Shown piece after piece: positions 1-55,781 of a DNA stretch of 55,781 nucleotides (the stretch's first letter is position 1; every line of letters begins with the position of its first letter). Position numbers and translations under genes: made by a program. This DNA is from Deltaproteobacteria bacterium (GTDB lineage Bacteria > Desulfobacterota > Desulfarculia > Desulfarculales > Desulfarculaceae): assembly GCA_020444205.1 (NCBI GenBank), contig JAHLLJ010000011.1, positions 1 through 55,781 of the forward strand, in the 5' to 3' direction. The notes beneath the pieces are model-generated. The model had not been told where the DNA came from and did not search any database. It worked only from the letters and a program-made list of their open reading frames with translations.

Positions 1-260
1 GACAGGGCCTCCAGGGTCTGCTTGGTGGGCACCGGCTCGCCCGCCCAGTGCTTTTGCAGCACCACCTTGCCCTTGAGAGCCTTTTCCAGCTTGTCCAAAT
101 ACATACCCACCACCGCCTTTTCGCCCAGGCGGATGTGGGAAGTGGAATAAACGTTTTCGAAAATAAGGGTTACCGGTTTGTCCGCCGCCTGGGCCTGGAC
201 CAGGTTCAGGCACAGCACCAGGGCCAGCCCCAGGGCCAACAGCCCCCAAAACCTTCTCAT
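1..260 (-). CDS. TRAP transporter DctP-type substrate-binding protein (5' part only)
   Basis: About 86 N-terminal residues are present; the rest lies beyond the window's left edge. The start is MRRFWGLLALGLALVL, a hydrophobic signal peptide ending near AQAADKP. The mature part begins VTLIFENVYSTSHIRLGEKAV, typical of periplasmic DctP-family receptors that hand carboxylates to TRAP permeases. It is on the same strand as, and 248 bp downstream of, the aconitase X small-subunit gene, so it may supply the substrate of that operon. No DctQ or DctM partner is visible. Family assignment rests on a partial sequence; a role as a carboxylate receptor is inferred from family and neighbours. Confidence 0.75.
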   Translation of the reverse strand, partial: MRRFWGLLALGLALVLCLNLVQAQAADKPVTLIFENVYSTSHIRLGEKAVVGMYLDKLEKALKGKVVLQKHWAGEPVPTKQTLEAL

Positions 261-508
261 AACTGCCTCCTCCCTAGTTACGGATCGGCTGCGCGCCTGA
301 AGTTTTTTGCGCGCGCCTTTCCCAATTAAATGCTTTAGCTTTTCGGCCATGTTCACTCAGTGGTTCTGATCGCCACTCAGCCTGGAGCCGAAGCAAGCTG
401 AAAAAACACACCGTCGGGATATTTGAGGTCGAGAATTCAGGGGGTCTTAAGATGTTGGTGCCAGGCGGTCTCCCCGTATTCGTTAATGCTCGTTTGGCGG
501 TTAAAACT

Positions 509-940
509 TCAGGCCGACAGAACCTCCACCGTGCCCGCCGCGCCGTCCACGCGCACCAGGTCCCCGGTTTTGATAACCGCCAAGGGGTCCTGATCCAATT
601 GATCCACCACCGGTATGGCTGCCTCGTAGAGGAGCCGACCGTACAAGAAACCCGTGGTGATTATCAACTCCGTTTCCCGGTTGATGATGGCCGCCGGGGC
701 ATTGCCGCAGCGGATGGTCTCCAATATCCAAGTGCTGCTGCTGGTGGAGCCCTTGCCATAGGGATAGACGAAGATCTTTCCCTTGATGCTTTGGCCGTGC
801 AGCTTCACCTTGCGGTCGTCGATGACTCCCTGGCTGGGCTCCACGCCGTGGGACCATACGATCTGCTCGTCGCTGACCAAAGCCCGTCCCTCGGCCACCC
901 CGGGAAGAATGCCTCGGCCCTTGAGAATGATCTTGCCCAT
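509..940 (-). CDS. Aconitase X small (swivel-domain) subunit, DUF126
   Basis: A 143-residue protein matching the stand-alone swivel domain of two-subunit aconitase X (AcnX type II). It shows the conserved GKGSTSSS segment near residue 64 and a nearby GNAPAAII segment, both typical of DUF126. The ATG lies six bases after the stop of the large-subunit gene and has an AAGGA site upstream. AcnX enzymes are dehydratases or hydratases. Known members act on cis-3-hydroxy-L-proline (bacteria) or mevalonate 5-phosphate (archaea). Here the neighbours are a CoA ligase and an HMG-CoA-lyase-like enzyme, so neither known substrate is the obvious choice. Confidence 0.88.
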   Translation of the reverse strand: MGKIILKGRGILPGVAEGRALVSDEQIVWSHGVEPSQGVIDDRKVKLHGQSIKGKIFVYPYGKGSTSSSTWILETIRCGNAPAAIINRETELIITTGFLYGRLLYEAAIPVVDQLDQDPLAVIKTGDLVRVDGAAGTVEVLSA

Positions 941-946
941 GCCGCT

Positions 947-2158
947 CTATCCTTCCACCAGGGCGCTCACCAGGCCCGCGGTATCGGTGTAGATCATGCC
1001 CACCTGGTGCTCGGAGGGCAGATAGTACGCCGCCTTGGCCGAGTCGGTGACCATGGTGCGGTAGTGGTTTTTGCCCAGGGGCGAGATGACCAGGCAGTTG
1101 CCGTCCATGATGCGGGCCCCGGCGGCGGTGATGTCTTCAACCAACCCCATGCCCTGGGCCAGCTCACACACCGTGGGCGAGGTGTAAACCCATAGCTCGC
1201 ATCCTGGCTTGAGCTTCTGGCCGCGCAGCAGGCCGGCCAGGTTTTGCATCTCGGGCACCGAGTAGTGGGGGCAACCCACCACTCCCAACTCAGCCTCGCC
1301 TGCGGCGGTGGTCATCTCCCGCTGCATGGCGGTGAAATCGTCCCGCCCGAAGCTTAGGCTTTCCTGAGGCTTGTCTCCCGCGAAGGGGTCGCCCGCCGTG
1401 GCCTCGGGGGTGAGGCCGGGGGCGTGGTACAGGGCCACCACCCCGCTGGAGGCCGCCGCCGCGCCCAGGTACTTCAGGTCATCCACGCCGGTGGTGTCCG
1501 GCAGGCCCTCCACCACCGGGATGCGGTTGCCCACGCTCTTGCCTATGAGCAGGCCCAGGGTGTTGTAGTCCAGGCTGCTCATTTCCCCGGCCGCCACCCG
1601 CACCAATACCTGGCCCCGCCGGTTCTCGCTCCGGTACAGCCCCATGCGCGGCATGCGCCCGGTAAGGGCGGCGCAGTAGTTCAGACCGGCTGGAGTGCGG
1701 TTGGTGCGCGCGCCCAGCACCGAGTTGGCAAAGGACACTGCCGAGGATTCGGCCCAGGATACGTTTTGCCCGAAGCGCGGCAGGTTGCCCGCCAGATAGG
1801 GGGTGCAGGTCCAGGCCGGTTGGGCCCCCAGGGTCAGCACTGCTTGGCGCAGGCGTTCCTGTTTGGCCGCGTACTCCTCCGGGATGCCGATGTCTCGCCA
1901 GTGGCGGTCGCAGATGGACAGGGGGTCTTCGGTGGTGGGGATAATGAACCGGCCGCCCAAGGCCACGAACTTTTCTGCCAATTCCAGGCCGGCGTCGTGC
2001 AGGGAGCCGTAGTGGGCCATGATCTGGGCCGAAGAGACCTCCACCAGGCGATCAGCCCCATAGATCTGGCCCAGCTTGACCAGCACCTCCATGGCGAAAC
2101 GGGGGGCCGGGCCCTCGCCCCCCTCCAGCATCCGCTTTTCGTAGTCGGTCAATTGCAT
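947..2158 (-). CDS. Aconitase X large (catalytic) subunit, DUF521
   Basis: A 403-residue catalytic subunit of aconitase X. The N-terminus MQLTDYEKRMLEGGEG and the segment RFAMEVLVKLGQIYGA are characteristic. The ATG at 2158 matches the usual family N-terminus; a GTG three codons upstream (2167) is the alternative. Family enzymes carry an Fe-S cluster or metal and remove or add water next to a carboxylate. The gene follows the lyase gene by 20 bp and precedes the small subunit by six, so translation is probably coupled. The substrate is unknown. The context suggests hydration of an unsaturated, possibly methyl-branched, di- or tricarboxylate before CoA activation. Confidence 0.9.
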   Translation of the reverse strand: MQLTDYEKRMLEGGEGPAPRFAMEVLVKLGQIYGADRLVEVSSAQIMAHYGSLHDAGLELAEKFVALGGRFIIPTTEDPLSICDRHWRDIGIPEEYAAKQERLRQAVLTLGAQPAWTCTPYLAGNLPRFGQNVSWAESSAVSFANSVLGARTNRTPAGLNYCAALTGRMPRMGLYRSENRRGQVLVRVAAGEMSSLDYNTLGLLIGKSVGNRIPVVEGLPDTTGVDDLKYLGAAAASSGVVALYHAPGLTPEATAGDPFAGDKPQESLSFGRDDFTAMQREMTTAAGEAELGVVGCPHYSVPEMQNLAGLLRGQKLKPGCELWVYTSPTVCELAQGMGLVEDITAAGARIMDGNCLVISPLGKNHYRTMVTDSAKAAYYLPSEHQVGMIYTDTAGLVSALVEG

Positions 2159-2178
2159 GGTTTTCACCCCGGCCCTTA

Positions 2179-3138
2179 TCAGCAGGAACAGTTGTCAGGT
2201 TGCCCCTTGGACTCGGCGGACTCCCATACCGGCCGGCCCTGGCGGCTGGTGAAGCTGGCCGGCTGGGTGTCCAATACCTCCTGGATCAGGGCGGTGGCTT
2301 CCAGCAGCTTGGCAAAGTCCACCCCTGTGTCGATCCCCATCTCCTCCAGCATGTTCACCAAGTCCTCGCTGGCCACGTTGCCCATGGCCCCTACCGCGGT
2401 GGGGCAGCCGCCCAGGCCGCCCACCGAGCTGTCGAAGATGTGCACTCCGGCTTGGTAGGCAGCATAGGCGTTGGCCAGGCCCAGGCCGCGGCTGTTGTGG
2501 AAATGGGCCGCCAGGCGCACCTGGCTAAGCTCCTGGGCTATACGCCCCATCTTTTCGCGCACCATGGCGGGATTGGCCATGCCGGTGGTGTCCCCCAGGG
2601 ATACCTCGGCCACGCCCATGTCGGCGTAGGATTTGGCGATGGACAGCACTCGCTCCTCGGCAATGGCTCCTTCGTAGGGACAGCCAAAGGCGGTGACCAC
2701 ATAACCCCGCAGGCTGCGCCCAGCGGCCAGGGCCAGCTTGGCGATCTCCTCGAATCCCGCCAGGGACTCGGCAATGGACATGCCCACGTTCTTTTGGTTG
2801 TGCGCCTCGCTGGCCGAGACGAACAGGGCGATCTCGTCCGCCGGGGTGTTCAAGGCGCGCTCACACCCTTTGAGGTTAGGGACCAGGGCGCTGTAGACCA
2901 CGCCCGGAGCCTTGCGGATGCCGTTCAGGACCTCCACCGCGTCACGCAGGGCGGGGATGATCTTGGGGTGCACAAAGGAGGTGACCTCTATGCGCTTTAG
3001 CCCGCTGGCCGACAGCCGGTTTATGAGCTCGATCTTTTGCTCGGTGGGAAAGAAGCCACTCTCATATTGCAGGCCGTCCCGGGGACCCACCTCCACGATG
3101 ACCGCTTGGGGGTTGTCCGTACTTGCCATATCCTTCAT
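2179..3138 (-). CDS. HMG-CoA lyase-type aldolase (DRE-TIM family)
   Basis: A 319-residue TIM-barrel lyase. It has the opening EVGPRDGLQ with catalytic Arg20 and metal ligand Asp21, the HFH pair at 212 and 214, and the cysteine loop GLGGCP with Cys245. The Cys-His spacing equals that of human HMG-CoA lyase, so the active site looks complete. The family cleaves HMG-CoA to acetyl-CoA and acetoacetate, and relatives cleave similar 3-hydroxy-acyl-CoAs. The open frame extends upstream into iclR, but the ATG at 3138 has a GGGAG site seven bases away and clears the iclR stop at 3155. With the CoA ligase and AcnX in the operon, the substrate may be an HMG-like CoA thioester. Confidence 0.88.
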   Translation of the reverse strand: MKDMASTDNPQAVIVEVGPRDGLQYESGFFPTEQKIELINRLSASGLKRIEVTSFVHPKIIPALRDAVEVLNGIRKAPGVVYSALVPNLKGCERALNTPADEIALFVSASEAHNQKNVGMSIAESLAGFEEIAKLALAAGRSLRGYVVTAFGCPYEGAIAEERVLSIAKSYADMGVAEVSLGDTTGMANPAMVREKMGRIAQELSQVRLAAHFHNSRGLGLANAYAAYQAGVHIFDSSVGGLGGCPTAVGAMGNVASEDLVNMLEEMGIDTGVDFAKLLEATALIQEVLDTQPASFTSRQGRPVWESAESKGQPDNCSC

Positions 3139-3154
3139 TGCCTGTCTCCCCGGG

Positions 3155-3949
3155 TTAGGCCGAGGGGTTAAAGGGCGCCGGTTGAGTGCAGCCCAACATG
3201 CGTGAAATCTCCTGGCAGGCCTTGGCCACCGCGGGAGCGAAATCATGGGTGGCTTCCTGCTGGGAGTGGCGCAGCAGGGGAAAGGCGATGTTCAGAGAGG
3301 CCACCGCGTATCCGGTGTAATCCAGAATCGGGGCGGCCACCGCGCACAGGCCCTTTTCCAACTCCTGGGCGTTGAGGGCAATGCCTCGGCGCCGAATGAG
3401 GGCCAGCTCCTTTTTAATGGCTTGGGGTGTGGTTATGGTGTGCACGGTGGCCGCCCTGAATTTGATTTGATCCAGCAGCCGCTCCAGCGTCTCCGGCGGG
3501 GAGAAGGCCATGATCGCCTTGCCCTGACAGGTGCAATGGGCGGGCAGACGCTCCCCGATACGGTGGCGGGTGTTGATTATGTGGCTGGCCTCCAGCCGAG
3601 CCACGAACACGATATCAGTGCCTTCCAATACCGCCATGTTCACCGTCTCGTCGCTCAGGGAGCGCAGTTGTTCCATGAAGGGCATGGCCACGTTGCGCAG
3701 GCTCAGGCTGTTCAGGGCCGAGGCCCCGATGGATATGTTCTGGGCGCCCAGGCGGTAGCGCTTGGTCTGGGCGTCCTGCTCCACGAAATTGAGCTCTTTG
3801 AGGGTAGCCAACAAACGGAAACACACCGTCTTGGACAGACCGGAAAGCTTGGTCAATTCATCCAAACTGGCCGCCGCCTCCTGCCTGCTGAGCAGAATCA
3901 GCAGATTGAGACCGTTAGTCAGGGTTTTGGCTTTCTGGCGGTCCGGCAT
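3155..3949 (-). CDS. IclR-family transcriptional regulator
   Basis: A 264-residue IclR regulator. The N-terminal winged helix includes LTKLSGLSKTVCFRLLATL. The C-terminal effector domain contains GERLPAHCTCQGKAIMAF, the characteristic ligand-pocket segment, and LNAQELEKGLCAVAAPI. It sits inside the catabolic operon, 12 bp after the SucD-like gene and 16 bp before the lyase, so it is probably co-transcribed with the genes it controls. Its likely operator is the palindrome at 6021-6039 ahead of the SucC-like gene. The effector is unknown; IclR members usually bind a pathway acid or intermediate. Confidence 0.92.
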   Translation of the reverse strand: MPDRQKAKTLTNGLNLLILLSRQEAAASLDELTKLSGLSKTVCFRLLATLKELNFVEQDAQTKRYRLGAQNISIGASALNSLSLRNVAMPFMEQLRSLSDETVNMAVLEGTDIVFVARLEASHIINTRHRIGERLPAHCTCQGKAIMAFSPPETLERLLDQIKFRAATVHTITTPQAIKKELALIRRRGIALNAQELEKGLCAVAAPILDYTGYAVASLNIAFPLLRHSQQEATHDFAPAVAKACQEISRMLGCTQPAPFNPSA

Positions 3950-3961
3950 AGCGCCTCTTGC

Positions 3962-4837
3962 TTACTTGAGAGCGTCCTTGAGCAACTCCACCACCTGGGC
4001 TGGTTGCAGGGCCACCCGGATGCCCGCCCGCTCAAAGGCGGTTAGCTTGCTCTTCATGGTGCCCCGGGTGCCGGACACTATGGCTCCGGCGTGGCCCACC
4101 TTGGTGCCTTCGGGAGCGGTGTGGCCCGCCACGTAGGTGACCACCGGCTTAGTTACCGCGCCGGAGGCCACCAGCTCGGCGGCCTCCTCCTCCATGGTCC
4201 CGCCGATCTCGCCCACCAGCACCACCGCCTCGGTCTGGGGATCGTCCTGGAACTTTTGCAGCGCGTCCCTAAAGCGCAGGCCCACGATGCGGTCGCCGCC
4301 CACCCCGATGCAGGTGCTCTGGCCCAGGCCCGCGGCGGTGAGCCGGGAGACGAACTCATAGGTCAGGGTGCCGCTGCGCGAGGCCAGGCCAATGGGGCCT
4401 GGCTGGAAGTAACGGGCCGGTACAAAGCCCAGCATGGTATTTTCCGGCGGGGAGATCATGCCGGGAGTGTTGGGCCCGATAACCGTGGCGCCCAGGCGTC
4501 GCTTGGCCTCCATGATGACCATGGCGTCCTGCAGAGGCACGTGTTCGGTAACGATGACCACCAGCTTGATGCCGTTTTCCATGGCGTCCAGGGCCGCGGC
4601 CTTTACTCCGGCGGCGGGGATGAACAGGATGCTGGCGTCTAGGGGTTGGCTTTGGCAGGCCTCGGCCACGCTGTCAAAGACCGGCACCCCCTCCACCTCC
4701 TGGCCACCGGCCCCGGGGCGAACCCCGGCCACGATTTTGGTGCCATAGGCCAGCATGTTGCTGGTGTGATGCCGGGCGGCGGAGCCGGTGATGCCCTGAA
4801 CGAGGACCTTGGTGTCTTTAAAGGCTATGATGCTCAC
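3962..4837 (-). CDS. sucD: Succinyl-CoA ligase-type alpha subunit (acid-CoA ligase)
   Basis: A 291-residue alpha subunit of the ADP/GDP-forming acyl-CoA ligase family. The N-terminal CoA-binding Rossmann fold has VQGITGSAARHH, followed by GPNTPGM and the SRSGTLTYEF loop. The phosphorylated histidine is His249 in GHAGAI, so the catalytic phosphorelay is intact. The start overlaps the beta-subunit stop by four bases (ATGA-type), implying translational coupling. The symbol denotes the family only. Placement with AcnX and an HMG-CoA-lyase-like enzyme argues for a dedicated ligase (like malate-CoA ligase) rather than the TCA-cycle enzyme. Confidence 0.88.
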   Translation of the reverse strand: MSIIAFKDTKVLVQGITGSAARHHTSNMLAYGTKIVAGVRPGAGGQEVEGVPVFDSVAEACQSQPLDASILFIPAAGVKAAALDAMENGIKLVVIVTEHVPLQDAMVIMEAKRRLGATVIGPNTPGMISPPENTMLGFVPARYFQPGPIGLASRSGTLTYEFVSRLTAAGLGQSTCIGVGGDRIVGLRFRDALQKFQDDPQTEAVVLVGEIGGTMEEEAAELVASGAVTKPVVTYVAGHTAPEGTKVGHAGAIVSGTRGTMKSKLTAFERAGIRVALQPAQVVELLKDALK

Positions 4838-5985
4838 GAAAGACCCTCCGTAATCTCGATTACCTGAGTCACCGAATCTTCCAGGCCGGCAATGGCCTCG
4901 ATACCCACCTGCCGCAAAATTTCCCGGCCTTGATCCTCGCGGTTGCCCACCATGCGCACCACCACCGGGAAGGAGGGCTGGTACTCGCTCATGAAGTCCT
5001 GAATGCCCAGGGCCAGGTCGTCGCAGCGGTTGAGCCCGGCAAAGATGTTGACCAGCACCGTTTTGATGCTGGGGTCATCCAGGAACAGGTGGAAGGCGTC
5101 GTAGATCCCCTGGCGATTCATCTGGGCGGTGTCCAGGAAGTTGGCCGGCTTGCCGCCACCGGCGCGCATCAGATCCAGGATGGCCATGGTGATGCCCGCC
5201 CCGCTGGAAAGAATGCCTATGTCGCCGTCCATGCGCAGGAAGGTCCAGCCCCGCTTGCGGTGGTCCTTTTCCAGCTCATACTCGGCATCGCTCTGCCCCC
5301 GGGGGCGCACCAGATCGGCCTGGCGGAACAGGGCGTCTTCATCAATGGCCGCGGTAGCGTCCAGGGCCAGGAAAGAGCCGCTGGCCATGACCAGCGGGTT
5401 GACCTCCAGCATCTCGCAGTCGAACTTGGTGTAGACGCCGTAAAGGGCGGTGATGATGCGGCAGAGCTCGGCCCGTTGCGCCTCATCCAAGCCATCCTGG
5501 GGCCCGTAGAGAAAACCGGCGATCTCTTCAGCCTGCTGGCTGGTAAGGCCCTGGCTGGGAGAGACAGCTTTTTTGATCACCCGCTCGGGATGCTCCTGGG
5601 CCACGCTCTCAATCTCCACCCCACCCTCGCGGCTGGCGATGAACACCGGACAGCCCTCGGTGTAGTCCACGGTGATGCCCAGATAAAGCTCCTGGGCAAA
5701 GTCCACCTTGGCTTCCACCAACAGGTTTTGGATCTGTTCTCCAGCGTGCTCTTGGCCCAGTAGCTGGGCCGCGGCCTGCTCGGCTTCCTGGGGAGTGTCG
5801 ACAAAGGCTATCAGCCCGGCCTTGCCCCGGGCCTTGATCATGGTTTGAGGTTTGATGACCACGGAACAGGCCAGACGTTCAGTCGCCTGTTTGGCCTGGG
5901 CGGCGGTGGCCGCCAGCTCCGAGTCCGGCACGGCGACTCCAGCTTGAGCGAGCAACTGCTTGGCTTCGTATTCGTAAATCCTCAT
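4834..5985 (-). CDS. sucC: Succinyl-CoA ligase-type beta subunit (ATP-grasp)
   Basis: A 383-residue beta subunit with an N-terminal ATP-grasp domain (MRIYEYEAKQLLAQAGV, KPQTMIKARGKAGL, EVNPLV) and a C-terminal flavodoxin-like ligase domain (GGGKPANFLD). The Gly-rich stretch that follows in ordinary SucC (LDVGGGAT) reads LDTAQMNRQG here, and the later NIFGGIVRCD loop reads NIFAGLNRCD. These loops lie in the region that contacts phosphate and acid substrate in the family. The changes therefore hint at an acid other than succinate; that is inference. It is the first gene of the operon, 36 bp downstream of a palindromic operator candidate. Confidence 0.88.
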   Translation of the reverse strand: MRIYEYEAKQLLAQAGVAVPDSELAATAAQAKQATERLACSVVIKPQTMIKARGKAGLIAFVDTPQEAEQAAAQLLGQEHAGEQIQNLLVEAKVDFAQELYLGITVDYTEGCPVFIASREGGVEIESVAQEHPERVIKKAVSPSQGLTSQQAEEIAGFLYGPQDGLDEAQRAELCRIITALYGVYTKFDCEMLEVNPLVMASGSFLALDATAAIDEDALFRQADLVRPRGQSDAEYELEKDHRKRGWTFLRMDGDIGILSSGAGITMAILDLMRAGGGKPANFLDTAQMNRQGIYDAFHLFLDDPSIKTVLVNIFAGLNRCDDLALGIQDFMSEYQPSFPVVVRMVGNREDQGREILRQVGIEAIAGLEDSVTQVIEITEGLS

Positions 5986-6020
5986 GAGCGTTCCTTGCGG
6001 GCGGAGTGGCGATCACCATA

Positions 6021-6039
6021 TATTCCGATAATCGGAATA
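6021..6039. promoter_or_regulatory. 19-bp perfect palindrome, candidate IclR operator
   Basis: The sequence TATTCCGATAATCGGAATA has nine-base arms around a single central base. It lies 36 bp upstream of the SucC-like start, downstream of the MFS gene. TTCCG...CGGAA dyads of this size are seen at IclR-family operators, and an IclR gene is the third gene of this operon. The adjoining sequence is AT-rich, but I could not fix a clear -35/-10 pair. Confidence 0.6.
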
Positions 6040-6115
6040 ACGTTTCTTTTTTATAAAATAGTAAATCCGCCTCTCCAAAGTCAAGGCCAAATTCGGCGCG
6101 GAAACTGGAGGGGAT

Positions 6116-7426
6116 TTAGGAGGACGCGCGGCGGGCCATGCGCCTTACTTTGCGGGGTCCGGCCTTCCAGATGAACAGGCAGGCGGCCCACAGGGAGGCT
6201 ATGAACAGCAGAAAGGCATACAGATAGCCGCCGGTCAGGTCGCGCAGCAACCCCGCCGCATAGGAGCCCAGGGCGCCGCCCACTCCGTTGCCCAAGAAGA
6301 TCACGGCAAAGATCAAGCCGAAAGACCCGCCCATGAACAGGTCGGCCGCGGCGGCGGGGTAAAGGGGGGTAGCCCCGCCGTAGCCAAGCCCAAAGAGCAC
6401 CACAAAGGCCAGGGCCAAATAGGGCTGCTCCGGGCTGATGAACATGGCTGCTACCAGGCCCAGAGTGCAGATCACCGAGGTGATGGTGTTGGTCAGTTCG
6501 CGGCCCAGGCCGTCGGAAATATACCCGAACAGCATCTTGCCCACCGAGCTGAACATGCCCACCAGGCCCATGTACAGCCCGGCCAGGCGCAGCGCTAGAC
6601 CGGCGTCTACCATGGCCGAGGCAGCGTGCATCAAGGTGGACTGAAAGCACAGGGAGCCAAAGCAATAGGCCCCCATCATCAGCCAGAAGGGGTGGGTGCG
6701 CATGGCCCGGGCCAGGGTCCAGGGCTGGTCGGCCCAGGCGGGGTTGACAATGCGGACCTCTTTCCCGGAGGGCCGCCCACGCCGGGAGCGGGGCTGGGCA
6801 CCATTGTCCGGCTCCAGGCCCATGGCAGCGGGATCAGAGCGGGCCAACACCAGGTTCAGAGGCAAGGCCACACAGGTGACCACGGCGGCCAGGCACAGAT
6901 AGGCCCCGCGCCAGCCCAAGGCGGCTATCCATCTCTCGGCCAGGGGCACCAGAATGAGCATGCCCAGGCCGATGCCCGCGAAGGCGATGCCCACGGCAGT
7001 TCCCCGCCGGCGCACGAACCAGCGGGAGAGTAAGGCCGAGTTGGTAGTAAAGCCCATGAAGCTGGCTCCGATACCGGCGAGCAGGCCATAGCTCAGACGG
7101 AAGAACCACAGACTCTGGGTGGTGCTGACCAGCACCAGGGCCGCGGCCAGTAGCAGGCCTCCCAAAGGCATGACCAGGCGGGGCCCAAAGCGGTCCAGCA
7201 GATAGCCCGCCAAAGGGCTGCTAAAGGAATTGCACACGATGAAGATGGAATATATGGAGGCGGTAGAGGCCCGGCTCCAGCCGAATTCCCGCACCAGGGC
7301 TATGAAGAAAACCGAAAAGGAGTACCAAACCCCAAAGACCACGGTCAGGTTGACCAGGCAAAGCCCGACGATAACCCAACCGTAAAACAGCTGGTGACGA
7401 TGCGCGGAGTTTTTGCCTGGCGACAT
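6116..7426 (-). CDS. MFS transporter, oxalate/formate-antiporter or monocarboxylate-transporter-like
   Basis: A 436-residue major facilitator with about twelve membrane segments. It begins FYGWVIVGLCLVNLTVVFGVWYSF; loops such as LDRFGPR and RWFVRRRGTAVG are typical of the OFA/MCT-like carboxylate carriers. The ATG at 7426 is preferred over an upstream GTG (7462) because an AGGGG site stands eight bases before it. The gene is on the same strand as, and 130 bp upstream of, the CoA-ligase operon, separated by the palindrome. It probably imports the acid degraded by that operon or a related one. The substrate is not shown by the sequence. Confidence 0.85.
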   Translation of the reverse strand: MSPGKNSAHRHQLFYGWVIVGLCLVNLTVVFGVWYSFSVFFIALVREFGWSRASTASIYSIFIVCNSFSSPLAGYLLDRFGPRLVMPLGGLLLAAALVLVSTTQSLWFFRLSYGLLAGIGASFMGFTTNSALLSRWFVRRRGTAVGIAFAGIGLGMLILVPLAERWIAALGWRGAYLCLAAVVTCVALPLNLVLARSDPAAMGLEPDNGAQPRSRRGRPSGKEVRIVNPAWADQPWTLARAMRTHPFWLMMGAYCFGSLCFQSTLMHAASAMVDAGLALRLAGLYMGLVGMFSSVGKMLFGYISDGLGRELTNTITSVICTLGLVAAMFISPEQPYLALAFVVLFGLGYGGATPLYPAAAADLFMGGSFGLIFAVIFLGNGVGGALGSYAAGLLRDLTGGYLYAFLLFIASLWAACLFIWKAGPRKVRRMARRASS

Positions 7427-7523
7427 GCCCCTTACCCCTGTGCTGGGAGAGGTGATCCTCACTGGTTGAACAGTTCAGCGGCGTTATTAAGGTGGATGGC
7501 CCTTGGTGTTTTCATGCCGCCAC

Positions 7524-7811
7524 TTCGATCAGTCCCGAAATAGGCAGGGCACAGTATGCCTTGTCCGGCCTTCTGGCGTCCAGTCGGGATTGGGGCCGTT
7601 GTCGGTTGTGGTAACCAATTCAGGATCCGATTACTCGTTTGGCCTCGCTTTTCGTCTCAAAGGCAAGCAGATAGATTCATTCGTATTTAAGAGAGCACCA
7701 CAGGGGCTCAATCATGAGGTTATCCATCCCGCAATTTTTACCATCCGTGAAGATGTTGATAACAGCATCCGTCAAATGAAGGTCGTCGGCTGCGCCATGC
7801 AATGGCGTCAC
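7524..7811 (-). pseudogene. Decayed IS3-family transposase (OrfB, DDE integrase C-terminus)
   Basis: Read on the minus strand, one frame gives DGKNCGMDNLMIEPLWCSLKYE, stop, IYLLAFETKSEAKR, stop, and then NRQRPQSRLDARRP. This matches the end of IS3-type OrfB (SMDGKGR.MDN.FIERLWRSLKYE..YL.AYE, NRRPHQALG). Two in-frame TGA codons (one at 7677-7679) and missing flanks show it is dead. No inverted repeats or OrfA were found. The plus-strand open frame across this stretch is its antisense shadow. The remnant marks past insertion beside the C25 peptidase gene. Confidence 0.8.
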
Positions 7812-8484
7812 CATCTGCAATTTTAAAGAGGGGTCGCAAAGATAAAGGATCGAACCAAATTCAGCGGATATCCTTGCTTAGCCTACTTTGAATTGTTGAC
7901 CTGTTTTAGATTTACAGCTTGTATGAATTCCCATTGCGACATGCGCAACTTTTACGCATTGTCAGGTCTTTGGGGCCGCCAATACCAAGTAACGCTTATA
8001 TGACATTTTCGGACGGGGGCTTCTAATTGCCGGGAGGCATATGCTAAAATTTTTAGTACACTGGCAAAGTTAAAAACTTCCCATCCGAAACAAGCACGCC
8101 CTCTTTTTTCAGACGCCCTACACTCGCCAGTGAGTAGTTAGTCGGTCCGCAAGACCTAAAACCGTAAAGCGTAGTAGGTCAAAATGTTGCGGCCAAAGCC
8201 ACTATTCGGCCGTCCGATGGCCGAAGGGCGTTACAACCAGCGCATAACTCCCCCAAAATCCGCCCCCGCCACCAGAGCGGAGGCGCGACGCTTCAGTCCA
8301 TGGCTTGGGTACACAGCCCAGACCGCGCCACAAAAGATACCTGCAATTCCTGGAAGGGTGATGGGGCCGGAATGCGTCTCCCCGCCTCTTCGGGAACTGG
8401 GAAACCCGCCACTCAGATGTGGTGCAAGATTGTTTGCCGAGGAGTATGGGTCCGCATTTTACTATCGATGGAAGGAGGGACCCT
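7812..8484. other. Non-coding stretch upstream of the C25 peptidase
   Basis: Roughly 670 bases without a convincing gene. The first part is clearly richer in A and T than the surroundings and may be further decayed mobile-element DNA. A short hairpin (GGTC CGCAA GACC near 8142) is visible, but I recognise no riboswitch or tRNA. The last bases carry the AAGGAGG ribosome-binding site of the peptidase gene. Confidence 0.5.
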
Positions 8485-10608
8485 ATGTCTGATTTTATTT
8501 CATTGTCACCATCAGGATTGGCAAAAGATTTTGATATCGAGAACTTTGGTGAAAAACCCATTGTCTCGGTGGAAGAGAAAAAAGACAGCATATCCATTAA
8601 CTACATTTTTCCCGGATTCACGGTCGGGGACAACGAACAGCAGGTGGGCGATGAGGCCATGCCCTTCAAGGAGGTGGGAATTTCCGGCGCTGGGTTCGTC
8701 TCGGTAAGCGGCCGCCCCCTTTTGCCCAGCCTGGGCCGTTTTGTGCAGATTCCTCCGGGCTGCGACTACAAGGTCTCGACAAAAAAGAACCGACCGGTGA
8801 AAATCGATGACCTTCTGGTGACCCCGGCCCAGGAAAACGCCACCGATCAGGCCGATGAGTCAGGGGAGTTCGAGTTTGATCGCCAGGCCTACCAGCGCGA
8901 TGCCCTGTATCCCAAAAACATCGTGGAGGTGGGGGAAGAGCAGAACCTGGACGGCTACAAGGTGCTGCCGATACATGTTTGCCCCTTGCAGTACAACGCC
9001 GCAAAAAGACAGCTGGTGGGATACAGCAACATCGAGGTGACCATAGAGCTCACCCAGAAGGAAGAGGACGACGCTGAACTGAACGAGTTCGGCTTCGGGG
9101 ATCCTGAATCCAATCTGGAGGGCTTCGGCAACCTGGTCTTGAACCCAAACCGGCGTATTGTGGAGCGCATACCCATCGCCCGGGTGCCTTCCGGCTTTGT
9201 CTTGAAACCGCGCGGGCCGGAGTTCCTGATTATCTATGATGACGGTCTGAAAGACGCGGCGCTCCGGCTGGCGCGGTGGAAAAACCGCAAGGGCCTGCAA
9301 ACCGACACCGTGCCCATTTCCACGGTTGGAAATACGGTGGCCAAAATCAAGAGCTATATCCGCAAGCAGCGTGGATTCCTACTCTCCCGCCTGCGCTATG
9401 TCTTGCTTTTCGGCGATGTGAACTCCATACGCGCTGAAGAGGTGGGTGGTAACACCACCGACCATTACTACTTCACCAAAAACGACCCCTCTGGCAGCAA
9501 TGACTGCCTGCTGCCCTGGGTGTCCGGAGGCCGCATCCCGGTTAGTTCCCTAAGCGATGCGGATTCAGTGGTTACTCAGATCATAGACTTCGAGCGTAAC
9601 CCTCCCGCAGACCCTGATTACTACCTGCGCATGACCTTTGCCGCGTTTTTCCAAGACGACTATCCCCAGGACGGGCGCGCCGACCGGGCCTACATGAAGA
9701 CCATGGAAAGTATTCGCTCCCACATGGTGTCCCAGGGCTTTAGCGTGGAAAGGGTGTATGTATCCAGCAACCCCAACCCGCAAAAGTATAAGGACGGCAG
9801 CAACGTGCCGGCAGCGGTAAAGGCCGCGATAATGGATGGCGGGGATGCAACAAATCTATTGCTAAGCGACACCTCGGAAGGTCAACTGGTCATTGGGCAC
9901 AGGGATCATGGCGGCGACTCGGGTTGGTCTCATCCTTCCTATACCACGGGCCATCTGCCCTCCATTGTGGGTCACATGCCTTCCATCTTCTACAGCATCA
10001 ACTGCCTGACCGGCCGCTTTGACAACACCACCAGCGACAGCTTTGCCGAGGATCTTTTGGAGCGGCGGGGGGGAGCCCCTTCCCTGATAGCCGCCACCGA
10101 GGTCTCCGGCACCTGGCGCAACGACAGCCTTATCAAAGCCTTGTTCGACGCCCTTTGGCCGGGGGTCATCCCCACCTTCCCGGGCAGCACGGCCAGCTAT
10201 GCGATCAAAAACCACCGTTTGGGCGACGTGCTCAACTATGGCAAATCCTATCTACTGGTGGCGCATGGGGTTAACTCGGGGGTGAAGGCGCATTTCGAAA
10301 TCTATCACGTGGTGGGCGACCCCACCCTGCAGCTGTATACCGAACGGCCTCGCACCCTGGTGATCAAGGCGGAAATATTGCGCAAAAAGCTGTACCTGCG
10401 GCTCAACACCTTGCCCAAGGGAACCGTTTTGACCGTGATTCACCGAGGCAGGGTGGTCAAGCGGAGCGCCTTGGGCTCCACCCGGATGAACCTGCCCGTC
10501 AGCGAGCTGCTGCTGAGCACAGCCCGGCCCAGCACGCTTCGTGATTACATTGAGGTGTGTGTGTCGGCCCCGGGATTCCGCTACACACGAACCCGGGTTA
10601 AGCTATAA
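8485..10608 (+). CDS. Gingipain-type cysteine peptidase (family C25)
   Basis: A 707-residue protein. The N-terminal ~200 residues resemble the C25 propeptide region. A caspase-like catalytic domain begins at EFLIIYDDGLKDAALRLARWKNRKG. The candidate catalytic pair is His475 in GHRDHGG and Cys507 in SINCLTGRFD, followed by HVVGDPTLQLY, the usual end of the domain, and a short C-terminal beta domain. The ATG at 8485 has an AAGGAGG site; an upstream in-frame start at 8419 lacks one. No signal peptide is seen, which is odd because gingipains are secreted. It stands alone, next to an insertion-sequence remnant. Its target is unknown. Confidence 0.85.
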   Translation: MSDFISLSPSGLAKDFDIENFGEKPIVSVEEKKDSISINYIFPGFTVGDNEQQVGDEAMPFKEVGISGAGFVSVSGRPLLPSLGRFVQIPPGCDYKVSTKKNRPVKIDDLLVTPAQENATDQADESGEFEFDRQAYQRDALYPKNIVEVGEEQNLDGYKVLPIHVCPLQYNAAKRQLVGYSNIEVTIELTQKEEDDAELNEFGFGDPESNLEGFGNLVLNPNRRIVERIPIARVPSGFVLKPRGPEFLIIYDDGLKDAALRLARWKNRKGLQTDTVPISTVGNTVAKIKSYIRKQRGFLLSRLRYVLLFGDVNSIRAEEVGGNTTDHYYFTKNDPSGSNDCLLPWVSGGRIPVSSLSDADSVVTQIIDFERNPPADPDYYLRMTFAAFFQDDYPQDGRADRAYMKTMESIRSHMVSQGFSVERVYVSSNPNPQKYKDGSNVPAAVKAAIMDGGDATNLLLSDTSEGQLVIGHRDHGGDSGWSHPSYTTGHLPSIVGHMPSIFYSINCLTGRFDNTTSDSFAEDLLERRGGAPSLIAATEVSGTWRNDSLIKALFDALWPGVIPTFPGSTASYAIKNHRLGDVLNYGKSYLLVAHGVNSGVKAHFEIYHVVGDPTLQLYTERPRTLVIKAEILRKKLYLRLNTLPKGTVLTVIHRGRVVKRSALGSTRMNLPVSELLLSTARPSTLRDYIEVCVSAPGFRYTRTRVKL

Positions 10609-10629
10609 ACCTTCTCCGCTGTATAGCAG

Positions 10630-10664
10630 GGCAGCCGCCGTCGGCTAAACCGATGGCGGCTGCC
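10630..10664. terminator. Strong hairpin between convergent genes
   Basis: GGCAGCCGCCGTCGG and CCGATGGCGGCTGCC form a 15-bp stem (one G-T wobble) around a CTAAA loop. It lies 22 bp after the peptidase stop and 50 bp from the stop of the convergent cyclase gene. There is no T-run on either side, so it may act as a bidirectional transcript end that does not depend on a U-tract, or as a 3'-protecting stem. Confidence 0.6.
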
Positions 10665-10714
10665 ATCTTGACAATACCGGATGATCCAGCCGCGTTTTTG
10701 ATAAGCTCAAATAG

Positions 10715-12931
10715 TTATTTGCTCTCTTTGGAAAGGGTTCCGTCCCAATCGGAAGGAGGGGGCTGCTCGAGATAGCCCAGGCATCGCTCACCCAGCAACT
10801 CAGCGGCGTAGTCGCCAGGGTTTAAAGCCAGCACCCTATCGTAGAACTTGGAGGCGCCGATAAAATCCCTGTCCAAGTACAAGGCGAAGGCCTCCTCCGC
10901 CGCATCCAGCCATGGTGGGGCGGGCTGGTCAGCTGGGCCGATGAGTTGGTGGATTAAGACCGGATCGTTCTTGCCCTTGACCCGGATCAGGTCCAATACC
11001 CGGAAATGAAATTCCTCATCACAGGAAAGGCGGGTGGACTGACTAACTACGATGGACACGCCATAGTCCTTGGTCTGACTCTCCAGGCGCGAGCCGAGGT
11101 TTACACTGTCGCCGATCACGGTATAGTCGAACCGCAGGTCTGATCCCATGTTTCCCACCACCATGATTCCAGTGTTTATCCCCACCCCAAGGTCCAGGGG
11201 TGGCACCCCCATTTTTTCCCAATGGAACTTGAGCCCCTCTGCTTGCAGCACCATGCCCAGGGCGGCACGGCAAGCCCGGGCCGGGTGATCCGGCTGCTCC
11301 ACTGGGGCTCCAAAAAAAGCCATTATGGCATCGCCTATATACTTGTCCAGAACCCCGCCTTGGGCCAACACTTCTTGCGTGAGCCGGTTCATGAAGGTGT
11401 TGAGCACTGAGGCCAATACCTCAGGCTCAATTACCTCGCTGATGTTGGTGAAATTTCTGATGTCAGCGAAGAGCACCGTGAGTTCCTTTTTTTCACCGCC
11501 CAGTTCCAGGCCCTCTGGGTTCTTGGTCAGCTCCTCGATAATGGCTGGACTCAGGTATTGCCCAAAGGCGCGGCGAATAAATTGCTTATCCTTTTCCAGC
11601 ACAAAATATCGGTAAAGTAATCCCGCCACCCCGGCCAGGCTCAGGGCAACCAGGGGGTGTACCAGGCTGAGCAGCAGGCCCCGGGTGAAGGCCACATAGA
11701 CCATTGCTGTATAGGTGGCGGCTAAGCCCAAGGCCGAGGTTGCACCGGCAACCGGGTGAAGCCAAGCCAGGAGCACGGCCGCTGCCAGGGCGAGGAATAA
11801 GCAGGCGATCAGGTCCCACAGAGAGCTAAAATTGGTTTTGACCAGATAATCGCCCCTCAAGATGTTATCCATGGCTTGGGCCTGGATGAAGCCCCCTGGC
11901 ATCAGGGTGGCGATGGGCGTTGGCCAATGATCCATGACACCAGCGGCGCTGACCACGAGCAGCACGGCCTTGCCCTTCAGAGAGTCGGGTGGCGCTCTGC
12001 CGTTTATAACGTCCGCGGCCTCCAACACCGGCACCACGTCCGATCCTCCACGAAAGTTGATTGGGAGACGCCCTTGTTCGTCCACTGGAATGTGTACCCC
12101 GGCCAGTTCAATGCCCGCTAGGCCGTGGGTGGTTACGGTGAGGGGGGGCAGAGGCTTGCCGGCCAGGCGGGCCAGAGTCAATAGGGCCAGGGAGGGAAAA
12201 ATTTCTTCTTCGCAACGCATTATCATGGGAATGCGGCGCACTACACCATCGTAATCGGGTAGGACATTGAAGTAACCGCCCCAACGTGAAGCCTTGATTA
12301 GCAAGGGAAGATTGTTCTCCGGAGCCACCGCGGTGGGGAGATTGGCCTCTAGCGCCGCGGGAGAACTGTAGCGAACAATAGGGAAGGCGAACTTGGTTAT
12401 GGCCCTTATGCGCTCCTTGGTTGCCTTGCCCTCCAAGTGGGAAATTTGACGGCGGTCGGTGTGGAAAAAGTATCCCAAACATATCCTTTCCCGGTGGCGG
12501 GCAATGGTTAAGGCCAAGCGGTAATCAGGATGGTGCCGGCCTATAAACTCTTCCAAGTCCATAGGCCTGCATTTCTGGGCTGCCTTTTGTAGCTCCAGCA
12601 CCGCACTCAGGGCCAGGCGGTTGTCTGGCTCAAAAAACCCCATGTCCAGGGCCAGCACTCCAGCCCCCGCTCTCATGATGGTTTCCACCAGGTCGGCGAT
12701 TAGGGTGCGTGACCATGGCCAGCGCCCCAATTGGTCCAGGCTGCGCTCACCTATGGCCACCACCATAATCTTTGATTGGTCCATTTTGAGGGGGGGCCGC
12801 AGCCGGAATATCGCATCGCGGCTTTTGAGTTCCATCAGTTCCAGGAAGGGCATGCCGCTAAGGTAAAGGCCCACTACCAACAATCCAGCCAATAGGCCGA
12901 TGGCCAGCGTGACCAGATAGCGCTTCAGCAA
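10715..12931 (-). CDS. CHASE2-domain class III adenylate/guanylate cyclase
   Basis: A 738-residue membrane cyclase. An N-terminal anchor is followed by a periplasmic CHASE2 sensor (about 30-345; RDAIFRLRPP, GRWPWSR, LDMGFFEPDN). Three membrane helices (about 355-445) lead to a class III cyclase domain. Catalytic motifs are complete: FADIRNFT with its metal Asp, LDKYIGDAIMAFF with Lys and the second Asp, and DYTVIGDSVNLGSRLES with the transition-state Asn and Arg. A TTG start is assigned, as no ATG fits. It is the last gene after the TPR/barrel and FecR genes, which probably provide its envelope input. It probably makes cAMP; cGMP is not excluded. Confidence 0.9.
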   Translation of the reverse strand: MLKRYLVTLAIGLLAGLLVVGLYLSGMPFLELMELKSRDAIFRLRPPLKMDQSKIMVVAIGERSLDQLGRWPWSRTLIADLVETIMRAGAGVLALDMGFFEPDNRLALSAVLELQKAAQKCRPMDLEEFIGRHHPDYRLALTIARHRERICLGYFFHTDRRQISHLEGKATKERIRAITKFAFPIVRYSSPAALEANLPTAVAPENNLPLLIKASRWGGYFNVLPDYDGVVRRIPMIMRCEEEIFPSLALLTLARLAGKPLPPLTVTTHGLAGIELAGVHIPVDEQGRLPINFRGGSDVVPVLEAADVINGRAPPDSLKGKAVLLVVSAAGVMDHWPTPIATLMPGGFIQAQAMDNILRGDYLVKTNFSSLWDLIACLFLALAAAVLLAWLHPVAGATSALGLAATYTAMVYVAFTRGLLLSLVHPLVALSLAGVAGLLYRYFVLEKDKQFIRRAFGQYLSPAIIEELTKNPEGLELGGEKKELTVLFADIRNFTNISEVIEPEVLASVLNTFMNRLTQEVLAQGGVLDKYIGDAIMAFFGAPVEQPDHPARACRAALGMVLQAEGLKFHWEKMGVPPLDLGVGINTGIMVVGNMGSDLRFDYTVIGDSVNLGSRLESQTKDYGVSIVVSQSTRLSCDEEFHFRVLDLIRVKGKNDPVLIHQLIGPADQPAPPWLDAAEEAFALYLDRDFIGASKFYDRVLALNPGDYAAELLGERCLGYLEQPPPSDWDGTLSKESK

Positions 12932-13025
12932 AGGTTTCCGTCTTTTACCGATGTTGATACCAGGGAAGGAAAGAGGGGCCGGACAAGGCCCGTCTTTGCA
13001 ACCTGAAGCATGTCCTCATGGGCCA

Positions 13026-14213
13026 TCAGCCGATGTCCGTGTTGAAGCTTGTGGTGGTCTCGGTAGTGGTCGTGCCGGTGCTGGTAGTGGTGGTGGTCGT
13101 GGCGCTGCTTGTGGTCGTGCTCGAACTAGGAGGTATTTCCTCTACAGGAGGAAGGGTAGTGGTTGTGCTGGAGCTTGTCGTCGTAGTCGTTGTCGTCGTA
13201 GTCGTTGTTGTGGTGGTCGTGGTGGTGGTTGGTTCAGTGGTGGTGGTTGGTTGAGTGTCGGTAGTCGTCGTGCTGGTCGTAGTGGTCGTGGTCGTGGTCG
13301 TGGTGGTGGTGGTGGTGCTGGTAGTGGTAGTTGAAGTGGTAGTCGTGGTCGGTCGCGTGGTGATGGTGGTCGTGGTCGTTGGGCGGGTGGTGGTGGTCGT
13401 GGAGGTGCTGGTTGTGCTGGTGGTCGAGGTCGTGGTGGTAGTCGGCAAGGTGGTGGTAGTTGTGGTGGTGCTAGGCAGCGAACCTGCTATAGGGGAGGGC
13501 AAGGGCGCTCCTCCCGGGGGTCCACCACTATCGGGAGGTTCTTGGCCAAAAAGGCTGTAGATGAAGCGTAACTCCTCAGGGGTAGGATCGCGGGGTTGAG
13601 TGGGCGGTTTGTCTTTGGAAATGCGGGTGATCTTCACCCCGTTTAGATATACGGGCTGACCAGGGATTAGCTTGTTGAACACCTTTATGGGGTTGTCCAG
13701 GCTAAGCACAAGGGTGCTGTCCGGCGACTCTACAATGATGATCAAACGGGTGCCCCGCACTCCAGCCACCGCCGTGGGGGTCTCAACCTCAAAGGTGCGC
13801 TGCCGGTAATTGAAAAGGTCATTGACCAGCACCTTGAGGCTGCCTTTGGGAAGTCCGATTCTGGCCTCGCGTTCGCCTTTTCCAGCCTGCAAGGTGAGCT
13901 TGTCCAGCTTGCAGATTGTCTCCGCACCTACTCGCACCAAAGATTCATCCTTCAGCACCAGCTTGGCCCAGCTCTCCGGCCCCGTATGCACCTCGTCGTG
14001 TAACTTCAAGGCCATGCCTTTGGCCGCGCGCGTAGTTGTATGGGCCGACGGGGCAGCTACCTCCACTTGGCCATCCACCGCGAAGACGCGGCCCACTGCC
14101 GGGCCTTTACCCGCAGTGGCCAGGGCCGCGCTCAATAACCAGGCTAAGCAGGCCAACAGCAACCCGGTATTAATCGCGCCTGTCAGGGCTTTGTTTAGTG
14201 CTGAAGGTCTCAT
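13026..14213 (-). CDS. FecR-domain protein with long threonine-rich C-terminal tail
   Basis: A 395-residue exported protein. It has a signal peptide (residues 12-34, ending ALATAGKG) and a FecR beta-domain (about 38-185) containing GRVFAVDGQVEV, TGPESWAKLVL, RVGAETI and TAVAGVRGTRLIII. A linker follows, and then about 140 residues (249-388) that are almost all Thr with scattered Ser, Pro and Arg. The ATG overlaps the stop of the TPR/barrel gene by four bases. FecR domains usually sit in the periplasm and pass signals between envelope proteins. The tail may span peptidoglycan or carry O-glycans; both are guesses. The function in this operon is unknown. Confidence 0.88.
   Translation of the reverse strand: MRPSALNKALTGAINTGLLLACLAWLLSAALATAGKGPAVGRVFAVDGQVEVAAPSAHTTTRAAKGMALKLHDEVHTGPESWAKLVLKDESLVRVGAETICKLDKLTLQAGKGEREARIGLPKGSLKVLVNDLFNYRQRTFEVETPTAVAGVRGTRLIIIVESPDSTLVLSLDNPIKVFNKLIPGQPVYLNGVKITRISKDKPPTQPRDPTPEELRFIYSLFGQEPPDSGGPPGGAPLPSPIAGSLPSTTTTTTTLPTTTTTSTTSTTSTSTTTTTRPTTTTTITTRPTTTTTSTTTTSTTTTTTTTTTTTTTSTTTTDTQPTTTTEPTTTTTTTTTTTTTTTTTTSSSTTTTLPPVEEIPPSSSTTTSSATTTTTTSTGTTTTETTTSFNTDIG
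13050..13469 (-). repeat. Low-complexity threonine-codon tract (ACN repeats)
   Basis: About 420 bp made nearly entirely of ACC, ACG and ACT codons on the minus strand, seen as GTGGT/CGTGGT runs on the plus strand. It encodes the Thr tail of the FecR protein. Mixed codons keep it from being a perfect microsatellite, but repeated triplets make length change by slippage likely. Confidence 0.9.
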
Positions 14214-15781
14214 AGGCCTATCACCACCATGAGACTGATTATGTTTTGGCGGTAGTTGTAGGGGTCGAAGCCGTCATCGCCCGAGACGTTGGAGTCGTTG
14301 TTGGTGAAATAGTAAGTGGCCAATATTTCCCAGCGGTCGTTGGGCCGGAAGCGCAGGGTGGCATAGGCTCGAAATTGGTCGTCATCGCGATCCCAGGGTA
14401 CGGGGGTGGGGGATCCGTTGCTGACTTCCAGACGTTGTTCATGCTCGTAGTAGGCGTAGATGATACCCACCTCCCCACTCAGCGGTCCCCAAATTGGCCT
14501 CCCGGCGGCCAGGCCCACTTCGTAATTGGTGTAACCGCTGGAAACATCATCCGCGTCGTCCTGGTAAACGCCGTAGCCGAGCTTGATGAACTTGGTCTGC
14601 GTGCCAAAGTAGTACAAGTGCTCCAGCCGGAGACCTAAGCGCCAAATGTCGGATTCGTTGGTGAAATAGAGGCGGCGCTGCACCTGACCGTACACATAGG
14701 TGGTGATGCGCTCGGTCATGTCCCACTTGAGCGTGGGATATAAGCTGTGCTGTTGCAGACGTGACCGATGGCTCGCCCCGTAGAAATAATAAGCATATTC
14801 ATAGGGCACTCTTACCAGCCATTTCTCACCGTTAATCTGCCCGTACAAGCTGCCCGAGAAGTTGGCGTAGTCACTTTCCCCCAGCTGAAAATAGCTTTTG
14901 TTAAAAAAGCCGGCAGCGCCGTACAGGGCCCAGTTTTTGCCCTCTGTTAATCGGTAATGGAAATTTGCTCTGGCCAGCCAAGCGAAATCACCCTCTTCGC
15001 GTGGCACTACAAGCGCGGGATTGTCGGTGAGCGGGTCTAAAAATACGTTGTCATTATATTCTGCTCCCAAGGTTAGCCATAACCGCCAGCGGCGGTTGGC
15101 CAGCTCGGCGGCATCGCTTTGCCGAGAGAGACTGTTTAGGTCCCGTGTCAATAGCGGGCTGGGCTGAGCTGCTTGAGCAGCCTTAATCATCTTCTGAGAC
15201 TGGGCATACTTGTGCTGATACATAAGCGATTGGGCAAGCAGATAATAGACATTGGGATCGCCCTGGGGCAGGCGTCGCAGTTGGTCTTCAGCCTGAGCAT
15301 AGTCATGCAATCGCAGATGGAGGAGGGCCTGCTCACGTACCGCCCGCTGGAAGTCCACCGTCTCGGACCGGCGAAATTGCTCCAGCGCACCATCGTATTG
15401 CTTGGCTCGGATATATAGATAGGCGAGGTCAAAGTGCAGGAAGCCATAGGCTACTGGGTCTTTGGCTAAAATTTTGCGGTAAAAATCCACGGCCTCGTTG
15501 CGGCGTCCCATGTTTTCTAATATGGCCCCCTTTAAATAGATGGCTTCTGGGGCGGGACGGGAAGTGATCAGGCAGTGCTGGATAACCTCAAGGGCTGCGT
15601 GATATTGCTCGTCCAGGACAAGGAAGCGCGCCTCGGTTATGTACTCGTTAAGGGACTGCTTGGTGCAGGGTTTGGCCGTGGGGGTGGCCATGGTGCCGGC
15701 CGGCATGGCCAGCAGCCACAGCATGGTCAAAAGACCAGCCCAAAGCATGGGCCGGTACATTTGTCTAACACTTGAATCCAT
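14210..15781 (-). CDS. TPR-containing outer-membrane beta-barrel protein
   Basis: A 523-residue exported protein. A signal peptide (about 10-33) is followed by tetratricopeptide-like repeats (about 45-225; AIYLKGAILENMGRRNEAVDFY, LAYLYIRAKQYDGALEQFRR). From about 235 to the end, alternating aromatic and polar strands look like an outer-membrane barrel (WRLWLTLGAEYNDNVFLDP, YANFSGSLYGQ, DQFRAYATLRFRPNDRWEIL). This TPR-plus-barrel plan resembles SLAM/DUF560-like proteins. It heads an operon with FecR (4-bp overlap) and the CHASE2 cyclase. It probably secretes or senses something across the outer membrane; the cargo or ligand is unknown. Confidence 0.8.
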   Translation of the reverse strand: MDSSVRQMYRPMLWAGLLTMLWLLAMPAGTMATPTAKPCTKQSLNEYITEARFLVLDEQYHAALEVIQHCLITSRPAPEAIYLKGAILENMGRRNEAVDFYRKILAKDPVAYGFLHFDLAYLYIRAKQYDGALEQFRRSETVDFQRAVREQALLHLRLHDYAQAEDQLRRLPQGDPNVYYLLAQSLMYQHKYAQSQKMIKAAQAAQPSPLLTRDLNSLSRQSDAAELANRRWRLWLTLGAEYNDNVFLDPLTDNPALVVPREEGDFAWLARANFHYRLTEGKNWALYGAAGFFNKSYFQLGESDYANFSGSLYGQINGEKWLVRVPYEYAYYFYGASHRSRLQQHSLYPTLKWDMTERITTYVYGQVQRRLYFTNESDIWRLGLRLEHLYYFGTQTKFIKLGYGVYQDDADDVSSGYTNYEVGLAAGRPIWGPLSGEVGIIYAYYEHEQRLEVSNGSPTPVPWDRDDDQFRAYATLRFRPNDRWEILATYYFTNNDSNVSGDDGFDPYNYRQNIISLMVVIGL

Positions 15782-16422
15782 TGCCCAAGGTTCCGATCCG
15801 GCAAACGGGAAGGGCTCACGCCAGTGTCATAGACAAAAATTTTCAGCTATCGGGGCGATGGGGGATAAAAAGAAGTCGTAGGGCGAATTCAAGCTTGGTG
15901 ATTCAGGCTGTAGATGCGGGCAGGTAGTATCCATAGCCCCAAATCAAAACCATTGTAGCACACTATGGAATATGACTAACGATGGTCTTTTAAAATGAGT
16001 TGAGATTGGCCACTAGACTTTGGCTCCTGAAATCCGGTCCCCAGCTGATCCGGGTTTAAACCCGGGATTTTGGGCCTAGAAAGGGCGGCGATTATGGCCA
16101 AGAAGCTACGAGCTGCCAAGAAGACCATCCGCATTATGCAATCTCCAAGCTTCCGGCCAGGGGGACCGTTTCTCCTGGTGCGCCGGTTTTTATAAGGGCT
16201 TGGCGTTTGCCGGGTCTTTTTGGTTTTTAGGGCAAGTTCTCGGTCTCCAAGCCCTATGGCCAACACGCCGTTCACCTAAAACACTTGCACCAAATCCTTA
16301 AGCATTCCGGACGAAAGCTCCTAACCCGCCTTTCCGGGGACGTTTTAGCCTGGGTTCACAACGGGCAAGAAAGGCAGAACCGTTGCCGAACCAAAGGCCG
16401 GACAAACCATGGGAGGGTAAAA
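15782..16422. other. Non-coding stretch with palindrome and nested inverted repeats
   Basis: About 640 bases between divergent genes with no supportable ORF. It contains a perfect 16-bp palindrome, CCGGGTTTAAACCCGG (16050-16065). It also has a nested pair of complementary arms: GGGCTTGG (16196-16203) with CCAAGCCC (16247-16254), enclosing TTGCC and GGCAA. A small RNA or leader is possible but unproven. Confidence 0.5.
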
Positions 16423-16896
16423 ATGCGGTTGGGTTTTGGACTAAGAGCTGACTCCTGCGGCATGGAAGCCTGCTGGGCCGTCCAAATGATGTACGACGCC
16501 TTTGAGCCAAAGGGCTGTGTTCAAGGCATGCCCCCGGTGGCCGATTACACTCGCCGCACTTGGGTCGAAGCCATCATGGGCAATAGCTGGAATTTCGTCT
16601 TAAGGGAACGATACAAGGTGGTGGGGCACGCCGCGGCCATAGCGGACAAGCGTCGCAAAGAGGCTGAGTATCTCATCTTTGTCCTGCCGAATTATCAAAA
16701 GCAAGGGCTGGGAATTACCCTCACTGAGCTGGCAATGGACTATTTAAGGCGGCGAGGGATAAGAAGGGTTTTTAGCAAGGTGCAGCTCAGCAACATCCGG
16801 GCGATCCAGTTATATAGAAAATTCAATTTCGATTTCTCGCCCCAAGGCGATGATTCCAGATGCATCATGGCCTGCACTTTGGAGCAGGCCGCATGA
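16423..16896 (+). CDS. GNAT-family N-acetyltransferase
   Basis: A 157-residue acetyltransferase of the Gcn5-related fold. The acetyl-CoA-binding motif A is visible as LPNYQKQGLGITLTELA (QxxGxG), followed by LRRRGIRRVFSKVQLSN and IQLYRKFNFDFS, the usual C-terminal part. The ATG at 16423 has a GGGAGGG site; the frame continues upstream to 16285 without a good start. It is monocistronic as far as can be seen. The substrate (protein, amino acid or drug) cannot be told. Confidence 0.8.
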   Translation: MRLGFGLRADSCGMEACWAVQMMYDAFEPKGCVQGMPPVADYTRRTWVEAIMGNSWNFVLRERYKVVGHAAAIADKRRKEAEYLIFVLPNYQKQGLGITLTELAMDYLRRRGIRRVFSKVQLSNIRAIQLYRKFNFDFSPQGDDSRCIMACTLEQAA

Positions 16897-17020
16897 AACT
16901 TAGTAAACCCAGAGATTTGGCCTCAAGCGGCCTGGGCAGGTTTGGCGCATGTACTTCGATATCCACTATCCGTGTCAACGGCAGAATACCCAAAAGAGCC
17001 GGTTTGGGGTGGGCTGGACG

Positions 17021-17653
17021 TCAGGCGGGCTTGCTGTCCAAGATAATCTCCGCCGCCAAGCGGGCTCCTATTCCCGGAGGCAGGGCGCATTTTTCATAAC
17101 CCAAGGCTTTTTGGAATGCCGCGAAATTCTCCTGGCTGGCGCGAGGGTCCATGTAGCGGCCGAAAATTGTATCCTCCTGGATTTGGGGGCACATGATGGT
17201 GCCTAGCTCTTGTTTGAAGCGGGCGATGAATGCACGGGCCGCCTCCATGGTTCGCCCGGTGCCTTGGTAATCTTCCGGATCATCGCTGCCAAAGAACAAC
17301 CCCAAGGCGATCATGGGGCCGGTGACCCCACCGCAGATGCCACCGGTCATGCCGAAACCGGGAAAAGGAGACATGGCCCTGACCAGGTCCCAGGTGCCCA
17401 GGTTAAACTCATCCATCAATGCGAGCAGTGAACCCTTGGCGCAGCTGTGAGTGAGGTATTCATACTCCTCCGCTCTGAGCTGCACCCGGTCCAGCACCTC
17501 GGGGCGCTTGGCCAGTAGTCCGGGCCAATCCACCTGTTTTGGGGCAATTTCCCGTTTGCGTAGCGCCTCCAGCCTGTTGCGGATGCCTTGCACATCCCAA
17601 GCCCGGACAGCCAGCTCCGCCACGCGCTTTTGCAAGTTTGCCGACTTATTCAT
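17021..17653 (-). CDS. C_GCAxxG_C_C family putative redox protein
   Basis: A 210-residue cytosolic protein resembling the C_GCAxxG_C_C family of anaerobes. Visible pieces are THSCAKGSLLALMDEF in place of the usual NCAQ helix, GFGMTGGICGGVTGPMIALGLFFG, and a later MCP cysteine. The conserved cysteines suggest a redox-active or metal-binding role, which has not been defined for the family. An N-terminal 70-residue helical extension precedes the core. It diverges from the cyclase-receiver gene, with 261 bp between the two starts. Confidence 0.75.
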   Translation of the reverse strand: MNKSANLQKRVAELAVRAWDVQGIRNRLEALRKREIAPKQVDWPGLLAKRPEVLDRVQLRAEEYEYLTHSCAKGSLLALMDEFNLGTWDLVRAMSPFPGFGMTGGICGGVTGPMIALGLFFGSDDPEDYQGTGRTMEAARAFIARFKQELGTIMCPQIQEDTIFGRYMDPRASQENFAAFQKALGYEKCALPPGIGARLAAEIILDSKPA

Positions 17654-17914
17654 TTCGCCTGCCTTTAAATGCCTTTAGGTTAGGTTTGAGTGGTCACAAA
17701 GCTTCGGCTGAAGACCCCTTCCCCCCAACTTTTCCTGTGGGCCAAACGGTATTTTTTGCTGAAAATCCACCTAGTAACATGGTATTTTATCTAAATGGGG
17801 GGCGCAAGGAGCCCGCCGCCGACGGTACCACGCCTAAGAATATCTCTTGCTCGATTTGAAATCGCGGCCCCGGGGCTCTCCGGTTGTGAACAAGCCCGTG
17901 AGGACTATTAAGCC

Positions 17915-19153
17915 ATGCCCCGCAAACTGGCCGCCATACTCTCTGCCGACGTCAAGGGCTACAGCCGCCTGATGGCGGACAATGAAAATGCCACCATAAA
18001 AACCCTCACCGCATACCGCCGCATAATAGCCCAGCTGGTGCAGCAACAACAAGGCCGGGTGGTCGACTCCTCGGGTGACAACCTCCTGGTTGAGTTCGCC
18101 AGCGCGGTGAACGCGGTTTGCTGTGCCGTGGCCATTCAAGAGCGGCTTAAGATAGAAAACCAAAACCTGGCCCGCCACCGGCGCATGGAGTTTCGCATCG
18201 GGGTGAACCTGGGCGACGTGGTGTCCCAGCGTGGGGCCATCTACGGCGATGGGGTCAACCTGGCCGCGCGCATCGAGGGCTTGGCCGACCCGGGCGGGGT
18301 GTGCGTCTCGGCCAGCATCCACGAGCAGGTCAAAAACAAGCTCAGGCTAAGCTTCGCCGATCACGGCAAGCACCAGGTTAAGAACATCGCAGAGCCGGTA
18401 AGGGTGTTCCAGGTGCTTACCGACCACCTGCCCGCCATGACCGAGGCTGAGCTGAAACTGAACCAGGCTGAACGGGCCGGCGGCCGCAAGACACGTATAT
18501 TGCTGGTTGATGATCATGAGGTCTTTCGTAGCGGCATCCGCAGCTTGCTCAACGAAGAGGATGACCTGGAAGTGGTGGCCGAGGCTGCCGACGGGCGTGA
18601 GGCGGTTCTTATGACCCAGCGTCACCAACCGGACGTGGTGCTCATGGACATCTCCATGCCCGACCTCAATGGGATCGAAGCCACCCGCAAAATCGTGGAG
18701 ACCGGTGGCCCCTCGCGGGTGCTGGTGCTTTCCATGCACAGCGATCCCCGTTTCGTGGCTGGTGTTTTGGAGGCCGGTGCTCACGGATATCTGATCAAAA
18801 CCTGCACCGCCCGGGAAATGCTGGCGGTGATCCGCTTGGTGGGCCAGGGCCTTACCTATCTTACCCCTGAGATCACCGATATGGTGGTTAAGGGGTTTGT
18901 GGGGCGCATGGAAGGTAGCCTGGCCTGCCCGCCGGCCAGCAGCCTTAGCCCCCGGGAGCGGGAGGTCCTGCAGCTATTGGCCGAGGGGCTCAGCGTCAGC
19001 GAGATATCCCAACGGCTCGGCCTGGGCGAGAAAACCATAAAGGCCCACCGGCACAACCTCATGGAAAAGCTTAATATCAGCAACATGGTAGGCCTGGTGC
19101 GCTATGCCTTGCGCGAAAAGGTGTGCTCTTTGGACAGCTGGCTTTCGTCTTAA
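17915..19153 (+). CDS. Class III cyclase fused to NarL/LuxR-type response regulator
   Basis: A 412-residue soluble protein with an unusual order of domains. Residues 1-170 are a class III cyclase (metal Asp12 in SADVKGYS, Asp55 in SSGDNLLVEF, Asn115 and Arg119 in VNLAARIEG). Residues 193-310 are a receiver (Asp199/Asp200, phospho-acceptor Asp245 in VVLMDISMPD, Lys295). Residues 344-408 are a LuxR-type helix-turn-helix (LSPREREVLQLLAEGLS). The Lys that often precedes the second metal site is replaced here (VDSSGD), so cyclase activity is uncertain. The protein could link phosphorylation, cyclic nucleotide production and transcription. No partner kinase is nearby. Confidence 0.9.
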   Translation: MPRKLAAILSADVKGYSRLMADNENATIKTLTAYRRIIAQLVQQQQGRVVDSSGDNLLVEFASAVNAVCCAVAIQERLKIENQNLARHRRMEFRIGVNLGDVVSQRGAIYGDGVNLAARIEGLADPGGVCVSASIHEQVKNKLRLSFADHGKHQVKNIAEPVRVFQVLTDHLPAMTEAELKLNQAERAGGRKTRILLVDDHEVFRSGIRSLLNEEDDLEVVAEAADGREAVLMTQRHQPDVVLMDISMPDLNGIEATRKIVETGGPSRVLVLSMHSDPRFVAGVLEAGAHGYLIKTCTAREMLAVIRLVGQGLTYLTPEITDMVVKGFVGRMEGSLACPPASSLSPREREVLQLLAEGLSVSEISQRLGLGEKTIKAHRHNLMEKLNISNMVGLVRYALREKVCSLDSWLSS

Positions 19154-19540
19154 TGGCCGCGCACATCAGGCCCGAGTAGGCGAGGTGGTTTTTCATATAG
19201 GCCCGGTCGAATTAATTAACATCCTGATATAAATACTTGAAAATTAATGGTGCCCGCCTTGGGGCATCCCTTCTGGCTGTTATGCACAGCCCATGCGTGG
19301 CCCCTATTTGATATGTCGGGCGAATAGGGATACCATATTTTCAAACAGGGGGATGAATATTTTCATTACACTTCGCCACCCTGGAGAGGTCGAGATTCAC
19401 TCTAATCCACCCATACAAATTTCAAAGTGTGATCAAAACCCCGGCTGGGGCAACCGGCGTGGGCATGGCGGATGACGATTTTAGATAAGGATGGTGTGAG
19501 TATTTTAAAATAGGAATCCTAGCGAGGGGTGTAGGAGCGC
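19154..19540 (+). other. Intergenic region upstream of the SLC13-type transporter gene
   Basis: 387 bases, locally AT-rich. It includes an inverted repeat GGCTGT-TATGC-ACAGCC (19275-19291). An AGGAG ribosome-binding site directly precedes the transporter ATG. No ORF or known RNA element is recognised. The length suggests a regulated leader or promoter. Confidence 0.4.
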
Positions 19541-21979
19541 ATGAAACATTTTAAGCGCTTTTTGTTGGGGCTGAGCCTGGCGGTCATGATGATTTTCATG
19601 GGGGGAAGCTGGCTGGCTGAGCCGCTCGCGGCTTCCCCACTTTCAGACACCCCCCAGCCCCCGCGCCCCTCACAACATCTCTCCGGCAAATCATCCCGCG
19701 CCCCCAGCTTTGTCAAGATACGCATGGAGCGCTCATCCCGTGCCCTGGTGGCCGGCGAAACCGGCGTGCTCAAGCTGGAAGCGAGCCTAAAGCCGCCCAA
19801 GGACGCAGGGGGCCAGACCCTGACCTGGGCCCCCGGGGTAAAGAATCCGGTTACCTTGTGGCTGGCCACCCGCAGCAAAAGCGGCATCCTTTTTCTGGAC
19901 AAGGCTCATCCCGAACGCCCTCACCAACACATCCTGGTTCGTTTCAACCGCTCAGAGGGAAACCTTGATCAGCCTCTTACCGCCCAGGTTGAATACACCA
20001 TCAACAGCCGCACCAAGGCGGGCAAGCATAGCTTCTGGTTGGACATTTTCGGAGAGTTGAAAAACTCGGGCGGCGGCTTGGTCCACGACGCCGGAGTAAT
20101 GAGCATGCCCTTTGAAGTGGACACCCATCTCAGGACCAAGCTTCTCATGCTTGCCGTGGTGGCGGCGGCGGTGTTCTTGTTCATCGTGGAGTGGGTGAGG
20201 GTGGACGTGGTGGCCATCGTGATGATGGTGCTGTTGCCCGAGCTGGGCCTTTTAAACTCCGCGGACACCTTCCGGGGCCTGAGCAGCAACGCGGTGGTGG
20301 CCATCATCGGGGTGATGATAATCAGCTATGGCTTGAACCGCGCGGGCCTGGTGCACCGCATCATCCAGCCCATCCTGGGGTTTGTGAGCAAAAGCCCGTC
20401 CCGCCTGGTGGTCACCTTTTCTTCGCTTATCGCGGCCATATCCGGGGTGATGCAGAACACCGGGGCGGCGGTGCTGTTTTTACCCGCCATCCGCTCGGTT
20501 ACTTTTCAGAAGCTCAAGGTGCCCATCTCCAGGGTGCTCATGCCCATCGGCATGGCCGCCATCCTGGGCGGCACCCTGACCATGATCGGCACCAGCCCCC
20601 TGATCCTGCTCAACGACATCCTACCGCCGGGCATGGCCAAGTTCGGCTTTTTGGAGCTGACCCCGATCGGCCTGGCCATAGCCATAGGAGGCATTGCCTA
20701 TCTTTCCACCGGCGGCATGAAAATGCTGGCCAAAATCTCAGGCGGCCAATCGGATTTCCAGGCCGACAAGACCGGATCGGGCGAGGACGGCTTTCTCAAT
20801 TCCTACCCCTTAATCAAGGGGCCCTTTGAGATTGTGGTGCCCGAAGGATACCGGCCGGAGCAGGACACCCAGGAGGTGGTGCAGATAAGGCGGCGTTATC
20901 TGGTGAACATCGTGGCCGTGGCCAAAAGCGACGGGTCATGCAACTACTCTCCCTTGCCCAGCACCACCATTCAGCCCGGGCTGGCCCTGTGTGCCTATGG
21001 GCCGGAAGACAAGGTCCGGTCGTTTGTGGAGCAATACGGCTTGGTCCTCAAGGACAATCCTCAGGTATTCAAGGACACCATGTTCAACCCCTCGCTGGCC
21101 GGGATCGTCGAGGGGGTGGTTTCCCCCCGCTCCAGCTTGATCGGCCAGACCATCAAGGAGATACGCTTCCGCGAGACCTTTGGCGTCAATCCCCTGGCAG
21201 TGCATCAGTCCGGGCACACCTATTACCAGGAGCTGGCCGACCTTCCCCTGCAAGCGGGCGATACCCTGCTGCTGCACGGCACCTGGGAAAAGTTCCAGGC
21301 CCTACAGGAATTCCACCACAACTTCATTATCATCACTCCCTTTGAGAAGGAGTTCCACAAGCCGGAAAAGGCCAAGTGGGCCCTGGTCAGCTTCCTGGTG
21401 GCCTTGGTGATGATGCTCATATCCAGCTTCTATTTCCAAAGCCTCCCTTACAACCCCATTCCCCTGTCGGTGTGCCTGATGGTCGGGGCCGTGGGCATGG
21501 TGCTCACCAAGGTCATAACCATAAGCGAGGCTTACCACGCGGTGGATTGGCGCACCGTGTTCTTGCTGGGTGGCTTGATCCCCCTGGGCATGGCCGTGGA
21601 CCAGACCGGCACGGCCAACTGGATTGCCAGGGGTCTGGTGGCCGGCCTGGGCAGCCTTATGTCTCCCCTGCTGCTGCTGGTGGTCTTGGCGGTGCTGAGT
21701 TGCGCCTTCACCCTGGTCATTTCCAACGTAGGAGCAGCCACCCTTTTGGTGCCCTTGGGCATCTCCATCGCCCACCATATCGGCATTGACCCCAGAGTGG
21801 CCGCCATCGTGGTGGGGTTGGGGGTTTCCAACTCCTTTTTGCTGCCCACCCACCAGGTCAACGCCCTGTACATGGGCCCCGGCGAATACAAGACCAGGGA
21901 TTACATCCGCATAGGCGGCATCCTCAGCTTTATCTACATGGTGGCCCTGGTGGCCATGACCTACGTGTTCTATCTATAG
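19541..21979 (+). CDS. SLC13/DASS-type anion transporter with periplasmic head and RCK_C domains
   Basis: An 812-residue membrane protein. Residues 1-31 form a signal peptide or anchor. Residues 32-198 are predicted outside the membrane and match nothing I recognise. From about 200 it is an SLC13/ArsB-like transporter (RVDVVAIVMMVLLPELGLL, SGVMQNTGAAVLFLPAI, GGTLTMIGTSPLILLND). Two TrkA-C-like (RCK_C) domains lie in the central cytosolic loop (about 425-600), and further helices follow (NVGAATLLVPLGISIAHHIG). Related proteins move sulfate, dicarboxylates or other anions with Na+. The downstream rhodanese gene favours a sulfur anion, but that is inference. Confidence 0.85.
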   Translation: MKHFKRFLLGLSLAVMMIFMGGSWLAEPLAASPLSDTPQPPRPSQHLSGKSSRAPSFVKIRMERSSRALVAGETGVLKLEASLKPPKDAGGQTLTWAPGVKNPVTLWLATRSKSGILFLDKAHPERPHQHILVRFNRSEGNLDQPLTAQVEYTINSRTKAGKHSFWLDIFGELKNSGGGLVHDAGVMSMPFEVDTHLRTKLLMLAVVAAAVFLFIVEWVRVDVVAIVMMVLLPELGLLNSADTFRGLSSNAVVAIIGVMIISYGLNRAGLVHRIIQPILGFVSKSPSRLVVTFSSLIAAISGVMQNTGAAVLFLPAIRSVTFQKLKVPISRVLMPIGMAAILGGTLTMIGTSPLILLNDILPPGMAKFGFLELTPIGLAIAIGGIAYLSTGGMKMLAKISGGQSDFQADKTGSGEDGFLNSYPLIKGPFEIVVPEGYRPEQDTQEVVQIRRRYLVNIVAVAKSDGSCNYSPLPSTTIQPGLALCAYGPEDKVRSFVEQYGLVLKDNPQVFKDTMFNPSLAGIVEGVVSPRSSLIGQTIKEIRFRETFGVNPLAVHQSGHTYYQELADLPLQAGDTLLLHGTWEKFQALQEFHHNFIIITPFEKEFHKPEKAKWALVSFLVALVMMLISSFYFQSLPYNPIPLSVCLMVGAVGMVLTKVITISEAYHAVDWRTVFLLGGLIPLGMAVDQTGTANWIARGLVAGLGSLMSPLLLLVVLAVLSCAFTLVISNVGAATLLVPLGISIAHHIGIDPRVAAIVVGLGVSNSFLLPTHQVNALYMGPGEYKTRDYIRIGGILSFIYMVALVAMTYVFYL

Positions 21980-21987
21980 CCACGCAC

Positions 21988-22020
21988 AGGGCCCGGCTTC
22001 GACCGGGCCCTTTGTTTTTG
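21988..22020 (+). terminator. Rho-independent terminator after the SLC13-type gene
   Basis: GGGCCCGG-CTTCGA-CCGGGCCC (21989-22010), extended by an A-T pair and followed by TTTGTTTTTG. It lies nine bases after the transporter stop, so the rhodanese gene downstream probably has its own promoter. Confidence 0.9.
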
Positions 22021-22351
22021 CCTTGTCCTGTTCCATTCTTCTGGGTAAACCCGGGCGATTTCCTTCCCGCCTTTGGGCCCCCCACGGGGGCCCAATAAGG
22101 TATGGACCTCATTTACCCCGCCCACCCCAAAAGACCTATAATCTATGCAAAGGGCCTGGCCTTTCACACCACTAAGGTTCAGAGGGCACACCCGGATGAA
22201 GCGATCAGCAGCCTGCCGCGCGCCACAATTCCCAAGGGACTCCATGGAGCCGTAACCGGCCATATGGCCGCGCTCCGGTCTATACGCCCCGTTGGCGGGC
22301 AGAGGCCGGGCACCGCGCAACCCCACGCGTTAATGCATCTAGGAGGATGAG
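22021..22351 (+). other. Intergenic region upstream of the rhodanese gene
   Basis: 331 bases with no supportable ORF. It contains a perfect 14-bp palindrome, CGGCCATATGGCCG (22257-22270), about 80 bp before the rhodanese start, and an AGGAGG ribosome-binding site. A promoter for the rhodanese gene must lie here, but I could not locate it firmly. Confidence 0.4.
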
Positions 22352-24121
22352 ATGAAAATTCAGACCGCCGCTTGCCCCAGAAAATTTCGAACTTCGCCCT
22401 GGTTGATATTATTGGGACTTGGCCTGCTCTGCCTTGGCCTGGCCGCTCCGGCCCTGGCCGCGCCCCAGTCGGCGGACGGCCGCTTGGTGGACGCCCAGTG
22501 GCTCCAGCAGCACATGAAAGACCCCAACCTGGTGATTATCGACGCCTCGCGCACCAAGAGCTATCTGCAGGGCCACATCAATGGGGCGGTGAGCTGCTCT
22601 TTTGACAAAGACCACTACATGTCCTACGGCATCGACACCTCTTACGGGGGCAACGACCTGATCAACAGCGAGACCGACCCGCTGCCCTGGCAAGACGGCC
22701 CCACTCCCTACGTACAGCAGGTGATGCGCTCCCTGGGCATTAACAATAACTCCAAGGTGGTGATCTATGACGACGGTGGGCACTTCCGGGCCCCCCGTTT
22801 TTACTGGACCCTGACCTTTAACGGCTGCAAGGACGCCTACATCCTGGACGGCGGCATGGCCAAGTGGAAGGCTCAGGGCCTGCCGGTGACCAGCGAGATT
22901 CCCAAGGTGAAGCAGGGTGACTTCACGGCCAAGGCGGGTGATGAATCCCAGATAGCCACCACCGACTACATCCTGAGCAAGCAATTCAAGCCCGAGGCGG
23001 CGATCGTCTACGCGGTAACTCCGGTGTGGTACTACGGTCCCCATCAGGCCTACTCCAAGATGGGCCACATCCCCGGCTCGGTGATGGTTTCCTACCCCGA
23101 CTATTTCCAAAAAGACAAGACCTGGAAGTCCCAGGACGAACTGCGGCGCATGTTCGCCTCGGTGGGGGCCACCCCGGACAAAGAGATCATCTGCTACTGC
23201 GGCGGCAATCCGGCCGCCTCCTGCCTGTACTTCACCCTGAAGCACGTGCTGGGCTATCCCAAGGTGCGCTACTACTACAAGGGCTCCACCATGGGCTGGC
23301 TGGACGATCCCCGCGACCTGCCCCTGCACACCTACTGGAATCAACACCTGCTGCGCGATCCCTACTTCGTGCGCTGGTGGGGCGGAAAGCGCATCCAATA
23401 TTTGGTGCGCGACTCCCAGGTGCTCACCGTGGACGTGCGCTCTCCCGAGGCCTTCAAGTCGGCCCACATCCCCTACGCGGTCAACATCCCGGTGATGGAT
23501 TTGGTGGCCAAGCAGGGGGCGGACCCGGCCCGCTGGGCCCAGGTGTTGGGCCGGCACGGTGTGGCGGATTTCAAGGAACTGGTGATCGTGGATGATCAGT
23601 CCTCGCCCGCCGCCTGCCTGATGTTCTGGCTCAGCGAGTACCTGGGCCATCCCAAGGCCTCCCTGCTCAACGGCGGCATGAAGGCCTGGCAAGACAACAA
23701 GCTGAAGACAACCAATAAGCCAACCATAATCGCACCGGCCAAGACCAAGTACGATGTGGCCATCCAACCGGCCCAAATGCAGGCCCGGCCCCAAGCGGCC
23801 AAGCGCCTGAGCGATCCCGGGCAAAAGCCTGACTTCCTGGGCTATCCCAGGGTGTACATCATCTCATCCCAGCAGGCGCAAAAGCTGCCCTTTAATCCGG
23901 CGGGCGCCAAGGTGGTGCACATCCCGGCGGGTAAGAACTTCCATGGGTACGGCATCTTGGACTTCGCATCCAACCTGATCAAGCTTTACGAAGATGCCGG
24001 CGTATACAAGCAGGCCGAGGTGGTTTGCTATTCCGACAAGCCCCAAGAGGCGGCGGCAACCTACTACGCGCTACGCACCCTGGGCTACCCCAAAGTCATG
24101 GTGTATTTCCCGGACAAGTAA
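22352..24121 (+). CDS. Exported four-rhodanese-domain sulfurtransferase
   Basis: A 589-residue exported protein. A signal peptide (about 15-37, ALAAPQS) is followed by four rhodanese-like units at roughly 44-185, 200-325, 340-455 and 495-589. Only unit 2 has a cysteine at the active-loop position (Cys283 in IICYCGGNPAAS). The equivalent positions are Asp in units 1 and 3 (VVIYDDGG, VIVDDQSS) and Ser in unit 4 (VVCYSDKP, with a Cys two residues earlier). Tandem rhodaneses move sulfane sulfur, for example from thiosulfate. The periplasmic location and the neighbouring anion transporter suggest sulfur-compound processing outside the cytoplasm. Confidence 0.88.
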   Translation: MKIQTAACPRKFRTSPWLILLGLGLLCLGLAAPALAAPQSADGRLVDAQWLQQHMKDPNLVIIDASRTKSYLQGHINGAVSCSFDKDHYMSYGIDTSYGGNDLINSETDPLPWQDGPTPYVQQVMRSLGINNNSKVVIYDDGGHFRAPRFYWTLTFNGCKDAYILDGGMAKWKAQGLPVTSEIPKVKQGDFTAKAGDESQIATTDYILSKQFKPEAAIVYAVTPVWYYGPHQAYSKMGHIPGSVMVSYPDYFQKDKTWKSQDELRRMFASVGATPDKEIICYCGGNPAASCLYFTLKHVLGYPKVRYYYKGSTMGWLDDPRDLPLHTYWNQHLLRDPYFVRWWGGKRIQYLVRDSQVLTVDVRSPEAFKSAHIPYAVNIPVMDLVAKQGADPARWAQVLGRHGVADFKELVIVDDQSSPAACLMFWLSEYLGHPKASLLNGGMKAWQDNKLKTTNKPTIIAPAKTKYDVAIQPAQMQARPQAAKRLSDPGQKPDFLGYPRVYIISSQQAQKLPFNPAGAKVVHIPAGKNFHGYGILDFASNLIKLYEDAGVYKQAEVVCYSDKPQEAAATYYALRTLGYPKVMVYFPDK

Positions 24122-24145
24122 GAGCCCGCGCGATTGTGGTCACTG

Positions 24146-24180
24146 GGGGACCGGGCTTCTGCCCGGTCCCCATTTTTTTT
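24146..24180 (+). terminator. Rho-independent terminator after the rhodanese gene
   Basis: An 11-bp perfect stem (GGGGACCGGGC / GCCCGGTCCCC, loop TTCT) is followed by A and eight T residues. It separates the rhodanese gene from the convergent cytochrome gene. Confidence 0.95.
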
Positions 24181-24209
24181 GGCGAAGGTTCAGGCGGGAG
24201 GGCGGCGAC

Positions 24210-24767
24210 TCAGGGCACCACCCTGGTTTCATCGTGGCATTGGGAGCAGTAGTTTTCGCTTTTGGCGTGGGCGTGGTGGCACATTTCGCAGTCCAGGTCC
24301 GTGCCGTAATGGGGGGATTCGTGCGGGTTGTTATGCACTTTGTCCTTGGGTACGGTCAGCTTGGCCACCGCCTCGCCGGACTCGTGGCACTCCAGGCACT
24401 TTCCCGATTCCACCGCATACCTGTCCCCGCCGCCGTGGCAGTCCGCGCAGGACACCCCTTCCAGGGCGTGTAGGTGGCTGAGCGGCAGGTTGCCCCGCAG
24501 ATGGGGCGCTTTTTTGCCATTGTGGCACTCCCGGCACTGCCCCAGGTCTTGGTCCTTGGTGGCCGCGTGACCTTTGGGGAGCACCAGGGCCGGGCCATGG
24601 CAGGCCGCGCAGTCACCGGCTTGGGCGTTCTCCAGTTGTTTGGGGGCAGTGCCTTTTCCGGCGCCGGAGGCCTGGGCGCCCCAAGAGACAATAAGCAGGG
24701 CCGCCGGTAGGATCAGGCCCGGCATGAGCCATCTCCAGAGCAGGCGGCGGTGATGTGAGGTTGTCAT
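24210..24767 (-). CDS. Periplasmic hexahaem cytochrome c
   Basis: A 185-residue exported protein with a signal peptide (about 12-33, ending AQASG) and six CxxCH haem-binding motifs starting at Cys53, 78, 107, 124, 160 and 174 (CAACH, CRECH, CADCH, CLECH, CEMCH, CSQCH). Scattered extra histidines probably provide sixth ligands. It follows the Tat flavoprotein gene on the same strand. The pair resembles a flavocytochrome c split into two polypeptides, with the cytochrome feeding electrons to the flavoprotein. A 105-bp gap containing a long hairpin separates the genes. Confidence 0.9.
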   Translation of the reverse strand: MTTSHHRRLLWRWLMPGLILPAALLIVSWGAQASGAGKGTAPKQLENAQAGDCAACHGPALVLPKGHAATKDQDLGQCRECHNGKKAPHLRGNLPLSHLHALEGVSCADCHGGGDRYAVESGKCLECHESGEAVAKLTVPKDKVHNNPHESPHYGTDLDCEMCHHAHAKSENYCSQCHDETRVVP

Positions 24768-24800
24768 GATGTTCTATCCGTTTCCCGTGGGCACGGTTAC

Positions 24801-24831
24801 GAAAGCCCGGGCCGTGATGGCCCGGACTTTC
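24801..24831. other. Long hairpin between flavoprotein and cytochrome genes
   Basis: GAAAGCCCGGGCC and GGCCCGGACTTTC form a 13-bp stem (one wobble pair when read as minus-strand RNA) around a five-base loop. It lies 34 bp before the cytochrome start. On the transcribed minus strand it is not followed by a T-run, so partial termination or 5'/3' mRNA stabilisation within the operon is more likely than full termination. Confidence 0.6.
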
Positions 24832-24872
24832 GGTAAAGGCATGGGCCGACTATCCGAGGATTGGCCGATACA

Positions 24873-26423
24873 TCAGCCCCGGGACTTCTCCTTGGCCGCG
24901 TTGGCCCCGGCGATGCGCCCGAATACCAGGCAGTCGGTGGTGGCGTTGCTGCCCAGACGCACCGCGCCGTGCACTCCGCCGGTAACTTCGCCCGCCGCGT
25001 ACACTCCGGGCACCACCTTGCCGTGCAGGTCCAAGAGCTGGGCCTTGGGGTTGATCTGCACGCCGCCCATGGTGTGGTGCACCTTGGGCCATAGGTACAT
25101 GGCGTAGAAGGGAGCCTTGGCGATGGGGCGGGAGCTTTCGCGCAGGGGCTTGGCGAACTCCTCGTCCTTGCCCTTAGCCAAGAAGGCGTTGTAGCGCTTG
25201 ACCTGCTCGGTGAGCCCGGCCGGGTTTACCTTGAAGGCCTGGGCCAGCTCATCCAGGGTGTTGAACTGCTTTACCGTTCCCCGGGCCAACATCTTGTCCA
25301 ACTTGTCCACGTACTTGGCACCATCCTTATCGGCGATTCCCACCGCCCAGTGGCCGGTCTTGATGATGGCGTCGGCGCGCACCTTGCGGTCGGCCAACTC
25401 GTTGACAAAGCGCTTGCCGGTCTTGGGGTCCACCATGATGCCAAAGGGGAAGCAGCCGCTGATGGCAAAGATGTAGCCGATGCCCATGCCCTTTTCCTGG
25501 GGGCATCCCCAGGGGCCCAGCTGGATCCAGGAGGGCTGCACTGGCGTGGCTCCAATGCGCAGCAGCTCGATGAGGCCCTCGGCGGTGGCGCCGTGGTGGT
25601 TGGTGCAATCGAGCTTCTCATCCAGGCGCGGATCCTGGATCATGCGGAAGGGGATGTCATAGGAGAAGCCGCCGTTGGCCATGATCACGGCCTTGTTGGC
25701 CTTGATGAAGGCCCGCTTGCCGCTGCCCGCCTTGGGGAAGGCGTAACCGCCCAGGACCTCCACGCCCACTACCCCGTTGTTGCCGTCCAGAATCAAATGC
25801 TCCAGGTAGGTCCTCTTCTGCAGAGGAATGCCCTCCTCCTTTACCTTCTTGAGCTCCTGGCGCACGATGCCCGCGCCGGAGCGTATGTCGGTCAGGTAGC
25901 TGCGGGGCACCGAGTGGCCGCCCAGGTGGGTCACCCGGCCCTTGTAGTCCACGTTCAAGTAATCCAGGGTCCACATCAGGGCGTCCAGGGACTGGTCGGC
26001 CACCATCATGGCCAACTCGGGATGGTTCATGTGCAGGCCCGCCTTGAGCATGTCTTGATACATCAGCTCGGGCGAGTCCTTGATGCCCTCCTTGGCCTGC
26101 AAGGGCGAGCCGGTGGCGGCCAGGAGCCCGCCGTTGATGATGCTGTTGCCCCCGGGAACCGGCATCTTTTCCAGGATGATTACCTTGGCTCCGGCCTTCT
26201 TGGCCTCCAGGGCGGCGGCCAGACCGGCGAACCCGCTGCCGATTACGATGACGTCCGCCGTCTGGTCCCACTTCTTGGGCAATTCGGCGGCACCTGCTTG
26301 GTTGGTTTTCATCAGCAGTCCGGAACCGGCCAAGCCCATGGCCGCGGCCGCTCCGCCCGCTTGCTTAAAGAAGTTTCGCCGAGAGGTTATGCTCTTGCCT
26401 GCGGTGTGCTCTTTGTCGCTCAT
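24873..26423 (-). CDS. Tat-exported fumarate-reductase-like flavoprotein (flavocytochrome c family)
   Basis: A 516-residue FAD protein. The N-terminus carries a twin-arginine signal (TSRRNFFKQAGG). The FAD-binding motif is VIVIGSGFAGLAAALEA, with EKMPVPGGNS following. The catalytic half contains GKRFVNELADR, HTMGGVQINP and GEVTGGVHGAVRLGSN, where fumarate reductase-type active-site His and Arg residues sit. The ATG at 26423 has a GAGGAG site; an upstream frame to 26486 is unsupported. Electrons probably arrive from the hexahaem cytochrome encoded next. The acceptor could be fumarate or another enoate (urocanate, methacrylate, cinnamate types are known). Confidence 0.88.
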   Translation of the reverse strand: MSDKEHTAGKSITSRRNFFKQAGGAAAAMGLAGSGLLMKTNQAGAAELPKKWDQTADVIVIGSGFAGLAAALEAKKAGAKVIILEKMPVPGGNSIINGGLLAATGSPLQAKEGIKDSPELMYQDMLKAGLHMNHPELAMMVADQSLDALMWTLDYLNVDYKGRVTHLGGHSVPRSYLTDIRSGAGIVRQELKKVKEEGIPLQKRTYLEHLILDGNNGVVGVEVLGGYAFPKAGSGKRAFIKANKAVIMANGGFSYDIPFRMIQDPRLDEKLDCTNHHGATAEGLIELLRIGATPVQPSWIQLGPWGCPQEKGMGIGYIFAISGCFPFGIMVDPKTGKRFVNELADRKVRADAIIKTGHWAVGIADKDGAKYVDKLDKMLARGTVKQFNTLDELAQAFKVNPAGLTEQVKRYNAFLAKGKDEEFAKPLRESSRPIAKAPFYAMYLWPKVHHTMGGVQINPKAQLLDLHGKVVPGVYAAGEVTGGVHGAVRLGSNATTDCLVFGRIAGANAAKEKSRG

Positions 26424-27159
26424 TTCGCTACTCCTCGTTGTGTAACCTAAGAGCCTCTCCGCCAACCTTGACCCGCACCGCGCCATGCCTAGGCAAACGC
26501 TGGCGCGGGATGCGAAGGTTAGACCTTAGTTCAAGATAAAACTTCGGGGCGCGGCCTTGATATGGGCCCTAGGCACTGGAGTCGATGGGCCGAAACACCA
26601 TTGTCCATGGGGTGAATTACCCATGGCAGCGGGCCGGATCGTTCAGGCGCAAGGGAGGTAGGTTGACCGGGATGATTTTTTGGGGCTATGGTTGCGGGGC
26701 ATTGGCGGGCCGCCGGGCCTGGCAAACCGTTTGTTTAACAAGTCGCAGCCTTTTGATCCGGGGGGATCAAGTCCCGTTTTTCATGGCCATAATCTTATGT
26801 GCTGTTTTGCTGTCCATTGGGCCATTTGCGGCAAAAGCGGCCTGTTTCAAGGCCTATGACCAGAGGACTTCTTACGTCCCCAAAGGCCGGGTGATTATCT
26901 ACGCCAAGCGGCAGCTCGTAAAAACCAAGCAGGCCTATTTATTGGAACTTGCCACTGACTCCGCTGAAACGCGCCGAGTGCTTTGCGATTAAAAAGGACC
27001 AATGGGATTTTTTACCCGGCCGCTGAGCATAAATCACCGCCACCTTTGGCCTGGGTTGGGGGGCCGACAGGACCCAGGGCCAAAGAGTTGTTTGAATTAG
27101 AAAGGGTCTGGCAGTACCCAATCGCGGCCCCCGCCGGGTTACGAGGGCGTCAAGATTTA
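26424..27159. other. Mostly non-coding stretch
   Basis: About 740 bases holding only one possible small gene (26783-26992). An inverted repeat, CCATGGG and CCCATGG (26605-26627), lies about 180 bp upstream of the flavoprotein start and could be an operator. No RNA gene or mobile element is recognised. Confidence 0.4.
26783..26992 (+). CDS. Possible small exported protein, unknown
   Basis: A 69-residue ORF beginning MAIILCAVLLSIGPFAAKA, which reads as a clean signal peptide. It is followed by a short basic mature part (ACFKAYDQRTSYVPKGRVIIYAKRQ in outline) with two cysteines. No good ribosome-binding site precedes this ATG, and the frame is open back to 26585. The signal-peptide character is the only support for a real gene. 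I do not recognise a family. Confidence 0.35.
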   Translation: MAIILCAVLLSIGPFAAKAACFKAYDQRTSYVPKGRVIIYAKRQLVKTKQAYLLELATDSAETRRVLCD

Positions 27160-27363
27160 CTACTTGTCCAGTATCTTAGCCTTTTGGTCTTCGTACTGCT
27201 CTTTGGTGATGGCCCCGGACTTATAGGCTTTTTGCAGGTCAATGAGCTGCTGGCCTTCGGAGACGGTGGTGGTCTGGTTGCTGACGTCCGCACCGCCGCA
27301 ACCGACCAAGGCCACGGACAGGCCGAACATGGCAATAAATATGAAGCTGTAGATGGTTTTCAT
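27160..27363 (-). CDS. Small lipoprotein with SHOCT-like C-terminus
   Basis: A 67-residue protein. The signal sequence ends in the lipobox LVGC (Cys22), so it is probably lipid-anchored. The C-terminus reads LIDLQKAYKSGAITKEQYEDQKAKIL, the short SHOCT-type helix-turn-helix motif found at protein ends (oligomerisation or binding). An AAGGA site precedes the ATG at 27363. It stands alone on the minus strand, and its function is unknown. Confidence 0.75.
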   Translation of the reverse strand: MKTIYSFIFIAMFGLSVALVGCGGADVSNQTTTVSEGQQLIDLQKAYKSGAITKEQYEDQKAKILDK

Positions 27364-27584
27364 GCTTATTCCTTCGCGGTGAATGGCCACCGCCGAGCGA
27401 TGACCTGATTGTTTGCAGCTATTGGGCCCATAGTAGCTCGATTAAATCTGCCAGGCAATGCTCTGGCGCACTCGGGGGGGCCTCCCAAGGCCTTCGCGCT
27501 GGGTTATAATCAGAGCCGATTGGTGTAATCTGCCCCAAAGCCTTCGGCGCACAGTCAGCGGACACTTAAAAAAAGCGGGAAGAC

Positions 27585-28931
27585 TTGCCGGCATCATCAT
27601 CTACCATCAAAGCAGAGCAGGCGGCGGTAAAAAGGGGCCCTGCCAAAGGGTGGGAAGCCCTGCGCCGCTGGGCCATGAGCTCGCCCGGCCCGGGGCTGGA
27701 GCGTTGGATCTATCTGGGGCTTTTCGCCCTGCTGGTTGCGGTGCGCCTGCCGCGTATCTTGCTGGAAGGGCGCTTCTGGGCCGAGGAGGGCTGCGTTTTC
27801 TTTGCCCGCGCCTGGCATGCGCCCTGGATGGAGGCTCTGTTCTTTTCCTACGCGGGCTACCTTAATCTGACCGCCAATGGGGCGGGGCTGCTGGCCCACT
27901 ATCTGGTGCCCCTGTGGGCCGCGCCCTATGTGAGCACCGGCATCGCCCTGATCATCCAGTGCCTGCCCGCCATGCTTATCCTCACCAGCCGCCTGGAGTG
28001 GCTGCGCCACCGGGCAGTGCTGATGGTGGCCCTGCTGATCATCGCCACTCCGCCCCACTCCGAAGAGGTGTGGCTCAACTCCATTTGTAGCCAGTATCAT
28101 CTGGCCCTGAGCACGGGCATCATTCTGGCATTGGAGCCCCGGGGCGGCCTGATGGGTCTGCTGCGCCTGGGGGTGCTGCTTTTGGCCACCCTGAGCTCGC
28201 CCATGTCCTGGGTGCTGGCCCCGCTGTTTGTGCTGCGCGCCGCGCTGGAGCGTAGCGGGCCCCGGATATGGCAGGCCCTGGTGTTGTCTGCTGGAGTGGT
28301 TATCCAGGTGATCTGGTTCTATGCGCCCATTCCCGGACGCGAGGTGGGCATCGCGCCCAGCCTGTTCGGCGCCATTGTCATGGTCAAGCAGGCGATCATC
28401 CCCCTGATCCCAGCCCCTCTGGACTCCCAGCTCATCAAGTGGGTGTCCTCTGGATTCAGCCCGGCCGGCGGTCCCTTGTGGCCCCTGGCCGTGGTGGCCC
28501 TGCTGTTCGCGCTGTTGGCTTGGGGAGCCTTGCGCCATGCCAAGGAATCCCCCTTGTGGCTGCTGCTGGCCGGGGCGATCATCGCCACCGGCGCTTACGC
28601 TGGTTCACTGGGCGATAAAATCGGCCTCTTGCACACCCTGGGGGGCAACCGCTACGCCTTTGCCCCCCAGGCTCTGTTCGGGCTGTGCGTGCTGGGCCTG
28701 GCCATGCTCCTGCGGGGCAGGGGGCGGCTGTTGGCCCGCGTGGTAGTGATCTGGCTTTTGGTGGTGGGCCTGTGGGGCTACTGGGCTCCGGTTGGTTCAG
28801 GCCAGGTGCAAGACGGGCCGCCCTGGCCACCCGAGGCGCAAAAGTGGCAGCAGGACCACAACTACCGCATGAAGATTTGGCCCTTTGGCTGGAGCATGCA
28901 GTTGCAGGGCGCAAGCGGCGGCGGCCGCTAG
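27585..28931 (+). CDS. Polytopic membrane protein, possibly GT-C glycosyltransferase-like
   Basis: A 448-residue protein with about ten hydrophobic segments. Near the start of the membrane part it reads LPRILLEGRFWAEEGCVFFARAW, an acidic first-loop motif seen in predicted GT-C-type glycosyltransferases and in related uncharacterised bacterial proteins. The assigned start is a TTG at 27585; an ATG at 27675 (MSSPGPGLERW) is an alternative, and neither has a strong ribosome-binding site. A long loop (PLDSQLIKWVSSGFSP) lies mid-protein. No neighbour indicates a pathway, so the enzyme class is tentative. Confidence 0.65.
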   Translation: MPASSSTIKAEQAAVKRGPAKGWEALRRWAMSSPGPGLERWIYLGLFALLVAVRLPRILLEGRFWAEEGCVFFARAWHAPWMEALFFSYAGYLNLTANGAGLLAHYLVPLWAAPYVSTGIALIIQCLPAMLILTSRLEWLRHRAVLMVALLIIATPPHSEEVWLNSICSQYHLALSTGIILALEPRGGLMGLLRLGVLLLATLSSPMSWVLAPLFVLRAALERSGPRIWQALVLSAGVVIQVIWFYAPIPGREVGIAPSLFGAIVMVKQAIIPLIPAPLDSQLIKWVSSGFSPAGGPLWPLAVVALLFALLAWGALRHAKESPLWLLLAGAIIATGAYAGSLGDKIGLLHTLGGNRYAFAPQALFGLCVLGLAMLLRGRGRLLARVVVIWLLVVGLWGYWAPVGSGQVQDGPPWPPEAQKWQQDHNYRMKIWPFGWSMQLQGASGGGR

Positions 28932-29180
28932 AGGCCGGGCCGAACTCACGGCGCACTTTATTGCGCGGCTTACTTGACTAAACCGCTTGTGCCTATACAC
29001 TTGCCGGGAACTAAGACCACACTGTCCGAACCTCCGCTAGACGTGCCGGCGAATCCACGCCTCCATTCTTAGCAGAAAAATTTGGCTTTTTGGTCCCAGG
29101 CGGCCTCCCCGGAGGAGGATGCGTTCCTCTGCATGTTTAAGGAGCCGCCAATTTATTTATCAGAGGGATGAAGCCATAAG

Positions 29181-29206
29181 TTCTTCCCTCGCCTTTTAGG
29201 GAAGAA
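29181..29206 (+). promoter_or_regulatory. Hairpin covering the rhlE ribosome-binding site
   Basis: TTCTTCCCT (29181-29189) is fully complementary to AGGGAAGAA (29198-29206), with an eight-base loop. The 3' arm contains the ribosome-binding site and the first base of the ATG. Translation would need this 9-bp stem opened, which fits cold-induced or self-regulated control of an RNA helicase. The pairing is read directly; the regulation is inferred. Confidence 0.6.
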
Positions 29207-30444
29207 TGTTTCAAATGTCCCATGCTCCAATAAATTCCTTTGATCAACTCAACCTTTGCAAGCCATTGCGCAAGGCCCTGGACGGGCTGGGTTACCAAAA
29301 GCCCACTCCGGTGCAGGCCCGGGCCATTCCCCCCTTGCTGAAAGGGCGGGACCTGCTGGGCTGCTCCCAGACCGGCACCGGCAAAACCGCTGCTTTCGCC
29401 CTGCCCATCCTGCAAAAGTTTTCCGCCAACCGCAGGCGGCCCGCCCGCCGCTCCACCCGCGCCTTGGTGCTCACCCCCACCCGGGAGCTGGCCGTGCAGA
29501 TAAGCGACAGTTTCAGGGACTACGGCCGCCACATGGGCCTCAAGCAGGTGGTGGTCTATGGTGGAGTGGGTATGAACCCCCAAATACGGGCCTGCTCCAG
29601 GGGCGTGGACGTGGTGGTGGCCACTCCCGGACGTCTGCTGGACCTCATCGGCCGGGGCTACCTGAGCCTGGACAAGCTGGAGGTGTTCGTGCTGGACGAG
29701 GCCGACCGTATGCTGGACATGGGCTTTTTGCCGGATATCAATCGCTTGCTATCGTTGATCCCCCAGCAGCGCCAGAGCCTGTTCTTCTCGGCCACCATGC
29801 CGCCCGCCATAGCCAAGCTGGCCGGCAATATCCTCACCGACCCGGTGAAGATACAGATAACCCCCGCCGCCACTCCGGTGGAGCGCATCAACCAGCGGGT
29901 GCTGTTCGTGGCCCAGACGGACAAGCGCGCCCTGCTGGGCGAGATGCTCAAGGACGATCAGACCGAACGCGTCCTGGTGTTCACCCGCACCAAGCACGGA
30001 GCCGACCGGGTGGCCCGCCAGCTGGCCGCCGGACAAGTGAGGGCCGAGGCCATCCACGGCAACAAGTCGCAGAACGCCAGGCAAAAGGCGCTGAACAACT
30101 TCCGTAATGGCCGCACCAGAGTCTTGGTGGCTACGGATATAGCCTCGCGGGGCATAGACGTTCAAGGCATCACCCACGTAATCAACTACGACCTGCCCAA
30201 CGAGCCCGAAAGCTACGTGCACCGCATTGGCCGCACCGCCCGGGCGGGAAACCACGGGGTGGCTATATCCTTTTGCGCGCCCAAGGAGCGCTCCTATCTG
30301 CGCGATATTGAACGCCTAATGCGCCAGTCCGTGCCGGTGGAGGATTCACGTCCTTACGGCGTATCGGGCTACAAGCCCCGTGGCCGGAGCAAACCTCGTG
30401 CGCCGCGCGCCCGCCAGGGCCGCAGGCGAATGGCCGCCGCTTAG
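29206..30444 (+). CDS. rhlE: DEAD-box ATP-dependent RNA helicase, RhlE-like
   Basis: A 412-residue helicase with every core motif: Q motif (SFDQLNLCKPLRKAL, GYQKPTPVQ), motif I (SQTGTGKT), Ia (PTRELAVQ), II (DEAD, in VLDEADRMLDMGF), III (SAT), V (ATDIASRGIDV) and VI (HRIGRTARAG). A basic Arg/Gly/Lys tail of about 40 residues probably binds RNA. ATG at 29206 is preferred to Met4 on spacing. The start is buried in a 9-bp hairpin. The gene ends at a bidirectional terminator. RhlE-type helicases remodel ribosome-assembly intermediates and structured mRNA, often in the cold. Confidence 0.92.
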   Translation: MFQMSHAPINSFDQLNLCKPLRKALDGLGYQKPTPVQARAIPPLLKGRDLLGCSQTGTGKTAAFALPILQKFSANRRRPARRSTRALVLTPTRELAVQISDSFRDYGRHMGLKQVVVYGGVGMNPQIRACSRGVDVVVATPGRLLDLIGRGYLSLDKLEVFVLDEADRMLDMGFLPDINRLLSLIPQQRQSLFFSATMPPAIAKLAGNILTDPVKIQITPAATPVERINQRVLFVAQTDKRALLGEMLKDDQTERVLVFTRTKHGADRVARQLAAGQVRAEAIHGNKSQNARQKALNNFRNGRTRVLVATDIASRGIDVQGITHVINYDLPNEPESYVHRIGRTARAGNHGVAISFCAPKERSYLRDIERLMRQSVPVEDSRPYGVSGYKPRGRSKPRAPRARQGRRRMAAA

Positions 30445-30596
30445 GATCAACCCAAACGCAAGCGCGGCATTTGTTAAAGTGTTTGCTTTAATATAGAGAG
30501 TGTTGGGCGCTCAGCTTCCTTTAAGCTTTATTAAGGTACAAGCTTTAATATATAGCCGCCGTCCGCCTGGTCCTGGTTTGCGGTGAAAGCAAAATT

Positions 30597-30637
30597 AACA
30601 CCCCCGGTCCGCCACTGGCGGCCGGGGGTGTTTGTTT
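30597..30637. terminator. Bidirectional terminator between rhlE and cysC
   Basis: ACACCCCCGG-T-CCGCCA (from 30598) pairs with TGGCGG-CCGGGGGTGT (to 30631), a 16-bp stem with one bulged base, followed by TTGTTT. On the other side lies an A-rich stretch that gives T residues in the cysC direction, so it can end both converging transcripts. Confidence 0.9.
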
Positions 30638-30687
30638 CAACCGAAACCGGCAGCACACGAAATCTGCCTTGATTTACATCTAAAGAT

Positions 30688-31284
30688 TTAGCCGATGCTG
30701 ATTAGTCCCTTTTCTTCCAGGGAGCGCAGCAAATGGGCCATGCAGTCGGGTTGTGGTTGATTCTCGGTGTCCACGATGATCTCCGAGGTCTCGGAAACCT
30801 CGAAGGGCGCGTCTATGCCGGTCATATTGGCGATCTCCCCCTTGCGGGCCTTTGCGTATAGGCCCTTGGGGTCGCGCATCTCGCAGGTGCCTAGCGAGCA
30901 CTTTACAAAGCATTCGCAGTAGTTGTGGTCTTCCAGTATCTCGCGCACCATTTGGCGGTTGGACTCCAGGGGGGTGATGAACGACACGATGACCAGGGAG
31001 CCGGCCATGGCCATCAGGCGGGCGATCTCCGCCGCCCGGCGCAGGTTTTCGGTGCGATCGGCCTCGCTGAAGCCCAGGTCGCGGTTCAGGCGCTTGCGCA
31101 CCTGGTCGCCATCCAAAAAGGACACCCAGTTGCCGTGTTTGGTCAGGGCTTCGCGCAGGGAGCTGGCCATGGTCGACTTGCCGCTGCCGGGCATGCCGAA
31201 AAACCAGACAACGCCGCTTTGGGCGGAGATGTTTCGTTCCAGGATATCTGGGCAATTGCCGTTTGATAATTCTTGCGTGGTCAT
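30688..31284 (-). CDS. cysC: Adenylylsulfate (APS) kinase
   Basis: A 198-residue APS kinase. It has a P-loop GMPGSGKST at 30-38, the DGDQVRKRLNRDLGFS motif and SEADRTENLRR, which bind and orient APS. The enzyme makes PAPS from APS and ATP. In sulfate reducers the reductive route uses APS directly, so a kinase points to PAPS for sulfation. It is last in the operon behind a PAPS-type sulfotransferase (80-bp gap), a small membrane protein and an ASST-type protein, which supports that role. No sulfurylase domain is fused. Confidence 0.92.
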   Translation of the reverse strand: MTTQELSNGNCPDILERNISAQSGVVWFFGMPGSGKSTMASSLREALTKHGNWVSFLDGDQVRKRLNRDLGFSEADRTENLRRAAEIARLMAMAGSLVIVSFITPLESNRQMVREILEDHNYCECFVKCSLGTCEMRDPKGLYAKARKGEIANMTGIDAPFEVSETSEIIVDTENQPQPDCMAHLLRSLEEKGLISIG

Positions 31285-31364
31285 TGGTTCATCAGATTCC
31301 GTGTTAAGGGCCTAGCCCGTATCAGTCTGGTTCGTGTGCTTGCGGTTTCCGTGAAACATCCGAC

Positions 31365-32855
31365 TTATGGTTGCGGTCCTGCGTGGGGCGCTGCCTCGGA
31401 CCTAACCCGCTTTTGCAAAGCCTGATGCACCGCCTGGGCATCGGCCAGGACCGTGGGGTCCACCGGCGGGTGCTCGTGCCGGGTTGAGCTTTTAACCTTG
31501 CTGAAGAAGGGCTCGAGCTGCTGTTTCTCCAGTTGCAGGATGGGAGCCAGCTCTTCCAGGCAGGCTAACGGCTCACGGCAGAAACGGTCGTAGTCGAACA
31601 GCACGATGTCATCAGCGTGGTTGCTGAGCACATAGTCGTAAACCTGGCCCCAGTAACGCACCCAGTAGGAAAAGTTTTGCAACTCCTCGGGGCTGTTGGG
31701 CAGGGCGACGTCGCCCATGCGGAAGGGCTTGAGGTTGGAGCCGAACTCATGGTGTCCCAGCCAATTCATGTATTTCAGTGAGAAGGGGTCTTCCTGATGC
31801 GTTTTCACAAAACGCTGGTGCTGGGCCATCAGGGATTTGGCGTGGTCCAGCGGGTTGCGGAAGGGCACCAGGATCACCGCCTCGGGGAAGGCCTTCTTAA
31901 GAGAGGCGATGCGCAGCAGGTTGTTGTTGTTTTTGGCCAGATAGCGCAGGGGCACCTTGCCCGAATCCTTGGCAATGATGTTGGACACGTAGCGGCGGTA
32001 ATCGCGCAGCACCGCGTTGGGCGGCTGGTGGGGCGCCAGATAATGCTCGTTAACGTAGCGGTCCCGGTCAAAGGTCATCCAGAAGATTTCCTCAAAAGCC
32101 TCCGGGCTGTCGTAGTTCACCAACAGCCGGTCCTTGTGGGCCCTTTCCTTGAGCTCCGCGTGTTGCCGCCGGCCGGCGGAAATGGATTTCCACAGGTTGG
32201 GCGCGGTGATGAAAGGCATGTCCCGGTAGGTGAGGGTGGCGAAACGGTTGCTGGCGTAGATCGCCTCCAACAGGATGGTGGTGCCGGCCCGGGCCAGGCC
32301 GGAGACAAACACCGGCGGTCCCGGCGGCTTGGGCAGCTTGCGGGCGGCGGCCAGGGAGCAGTCCAGTTCAAAGGCGGCCTTGCGCACCAGGCGGCTGTCC
32401 AGGGCCAGATGGTGCAGCAGCCTGGAACCCAAGTGGTAGTCGCCCCCCTGCTCCGGGGTCAGCTTCACCCGGGCGAAGGCGTAAGCCGTGCCCAGTATGG
32501 CGGCGATGATCTGCACCGAGGGCTCCAGCAGCAGGGCCGCGGTGGCAAAAAAGCCGCCCAAAAACCACATGCCCACCAGGCAGAAAACCAAGGCAAAGCC
32601 CGCGGCCATGATGGCGATGTAGAGCAGGTTGAGCAGGCTGGCCGCCAAGATGGCCCCCGCGTAGTGGGGCAGGATTTTTTCTTTCCAGTGGTCCGAGACT
32701 TTGGAAGACCTGACCACCCCCATCACCTTCTGGGTGGCGGTTTGCAGGTGCTTGAGGTTGGCCATCATGGGCAAGGCGCGGAACAATTCCACGAAGACCA
32801 CCACCCCCGGCAGGCAGGCCAGGGCCTGGAGGGCCCAATCAGTCCAGGAGGTCAT
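31365..32855 (-). CDS. PAPS-dependent sulfotransferase with N-terminal membrane domain
   Basis: A 496-residue protein. The first ~170 residues include two or more hydrophobic segments (about 68-127). The sulfotransferase fold starts at PPVFVSGLARAGTT (5'-phosphosulfate loop, 186-193). A 3'-phosphate motif follows in VPFRNPLDHAKSLMAQHQRF, and DYDRFCREPLACLEEL lies near the end. The ATG at 32855 overlaps the small membrane gene by 17 bp; a longer frame (to 32999) is just overlap. It transfers sulfate from PAPS to a hydroxyl or amine, perhaps of a lipid or envelope glycan at the membrane. The acceptor is unknown. Confidence 0.85.
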   Translation of the reverse strand: MTSWTDWALQALACLPGVVVFVELFRALPMMANLKHLQTATQKVMGVVRSSKVSDHWKEKILPHYAGAILAASLLNLLYIAIMAAGFALVFCLVGMWFLGGFFATAALLLEPSVQIIAAILGTAYAFARVKLTPEQGGDYHLGSRLLHHLALDSRLVRKAAFELDCSLAAARKLPKPPGPPVFVSGLARAGTTILLEAIYASNRFATLTYRDMPFITAPNLWKSISAGRRQHAELKERAHKDRLLVNYDSPEAFEEIFWMTFDRDRYVNEHYLAPHQPPNAVLRDYRRYVSNIIAKDSGKVPLRYLAKNNNNLLRIASLKKAFPEAVILVPFRNPLDHAKSLMAQHQRFVKTHQEDPFSLKYMNWLGHHEFGSNLKPFRMGDVALPNSPEELQNFSYWVRYWGQVYDYVLSNHADDIVLFDYDRFCREPLACLEELAPILQLEKQQLEPFFSKVKSSTRHEHPPVDPTVLADAQAVHQALQKRVRSEAAPHAGPQP

Positions 32856-33063
32856 CGCCCTGGTTATCCTGCTTTTTTTTGCCTTTGCCGAACAGCCGCT
32901 TGATGGGGTACCAGAAAAAGGCCAGTATGGCCAAGATGACCGAGAAGATAACCCCCAGGATGGCCCCAATGGCCCCCAGCCCCAGGCCGGGGCCCACATA
33001 GGCCTGGGCGGTGCCGGGTAGCAGGAGAAGCAGGGCGGCCAGGGTCAGCAACGCTATTTGCAT
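32839..33063 (-). CDS. Small membrane protein in the sulfation operon
   Basis: A 74-residue protein with a signal peptide (1-21, GTAQAYVGPG) and one strongly hydrophobic helix (LGAIGAILGVIFSVILAILAFF). It ends with WYPIKRLFGKGKKK, a basic tail that would face the cytosol. It overlaps the ASST-type gene by 10 bp and the sulfotransferase gene by 17 bp, so it is almost certainly made with them. YVGPG...WYPIKRL proteins are a recurrent small family with no known role. A scaffold or lipid-binding partner is possible. Confidence 0.8.
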   Translation of the reverse strand: MQIALLTLAALLLLLPGTAQAYVGPGLGLGAIGAILGVIFSVILAILAFFWYPIKRLFGKGKKKQDNQGDDLLD

Positions 33064-34619
33064 TTGGGCAGCTCCTTGAAATAGTTGAGCGGCAATATCT
33101 TGGCCTCGGAGACGTTTAAAAAGCGGTTCTTATCGTCATAGGTGTTGAGGAACTCGAACACCACCTTGCCGTTGTTGTCCACCTCGAAAACGCGCCCTTG
33201 CCGCGGCGAGGTTATCAACAGGCCACCATCGGGCAGGAACTGGTGCTTACCCTGGATGTGGCTGTAGAAATTGTACTTCTTGCCTTCCAGCAACACCTTG
33301 CTCTTGTAGGTCTTGGGGTCGATCTCGATGATGCTGGAAAAGTCGCGGTGCATGTTGTTGTCGTAGACCGTGATCACCCCCCGCCGGCTCCAGTCGGGGT
33401 CGTGCTGGCGCCTGACCTGGCCTTGACGCCACCATTTCACCTTGAGGGTGTTTGGGTCCAACACGAAAACCAAGTCCACCGAGCGCAGGGAAACCAGCAG
33501 GTCCCCCGCCTTGAAGCCGGGGTACAGATGAGCCAGGGACTTGGGCAAGGGGTCGATGTCGTTGGGGTGCCACTGCCCCCCGCCGTCAACCACCCAGGTG
33601 GAGCGGTTGCGTTCGTCGAGCTGACGGATGCTGAAGATGTCTATGTTCGGGTTGGCGTCGATAATGGATTGCAGGGGGATGGACTTGATGATCTTGCCGG
33701 TGGCGTCGTCGATCTGCACCAGGCAATCCTTGCGGTTGGGGTCGTCGGCGGTGGGTCCCCACACCCACAGGGTGCCGTCGTCGCCCAGGGTGACGGAGTG
33801 ATGAAAGCCGCCCCGGAGGCGCCAGACGATGTTGCCGCACCAATCGTATTTGGTCAGGGAGGTGCCGTTGTCATAGGCGGCGTAGATGGAGCCGTCTCGG
33901 CCGATGTCGAACCCGTGGGGGAACACATTGCCGTCGTCGCGGTGGTCCCAGGGGACGTCTTCCTGGGTGGGCTTCCAGATGTGTTTCACCTTGCCGTCCG
34001 GGCCCAGCAGCACCACGCCGTAGCGTTTGTCGTCAAAGTCAAAGGCGCCGAAGATGACCCGGTAGACCTTGGGGGCGTCCGGGGAGAGAAAATACTTGGG
34101 AGGCAGGCGCCGCGAACGGATGGGCAGCCCCTCCAGGCTCTTGTAGACCCGGTCGCCGGGGGCCTTGAGGTCCACGGTCACTAAATGCCTGGACGGCACC
34201 AGGTCCAGGTCGTTGGCCAGCTTTTCCTCCAGGGTGGTGTAGCCCTCGCCCCGGAACCAGGATTCCATTTGCTGGACAATGGGATAGGGCCATGAGCGGG
34301 TGGCGTAGACGTAAAGACCCACGATAATGCCGATCAACAGCACCAGCCAACCGGCCATCAACCCCCGCCAAAAGGCGACGCGGCCCACGAAGGGCCAAAA
34401 ACGGGCCACTCCGGCCCAGAAATCTTTCCCCGAACGGCGCACCAGCCGGGCCAGCAGCTCGCCCAACAGCCAAAAAATAAAGCCGCCTCCCAGGGCCCCG
34501 GTGGGGATACGTACGGCGGCTTCGTCCCATCCATGATTGCCCAGCCAAACAAGCTGGAAGATTACACCGAGAAAAGCGCCCAGCAGGGCCAATGGAAGAC
34601 GGGAGAAAAATGCGCGCAT
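33054..34619 (-). CDS. Membrane-anchored arylsulfotransferase (ASST) family protein
   Basis: A 521-residue protein. Three hydrophobic segments within the first 110 residues are followed by a beta-propeller of the ASST type: DGKVKHIWKP, NVFPHGFDIGRDGSIYAAYDNGTSL, FHHSVTLGDDGTLWVW, GGQWHPNDIDPLP and GKHQFLPDGGLLITSP. Known ASST enzymes use a histidine to pass sulfate between phenolic esters outside the cytoplasm, without PAPS. Several propeller histidines are present, but I cannot assign the nucleophile. It heads the operon, so an extracytoplasmic transfer or structural role in sulfation is suggested. Confidence 0.8.
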   Translation of the reverse strand: MRAFFSRLPLALLGAFLGVIFQLVWLGNHGWDEAAVRIPTGALGGGFIFWLLGELLARLVRRSGKDFWAGVARFWPFVGRVAFWRGLMAGWLVLLIGIIVGLYVYATRSWPYPIVQQMESWFRGEGYTTLEEKLANDLDLVPSRHLVTVDLKAPGDRVYKSLEGLPIRSRRLPPKYFLSPDAPKVYRVIFGAFDFDDKRYGVVLLGPDGKVKHIWKPTQEDVPWDHRDDGNVFPHGFDIGRDGSIYAAYDNGTSLTKYDWCGNIVWRLRGGFHHSVTLGDDGTLWVWGPTADDPNRKDCLVQIDDATGKIIKSIPLQSIIDANPNIDIFSIRQLDERNRSTWVVDGGGQWHPNDIDPLPKSLAHLYPGFKAGDLLVSLRSVDLVFVLDPNTLKVKWWRQGQVRRQHDPDWSRRGVITVYDNNMHRDFSSIIEIDPKTYKSKVLLEGKKYNFYSHIQGKHQFLPDGGLLITSPRQGRVFEVDNNGKVVFEFLNTYDDKNRFLNVSEAKILPLNYFKELPKCK

Positions 34620-34672
34620 GGTGCCGAAGTGTTTCCCTTATCGCCGCCCGAGGTATGGCGGTTACAATTATT

Positions 34673-34688
34673 ATGGAATCTATTCCAT
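34673..34688. promoter_or_regulatory. Short dyad upstream of the sulfation operon
   Basis: ATGGAA-TCTA-TTCCAT, about 55 bp upstream of the ASST-type start, in an AT-rich gap after the ECF operon. It may be an operator for the sulfation operon. Support is only its symmetry and position. Confidence 0.35.
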
Positions 34689-34748
34689 CGTTACGGGTAA
34701 TCGCAAGCCAGCAGATAATCTATCATTTTTACGAAAGATAGCAACCAC

Positions 34749-35276
34749 TCAGGCGATTAGGCCCGCGTTTTGCAATCGCTTGACCACCGGCGGCACCAAC
34801 AGTCCGCCCGCCGCGCCAAAGGCCATGTTCATGGACGAGTTGATCAGCACGTGCTGCAGCATCACCGACAGCTCCATACCCGCCATGCTGTCGGCCACCG
34901 CCAAGAAGACGCCCCTGGTCAGGGCCGCGGCCGCGCCGCATATGAAGCAGGCCACGTAACTAAAAGCCAAGCGAGGGTATAAGGCGAATCCCAGGTCCAC
35001 GATAAGGCCCAACAGGCCGTAGCGCAAAATCAGCACCGGCCCGCCCTTGCCTAGGCCCAGGAACATGCACAGCAGCCCGGCCACCACCCCGGCCAGAGTG
35101 GCCGCCCCAAAGCGGCGCACCACTCCCCGGGCCAGCAGTAAAAAGAACAAGTTGAAGAACATGGAGTGGCCGGTGATGTGCAGATGCAAACGCAGCGCCG
35201 CCCGGGCGATTACGATGAAGGTGCCGCAAAAACCTAGATATAGCCCGTCGCGCAGGCTGAAGCGCCGCCAGATCAT
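34749..35276 (-). CDS. Putative ECF transporter S component (substrate-binding membrane protein)
   Basis: A 175-residue protein with five or six hydrophobic segments (LYLGFCGTFIVIARAALRL, MFFNLFFLLLARGVV, TLAGVVAGLLCMFLGLG, LAFSYVACFICGAAAAL). Size and topology fit the S component of an energy-coupling-factor transporter, and the operon supplies EcfT and a double ATPase but no other S protein. It is not CbiM-like (no MHIPDG N-terminus), so cobalt or nickel uptake of the classical type is unlikely. HLHITGHS may line the substrate site. Its ATG overlaps the TiaS-like stop. The substrate is unknown. Confidence 0.65.
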   Translation of the reverse strand: MIWRRFSLRDGLYLGFCGTFIVIARAALRLHLHITGHSMFFNLFFLLLARGVVRRFGAATLAGVVAGLLCMFLGLGKGGPVLILRYGLLGLIVDLGFALYPRLAFSYVACFICGAAAALTRGVFLAVADSMAGMELSVMLQHVLINSSMNMAFGAAGGLLVPPVVKRLQNAGLIA

Positions 35277-36001
35277 TTTTTAGCCGAGCCCTTTTTCTTC
35301 TTTTTACCCTTTGGTTGCCACACGCCGTCCCGGCTCTCCACCTCCATTACCGGCGAGCCTTCCCGCAGGGTGGGGCGGATCCAGTCCAGGGTGTCCACCC
35401 TCTCGTTTCCCGCCAACTCCTGGCCCGTGTCGCTCACTACACTGGTGACAGCGGTTTGAGCGATAATATCGTCCACGGTGAGCACCCCGCCTATCTCGCG
35501 GATACCTTGCAACTCGATGAAACGGCCATCATCTCCAGTGCTGCGCAGCCCCACACCGGACAGTGCCCCGATGATTCCCTGGCCGGTGGGGCCGTGTCGC
35601 CAGGTGCGCAGGCCTGGGGTCTCGGCCAAACCGTAGCCCTCTTCCACCTTGAGTACCTGTTTTTGGGCGCGGCGGCCCAAATCCACCAGGGAGGCGGGCA
35701 CCGCCCCCTCCGGGGCCAGGCACAGGCCGGGGTTGGCCTCCTCATGCAGGTTGGCCAACATGAACTCCTTGGCCGCCTCAAAGACCTGGTCAGCATCGGC
35801 CAGGCCCTCGGCCTCCAGGCAAGCACTGCTGTTGTGGGAGGTGTAGGGGATGTCCGGGTGCACCAAAAATTGGTGGCGGGTGACGCTGGCCTGGGAGATG
35901 AGCCCGCGCTTATGGAGCTCCGCGGCCAACATGCGCGACAAGCGGCCCGTGCCGATGGTGTTGGGGTTGTCGGTGTCGTCTATGGCTATGAACAGCTTCA
36001 T
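35273..36001 (-). CDS. TiaS-like 'IDDTDNP' protein within an ECF operon
   Basis: A 242-residue soluble protein opening MKLFIAIDDTDNPNTIGTGRLSRMLA. The DDTD motif (Asp8, Asp9, Thr10, Asp11) matches the N-terminal kinase-like domain of archaeal TiaS, the tRNA-Ile2 agmatidine synthetase. The OB-fold and zinc ribbon of full-length TiaS are absent; after about 225 residues the chain ends in a Lys-rich tail. It starts one base after EcfT ends and overlaps the S-component gene, so it is an integral operon member. A nucleotide-dependent modification of the imported compound is possible. Homology to TiaS is judged from the motif only. Confidence 0.6.
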   Translation of the reverse strand: MKLFIAIDDTDNPNTIGTGRLSRMLAAELHKRGLISQASVTRHQFLVHPDIPYTSHNSSACLEAEGLADADQVFEAAKEFMLANLHEEANPGLCLAPEGAVPASLVDLGRRAQKQVLKVEEGYGLAETPGLRTWRHGPTGQGIIGALSGVGLRSTGDDGRFIELQGIREIGGVLTVDDIIAQTAVTSVVSDTGQELAGNERVDTLDWIRPTLREGSPVMEVESRDGVWQPKGKKKKKGSAKK

Positions 36002-36002
36002 C

Positions 36003-36707
36003 TCAACCTCTTTGTCGGGGGCAGTCAGGACCGCCCTTGGCTTTGCCGCCGCCCAGGTTCAACCCCCGGGCTTGGGCCGAGTCGGCCGCTTCTCCGGCGG
36101 TTTGCAGGGCGCGCACCATCAGGGGCAGCAGCAGGCAGTTTACCAGATCTGGCCATTTGCGCGGATTGGCCAGCTGACGGGGGCTGAGCGCCGCGCCCCG
36201 CATACGCTGGGCCAGGGCGATTTCGCGTATCTCTCGGGCGAAAAAGGGCACGAAGCGCAGGCTGGTGAACACCAAAAATGATATCTGGCGGGGCATGAGC
36301 CAGCTCATCTCCCGGCTCATGCGGCTCATCTGGCTGGTGCGCAGCACCAGGGCCCCGGGCAGGAAGAACAGCAAAATCTTCACCCCCACCTTGAGCCCCG
36401 GCTCGAACCCCGCGCTCCAGCCGTAGCGCAGCGCGAACAACAATATCACTATGGCGATTTGCACCAGCAGCCAGCGGCCGTCGCGCCACAGGGCCCGCCA
36501 GCCCAAACCGGCCAAAAAGTAAAGCCCCGCGTCCAGGACCAACAGGGCCAAGAGCCAGGCCCAGCGATCCAAATACACCGCCGCCAGGATCAGCCCCAGG
36601 GTGAGCACCAGCTTAAGGCCTCCATGCATGCGGTGCAGGGGGGAGTCGCCCGCCTGAAAGGCGCAGGCCGGGTCCACGAATCCGCCAGGCCGCTTAGTTC
36701 CGGACAA
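36003..36707 (-). CDS. ECF transporter transmembrane component EcfT/CbiQ-like
   Basis: A 234-residue membrane protein with about five helices and the paired coupling-helix signatures of EcfT, seen as QRMRGA and AQARGLN. These bind the ATPase subunits. A TTG start at 36707 with an AGGAGG site overlaps the ATPase stop by 14 bp. It connects the fused ATPase to the putative S component. The CbiQ-type name does not imply cobalt. Confidence 0.88.
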   Translation of the reverse strand: MSGTKRPGGFVDPACAFQAGDSPLHRMHGGLKLVLTLGLILAAVYLDRWAWLLALLVLDAGLYFLAGLGWRALWRDGRWLLVQIAIVILLFALRYGWSAGFEPGLKVGVKILLFFLPGALVLRTSQMSRMSREMSWLMPRQISFLVFTSLRFVPFFAREIREIALAQRMRGAALSPRQLANPRKWPDLVNCLLLPLMVRALQTAGEAADSAQARGLNLGGGKAKGGPDCPRQRG

Positions 36708-38043
36708 GGCGGCCTCCTTGCAGCAGCAGGCTGAGCTGAGCCCAGTCCGGCTGGGACAGGGGATCGTGGGAGGCGATGAGCACCGTGGAGCCGTGTTCGC
36801 CGGCCAGGCGGGCCAGCACGGCCAGCAAATCCCGGCGCTGGGCCCAGTCCAGCCCGGCCATGGGCTCGTCGCACAAGAGCAGGCGGGGCCGGGGGGCCAA
36901 GACCGAGGCCAGGGCCACCCGGTGTTGCTCGCCCCAACTAAGGGCCAGGGGAGGGCGGTCGGCTAGATGAGATGCCTGGCACATAGCCAAGGCCTCCTCC
37001 ACCCGCGCCGCGACCTCTGTGGGCGGCAGGCCCATGCGCTGCAAGGTGAAGGCTACCTCAGCGCGCACGGTTTCCTCGAAAAGCTGGCGCTGGGGATTTT
37101 GGAACAGATAGCCCACCTGGCCGAAAACGTTTTCCGGCTTGGGCGGGTTGTGCCCCGCCACCTCCAGGCGGCCCTCCTGGGGCCGCAGCATCCCGGCCAA
37201 ACAGCGCAACAAAGAGGTCTTGCCCGCTCCGTTGGGCCCGAAAAGGTGCACCCGTTGACCGGGCAGCAGGCTTATATCCGCGCCGCTCAGCACCGGACCG
37301 TCGCGGCCCTCCAACACCAAGCCCCTAGCCTGGGCTATGGGGTTGCTCTGCGGATTTGAGCCGTTCGGGGGTAGGGGGATGGGCTCCGGCGGCGCGGGCG
37401 GCCGGGGGCTCACCCCCTGCCACCCCCCCCCAGCGTCCAGCACACCGTATTCATCGGCCAGGTGAGCCAAGGGTCCGGTATTGTGTTCGCTTATCAAAAT
37501 GGCGTGACCAGCCTGTTTGAGCTCAAGCAGGGTTTGCACCAGAGCGGCGCGCCCGGCTTGGTCGAGCTGGGCCATGGGCTCATCCAGGATCAGCAGCTTG
37601 GGCTCCATGGCCAGAATCGCGGCCAAGCACACCCGCTGCTTCTGCCCGGCGCTCAGTTCCTCCACGTTGCGCTGGGCCAAATTTTCCAGACCCACCGCGG
37701 CCAGGGCTTTGTTTCTGCGCTCATCTACCTCGGTCTGGCTCAGACCCAGGTTTTGGGGCGCGAAAGCCACTTCATCGCTCACCGTGGTGCAAAGCAGCTG
37801 GGTGTCCACGTTCTGGAAGACCATGCCCGGCCGGGGGCCGTTCAGCTCCAGGCAGCCGGTCAAGGATCCGTTTTCCAGCAGGCCCTGCACCGCCCGCAGC
37901 AAGGTGGTCTTGCCGCAGCCCGAGGGGCCGCACAGGCACAGGCATTGCCCGGCATCCAGAGAAAAACCCACCCCGGCCAGGGCCGCTTGGGTCCCGCCGG
38001 GGTAGGTGTAGCTCAGGTTGTCAATTTGCAGAAGGGCAGTCAT
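36694..38043 (-). CDS. ECF transporter double ATPase (EcfA-EcfA' fusion)
   Basis: A 449-residue protein with two ABC domains. Half 1 has Walker A GPSGCGKTT, signature LSAGQKQR and Walker B LLILDEP. Half 2 has Walker A GPNGAGKTS, the altered signature LSWGEQHR and Walker B LLLCDEP. A Pro-rich linker (about 220-240) joins them. Q-loops (FQN) are visible in both. The ATG at 38043 is preferred over a GTG at 38061. It energises uptake together with EcfT. The TonB receptor gene precedes it by 33 bp. Confidence 0.9.
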   Translation of the reverse strand: MTALLQIDNLSYTYPGGTQAALAGVGFSLDAGQCLCLCGPSGCGKTTLLRAVQGLLENGSLTGCLELNGPRPGMVFQNVDTQLLCTTVSDEVAFAPQNLGLSQTEVDERRNKALAAVGLENLAQRNVEELSAGQKQRVCLAAILAMEPKLLILDEPMAQLDQAGRAALVQTLLELKQAGHAILISEHNTGPLAHLADEYGVLDAGGGWQGVSPRPPAPPEPIPLPPNGSNPQSNPIAQARGLVLEGRDGPVLSGADISLLPGQRVHLFGPNGAGKTSLLRCLAGMLRPQEGRLEVAGHNPPKPENVFGQVGYLFQNPQRQLFEETVRAEVAFTLQRMGLPPTEVAARVEEALAMCQASHLADRPPLALSWGEQHRVALASVLAPRPRLLLCDEPMAGLDWAQRRDLLAVLARLAGEHGSTVLIASHDPLSQPDWAQLSLLLQGGRLVRN

Positions 38044-38076
38044 GAGCGGCCAGTTCCGCACCCAAGAAGGCGGAGG

Positions 38077-40086
38077 CTAGAAACGGGCCTCCACACCGGC
38101 GTAGATGACCCGCCCAGGTTGCGGGTAACCATAGGATTCTTCATAGTTTTTGTCAAACAGGTTGTCCGCGCCTACGTACAAGCTGAACATGTCCTTGTAA
38201 AAGCTCTGGGCCAGTTTGAGGTCCACCACCGCGAAGTCGCCCAGGGAATCCTGCTGCAGGGGTTCGTTTTTGGAATAGTACACCTGATCCGCCAGGTAGA
38301 GTACCCCGGCGTATACCGAAAAGCCGAAGTCCCAGGTGTATTGACCCTGGAAAGACAACTTGTGGCGGGGCCGGTACTGCAGCTCGTCCTTTTCGCTGCC
38401 GTCGGAAAGATCGGTGGTGTCCATGAAGGTATAGCTGGCCGCCAGCCATAGGCCGTCCACCGGGCGGCTCTGCACGGCCAGCTCGATGCCCTGGAAGCGG
38501 TACTTGTCGTGGTTCTGGAAGATGTCGTCAGAGTCCTTTTCAATATAGTCGCGCACCTCGTTGTAGAAACCGGTGAGGCTGACCAGGGTGGCATAAGCAA
38601 ATTGTTGCTCAACGGCCAACTCGAAGTTGTCGGAGCGCTCGGCTTCCAGGTCGTCGTTGCCGCCGTCCTGCTCATAGAGCTGGCGCAGGGAGGGAAAACG
38701 GATCATGTGGGCATAGGAAGCCTTGAGGGCGGTGCCGGTGTTGAACCCATAGCGGGCCCCGGCCATGTAGCTGGCCCCGTCCTGGTTGCCGCCCTCCTTG
38801 TCCATCCAGTTCTGGCTGACGCCGAAGGTCAGGTCCAGGGCGGGCAGGGGAGTGACCTGATACTCCAGGGCGGCCATGTAGATGTTGAGGTCCTGGTCGT
38901 TGCTCACCGAGCGCCAGGTGTACTTTTTGGTGCCGCTGATGCGCTTGTCGCGGCTGGTGCCCGACAGGTCCCACTTGTCCTTTTCACCGGACAGGCCCAG
39001 GGTCAGGCTGCCCCAGCGCTGGAAGTCATAGGCTGCCTGGAAGTTGATTCCGTATACGTCGGTCTTCTGCTCCAGGTCATAGGTCTTGACGCTGGGGTCG
39101 CTCATGGAGTTGTAGTTGGCGTTGTCGTAGCGCTTGGGGTCTTCCTTGAGGTGGTTGATGAAAACCCAGGAGCGCATGCTGAAGGGACCGGTGCCCTGAT
39201 AGCTCAGCGCCGCCTGGCCGTAGGCGCCCTGGATGTCCTCCACCGCGTCGTACTTGGGGCTGTTGGCAAAATCGTCTTTTTTATCGTTGATGGTGCTGGG
39301 CGGCTGCTGGTAGTTGCCGCTCACTCCGCCGGCGGCAAAGCCCAAGTTCCAGTTGGGGGCCAGGTTGTACTGCAGGTCGGCGAACAAGTTGTTGCGTTTT
39401 TTCTCGCTGCCCTCCCGGCCGCCGGAGCCCTGCTCGCTGGTGGACTGGAAGTCGTCGCTCACCGGCCAGTTGTCGCGCTGGTAGTGGCTGCCGCTGGCAA
39501 ACACGTTGACCTTGTCGCTGCCGGCATAGGCATTGAAAGAGCCAAGATAGCTCTGGCCCTGGCCCGCTTCACCCCTCACCTTGGCGCCCATGCCCTCGCC
39601 GCCGGCCTTGGTGATGATGTTGATCACCCCGGCCAAGCCGCCCTGGCCATAGAGCACCGAGTGGGTGCCGTAGCTTATCTTGATACGGGCGATGTTCTCG
39701 GTGGGGATCAAGGAGGGATCGAACTGGCCGTCATAGGTGGAGTTGAAGGGTACGCCGTTGAGCAGCAGAACCACATGACGGGAGCGGAAGCCGCGCATGT
39801 CCACCCGGGGCACGCCCTCGGCCCCGGAACGCACCACTATGCCGGGGACCATCTTAAGAGCCTGGTCCAGGGTGTGGGCGTTCATGGCCTCGATCTCGGC
39901 GGCGGTGATCTCACGCACCGTGCCCACGGATTTCCCCTTGAAAGCCGGGGCTTCCACTACCACCTCGCCCAGGGAGTACTGGCCGGTGGCGGCGGGCTTG
40001 TCTTCGGCCAAGGCGGGCGCGGCCAAAGCCAGGACGACAAATACGATAAGAATATTAAAGCCCATTACCAGATTGCGGGGCAGCAT
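38077..40086 (-). CDS. TonB-dependent outer-membrane receptor
   Basis: A 669-residue receptor. A signal peptide (ALAAPALAEDK) leads to a TonB-box-like EVVVEAP and a plug domain (MVPGIVVRSGAEGVPRVDMRGFRSRHVVLLLNGVP, SVLYGQGGLAGVINIITK). A 22-strand-type barrel ends in GRVIYAGVEARF with terminal Phe. The ATG at 40086 has an AGGAGAGG site. It leads the uptake operon and resembles receptors for cobalamin or siderophore-like ligands, but no cobalamin riboswitch is present. The ligand is probably a scarce metal complex or cofactor. Confidence 0.9.
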   Translation of the reverse strand: MLPRNLVMGFNILIVFVVLALAAPALAEDKPAATGQYSLGEVVVEAPAFKGKSVGTVREITAAEIEAMNAHTLDQALKMVPGIVVRSGAEGVPRVDMRGFRSRHVVLLLNGVPFNSTYDGQFDPSLIPTENIARIKISYGTHSVLYGQGGLAGVINIITKAGGEGMGAKVRGEAGQGQSYLGSFNAYAGSDKVNVFASGSHYQRDNWPVSDDFQSTSEQGSGGREGSEKKRNNLFADLQYNLAPNWNLGFAAGGVSGNYQQPPSTINDKKDDFANSPKYDAVEDIQGAYGQAALSYQGTGPFSMRSWVFINHLKEDPKRYDNANYNSMSDPSVKTYDLEQKTDVYGINFQAAYDFQRWGSLTLGLSGEKDKWDLSGTSRDKRISGTKKYTWRSVSNDQDLNIYMAALEYQVTPLPALDLTFGVSQNWMDKEGGNQDGASYMAGARYGFNTGTALKASYAHMIRFPSLRQLYEQDGGNDDLEAERSDNFELAVEQQFAYATLVSLTGFYNEVRDYIEKDSDDIFQNHDKYRFQGIELAVQSRPVDGLWLAASYTFMDTTDLSDGSEKDELQYRPRHKLSFQGQYTWDFGFSVYAGVLYLADQVYYSKNEPLQQDSLGDFAVVDLKLAQSFYKDMFSLYVGADNLFDKNYEESYGYPQPGRVIYAGVEARF

Positions 40087-40184
40087 GGTCACACCTCTCC
40101 TGTGTTGCCAACAGCAGTTATGCCGGTTCAATGTTGTGCTTTAAAGTCCAACCTCCGCCTGGTGACCCAAACCCTACGGCGGAT

Positions 40185-40238
40185 GTCATAAATGACTTAT
40201 GTGACGAACGACATACTATGGCCGAGCTGGCATGTCAA
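40185..40238 (-). promoter_or_regulatory. Candidate promoter and operator of the TonB-ECF operon
   Basis: A perfect -35 hexamer, TTGACA (plus-strand TGTCAA at 40233-40238), is followed by TATGTC after 17 bases, a weak -10. About 15 bp further on is a dyad GTCAT-AA-ATGAC (40185-40196). The arrangement suggests a repressor site just after the start of transcription. The regulator is not evident. Confidence 0.45.
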
Positions 40239-40356
40239 ATTTTATGATGGGTGGGGCGACAATTAATTGTAATTTTGAATGAAACCAGTCAACAACTCGG
40301 GCGGGTCCATGAAGGCTGGGCGGCCGCTTTCACCGGCTGGAAGGCCGGCCAAGTCC

Positions 40357-40862
40357 TCAGGCGCCATGGGCCTGGACGGATTCTTGTTCCCCCTGCCACT
40401 GGAACAGGAGCTTGAGACGCTCCCAAAACTGACCGCCCAGCATGAACAGACTCACTATGCCCATCACCTCGCCGGCCACCAGGGACCAGGCCAAAAAGTG
40501 TAGGGTGGCGTTTTGGGGTACAAAGAACAAAAGGTAGATAAATACGGCATAGTAGGGCAAAAAGCTTAGCGCCAAAAGCAACACCTCGGCGCGGTGCCGG
40601 GACCGGCTGACCGGCTTGGGCAAGGCTGCCGGGCGGCGGAACCAAGCGGCTATTTTGGCTTTCAGGGCCGCTAAAAAGGGCTTGCCCAGCAGGGCGGCCG
40701 CTCCCCAGAAGGACACCTCGCCCGAGGCCAGTAAGACCACGGCCAAGGCGCCCATTTGGCCAGATCCAGGCCGAAAAAGGGCAGAATAGCCACGATGACC
40801 ATGGGCACTAGGCTGTAGATAAACAGGCAAAGGCCTAAATAGTATTTCCAGTCCTTGGTCAT
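40357..40862 (-). pseudogene. Frameshifted small membrane protein ('transporter suffix' type)
   Basis: Two overlapping frames make one protein. The first begins MTKDWKYYLGLCLFIYSLVPMV (start 40862) and runs to FFGLDLAKW. The second continues GALAVVLLASGEVSFWGAAALLGKPF to the stop at 40357. Together they give about 168 residues with four membrane segments, resembling a family of small membrane proteins next to transporters. The break lies near 40747-40765 and equals a one-base loss or a -1 shift. No standard slippery heptamer is there, so it is a real lesion or a sequence error. Confidence 0.7.
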
Positions 40863-40889
40863 CTCCCCCGCCCCTATTTTTTTAAATGG

Positions 40890-41960
40890 CTATACCAGCT
40901 GCATGGCCTGCTCCGGGCACATCTCCTGACAGCAGAAGCACACGATGCATTTGTCCGGGTCCACCTTGGGCAGTTCCTCGTCAAAGGCCAGGGCCGAAGC
41001 AGGGCACTGATCGATACAGGCTCCGCAGCCGGTGCACTTGTCCGGGTCGGCCTGGGGACGCAGCAGGGTACGGCTCTCCATGAACTCGCGGATTTTCTCT
41101 CCACCGGGCCGGAAAGGACCGCCCGCGGGGGGCAGCTTGAAGCCTTGGATGGGTTTGAGCTCGCCGATTATCTCCATGGCTTGTTGGCTGAACTCGCCCA
41201 GCCCGGCTTTCTGGGCGGTGGCCAAAAAGCGCACCTGGCTGGGATCGTCCACCCCCATGAGCCTGGCGATGACCCCGTCCAAGGCCACCGCGTTGTCCGA
41301 GGCCAGGATCAGGTTCAGGTCCCTGAGCTCGGTGGAGGCCGGTCCGTTGCCTTCCATGCCCACGATGCCGTCCACGATGTAAAAATCCGGCACCCTGAGG
41401 CGGAATACGTCCACCAACAGGTCGTTGAAGCGACCCGGATCCCCGGCCAGCTTGTGCAATTGGGCCTTCTGGGCCCCGGGCAGAATGCCAAAGCTGTTTT
41501 TTATGGCCCCGCTCAATACGGTGAGGCCGTGGGTTTTGAACTTGGGCAGGGAAATGACCACATCCGCGTCCAGCACCGCGGCGGACACACTGAGGGTGTC
41601 GCAATACTCGGGGTTGAAAGGCACCTCCCGGGATTCAGCCCCTATGTTGCGGTAGTGGCCCTGGGAGGCTTCGGTGAGGCCGGTGTCGCTAAAGGCCTTT
41701 TCATTGGCCCCGTAGGTGAACACCCCGGGGTTGTCGCCCACAACCAACTCGCTTGGGTTCATGCTCTCAAGCCGCTCAATCACCGCCCGGAGCACTGCCG
41801 GGTGGGTGGTGATGGCTTCCTCGGCCTTGGCGGTTCTGAGCACGTTGGGCTTCACCAAGACCTTCTTGCCCTGAATATCCAGGGGGAAGAGTTCAAAGGC
41901 CTTGTCCACGGCCTCTTGGCAGGTTTGATAATCAGCAGGTTGGATCATTACTCTGGACAT
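40890..41960 (-). CDS. DUF362 protein with C-terminal 2[4Fe-4S] ferredoxin domain
   Basis: A 356-residue protein. The DUF362 part (about 1-290) includes KKVLVKPNVLR, LVVGDNPGVFTYG, ISLPKFKTHGLTVLSGAIKNSFG and VDGIVGMEGNGP. The end carries two clusters, CTGCGACIDQCPASA and CIVCFCCQEMCPEQA. The ATG at 41960 with GGGGAG upstream is chosen over earlier in-frame starts. DUF362 proteins are widespread in anaerobes and thought to handle iron-sulfur or metal-related redox steps, but no reaction is established. It lies between the frameshifted membrane gene and DUF364. Confidence 0.88.
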   Translation of the reverse strand: MSRVMIQPADYQTCQEAVDKAFELFPLDIQGKKVLVKPNVLRTAKAEEAITTHPAVLRAVIERLESMNPSELVVGDNPGVFTYGANEKAFSDTGLTEASQGHYRNIGAESREVPFNPEYCDTLSVSAAVLDADVVISLPKFKTHGLTVLSGAIKNSFGILPGAQKAQLHKLAGDPGRFNDLLVDVFRLRVPDFYIVDGIVGMEGNGPASTELRDLNLILASDNAVALDGVIARLMGVDDPSQVRFLATAQKAGLGEFSQQAMEIIGELKPIQGFKLPPAGGPFRPGGEKIREFMESRTLLRPQADPDKCTGCGACIDQCPASALAFDEELPKVDPDKCIVCFCCQEMCPEQAMQLV

Positions 41961-42101
41961 GCGGCTCCCCTTCATGGAGATATTGATGCGGGCATTGCTA
42001 CATGCGCCCACGTTGGCCTCTATTATAGGCCACTCCCAAGGGAAATATGGTAGTCCCTGCTACGGAGACCGTCCAGAAGCTAATACCCGAACCCTGGCAG
42101 G

Positions 42102-42860
42102 CTAACCCAAGCGCAGGTTCTTTTTGTCCACCATAGGGCTGAATTGACGGGTTCCGCCCGCCTCGGCCACCACTTGCAGCAGGCCGGCGCCGTTGCGAAC
42201 CACCACCCCGCTGAGCATGGTCACCGGAGTGTCCGCGAATATCTCAGGGTAAAGGGGGGTGCTGGGCCCCAGCAGAACCACTTCGCGGCAAGTGGCGCAT
42301 GCCTCCAGCAAGGGCCCCAGGGTTTGATTGAGCAGGGTGGTGGCGCTGATTACGGCCACCTGGCATTTGGGCAGATACTTCTGAGCCTGATCCTGGGGCA
42401 ATATCTCGCCCTGGGGCAGGTCCACCCGCTCGAAGATGACCAGACGCCCGGCGCGGCGGCGCACCTCGGGCACCAAGGGGCCGAAAAAGCCCACCATGCC
42501 CACCGTGTCCTCGGGCGTAATCGCCAAAACATCCAGGATGTCGCCTGCCGACGCCTGTGCCGGGCCGGGCGAGAGCAGGGCATTGGCCACGGACATTCCC
42601 ACCGCCGCCTCGATGGGGTCGCGGGAGGCGGCCAGGTTCAGCAGCTCCGAGGCCTTTTGTCCGGCCAGGGGACGCTTGCCGCCAAAGGCGGCGCAGCCTC
42701 CCTTGGCCTGGTCGCGAAAAGTGTAGGCCACTCCGGTCCGGCCGTCTTCCAGCATTGCCGCGGTATAGCCCAGGCCCACCACCACCTGGGCCACGCGGCC
42801 CTGGGCCCGGGGGCCCAAGGCCGCGGTCAGCTTGCGGACTATGGCGCCGGGCTCAGACAA
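42102..42860 (-). CDS. DUF364 putative heavy-metal chelation protein
   Basis: A 252-residue protein. The N-terminal DUF4213-like part has VVGLGYTAAMLEDGRTGVAYT. The DUF364 core follows with VGMVGFFGPLVPEVR, LVIFERVD and VAVISATTLLNQTLGPLLEAC, then LLGPSTPLYPEIF. DUF364 proteins are predicted metal-chelating or enolase-like and often accompany metal or metallophore ABC systems. The start is TTG at 42860, preceded by GGAGG and overlapping the CGGC stop by eight bases. Placement beside a TonB-ECF operon supports metal handling. Confidence 0.85.
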   Translation of the reverse strand: MSEPGAIVRKLTAALGPRAQGRVAQVVVGLGYTAAMLEDGRTGVAYTFRDQAKGGCAAFGGKRPLAGQKASELLNLAASRDPIEAAVGMSVANALLSPGPAQASAGDILDVLAITPEDTVGMVGFFGPLVPEVRRRAGRLVIFERVDLPQGEILPQDQAQKYLPKCQVAVISATTLLNQTLGPLLEACATCREVVLLGPSTPLYPEIFADTPVTMLSGVVVRNGAGLLQVVAEAGGTRQFSPMVDKKNLRLG

Positions 42861-43218
42861 AGATGTCCTCCGGCATGTAGGGGTGAGTGCCTTCGATAAC
42901 TTCGATGCCGCTCTTGGCCTTGATCTTGGTGATGATGGTGTCGGCGTGGGGGCAGTGATCGCTCAGGCAAGGGCCGATGTGAATCTTGGTGGGCTTTTCC
43001 TCCATGGGCGCGTTCCACAGCTTCACCTGGGCCAGGCGGGTGACTATGGCCGCCCCAGGGCAGTCGCCACAGCTCAGCAGGCCCATGACCTCGGCCTCGC
43101 CCTCGGGGTAGCGGGCGAATTGGCCGCCCCGGCGGTTGAAGCCCACCAAACAGCGCGAACAACCGATGCAAACGTCGTCCATGGCTTTTTTACAGCCCAC
43201 GATCAATATCTTTTCCAT
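42853..43218 (-). CDS. CGGC-domain protein
   Basis: A 121-residue cysteine-rich protein: VGCKKAMDDVCIGCSRCLVGFNRR, LLSCGDCPGAAIVTRL and HIGPCLSDHCPHADTII. The Cys pattern (including CGDC at the usual CGGC place) marks this small family of putative metal-binding proteins of anaerobes. The ATG at 43218 has a GAGGAG site. It begins a run on the minus strand with DUF364 (8-bp overlap) and then DUF362-ferredoxin. Its role is unknown; metal delivery or sensing is likely from context. Confidence 0.85.
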   Translation of the reverse strand: MEKILIVGCKKAMDDVCIGCSRCLVGFNRRGGQFARYPEGEAEVMGLLSCGDCPGAAIVTRLAQVKLWNAPMEEKPTKIHIGPCLSDHCPHADTIITKIKAKSGIEVIEGTHPYMPEDIFV

Positions 43219-43346
43219 TTGTGCTCTCCTCAAGTAGATGAAAGCGCCCCCTTGCTGCGGGGCGAAGTTTAAACACCGTAATGTTATACAACAATTAGGG
43301 GTTTATTGACACCTTGCATCTCGCTTGAGGATTTATGGCATAAATA

Positions 43347-44522
43347 TCAGTTGTTATGGTTATTTGCGCTTTTATCGAATACTATGACCCGGTCGCGCCC
43401 GGCCTCCTTGGAGCCATAAAGGGCCCTGTCGGCCTGCTTGATGAGCGCTTCCAGCACCTCCCTGGGCGATCCATGCTGATTTTCACCCAGCTTCCTGATG
43501 CAAGTGACCCCCAGGCTGGCGGTTACCCCCACCTTCTGTTTGCCCGAGTCCACCCGGGCCTTGGCGATATATTCTCGCAGACGTTCGGCCATACTGGCCG
43601 CTTGCCCAATGCTGGTTTCGGGCAACACCAGAACAAACTCCTCACCGCCCAGGCGGGCGCATATGTCCACCGAACGGGTTATGTCCAAAAGAATCCGGCT
43701 TATCTTTACCAGGACCCTATCTCCACAGTCGTGACCGTGGCGGTCGTTGATCAACTTGAAGCGGTCGATGTCGAGCATGACCAGGGCCAGGTCGTGGATA
43801 TGGCGGCGCGCGCGCTTGATCTCGTTTTCCGCCAACACATAAAAATGGCGGCGGTTGTACAGGCCGGTTAGATGGTCGACGATGGCCATCTCCCGGTAGC
43901 GTTCCTCGCTTTCGCGCAAGGCCGCCTCCACCTGCCGGCGGGTTTGGATCTCCTTTTCCAACTCCTGGTTCTTGGTGGTGAGTTCGGCCTCTTTTTGTCT
44001 GAGCGCGTCCAAGGTGGAGGCAAGACGCTGGGTCATGGCGTTGAAGGCCGTGGCAAACTCGCCCATAAAGTCCACCCGCTGGCTGAAGTCGCCGTCCGCC
44101 ACCCGTTGGGTCTGCCAGGTGAGGTGACGGAAGTGGGCTTGCAGGGTCTTAAGGGCTCCGGCCATGAAGCCCTTGGCCTCTATGTCCACTGCCAGGTCGC
44201 CGGTGGACAGGGCCAAGGTGGAGGCTCTGATGGCCCAAAGGGTTTGGAAAACCTTAAGCAGTAGTTTGTTGTCTGCCAAGGTGCCGTATATTTTATCGGG
44301 CGGGTGGTTGGAGTTGATCACCGTGCATAACAGGTTTAAGGCCTCTTCCATTTCCACCAACTGGATGGAATGAAAAGGCAAAGGAGGCCCTTCGGCCTCT
44401 GCGGCCAGGCGGGTGGCCAGCTCAGCCAGGCGCCGCACCTGCTCAGGTTTTGGGGTGGGGAGGGATTTATCCAAATCCTCGGCCAGGGCTCGGATTTGCT
44501 TGGCGAGCTCGGTCAAGGTCAC
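43347..44522 (-). CDS. GGDEF diguanylate cyclase
   Basis: A 391-residue soluble protein. The N-terminal helical region (1-145) contains no recognised sensor. A HAMP-like segment (VADGDFSQRVDFMGEFATAFNAMTQRL) and a coiled coil (about 165-205) follow. The GGDEF domain (about 215-385) has the active motif GGEEF and an inhibitory RxxD site (RSVD) exactly five residues before it, so it is probably active and product-inhibited. The start is GTG at 44522, three bases after the V4R stop, so the V4R protein is the likely input partner. It makes cyclic di-GMP. Confidence 0.92.
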   Translation of the reverse strand: MTLTELAKQIRALAEDLDKSLPTPKPEQVRRLAELATRLAAEAEGPPLPFHSIQLVEMEEALNLLCTVINSNHPPDKIYGTLADNKLLLKVFQTLWAIRASTLALSTGDLAVDIEAKGFMAGALKTLQAHFRHLTWQTQRVADGDFSQRVDFMGEFATAFNAMTQRLASTLDALRQKEAELTTKNQELEKEIQTRRQVEAALRESEERYREMAIVDHLTGLYNRRHFYVLAENEIKRARRHIHDLALVMLDIDRFKLINDRHGHDCGDRVLVKISRILLDITRSVDICARLGGEEFVLVLPETSIGQAASMAERLREYIAKARVDSGKQKVGVTASLGVTCIRKLGENQHGSPREVLEALIKQADRALYGSKEAGRDRVIVFDKSANNHNN

Positions 44523-44525
44523 GGC

Positions 44526-45041
44526 CTAATCCACCACCTTGGCCGTAAAGCGGCAGGTGCGGTCGCCGGTGCACCAGCAGTCCACCTCTTTCACCTCGAA
44601 GTTGCGCCCGGTGAAGCTCTCCATGAGTCCGGCAATGAAGCCCTCGTCGTAAACGCAGATTTCGTAGTCCAACTCGGGCAGGCCCGAGCAATCGAGGTCT
44701 TCGGAGACCGTGACCACAAAGGAGCCCGCCTCCAGGTCTGCCTCTTCTACCCGCAGTATGCCGATACCCATTTCTCTGAGCACGCTTTGCAGCGAGCGCA
44801 CGAAGTCGTTGAAGTTGTTCTGCTGGCCCAGGATGTTTTTGTAAAATTCGGAGCCGGCCAGGTGACCTGCTTGGTAAAAAATTTGGTCGGCTTTTTCTTT
44901 GTCCAGCTCTTGCTCCAAAACATCGCGGATACAAAATTGCATCAAGCGATAGACCTCCAGGCGGGTGCCGGGGCCTAGATTAGGCCTGCCCTGAGTAATG
45001 TCCCCCAGCAAGTCCCAGGAAAATTGATATTTGCGATCCAA
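44526..45041 (-). CDS. V4R (4-vinyl reductase-type) small-molecule-binding protein
   Basis: A 171-residue single-domain protein. It reads YQAGHLAGSEFYKNIL, then VVTVSEDLDCSGLPEL, FIAGLMESFTGRNFEVKEVDCWCTGDRTCRF. The closing Cys-rich segment is the mark of V4R domains, which bind small hydrophobic or aromatic ligands or metals. The start is TTG at 45041 with GGGGAGG six bases ahead; a TTG 11 codons earlier lacks a site. The gene directly precedes the GGDEF cyclase, so it probably senses a ligand for cyclic di-GMP control. Confidence 0.85.
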   Translation of the reverse strand: MDRKYQFSWDLLGDITQGRPNLGPGTRLEVYRLMQFCIRDVLEQELDKEKADQIFYQAGHLAGSEFYKNILGQQNNFNDFVRSLQSVLREMGIGILRVEEADLEAGSFVVTVSEDLDCSGLPELDYEICVYDEGFIAGLMESFTGRNFEVKEVDCWCTGDRTCRFTAKVVD

Positions 45042-45082
45042 CGCGTTCCTCCCCGATTCTTTATGTGCTCGCAAAAATAATC

Positions 45083-45184
45083 AATGCCATTTTGAACATA
45101 TAAGTTTAGCATGCCGCTGTTCAAAGGGACAGCCGCAACCATGGGACTTTATCGGCTAAGGGATGATGTAAAATAAATGGCATT
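45083..45184. repeat. Widely spaced 10-bp inverted repeat in divergent promoter region
   Basis: AATGCCATTT (45083-45092) and AAATGGCATT (45175-45184) are exact inverse complements. One is near each divergent gene: about 40 bp upstream of V4R and about 25 bp upstream of the RCK-Usp gene. They could be matching half sites of a regulator shared by both operons. Confidence 0.45.
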
Positions 45185-45207
45185 ATGCGACAAACTCAGG
45201 CAAGGCC

Positions 45208-46641
45208 ATGAATAAAAAACGCAAGATTTTGATATGCGGGGCAGGCGCGGTGACCCACGAGTTGCTCAAGCGGCTAAGCGGCCGTTGGGAGCTCACTCTC
45301 ATCGGCCGGGACCCGGCCAACTTGGAAAGGGCCCACGCGGTCTATGAGGGCGAGTTGACCACCGTGGAAGGCGATCCCTCCAGTTCGGTTGTGTTGGAGC
45401 AGGCTGGTCTGGCCGGGCAGGAATACGTGGCCGCCCTGGACGAAGACGACGCGGTGAACCTGGCCGTGGCTCGGGCCGCCTGCCAGGCCGAAGTGGTTCA
45501 TGTGCTGGCGGTCTATTACCAGGCGCAAAGCCAGGAGAGCTTCGATGAGTTGAAGGTGGAAGCCCTTTTGGCCAGCGCCGCCCTGGCCCGGGAGCTGAAC
45601 CATTTTTTGGAGGCTCCCGACCTGGCGGTAACCCCCTTGGGGGGGTGCCGGGGCGCGGTGATGGAGCTGAAAACCGAGGATATGCCCCACTTGGTGGGCC
45701 GGCGGGTGGATTCGGTGCGTGGGGATAAATGGCGGCTGGTGGCCCTGTCCCGGGATGGGCAACTGTTGCTGACCGATCCTCACCTCCGCGTTCAGCGCGG
45801 CGACCGTCTGCTGCTATTGGGGCCGCCGGATACCTATGGCGACGTATGCTCCCAACTGGAGTGCGGCCTGCCCGGCTTCCCCTTGTCCTGGGGGCACACC
45901 CTGCTGGTGGTGCTCAATTCCAAAGATGCCGACGAGCACGAGGGCCTGATGAACGAGGCCCTGGGTTGGGCCCTGAACAGCCAGGTAAGCGACACCATAA
46001 TCCTGTGCCGTCAGGGACAGTGCGACCTTAAAACCCAGATCAACGAGTGGCCGGCGGCCTGCCAAGTGCGCGTGGAGCAGGCGCCGTCGGGCCTGCTGGA
46101 GCGGGCCCGGGAGCTGTGTGGCCAAAGCGAGGTGGGTTTGGTGGTGATGGGCAAGTTCGAGCCCACCCTGCTGGAGTCTTTGGCCAAGTCCGCTCTCATG
46201 AACTTGGCCGAGTCCCTGGGAGCGCCGCTGGTGCTGGCCGGCGGCACCGCGCCCTACCAGAAAATCCTGGTGCCCTTCAACGGCCGGGCCCGTTCCCTGG
46301 CCGCCCTGGAGGTAGCTGCCGAGGTGGCCCGCCAGAGCGGGGGCGAGGTGAGCCTGGCCATGGTGGAGGAACCGGAGTTCATGCACGACGGTAAAGGTGT
46401 AACCTGGGTGGAGCAGGTGCGGGCCTTGGCCAAGGAGCAGGCGCATATCCTCAAGCTACCCATCGAAGAGGTGGTGCTGGAGGGCAACCCGGTGCGGCGC
46501 ATCAGCGAGCTGTCGGCTGATTATGATCTAATGGTGGTGGGCGGCTCCAGCCGGGGCCGGGGCCTGTTGTCTCCCAATGTGGGCGAGCACCTGGCCGAAA
46601 AGGCGGCCTGCTCGGTGCTGGTGGTGGCCAAGGAGGGCTGA
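45208..46641 (+). CDS. RCK (TrkA-type) protein fused to two universal-stress domains
   Basis: A 477-residue protein. Residues 1-130 form an RCK_N/TrkA-N Rossmann domain (ILICGAGAVTHELLKRL, with Thr at the usual third Gly). Residues 140-215 are RCK_C (VMELKTEDMPHLVGRRVDSV, LRVQRGDRLLLLGP). Two Usp-like domains follow (about 230-345 and 350-475); the second has YQKILVPFNGRARSLAALEVA and MVVGGSSRGRGLLSPNVGEHLAEKAACSVLVV, close to the ATP-binding GSSRG form. It probably gates the CPA2 antiporter encoded four bases downstream, in response to nucleotides. Confidence 0.85.
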   Translation: MNKKRKILICGAGAVTHELLKRLSGRWELTLIGRDPANLERAHAVYEGELTTVEGDPSSSVVLEQAGLAGQEYVAALDEDDAVNLAVARAACQAEVVHVLAVYYQAQSQESFDELKVEALLASAALARELNHFLEAPDLAVTPLGGCRGAVMELKTEDMPHLVGRRVDSVRGDKWRLVALSRDGQLLLTDPHLRVQRGDRLLLLGPPDTYGDVCSQLECGLPGFPLSWGHTLLVVLNSKDADEHEGLMNEALGWALNSQVSDTIILCRQGQCDLKTQINEWPAACQVRVEQAPSGLLERARELCGQSEVGLVVMGKFEPTLLESLAKSALMNLAESLGAPLVLAGGTAPYQKILVPFNGRARSLAALEVAAEVARQSGGEVSLAMVEEPEFMHDGKGVTWVEQVRALAKEQAHILKLPIEEVVLEGNPVRRISELSADYDLMVVGGSSRGRGLLSPNVGEHLAEKAACSVLVVAKEG

Positions 46642-46645
46642 GCCC

Positions 46646-47842
46646 GTGGAGTTGTCCCAGGCCCTATCGCTGCTTTTGATCACTGTAGCCGCCGCCCTTT
46701 TGCCCGGCGTGGCCCGCCTGATGCGCCTGCCCGCCCCGGTGCTGGAGATCATCTTCGGCATCATTCTGGGCAAGAGCTTTTTCGATCTGCAGCTCACCGG
46801 CCAGTGGATGAACTTCCTGGCTCAGCTCGGTTTTTTAGTGCTCATGCTGCACGCGGGCATGGAGATCGACTTCAAGGCCTTGGGGCGCCAGCGCCCTTCC
46901 CAGTTGGCCTTCCAAGTACTGGTGTTTATCTGCACCGCCGGTCTGGCCTTGGTTGCCTGCCTGGCCCTGGGCCTGGGGGCGTTCATGGCCCTGGTGCTTT
47001 CCACCACCTCCCTGGGGCTGGTGCTGCCCATCCTCAAGGAATCGGGCATGGTCAAAAGCCCCCTGGCCCAGAGCATTCTGGTGGCCGCCACCCTGGCTGA
47101 TTTCCTCACCTTGCTGTTGCTCACCCTGTACAACTCCTGGCACATGCACGGGGCGAGCTGGCGTTTGGCCTTGCCCATACCCATGTTCGTGGGCTTTGGC
47201 CTGCTGCTGTGGCTGGGGCGTTTGTGGGCCTGGTGGTATCCGGAGCCGGCTCAGCGCTTGCTGCTCTCGGACGACCCCCAGGAGCAGGGGGTGCGGTTTT
47301 CCCTGGCCCTGTTGTTTTTGTTCGTGGCCATCAGCGAACTGGCCGGGCTGGAGCCGGTGCTGGGGGCCTTCATGGGCGGCTGCGTCATCTCTTTTGTTAT
47401 GCGCCAGAAGGAACCCCTGGAGAGCAAGCTCTCAGGCCTGGGCTTCGGGTTTTTGATCCCCATCTTTTTCATTCACGTGGGCATGCAGTTCAACCTGCAC
47501 AGCATAGCCGGACCGGGCCGCCTGACGTCGAGCTTGCTGTTGCTGCTGGTTGCCTTGGCGGTGAAGCTTTTGCCCAGCCTGCTCTACACCCTGCAGGGAG
47601 TGGGCTGGCGAGGCGCGCTGCAGACCGGGTTTCTGCTGTCAGCCCGGCTAAGCCTGATCGTGGCCGCGGCCTCCATCGGCCTTGAGGCCGGGTTGCTCAC
47701 CGCGGAGCAGAAGGACGCCATTGTGCTTTTGGCCCTTTTTACCTGCTTTATCGGCCCCACTGTGTTCAAGCTTTTACTGCCCAAAGAACCACCGCCGGCG
47801 TCCCAAAAACCACTGCCCCAGACCCCTCGCACCAGGCTTTAG
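46646..47842 (+). CDS. CPA2-family cation/proton antiporter
   Basis: A 399-residue membrane protein with about 12 helices: LPAPVLEIIFGIILGKSFF, LAQLGFLVLMLHAGMEIDF (usual LF.GLE element), FMALVLSTTSLGLVLPIL, ISELAGLEPVLGAFMGGC and FFIHVGMQ. The GTG start at 46646 follows an AAGGAGG site inside the end of the RCK-Usp gene; a frame to 46577 merely overlaps it. No RCK domain is fused, so the upstream protein probably regulates it. It exchanges K+ or Na+ for protons. Confidence 0.88.
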   Translation: MELSQALSLLLITVAAALLPGVARLMRLPAPVLEIIFGIILGKSFFDLQLTGQWMNFLAQLGFLVLMLHAGMEIDFKALGRQRPSQLAFQVLVFICTAGLALVACLALGLGAFMALVLSTTSLGLVLPILKESGMVKSPLAQSILVAATLADFLTLLLLTLYNSWHMHGASWRLALPIPMFVGFGLLLWLGRLWAWWYPEPAQRLLLSDDPQEQGVRFSLALLFLFVAISELAGLEPVLGAFMGGCVISFVMRQKEPLESKLSGLGFGFLIPIFFIHVGMQFNLHSIAGPGRLTSSLLLLLVALAVKLLPSLLYTLQGVGWRGALQTGFLLSARLSLIVAAASIGLEAGLLTAEQKDAIVLLALFTCFIGPTVFKLLLPKEPPPASQKPLPQTPRTRL

Positions 47843-48051
47843 TTTGGCTCGCTAATTCTGGCAAGCCGGTGGGCATGGCCGTACCGGGCCTGGGCTAGCT
47901 TGGCTCCCGTCGGCCTTGCCCTCGGACGTTTTTCTTGCCGAGATTCAGAGCAAATGGTGCCTCCAATATGGCATTTTGGTTACAAATCGTACAGGCGGTG
48001 TGCAATATCTTATAATTTTTGAATAACTACCTTCTGGCAAAGGAGTGAACC

Positions 48052-48501
48052 TTGTCCAAAAGCGGCGTTTCCTACAAAGGCGACCTGCCTGCCCAGCAAG
48101 CCTTGGCCCTCCTGGAGAATTTGGTGGAGTCGCTGAAAAAGGGGTCGGTTTGCGTGCAGGTGGACCAAGAGCACGTGGTTATGGGCCTGAGCAAGTCCAC
48201 GCCCGTGGGGGTGGAGATCGGTGCTTCCCAGAAAAAGGGCAAGCGGCGCTTGAGTCTTGAACTGAGCTGGAGTGATCCCAAACACGATGCAGAGCAGGCG
48301 TCCGCCATAATGATCGGGACCCAGGCCCCAACCGAGGCTGCTCCCAAAACCACCCCGGCGGCTGCGCCGGTTGAAAAGCCCGCGGTACCTAAAAAGGCAG
48401 CACCCAAAAAAGCAGTGCCCAAGAAAAAGGCCGCCGCCCCCAAGAAAGCTTCGAAAAAAGCCACGACCCGCAAAAAGGCCACAAGCCCCAAAAACAAGTG
48501 A
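48052..48501 (+). CDS. Amphi-Trp domain protein with histone-H1-like basic tail
   Basis: A 149-residue protein. Residues 1-75 match the amphi-Trp domain (LPAQQALALLENLVESLKKGSV, RLSLELSW). Residues 95-149 are an Ala/Pro/Lys tail of repeated AAPKKA and PKK units, like histone H1 or bacterial HU tails, which would bind nucleic acid. The TTG start has AGGAG six bases ahead. A TATAAT box lies at 48011-48016 without a clear -35. The domain's role is unknown. Confidence 0.8.
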   Translation: MSKSGVSYKGDLPAQQALALLENLVESLKKGSVCVQVDQEHVVMGLSKSTPVGVEIGASQKKGKRRLSLELSWSDPKHDAEQASAIMIGTQAPTEAAPKTTPAAAPVEKPAVPKKAAPKKAVPKKKAAAPKKASKKATTRKKATSPKNK

Positions 48502-48708
48502 GCAACATACAGTGTCAAGGTTGGAAATGACGCACCGTGATTTTGGGTTTTGATTACGCGGCAACCGGCGCGTTTAACCACTAAATTCTATTGCCACCCA
48601 GTCCTCGTAATATATATGGCTCCCGACCGCTTTCCAGAATTACCCGGGGCGGGCCTAATCTATAATAAGCCGTAATAATTGAATAAATAATAAATAATCG
48701 GGCAAAGG

Positions 48709-48743
48709 TTGACAATGGAATTTTAAATAGGTATTTTAATACC
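48709..48743 (+). promoter_or_regulatory. Sigma-70-type promoter with overlapping dyad, Rrf2 operon
   Basis: TTGACA (48709-48714), a 17-base spacer, then TATTTT (48732-48737). The dyad GGTATT-TT-AATACC (48730-48743) covers the -10. An AAGGA site and the rrf2-type ATG follow. A repressor at the dyad would block the promoter; the Rrf2 protein itself is the simplest candidate. Confidence 0.7.
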
Positions 48744-48768
48744 AGAATAACTAATAAGGACGGTGGAC

Positions 48769-49197
48769 ATGCAGCATCTTTTAAAGATATCCGAAGCGGC
48801 TTCTCTGGCTCTGCACACCATGGGGCTGCTGGCATCCCGGCCCGGGGAGCAGGTTCCTACCCGCGAGTTGGCCGGGCGGCTGAAGGTTTCCGAAGCTCAC
48901 TTGGCTAAGGTGATGCAGCGCCTGGGCCGCGCCGGTTTGGTGCGCTCCCAGCGGGGGCCCAAGGGCGGCTTTAGTCTGCAACGTAAACCAGAGGACATCA
49001 CCCTGTTGGAGGTTTACGAAGCCACCGAGGGCCCGCTAAGGGAACGGCGCTGCTTGTTAGGCAACCCCATGTGCGACGGCAACTGCATCTTGGGTGGCTT
49101 GTTGGAGCGGGTGGGCGATGAGGTGCGCGAGTACTTTGCCCACACCAGGCTTTCGGATCTTAAGGACACCTTTCGCCAGGAGGCGGTCAATGCCTAG
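48769..49197 (+). CDS. Rrf2-family regulator with three cysteines
   Basis: A 142-residue winged-helix regulator. The DNA-binding part includes TRELAGRLKVSEAHLAKVMQRL and RSQRGPKGGFSL. Three cysteines (Cys95, Cys102, Cys106 in CLLGNPMCDGNC) could hold an Fe-S cluster as in IscR or NsrR. The ATG at 48769 has AAGGA eight bases before it; a GTG two codons upstream is less likely. It overlaps the ferredoxin gene by eight bases. It probably senses redox, nitric oxide or Fe-S status and controls its own operon. Confidence 0.92.
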   Translation: MQHLLKISEAASLALHTMGLLASRPGEQVPTRELAGRLKVSEAHLAKVMQRLGRAGLVRSQRGPKGGFSLQRKPEDITLLEVYEATEGPLRERRCLLGNPMCDGNCILGGLLERVGDEVREYFAHTRLSDLKDTFRQEAVNA

Positions 49198-49972
49198 GAC
49201 TCGCGACATAATCCATATAGACCAGGAGCTGTGTAACGGCTGCGGCCAGTGCATTCTAGATTGCGCCGAGGGCGCCCTGCAGTTGGTGGACGGCAAGGCC
49301 AAGCTGGTGGGTGAGATTTACTGCGACGGCCTGGGGGCCTGTTTGGACGGCTGCCCCACCGGCGCCCTGACCATTGAAAAGCGCGATGCCGAGGCCTTTG
49401 ACGAGCAGGCGGTGGAGGAGTTGTTGGCCTCCCAGGGCCAGGCCCAGCACCCCGAGTCCGCTCCGTCTCCGGCCCAGCCCTTTCCCAGCGCGGGCGGCTG
49501 CCCGGGCCACGCGGCCATGAGCCTGTCCCCATCCGGTCCGGCCCCGGCCGCTGACGAGGACGACTGGCCCACCCCCAGCCAGCTGGGCCACTGGCCCATC
49601 AAGCTGCAACTGCTTTCGCCCCAGGCCCCCTTTCTAAAGGGTGCGGACCTGATCCTCTTGGCTGATTGCGCGGCGGCTGCTTTGCCCGACCTGCACAAGC
49701 GTTTTCTGCCGGGCCGGGCCATTGCCCTGGCCTGTCCCAAGCTGGACGACGCCCAGGCCCATGTGGACAAGCTGGCCGAGCTGCTGGCCGGCGGAGGCAT
49801 GCGCTCGCTGACCATCGTGCACATGGAAGTGCCCTGCTGCTCGGGCCTCAACTGGATCGTGGAGCAGGCCATGCAGCGCTCCGGAGCCAAGCTGCCGGTG
49901 GGCGAGATGGTCATATCGCGCAATGGCACGGTCTTGGGCAAGCGCAACCTGCCCTGGAGCCTGGCGGCCTAA
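49190..49972 (+). CDS. 4Fe-4S ferredoxin-domain protein (type found near hcp genes)
   Basis: A 260-residue protein. The N-terminal ferredoxin domain has CNGCGQCILDCAEGA and the variant second site YCDGLGACLDGCPTGAL. A disordered Ser/Pro linker with GGCPGHA follows, then a C-terminal domain (HWPIKLQLLSPQAPFLKGADLILLADC, ALACPKLDD, EVPCCSGL). This plan is common beside Rrf2 and hybrid-cluster-protein genes in anaerobes. The ATG at 49190 has AGGAGG. It probably passes electrons to the next gene's product. Confidence 0.88.
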   Translation: MPRTRDIIHIDQELCNGCGQCILDCAEGALQLVDGKAKLVGEIYCDGLGACLDGCPTGALTIEKRDAEAFDEQAVEELLASQGQAQHPESAPSPAQPFPSAGGCPGHAAMSLSPSGPAPAADEDDWPTPSQLGHWPIKLQLLSPQAPFLKGADLILLADCAAAALPDLHKRFLPGRAIALACPKLDDAQAHVDKLAELLAGGGMRSLTIVHMEVPCCSGLNWIVEQAMQRSGAKLPVGEMVISRNGTVLGKRNLPWSLAA

Positions 49973-49973
49973 A

Positions 49974-50807
49974 GTGGCCGCGCGTGGCGCCATAGCCTGG
50001 GCCCCGGAAGCGGCCCAAGCCCTCAAGGGAGTGCCCATGCTGGTGCGCCCCTTGGCCCGCCGCAAGGTGGAGGAGCGGGTGCGCTCCGAGGGTAGAGACC
50101 AGGTGAGTCTGGCCGATTTCGCCGCGGCCGAGGCTCGCTTCAGAGCGGTGATGGGCAACAAGAGTGAAAAGGAGTTGGCCAGCCTAATGCCCGCGGCCAA
50201 TTGCCCCGGCGCTGAGCTGGTGGTGTTGGAGTCCTGCCGGGCTAAGCTTTCGGGCTGCCCCAACGCCCTTATCGACACCGATCCCTGGCGCGAGGCCCTG
50301 GAGGATTGGCTGGAAGCCAACCAGGTGAGCGAGCGCCTCAGGGCCAAGGTTCAGGGCGATCAGGTTTTATTCCACCACAAGCTGCGTTTGTCTTTGAGCG
50401 GCTGCCCCAATGGCTGTTCGCGCCCCCAGATAGCCGACCTGGCCCTGGTGGGGACCGTGAGCCCGCTTTTCGAACCCGATGATTGCACTGCCTGCGGCGC
50501 ATGCGCCGCAGCCTGCCCCGACGGTGCAATCGAGGTGACCGAGGCGGTTCAGTGGGACCCTGTCCGGTGCCTGGGCTGTCTGGGGTGCACCACTTGTTGT
50601 CCCACCGGCGCGGTGAGCTTGGGCCCGGTGGGGGCCCGGGTGCTTATGGGCGGCAAGCTGGGCCGCCATCCTCACCTCGCCCAAGAGGCTGCCAGGGTGC
50701 AGAGCCCGGCACAGGTGGTGGAAATCATGGGCCAGGCCATTGACGATTACATCCAAAACGCGCCCCAGGGCGAGCGCTTCGCCGCCTGGTGGGCCGCCAG
50801 GCATTAA
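49974..50807 (+). CDS. Sulfite/nitrite reductase-like protein with 2[4Fe-4S] insert
   Basis: A 277-residue protein. Possible sirohaem/Fe-S ligands are in ESCRAKLSGCPN (C-x6-C) and LSLSGCPNGC (C-x3-C). The first spacing departs from the usual C-x5-C. A ferredoxin module follows (CTACGACAAACPDGA and CLGCLGCTTCCPTGA). The start is taken as GTG at 49974, one base after the ferredoxin stop; its ribosome site is weak. It resembles small anaerobic sulfite reductases, but it has no full N-terminal domain and may be a one-domain variant. Confidence 0.75.
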   Translation: MAARGAIAWAPEAAQALKGVPMLVRPLARRKVEERVRSEGRDQVSLADFAAAEARFRAVMGNKSEKELASLMPAANCPGAELVVLESCRAKLSGCPNALIDTDPWREALEDWLEANQVSERLRAKVQGDQVLFHHKLRLSLSGCPNGCSRPQIADLALVGTVSPLFEPDDCTACGACAAACPDGAIEVTEAVQWDPVRCLGCLGCTTCCPTGAVSLGPVGARVLMGGKLGRHPHLAQEAARVQSPAQVVEIMGQAIDDYIQNAPQGERFAAWWAARH

Positions 50808-50819
50808 GGAGGGGGAAAG

Positions 50820-51572
50820 ATGGCTCAGACCATGTGCCCCGGTCAAGACACCAAGTTTTGGGGGCCTAACGACATCTTTGAAACCACCTGCGCTCATTGC
50901 GGGGCGGAGATCGAGTTTTTCAAGGACGATGCCTCGCGCCGCTGCCCGGGCTGTGGTCAGAAGGTGGCCAACCCCAAGCTCAACTTGGGCTGCGCCCAGT
51001 GGTGCGAGCACGCCAAGGAGTGCCTGGGCTACGACCCCAAGGAGGCCCTGGCCGAGCATGCCGCCGCCGGAGGCGGAGGCGAGTCGCTATTGGACCGGCT
51101 GCTTGAGGCCATGAAGGCTACCTTTGGCCGCGACACCAAGCGCATCGAGCACGCTCAGGCGGTGCTGGCCAACGCCCAGGAGCTCATGAAGGCCGAAGGC
51201 GGCGACCCCAAGGTGATCCTGGCCGCGGCGGTACTGCATGACATCGGCATCCAGGCGGCCGAGGCCAAGCACGGTTCGGCCGCCGGGCGCTGGCAGGAGC
51301 TGGAAGGCCCGCCCATCGCCGAGGCCATCATGAAGGACCTGGACCTGGACATCGAGACCCGCGACCACGTGGGCAAGATCATCGCCAACCACCACTCGGC
51401 CAAGGACATCGACACCCTGGAGTTCCGCATTATCTGGGATAGCGACTGGCTGGTGAACATCCCCGAGGAGTTCCCGGACATCAGCCGGGAGAAGATGCTC
51501 AAGCTCATCAACAAGGTTTTTAAGACCGACACCGGCCGCCGTATGGCCAGGAAGCGCTTCCTGACGCAATAG
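50820..51572 (+). CDS. HD-domain phosphohydrolase with N-terminal zinc-ribbon
   Basis: A 250-residue protein. A zinc-ribbon-like part (CAHCG and CPGCG) and a Cys-rich CAQWCEHAKEC come first. An HD domain (about 95-235) follows with HAQAVLANA, AAVLHDIG (the HD pair), IANHHSAKD and WDSDWL. AGGAGGGGG precedes the ATG. It closes the Rrf2 operon. HD enzymes hydrolyse phosphoesters, often of nucleotides. The zinc-ribbon suggests nucleic-acid or protein contact; the substrate is unknown. Confidence 0.85.
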   Translation: MAQTMCPGQDTKFWGPNDIFETTCAHCGAEIEFFKDDASRRCPGCGQKVANPKLNLGCAQWCEHAKECLGYDPKEALAEHAAAGGGGESLLDRLLEAMKATFGRDTKRIEHAQAVLANAQELMKAEGGDPKVILAAAVLHDIGIQAAEAKHGSAAGRWQELEGPPIAEAIMKDLDLDIETRDHVGKIIANHHSAKDIDTLEFRIIWDSDWLVNIPEEFPDISREKMLKLINKVFKTDTGRRMARKRFLTQ

Positions 51573-51611
51573 AAAGCCGACTCGGCGGCTCACCGCTGGA
51601 ACATTGAAAAC

Positions 51612-51644
51612 GCCACTCTCGCCCATCGGCGGGAGTGGCATTTT
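51612..51644. terminator. Terminator after the Rrf2 operon
   Basis: GCCACTCTCGCC (51612-51623) pairs with GGCGGGAGTGGC (51628-51639), a 12-bp stem with one T-G wobble and a four-base loop, followed by A and four T. It stands between the HD gene and the convergent metallo-beta-lactamase-fold gene. Confidence 0.85.
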
Positions 51645-51682
51645 GGGTTCAAGGTTATAGGGCGATACGGCTTTTCAGCCTC

Positions 51683-52609
51683 CTACCAGTTGCAGCGCAG
51701 GCCCACGGTGTTGAAGGGGCAGCGCTCGCCGAACTTGACCCGCAGCTTGTGAATGGCCAGGGCGCCGGTGCAGTGGGTGGCCAGCACCCACTGGGGGTTG
51801 TAGGCGGCCAGGGCCTCAATGACCTCGTCCAGGTCTTTCTCGCCCAGGAAGTTCCAGTGCAACCCGCCCACCAGGGCGTAGAGCGGCGCGCCGGGGAAAA
51901 GCTCCTGGGACCTGGCCAGGGTGTTGAACAGGCCCGCGTGGCAGCAGCCGGTCATCACCACCACCCCGCGACCTTGCAGGTTCACGAAGATGGCCTGGTC
52001 GTCCTGGAACTCGTCGGCCACCCAAGCATCATCCTCCTGGCGCACCGCCGCCTTGAAGGGCCGGTCCAGGGGGGAGGTGTGGGCGATGCTGCCGCTGGTG
52101 AACAGGCCCGGGGCCAGGTTTTGGGGTTCGTTGGAGACTATGGGGGTTACGGCCAGGGCCTCCTCCACTTTTTGGCGCTCCAACACCCAGGGGCCGGCCA
52201 GTTCGCCATCGGCCCTTTTGATGCCCCGGGTACCGAAGGCCATGGGGTGGGCCACCAGGGGGGCGCTAATGGGGTTTTCGTCCAGAAGGCGCAGCATGCC
52301 GCCATAGTGGTCAACGTGGCCGTGGCTCAGCACCATGTAGTCGGCGGTGGCCGGGTCGATGTCCAATAGCTTCATGTTGTTGCGCACCACGTACTCGCCG
52401 CGGCCGAAGTCGTAGAGCACCCTGGTGGTGCGGTCCTGGGCGTCGGTAGCCTCGATCCACAGGGACAGGCCCTGCTCACCCAGCAGCGAAGAGTGGCGGC
52501 CCGGCTGGGGATAGGTGAAGGGTCCCTGGCTGGGCAGGAATATGTTGATCAGGTTGTCCACCACCACGGTTAGCGTCATGCTCCGGGCGTGGTTGTCATA
52601 TAGGGTCAT
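51683..52609 (-). CDS. Metallo-beta-lactamase-fold hydrolase
   Basis: A 308-residue protein. The metal motif is SHGHVDHYGG (HxHxDH). Further ligands sit in TGCCHAG and ATHCTG. The overall sequence resembles the group annotated as 7,8-dihydropterin-6-yl-methyl aminobenzene phosphate synthase-like, found in methanogens and anaerobes. The ATG at 52609 has GGAG upstream. The TAXI gene lies upstream on the same strand with 85 bp between, so they may be co-transcribed. The substrate is not known. Confidence 0.85.
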   Translation of the reverse strand: MTLYDNHARSMTLTVVVDNLINIFLPSQGPFTYPQPGRHSSLLGEQGLSLWIEATDAQDRTTRVLYDFGRGEYVVRNNMKLLDIDPATADYMVLSHGHVDHYGGMLRLLDENPISAPLVAHPMAFGTRGIKRADGELAGPWVLERQKVEEALAVTPIVSNEPQNLAPGLFTSGSIAHTSPLDRPFKAAVRQEDDAWVADEFQDDQAIFVNLQGRGVVVMTGCCHAGLFNTLARSQELFPGAPLYALVGGLHWNFLGEKDLDEVIEALAAYNPQWVLATHCTGALAIHKLRVKFGERCPFNTVGLRCNW

Positions 52610-52694
52610 GGCCTTTCTCCTCTGAGGGGCCTCGCTGAATTCATCCCGGGCCCGTGGCCGCAGCCCTTCTTGCGCGGCCCGCGCCGGGAAGGGT

Positions 52695-53690
52695 TCATTT
52701 GATGATGCCGGCCTCTCGGTAATACTTCAGGGCGCCGGGATGCAAGGGCAGTGGTACGTTGGCCGCGTTTTTGGGGTCAAAGGCCTTGCATCCCTTGTAG
52801 GCATTCTCCAGGGCCTTCTGGTTGGTGCAAAGCGCCTTGGTGACCTTGTAGGCCAGCTCGTCGGAAAGCTTGTCCGTGGTCATCACCAGGGTGGCGAAGC
52901 CCAGCACCGGCACGTCCTGGTCCACGCCGGGGAAGGTGCCCTTGGGCAGCACGGCGGGATTGAAGCCGTACTTGGCCGAGAAATCCTCCACCACCTTCTT
53001 GCCGAAGGGCAGAAAACGCAGCTTGGTCATGGTGGCCAGCTGGGTCCAGGAGGGGTGGCCGGGGGTGCAGATCTGGCCGAAGGCGTCCGCCTGGCCGTCT
53101 TTCATCATCTCCACTGCGGTGGGGAAGGATACGAAGCTCACCTTGCCGCCCCAGGACTCGATGTCGGCGAAGCTCACGCCGTAGGCTTCCAGGAGCTTGC
53201 GGGTGTTCCACTCGCCGCTGCTGCCCTTTGGCATCACCGCCAGGCGCAGGGGGTATTTTAGTTTCTTGATGTCCGCCAGACTCTTGATGGGGGTGGCGGC
53301 CCGCACCGAAAATACGTACCAGGATATGTCCAGGTTACCCACCAAGGCCTTAATGGGCACCTTTCGCTTGTAAGGGGGCTCGCCCCGCACCGCCAAGCCG
53401 GCTTCCACCGGGAAACCCAGGGCCAGGTCCGCCTTGCCCTTGGCCAGCAGCAGGGGGTTGCCCACGCCGCCGGCATAGGGCAGCACGTCCACCTGGGAGC
53501 CCGGGGGCAGGCTGCCCTTAATTGTCCTGGCCATGGTCTGAGCCATGATGTACCAGCCGCTGCCGGATTTGAAGCTGGCCAGGGAAAGCTTTTCCGCCTG
53601 GCCCTGACCGGCCGAGACGGAGAATCCCGCGCTCAGGATCAGCAGGCCGGCGGTGGCCGTGATCAAAAGCCTTTGCGCTATTTTCCTCAT
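52695..53690 (-). CDS. TAXI-family TRAP transporter substrate-binding protein
   Basis: A 331-residue periplasmic protein. A signal peptide (about 8-28, FSVSAGQGQ) is followed by LASFKSGSGWYIMAQTMARTIK and VLPYAGGVGNPLLLAKGKADLALGF, typical of TAXI receptors. An AGGAGAG site precedes the ATG. No fused DctQM-type permease gene is nearby, so it is an orphan receptor in this window. TAXI ligands are known for few members (glutamate or carboxylates). Confidence 0.9.
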   Translation of the reverse strand: MRKIAQRLLITATAGLLILSAGFSVSAGQGQAEKLSLASFKSGSGWYIMAQTMARTIKGSLPPGSQVDVLPYAGGVGNPLLLAKGKADLALGFPVEAGLAVRGEPPYKRKVPIKALVGNLDISWYVFSVRAATPIKSLADIKKLKYPLRLAVMPKGSSGEWNTRKLLEAYGVSFADIESWGGKVSFVSFPTAVEMMKDGQADAFGQICTPGHPSWTQLATMTKLRFLPFGKKVVEDFSAKYGFNPAVLPKGTFPGVDQDVPVLGFATLVMTTDKLSDELAYKVTKALCTNQKALENAYKGCKAFDPKNAANVPLPLHPGALKYYREAGIIK

Positions 53691-53841
53691 TTTGCACTCT
53701 CCTTGATGCTCTTGAACATGGCGTCAGGGTTTTGCCCGGCCCCATGGGATTCAAGATTTCACTATTTTTCTCACGTTATTGGGCAGGAGGGAGCAATACG
53801 ATCCGGGCAGGAGAGCCTCCATGCGAGGCCTAACAGGTTTA

Positions 53842-53860
53842 TATTGTGAAACACAGTATA
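53842..53860. promoter_or_regulatory. Imperfect 19-bp dyad upstream of the TAXI gene
   Basis: On the minus strand it reads ATACTGTG-TTT-CACAATAT, matching at seven of eight arm positions. It lies about 150 bp upstream of the TAXI start in AT-rich DNA. Size and form suit a GntR- or IclR-type regulator; none is adjacent. Confidence 0.4.
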
Positions 53861-54076
53861 CACCTTATAAAATATTATCTTTGAAGTTTGCCGTCAAGGC
53901 ATTTATTACGGCATGGGATAATCAGAAAAATAGTAATTATATAAATTAGTTGAACTGTACTGCCTGGAAGCCGGCCGGTGGGGTAAATAGAGGTGGCACA
54001 TAAACAACTGCAAAAGGTAGGTATTTCGTGCGGCGGGTATAGGCCTGATTTGGTGACCGCGTCCCCTGGAGCGGCT

Positions 54077-54116
54077 GCCAAAAAAATGCGGACCGGGAGG
54101 GAAGTCCCTTCCGTCC
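54077..54116 (-). terminator. Terminator after the small exported-protein gene
   Basis: The stem is formed by CGGGAGGGA (54094-54102) and TCCCTTCCG (54105-54113), with an outer GGA/TCC pair and one bulge. On the minus strand it is followed by GCA and seven T. It shares a nearly identical 19-base segment with the terminator at 54731-54770. Confidence 0.75.
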
Positions 54117-54137
54117 AGTTTTTAGATAAGGCTCACT

Positions 54138-54509
54138 CTACCAACTGGCCAGGACGCCATCATGCGTGTAGACGTTGTTGCCCTGCTTGTCGGTCACCGC
54201 GATCTCCAGCTTGCCGTGGTCCGGCTCCGCGCCGGGCATCAGCTGGAACATGCCGTCCATTTGGCAGTAGCCCCCATGGTGATGGACGTTGATAAAGGGC
54301 TCGTCGGGCGTGAGCACAAAGTGGTCCACTTTCACCCCGCTGAGCAACAAAGTCACCGCCACGTCCGCACCTTCCACATCCCATTTGATGGTCAGGCACT
54401 CCAGGTTCACCTTGCCGCTGGTCTGGGCCGCGGCCGGGGTGAGAGTTACGGCCAGCATGGCGGCCAGGACGAACAGCAGCCCCAGCAGCGATAACGAGAT
54501 TTTTCTCAT
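54138..54509 (-). CDS. Small exported protein, unknown family
   Basis: A 123-residue protein. A signal peptide (about 5-29, TPAAAQTSG) is followed by a probable all-beta domain of about 90 residues (VNLECLTIKWDVEGADVAVTLLLSGVKVDHFVL, KLEIAVTDKQGN) with HHH and two cysteines. The ATG at 54509 follows a G-rich site; an earlier TTG (54530) is less likely. It lies between two terminators, so it is its own transcript. I do not recognise it; a periplasmic binding or adhesion role is possible. Confidence 0.7.
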   Translation of the reverse strand: MRKISLSLLGLLFVLAAMLAVTLTPAAAQTSGKVNLECLTIKWDVEGADVAVTLLLSGVKVDHFVLTPDEPFINVHHHGGYCQMDGMFQLMPGAEPDHGKLEIAVTDKQGNNVYTHDGVLASW

Positions 54510-54730
54510 GACGGCAGCCCCCCCGAGCAAAGGTATGGAAAAGAGGCTTGCAAGCCTCCTCGTCTGGACCGAGGAGCTACAACGTTAATTCGAATGACTG
54601 CTCCTTGATGCCCAGCACGCCATATCTTGTTAACATATCTTGGATTGCCGGTTCAAGGGGCGTTGGCGACGGCTGTCGCCTTGCGCCCTGCGCAAGGCGC
54701 TGGGCCGTGGGGTTGCTCTTTCTCCTGATC

Positions 54731-54770
54731 GGAAAAATGCGGGCCGGGAGGGAATCGCCCTCCCGGCCCG
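54731..54770 (-). terminator. Terminator after the amtB-PII operon
   Basis: A perfect 12-bp stem, GGGCCGGGAGGG (54741-54752) with CCCTCCCGGCCC (54758-54769). On the minus strand it is followed by GCATTTTTC. It ends the amtB-PII transcript. Confidence 0.9.
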
Positions 54771-54807
54771 TGTAGCGCCGTGCGTTGCTGATTCGCTGGT
54801 GTGATTG

Positions 54808-55194
54808 CTAGGCGGCGCCCTTTTTCTTTCGTTCGTCGATGTCGCCGGGGTACATCACCGCCTCGTGGCCCCGCTCGCCGGTGCGGATGCGAACCGCCTC
54901 GTCCACCGGGTAGACGAAGATCAGCCCGTCGCCCGCGTCGCCGGTGCGGCCGCCTTTAAGGATGGCCTCGATGGTTTCGTCCACATTGTCTTCGCTCAGG
55001 ATGATGTTGATCTGCATCTTGGGCAGCATGTCCACCTGATAGGTGCCCGAGCGTCCGGCCAGGGTGATGCCGCCCTGGCGGCCCTGTCCCCGGATTTCGC
55101 AGACGTTCATGCCCCGGATGCCCGCGTCGTGCAAGGCGTCCTTGACGTCGTTGAGCTTGTCCTCGCGGATTATGGCTTCTATCTTCTTAAGCAT
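54808..55194 (-). CDS. glnK: Nitrogen regulatory protein P-II (GlnB/GlnK family)
   Basis: A 128-residue PII trimer subunit. It begins MLKKIEAIIREDKLNDVKDAL. The T-loop reads GQGRQGGITLAGRSGTYQVDMLPK, with Tyr at the place that is uridylylated in many relatives; the Lys usually after RQ is Gly. The ATP/2-oxoglutarate segment GDGLIFVYPVDEAVRIRTGE is complete. An AAAGGAGA site precedes the ATG. It follows amtB by 32 bp, the common pairing in which PII plugs the ammonium channel. The Lys-rich C-terminal tail is longer than in enteric GlnK. Confidence 0.93.
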   Translation of the reverse strand: MLKKIEAIIREDKLNDVKDALHDAGIRGMNVCEIRGQGRQGGITLAGRSGTYQVDMLPKMQINIILSEDNVDETIEAILKGGRTGDAGDGLIFVYPVDEAVRIRTGERGHEAVMYPGDIDERKKKGAA

Positions 55195-55226
55195 CGCTTT
55201 ATATCTCCTTTGGTCCAGGCCTTAGC

Positions 55227-55781
55227 CTAGGAGTAGGCCCGTTCGCCGTGCTCGGAAAGGTCCAGGCCCACTTCTTCTTCCAGGGTTTCCACCCTCAGGC
55301 CCATTGTGCCGCCCAGAATCTTGGTAAGGATGAAGGTGACCAGGAACACGAAGCAGATGGTCACCACCACGCTGATGGCCTGGATGCCCAACTGGCCGGG
55401 GTTGCCGTAGAACAGGCCGGCCGCTTCGTTCACCTCGGGAGCGGCGAAAAGGCCGGTGGCCAGGGCGCCCCAGGTGCCGGCCATGCCGTGGCAGGCCCAG
55501 ACGTCCAGGGATTCATCGAGATTGCGCTTCTGGCGAAAGCGAATGGCGTAGTAGCTGATGGGCGCGCCCACCGCGCCGATGACCATGGCTCCCAAGGGGG
55601 TGACGAAGCCCGCCGCCGGGGTGATGGCCACCAAGCCGACCACCGCGCCGGTGGCGATGCCCAAAACGCTGGGCTTGCCCGCGTCGGCCCAGGAGACCAG
55701 CATCCAGCTCACCGCGGCGGCGGCGGCGGCGGTGTTGGTGTTCACGAAGGCGTAGGAGGCCAGGCCGTCGGCGGCCAGGGA
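55227..55781 (-). CDS. amtB: Ammonium transporter (C-terminal part)
   Basis: The last 184 residues of an Amt channel; the rest is outside the window. The frame continues unbroken to the window edge (SLAADGLASYAFVNTNTAAAAAAVSWML). Visible elements are GKPSVLGIATGAVVGLVAITPAAGFV, DVWACHGMAGTWGAL (with a pore His) and the cytosolic tail GLRVETLEEEVGLDLSEHGERAYS, which contacts PII. It takes up ammonium under nitrogen limitation and is gated by the downstream PII. Confidence 0.93.
   Translation of the reverse strand, partial: SLAADGLASYAFVNTNTAAAAAAVSWMLVSWADAGKPSVLGIATGAVVGLVAITPAAGFVTPLGAMVIGAVGAPISYYAIRFRQKRNLDESLDVWACHGMAGTWGALATGLFAAPEVNEAAGLFYGNPGQLGIQAISVVVTICFVFLVTFILTKILGGTMGLRVETLEEEVGLDLSEHGERAYS

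Follow-up and report, generated by a model that had tools for sequence, protein, structure and literature searches.

Gene content of the locus

The window analyzed here, a 55,781-nucleotide stretch from a member of the Desulfarculaceae, carries six genes on the minus strand between positions 509 and 5985: SucC-like, SucD-like, IclR, HMG-CoA-lyase-like, AcnX large, and AcnX small. The first-pass annotation had described six packed minus-strand genes; its gene names agree with the Pfam and NCBIfam assignments, and the catalytic residues that it listed (His249 of SucD; Arg20, His212, His214, and Cys245 of the lyase) are present at its numbering. The features are as follows.

3..260, minus strand: 5' part of dctP, TRAP solute-binding protein, cut by the contig end (78% identity to the DctP of locus L003 in genome G431)
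509..940, minus strand: AcnX small subunit (swivel domain), GKGST loop with the catalytic Ser-Thr (PF01989, 84 bits; alignment to 7cnr_B)
947..2167, minus strand: AcnX large subunit, type II, three predicted cluster cysteines (PF04412, 450 bits; best solved-structure match 7cnr_A)
2179..3138, minus strand, start at 3138: HMG-CoA-lyase-type lyase (NF004283, 384 bits; residues; tree and identities)
3155..3949, minus strand: IclR-family regulator (PF01614, PF09339; TIGR02431 below cut-off; ligase-side homologues)
3962..4837, minus strand: SucD-like CoA ligase alpha subunit, His249 (NF004230; GHAGA motif at 248)
4834..5985, minus strand: SucC-like beta subunit of a distinct clade (PF08442, 170 bits; NF001913 below cut-off; clade alignment)
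6116..7462, minus strand: upstream MFS transporter, operon membership uncertain (PF07690, 149 bits)

By their coordinates, SucC and SucD overlap by 4 bases, and the remaining gaps are 12 (SucD-IclR), 16 (IclR-lyase), 11 (lyase-AcnX large), and 6 bases (AcnX large-small). The six genes are presumably co-transcribed and regulated together. A chimeric contig is unlikely because the same junctions appear in other assemblies: SucC-SucD-IclR-lyase in G196, lyase-AcnX large-AcnX small-dctPQM in G431, and both SucC-SucD-IclR and AcnX large-AcnX small-dctPQM in G058.

The linked TRAP gene was absent from the first-pass annotation. The contig begins inside it, in the same direction as the operon, and its identity to the G431 protein extends over 87 amino acids; there, DctP, DctQ, and DctM follow AcnX, and dctPQM also follows the AcnX small gene in G058. 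While the fragment at 3 to 260 matched no Pfam or NCBIfam family, the full-length L003 DctP scores 69 bits with NF037995 (TRAP_S1; cut-off, 50). A TRAP gene is linked to the ligase or AcnX in six of the seven genomes with this type of ligase, with none seen in G196. The operon DctP shares only about 25% identity with its counterpart in an HMG-CoA-reductase operon. The MFS gene lies on the same strand, 130 bases from the operon; its protein reached no NCBIfam cut-off and had no match in L029 of G058, the sole ligase locus searched with it. Finally, the regulator matches IclR_C (PF01614) at 156 bits as well as PF09339, and its best NCBIfam match, the PcaR/PcaU/PobR model TIGR02431, falls under the cut-off (192 versus 285 bits). 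Its homologues stand beside the ligase in G196, G058, G047, and G020.

Residues and relatives of the three enzymes

A succinyl-CoA synthetase should exceed curated cut-offs with both subunits. SucD does so (NF004230, 368 versus 336 bits) and has its GHAGA motif at 248, with His249, whereas SucC falls short of NF001913 (339 versus 370) and of a second model (322 versus 376). Neither did it reach the model for the malate-CoA ligase beta subunit (NF010647, 279 versus 604). In the clade alignment, the SucC loop reads FLDTAQM, with TAQM replacing the GGGA that is common to Escherichia coli SucC and a malate-CoA ligase but absent from this clade, and the protein carries the motif NIFAGLNRCD. A plain succinyl-CoA synthetase was rejected on the basis of the SucC scores and the lost loop. 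The beta subunit forms a distinct clade found in 7 of 447 genomes; a tblastn search of plasmids returned 103 records, all below 60% identity and at 35 to 38% in the 25 matches listed, and the clade was not among them. Our literature searches, which covered sites of succinate binding, the active sites of HMG-CoA lyases, and the degradation of mevalonate, yielded nothing on the ligase pocket.

The lyase matches the Pfam HMGL-like family (175 bits) and passes the HMG-CoA lyase model NF004283 (PRK05692 subfamily; 384 versus 246 bits), and it has the four catalytic residues; its predicted reaction is cleavage of (S)-HMG-CoA. Paralogues linked to CoA-transferases also pass NF004283, and the model therefore does not settle the substrate. 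The protein shares 64% identity with a G058 lyase whose gene directly adjoins a degradative HMG-CoA reductase (TIGR00532, 487 versus 260 bits), 50% with human HMG-CoA lyase, and 42 to 43% with the lyases of CoA-transferase operons in G058 and G020. In the tree, for which the program warns of long branches and whose rows include no functionally proven (R)-citramalyl-CoA lyase, it sits in a ten-row group (fork 89/97, short of the starred level). The lyase of G337 is not part of this group but lies on the side of the human, Bacillus subtilis, and CoA-transferase-linked enzymes (91/88, drawn open). The same lyase type occurs at 62% identity or higher in 6 of 11 ligase-free genomes (the G321 copy is partial), and its presence alone thus proves nothing; mere co-occurrence of lyase and ligase was accordingly rejected as evidence. 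G196 has a second, unlinked copy.

The adjacent large and small genes place AcnX in type II. Cys121, Cys299, and Cys358 of the large subunit align with positions 110, 283, and 342 of TkAcnX, the archaeal mevalonate-5-phosphate dehydratase, and would be its three cluster cysteines. A 555-position model that joins both subunits in one chain scored the large subunit at 283 bits and the small one at 73 bits against a cut-off of 700, of which two-gene enzymes necessarily fall short. TkAcnX residues Glu129, Ser130, Ser131, Lys361, and Tyr365, along with the small-subunit Ser-Thr conserved in the alignment to PDB 7cnr_B, are kept; in TkAcnX such residues bind mevalonate-5-phosphate at its carboxylate, C2, and C3-OH. 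In contrast, the 5-phosphate-binding set Gly48, Val49, Ser50, Asn53, and Asn79, whose roles are described in part of PMC8184944, is replaced by Ala, a gap, His, Ser, and Asp, and the protein fails as type IIb. The Asp stands where an Asn of TkAcnX contacts the phosphate and is not an obvious carboxylate binder. At TkAcnX columns 47 and 50, the protein has Met and His versus Asp and Ile in the Pseudomonas aeruginosa enzyme. Judged by landmark residues, the AcnX clade of the window is neither IIa nor IIb. A mevalonate-phosphate role was rejected in view of the lost phosphate site, and a hydroxyproline role in view of the absent landmarks and the different neighbors: none of the families found in 3 to 7462 is a hydroxyproline-cluster family. 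HMG is the mevalonate-5-phosphate skeleton with a carboxylate at C5. A sister AcnX in G023 adjoins genes that, read by eye, resemble those for an aminotransferase and 3-hydroxyisobutyrate dehydrogenase. Passages of PMC10040528 give the functions of AcnX types IIc to IIf as unknown, and passages of PMC8184944 describe these types as lacking the landmarks of both known enzymes.

Modularity among related genomes

The six-gene unit is modular. The first-pass annotation treated the genes as one unit, and this holds only in part: the full set on one contig was seen only in the window, while partial clusters recur in G196, G337, G058, and G431. An absence of conserved clustering elsewhere, which it had named as counting against its scheme, is thus not what we found, and the recurring gene pairs extend to other families of the phylum. 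The ligase lies directly beside the same lyase type in the window and in G196; G337 has the order SucC-SucD-TAXI-TRAP-lyase, and in both G196 and G337 ligase and lyase occur without AcnX. In G047, ligase and lyase each adjoin closely related IclR genes: the regulator of the IclR-lyase pair is 71% identical to the ligase-linked one, and the lyase of that pair shares 80% identity with the one in G337. G058 has a ligase-AcnX-TRAP operon without a lyase, and an HMG-CoA lyase by its HMG-CoA reductase elsewhere in the genome. In G020, the ligase is accompanied by IclR and a TRAP system, and neither lyase nor AcnX lies beside it; no AcnX was detected in that genome at E ≤ 1e-40, and its only lyase match is a 42% paralogue, making it a ligase genome without the lyase type.

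The AcnX clade occurs in three of the seven ligase-clade genomes, and in all three of its carriers (the window, G431, and G058) it stands beside the lyase type or in the operon of the ligase. Among the other 25 AcnX loci listed, several of them short, seven have a TRAP gene nearby without this SucC type. Other phyla were covered through a scan of genome contigs with the AcnX large subunit, which reaches close relatives only, and through the plasmid collection. The contig scan returned one locus, the near relative L003; tblastn against plasmids gave 160 records, all below 60% identity, of which four were inspected (two unannotated, one hydroxyproline cluster, and one with other neighbors). Searches in the small classes surrounding G058, G047, and G337 yielded no further ligase-clade genome.

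A candidate route and its relation to known systems

We lean, with modest confidence, toward an operon that imports and degrades branched C6 dicarboxylates, taking 3-methylglutaconate or HMG to acetyl-CoA and acetoacetate. From the observed genes, residues, clades, gene pairs, and transporter linkage, we infer all substrates, the reaction directions, and the ligase nucleotide. The DctPQM TRAP transporter would import 3-methylglutaconate and/or 3-hydroxy-3-methylglutarate (HMG); type II AcnX, an iron-sulfur hydro-lyase, would form HMG by hydrating 3-methylglutaconate as the free acid; the SucCD-like ligase, with its altered substrate loop, would convert HMG to (S)-HMG-CoA; and the lyase would cleave (S)-HMG-CoA to acetyl-CoA and acetoacetate, with the IclR protein as the likely regulator. 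The order of hydration, CoA activation, and C-C cleavage proposed on first pass is still the best reading, although modularity weakens the six genes as its unit. More tentatively, such a hydration-first route for free 3-methylglutaconate or HMG may represent a new AcnX specificity (3-methylglutaconate hydratase/HMG dehydratase) together with a SucCD-derived HMG-CoA ligase. Literature queries on 3-methylglutaconate and HMG, each requiring all four of its terms, gave no match.

Of the two candidate substrates first suggested, we favor 3-methylglutaconate/HMG over citramalate on sequence grounds because the lyase has higher identity to the HMG-CoA-reductase-linked enzyme (64%) than to the CoA-transferase-linked ones (42 to 43%). 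We also counted toward the HMG route the G058 HMG-CoA lyase elsewhere in that genome, the physical linkage of ligase and lyase, the AcnX residues for the carboxylate, C2, and C3-OH kept with the 5-phosphate set lost, and a ligase without GGGA. Counted against it were the content of G020, the commonness of the lyase type without the ligase, the tree position of the G337 lyase, the Asp at the phosphate-Asn column, the low DctP identity to the HMG-CoA-reductase operon, and the motif NIFAG[LI]NRCD, which is common to malate-CoA ligase and could point to 2-methylmalate (citramalate).

That motif is one reason to weigh a C5 route, which we consider unlikely: (R)-citramalate would arise when AcnX hydrates mesaconate, citraconate, or a similar acid and would be activated by the ligase to (R)-citramalyl-CoA, which the lyase would split into acetyl-CoA and pyruvate. 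Malate, the substrate of the ligase that shares the motif, lacks only the methyl group, and the Chloroflexus (R)-citramalyl-CoA lyase is reportedly HMG-CoA-lyase-like. G058 and G020 share a parallel architecture of LeuC/LeuD-type aconitase-family enzymes, a class III CoA-transferase, an HMGL paralogue, and TRAP genes (the G020 LeuCD and TRAP genes and the G058 TRAP genes were read by eye). Furthermore, according to a portion of PMC6689899, a lyase from a different family accepts (S)-citramalyl-CoA as well as (R)-HMG-CoA, and one lyase can therefore span C5 and C6. Yet the window lyase is closer to the reductase-linked enzyme than to the CoA-transferase-linked paralogues, and if the parallel G058 operon serves a C5 route, as it may, that genome would not need another for the same acid.

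Less likely still, the transcription unit may combine two functions, with ligase and lyase acting on one acid and AcnX on another compound brought in by the same TRAP system. Modularity, the restriction of the AcnX clade to three of seven ligase-clade genomes, the lyase-free G058 operon, the seven TRAP-associated AcnX loci without this SucC, and the neighbors of the G023 sister are consistent with such a split; the position of the AcnX clade beside the lyase or within the ligase operon in all three carriers argues against it. A chance assembly of an ordinary succinyl-CoA synthetase and a leucine-breakdown HMG-CoA lyase beside a cis-3-hydroxyproline dehydratase is highly improbable: SucD does pass the succinate-CoA ligase cut-off and leucine breakdown does use HMG-CoA lyase, but SucC passes neither cut-off and lacks GGGA, AcnX lacks counterparts of Asp203 and Ile206, hydroxyproline-cluster families are missing from 3 to 7462, and the same gene pairs are found in further families of the phylum.

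If true, the HMG route would give a function to an uncharacterized AcnX type II lineage and point to candidate genes by which bacteria activate free HMG, a step described as lacking annotation in Snodgrassella. The AcnX lacks the landmarks of both known enzymes, and the operon provides a specific prediction of its function that an assay can address. Free HMG does serve bacteria as a nutrient: sections of PMC11343714 report its depletion in bee guts by all five Snodgrassella strains tested and state that no annotation covers the first two steps of its use in that genome. In addition, parts of PMC6689899 describe accumulation of HMG and methylglutaconate in a Mycobacterium mutant without (R)-HMG-CoA lyase when leucine was the sole carbon source. 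If confirmed, a TAQM-marked SucCD-family HMG ligase would let annotation separate such routes from succinyl-CoA synthetase.

The enzymes of the operon resemble known systems and also depart from them. The ligase belongs to the same two-subunit families as SucCD and malate-CoA ligase MtkAB, with the GHAGA His, and its SucC clade shares NIFAG(L/I)NRCD with MtkA, but the clade has TAQM rather than GGGA, and the operon has no CitE-type malyl-CoA lyase. Like TkAcnX (type IIb; PDB 7CNR/7CNS), AcnX has separate subunits and three Cys ligands, yet it lacks the conserved 5-phosphate set and is linked to a CoA ligase, a lyase, and TRAP genes. With the hydroxyproline enzyme AtAcnX it shares the family (PF04412, PF01989), but it is not fused as in type I, and Asp203 and Ile206 are Met and His. 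Mevalonate catabolism of the mvaAB type uses the same HMG-CoA lyase type, in G058 also with TRAP genes; it starts at mevalonate via HMG-CoA reductase, whereas the operon has a CoA ligase and AcnX, and no HMG-CoA reductase was found in the window's genome (82% complete). In the Pseudomonas itaconate cluster, the lyase is CitE-like and the hydratase MaoC-like; CoA-transferase, MaoC, and CitE families were absent from the eight proteins scanned in 3 to 7462. That cluster (ict-ich-ccl, with the IctPQM TRAP system) is organized along the same lines, with uptake by a TRAP transporter, activation to a CoA ester, hydration, and C-C cleavage, as outlined in portions of PMC12599236 and PMC12290011. The operon described here differs in that AcnX is predicted to hydrate the free acid, a ligase rather than a CoA-transferase would activate it, and C-C cleavage would fall to an enzyme of the HMG-CoA-lyase family.

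A probable catabolic operon and its relatives

The minus-strand operon of the window is real, TRAP-linked and modular, and it is best read as a catabolic operon for a branched dicarboxylate whose identity is predicted here mainly from gene context. All six genes reported by the first-pass annotation are present where it had placed them, with family assignments that agree in Pfam and NCBIfam, and the catalytic residues it named (His249 in the ligase; Arg20, His212, His214 and Cys245 in the lyase) were found at those numbers. The six genes share one strand and are spaced from a 4-base overlap up to 16 bases. A seventh, incomplete gene runs in the same direction.

3-260, minus strand: dctP (TRAP transporter), incomplete, cut by the contig start
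509-5985, minus strand: SucC-like, SucD-like, IclR, HMG-CoA-lyase-like, AcnX large and AcnX small genes

The window is one entire contig (C61) of a 4.4-Mb assembly with 342 contigs that is 82% complete. Elsewhere on it, a peptidase family C25 protein with a propeptide domain (8419-10608) is adjoined on the opposite strand by a CHASE2/adenylate-cyclase gene, and sulfotransferase-family and arylsulfotransferase (ASST) genes are adjacent on the minus strand (31365-34619).

Three related genomes carry parts of the same arrangement. In G431, from the same genus (loci L003 and L064), a contig begins within the lyase gene and continues with AcnX large (84% identical to that of the window), AcnX small, DctP, DctQ and DctM. 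The SucC and SucD genes are on a different contig, which ends by breaking off inside SucD; this is likely the same operon divided by an assembly break. G196, also of this genus, has SucC-SucD-IclR-lyase at 84-94% identity, with no AcnX after the lyase within the ~180 bases remaining on the contig; at E<=1e-60 this genome yields a single AcnX, which is 38% identical and located elsewhere. G058, from a different family, has SucC-SucD-IclR-AcnX large-AcnX small-DctPQM, with 59-83% identity for the five enzyme and regulator genes and no lyase inside the operon. Given these gene orders, every gene junction of the window recurs in another assembly, and the six genes together on one contig were seen in the window only. 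A partial lyase gene 89% identical to that of the window, possibly an operon remnant, lies close to a contig end in a further genome (G321, L095:8486-9070).

The ligase core and its partners

The ligase differs from characterized relatives in two SucC loops, which we take to line the carboxylate substrate in this family. When copies from the seven genomes with the distinct SucC clade were aligned, all eight read FLDTAQM where E. coli SucC has FLDVGGGA and the Aminobacter malate-CoA ligase FLDIGGGA. Similarly, seven of eight read NIFAGLNRCD (HIFAGLNRCD in G058), compared with NIFGGIVRCD in E. coli and NIFAGINRCD in the malate ligase. Furthermore, SucC falls below the curated cut-offs for both succinate and malate, and SucD exceeds that for succinate. 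Because of the loop differences and the failure of SucC at these cut-offs, we take the ligase to have a separate specificity, and its sequence suggests that the substrate is probably a hydroxylated or branched diacid.

This SucC clade occurred in 7 of 447 genomes: six of 395 in the phylum sample and three of 63 in the class search, which added G431. Smaller searches around G058, G047 and G337 returned 2/3, 1/5 and 1/23, with no further ligase-clade genome (E<=1e-100 around G058, E<=1e-95 in the other searches). Three of 441 genomes had AcnX of the window clade (at least 65% identity), namely the window genome and G058 from the phylum sample (n = 395, E<=1e-40) and G431 from the class search (n = 63, E<=1e-60); the next best match was 44% (G023). 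Totals count distinct genomes, as the searches overlap, and phylum searches scored at most four candidates per genome. Window-clade AcnX is thus in three of the seven ligase genomes, and a search at E<=1e-40 returned none from G020, G047 or G337. The ligase core is somewhat more widespread, and AcnX is an addition to it.

That core is often, not always, accompanied by this lyase type and a TRAP transporter. In G337, from another family, a regulator (by eye), SucC, SucD, a TAXI-type TRAP binding protein, a fused TRAP permease and the lyase follow one another. G047 has SucC-SucD-IclR-TAXI (binding protein by eye) on one contig, SucC-SucD with an amino-acid-type binding protein (by eye) on a second, and on a third an IclR-lyase pair. 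The IclR of this pair shares 71% identity with the ligase-linked IclR, and its lyase shares 80% with the G337 lyase. In G020 the ligase neighbors IclR and TAXI-TRAP genes, the ~580 bases following the TRAP permease contain no lyase, and the only lyase match in that genome is a 42% paralogue. Overall, the lyase type (at least 59% identical) is in six of seven ligase genomes. Since it is also in 6 of 11 ligase-free genomes used as a control, we discount co-presence and count adjacency alone.

The lyase and the choice of acid

Two routes were weighed. In the first, 3-methylglutaconate or 3-hydroxy-3-methylglutarate (HMG) would lead to HMG-CoA and then to acetyl-CoA and acetoacetate; in the second, the intermediate would be citramalate. 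The HMG-CoA lyase model cannot choose between substrates, because all lyases scanned (window, two in G058, G337, G020) exceed its cut-off. Context is more informative. A G058 lyase 64% identical to that of the window adjoins a degradative HMG-CoA reductase (TIGR00532, 487 bits versus 260) and TRAP genes. This row (L093:5417-11289), which also holds a cupin-type regulator (by eye, as are its TRAP genes), is likely an operon for mevalonate uptake and catabolism; among 12 genomes tested, the reductase was in G058 only. In the lyase tree, the window lyase falls with the reductase-linked one in a ten-row group (support 89/97). G172 and G431 have similar lyases beside enoyl-CoA-hydratase-like genes, and none of the hydratase-like matches listed reaches its curated cut-off.

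The citramalate route has a possible home elsewhere. A parallel operon in G058 (L110:5440-16050) and G020 (L112:6487-13618) combines LeuC/LeuD-type aconitase-family enzymes, an HMG-CoA-lyase paralogue, a class III CoA-transferase and TRAP genes, with an isopropylmalate-dehydrogenase-like gene as well in G058; by inference, it possibly encodes a citramalate-type route. The LeuCD of G020 and the TRAP genes of both were assigned by eye, G020 having been scanned for lyase and CoA-transferase only. The paralogue carries a PRDGFQ motif, is 42-43% identical to the window lyase, and in the tree the two LeuCD-linked lyases occupy a separate long branch. A third CoA-transferase-linked row (G433) lies elsewhere, on a long branch distrusted by the program. 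The G337 lyase lies beyond the ten-row group, on the opposite side of the root, where the human, B. subtilis and LeuCD-linked lyases are placed, at a fork drawn open (91/88); its identity is 59% with the window lyase, 51% with the human one and 45-48% with the two LeuCD-linked lyases. G058 alone is not decisive, because it has both lyase types and neither is in its ligase-AcnX-TRAP operon. Taken together, the HMG route is better supported than the citramalate route, both resting on context.

Separately, G431 has an HMG-CoA-lyase homologue (L111:6918-8402) in which the GGCP motif is GGQP and the catalytic Cys is absent, near MaoC-like, CoA-transferase-like and B12-mutase-like genes (by eye).

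AcnX chemistry and comparison with known systems

In TkAcnX, the archaeal mevalonate-5-phosphate dehydratase, the text of PMC8184944 describes Thr63(S), Ser130, Lys361, Glu129 and a water on Tyr365 as holding the substrate carboxylate and C3-OH, with Ser62(S) close to C2 and Gly48, Val49, Ser50, Asn53 and Asn79 forming the 5-phosphate site. When aligned, the window AcnX retains the complete carboxylate/C2/C3-OH set and all three cysteines, and has Ala, a gap, His, Ser and Asp at the phosphate-site columns. The G431 and G058 large subunits have the same residues as the window AcnX, and a G001 homologue has the TkAcnX pattern. With the first set kept and the phosphate set changed, the window AcnX probably catalyzes the C2-C3 reaction of TkAcnX, with an acid that differs at its C5 end. 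This fits citramalate too, its chain being one carbon shorter.

On the preferred HMG route, AcnX would act as a hydratase, the direction favored where a ligase and a lyase form part of the same catabolic operon. HMG is prochiral. Lyases of the HMG-CoA-lyase-type fold use the (S)-HMG-CoA isomer, according to the text of PMC6689899, so the ligase would have to select the carboxyl that yields (S)-HMG-CoA.

Other AcnX loci were also seen. The window's own genome has a second AcnX, ~30% identical, with TRAP genes (L047:2042-9389), and an HMGL-like (PF00682) frame ~9 kb beyond it on the same contig (G000:C183:12084-12869). The 44% sister AcnX of G023 (L030:1236-4386) neighbors 3-hydroxyisobutyrate-dehydrogenase-like and aminotransferase-like genes (by eye), which suggests a different substrate for that lineage.

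Open-licence literature gave one unrelated paper, and no relevant match, on AcnX combined with CoA-ligase or HMG-CoA-lyase genes in operons; narrower searches there did not find HMG or 3-methylglutaconate degradation, of which a gene-level account may exist. In a honeybee symbiont, free HMG is consumed, and the first two steps are stated to lack annotation (PMC11343714). PMC10040528 calls the functions of AcnX types IIc-IIf unknown. The AcnX roles described in the text of PMC8184944, PMC10040528 and PMC5144071 concern hydroxyproline and mevalonate-phosphate. HMG departs from mevalonate-5-phosphate, the TkAcnX substrate, at C5 alone; the corresponding analogue of trans-anhydromevalonate phosphate is 3-methylglutaconate.
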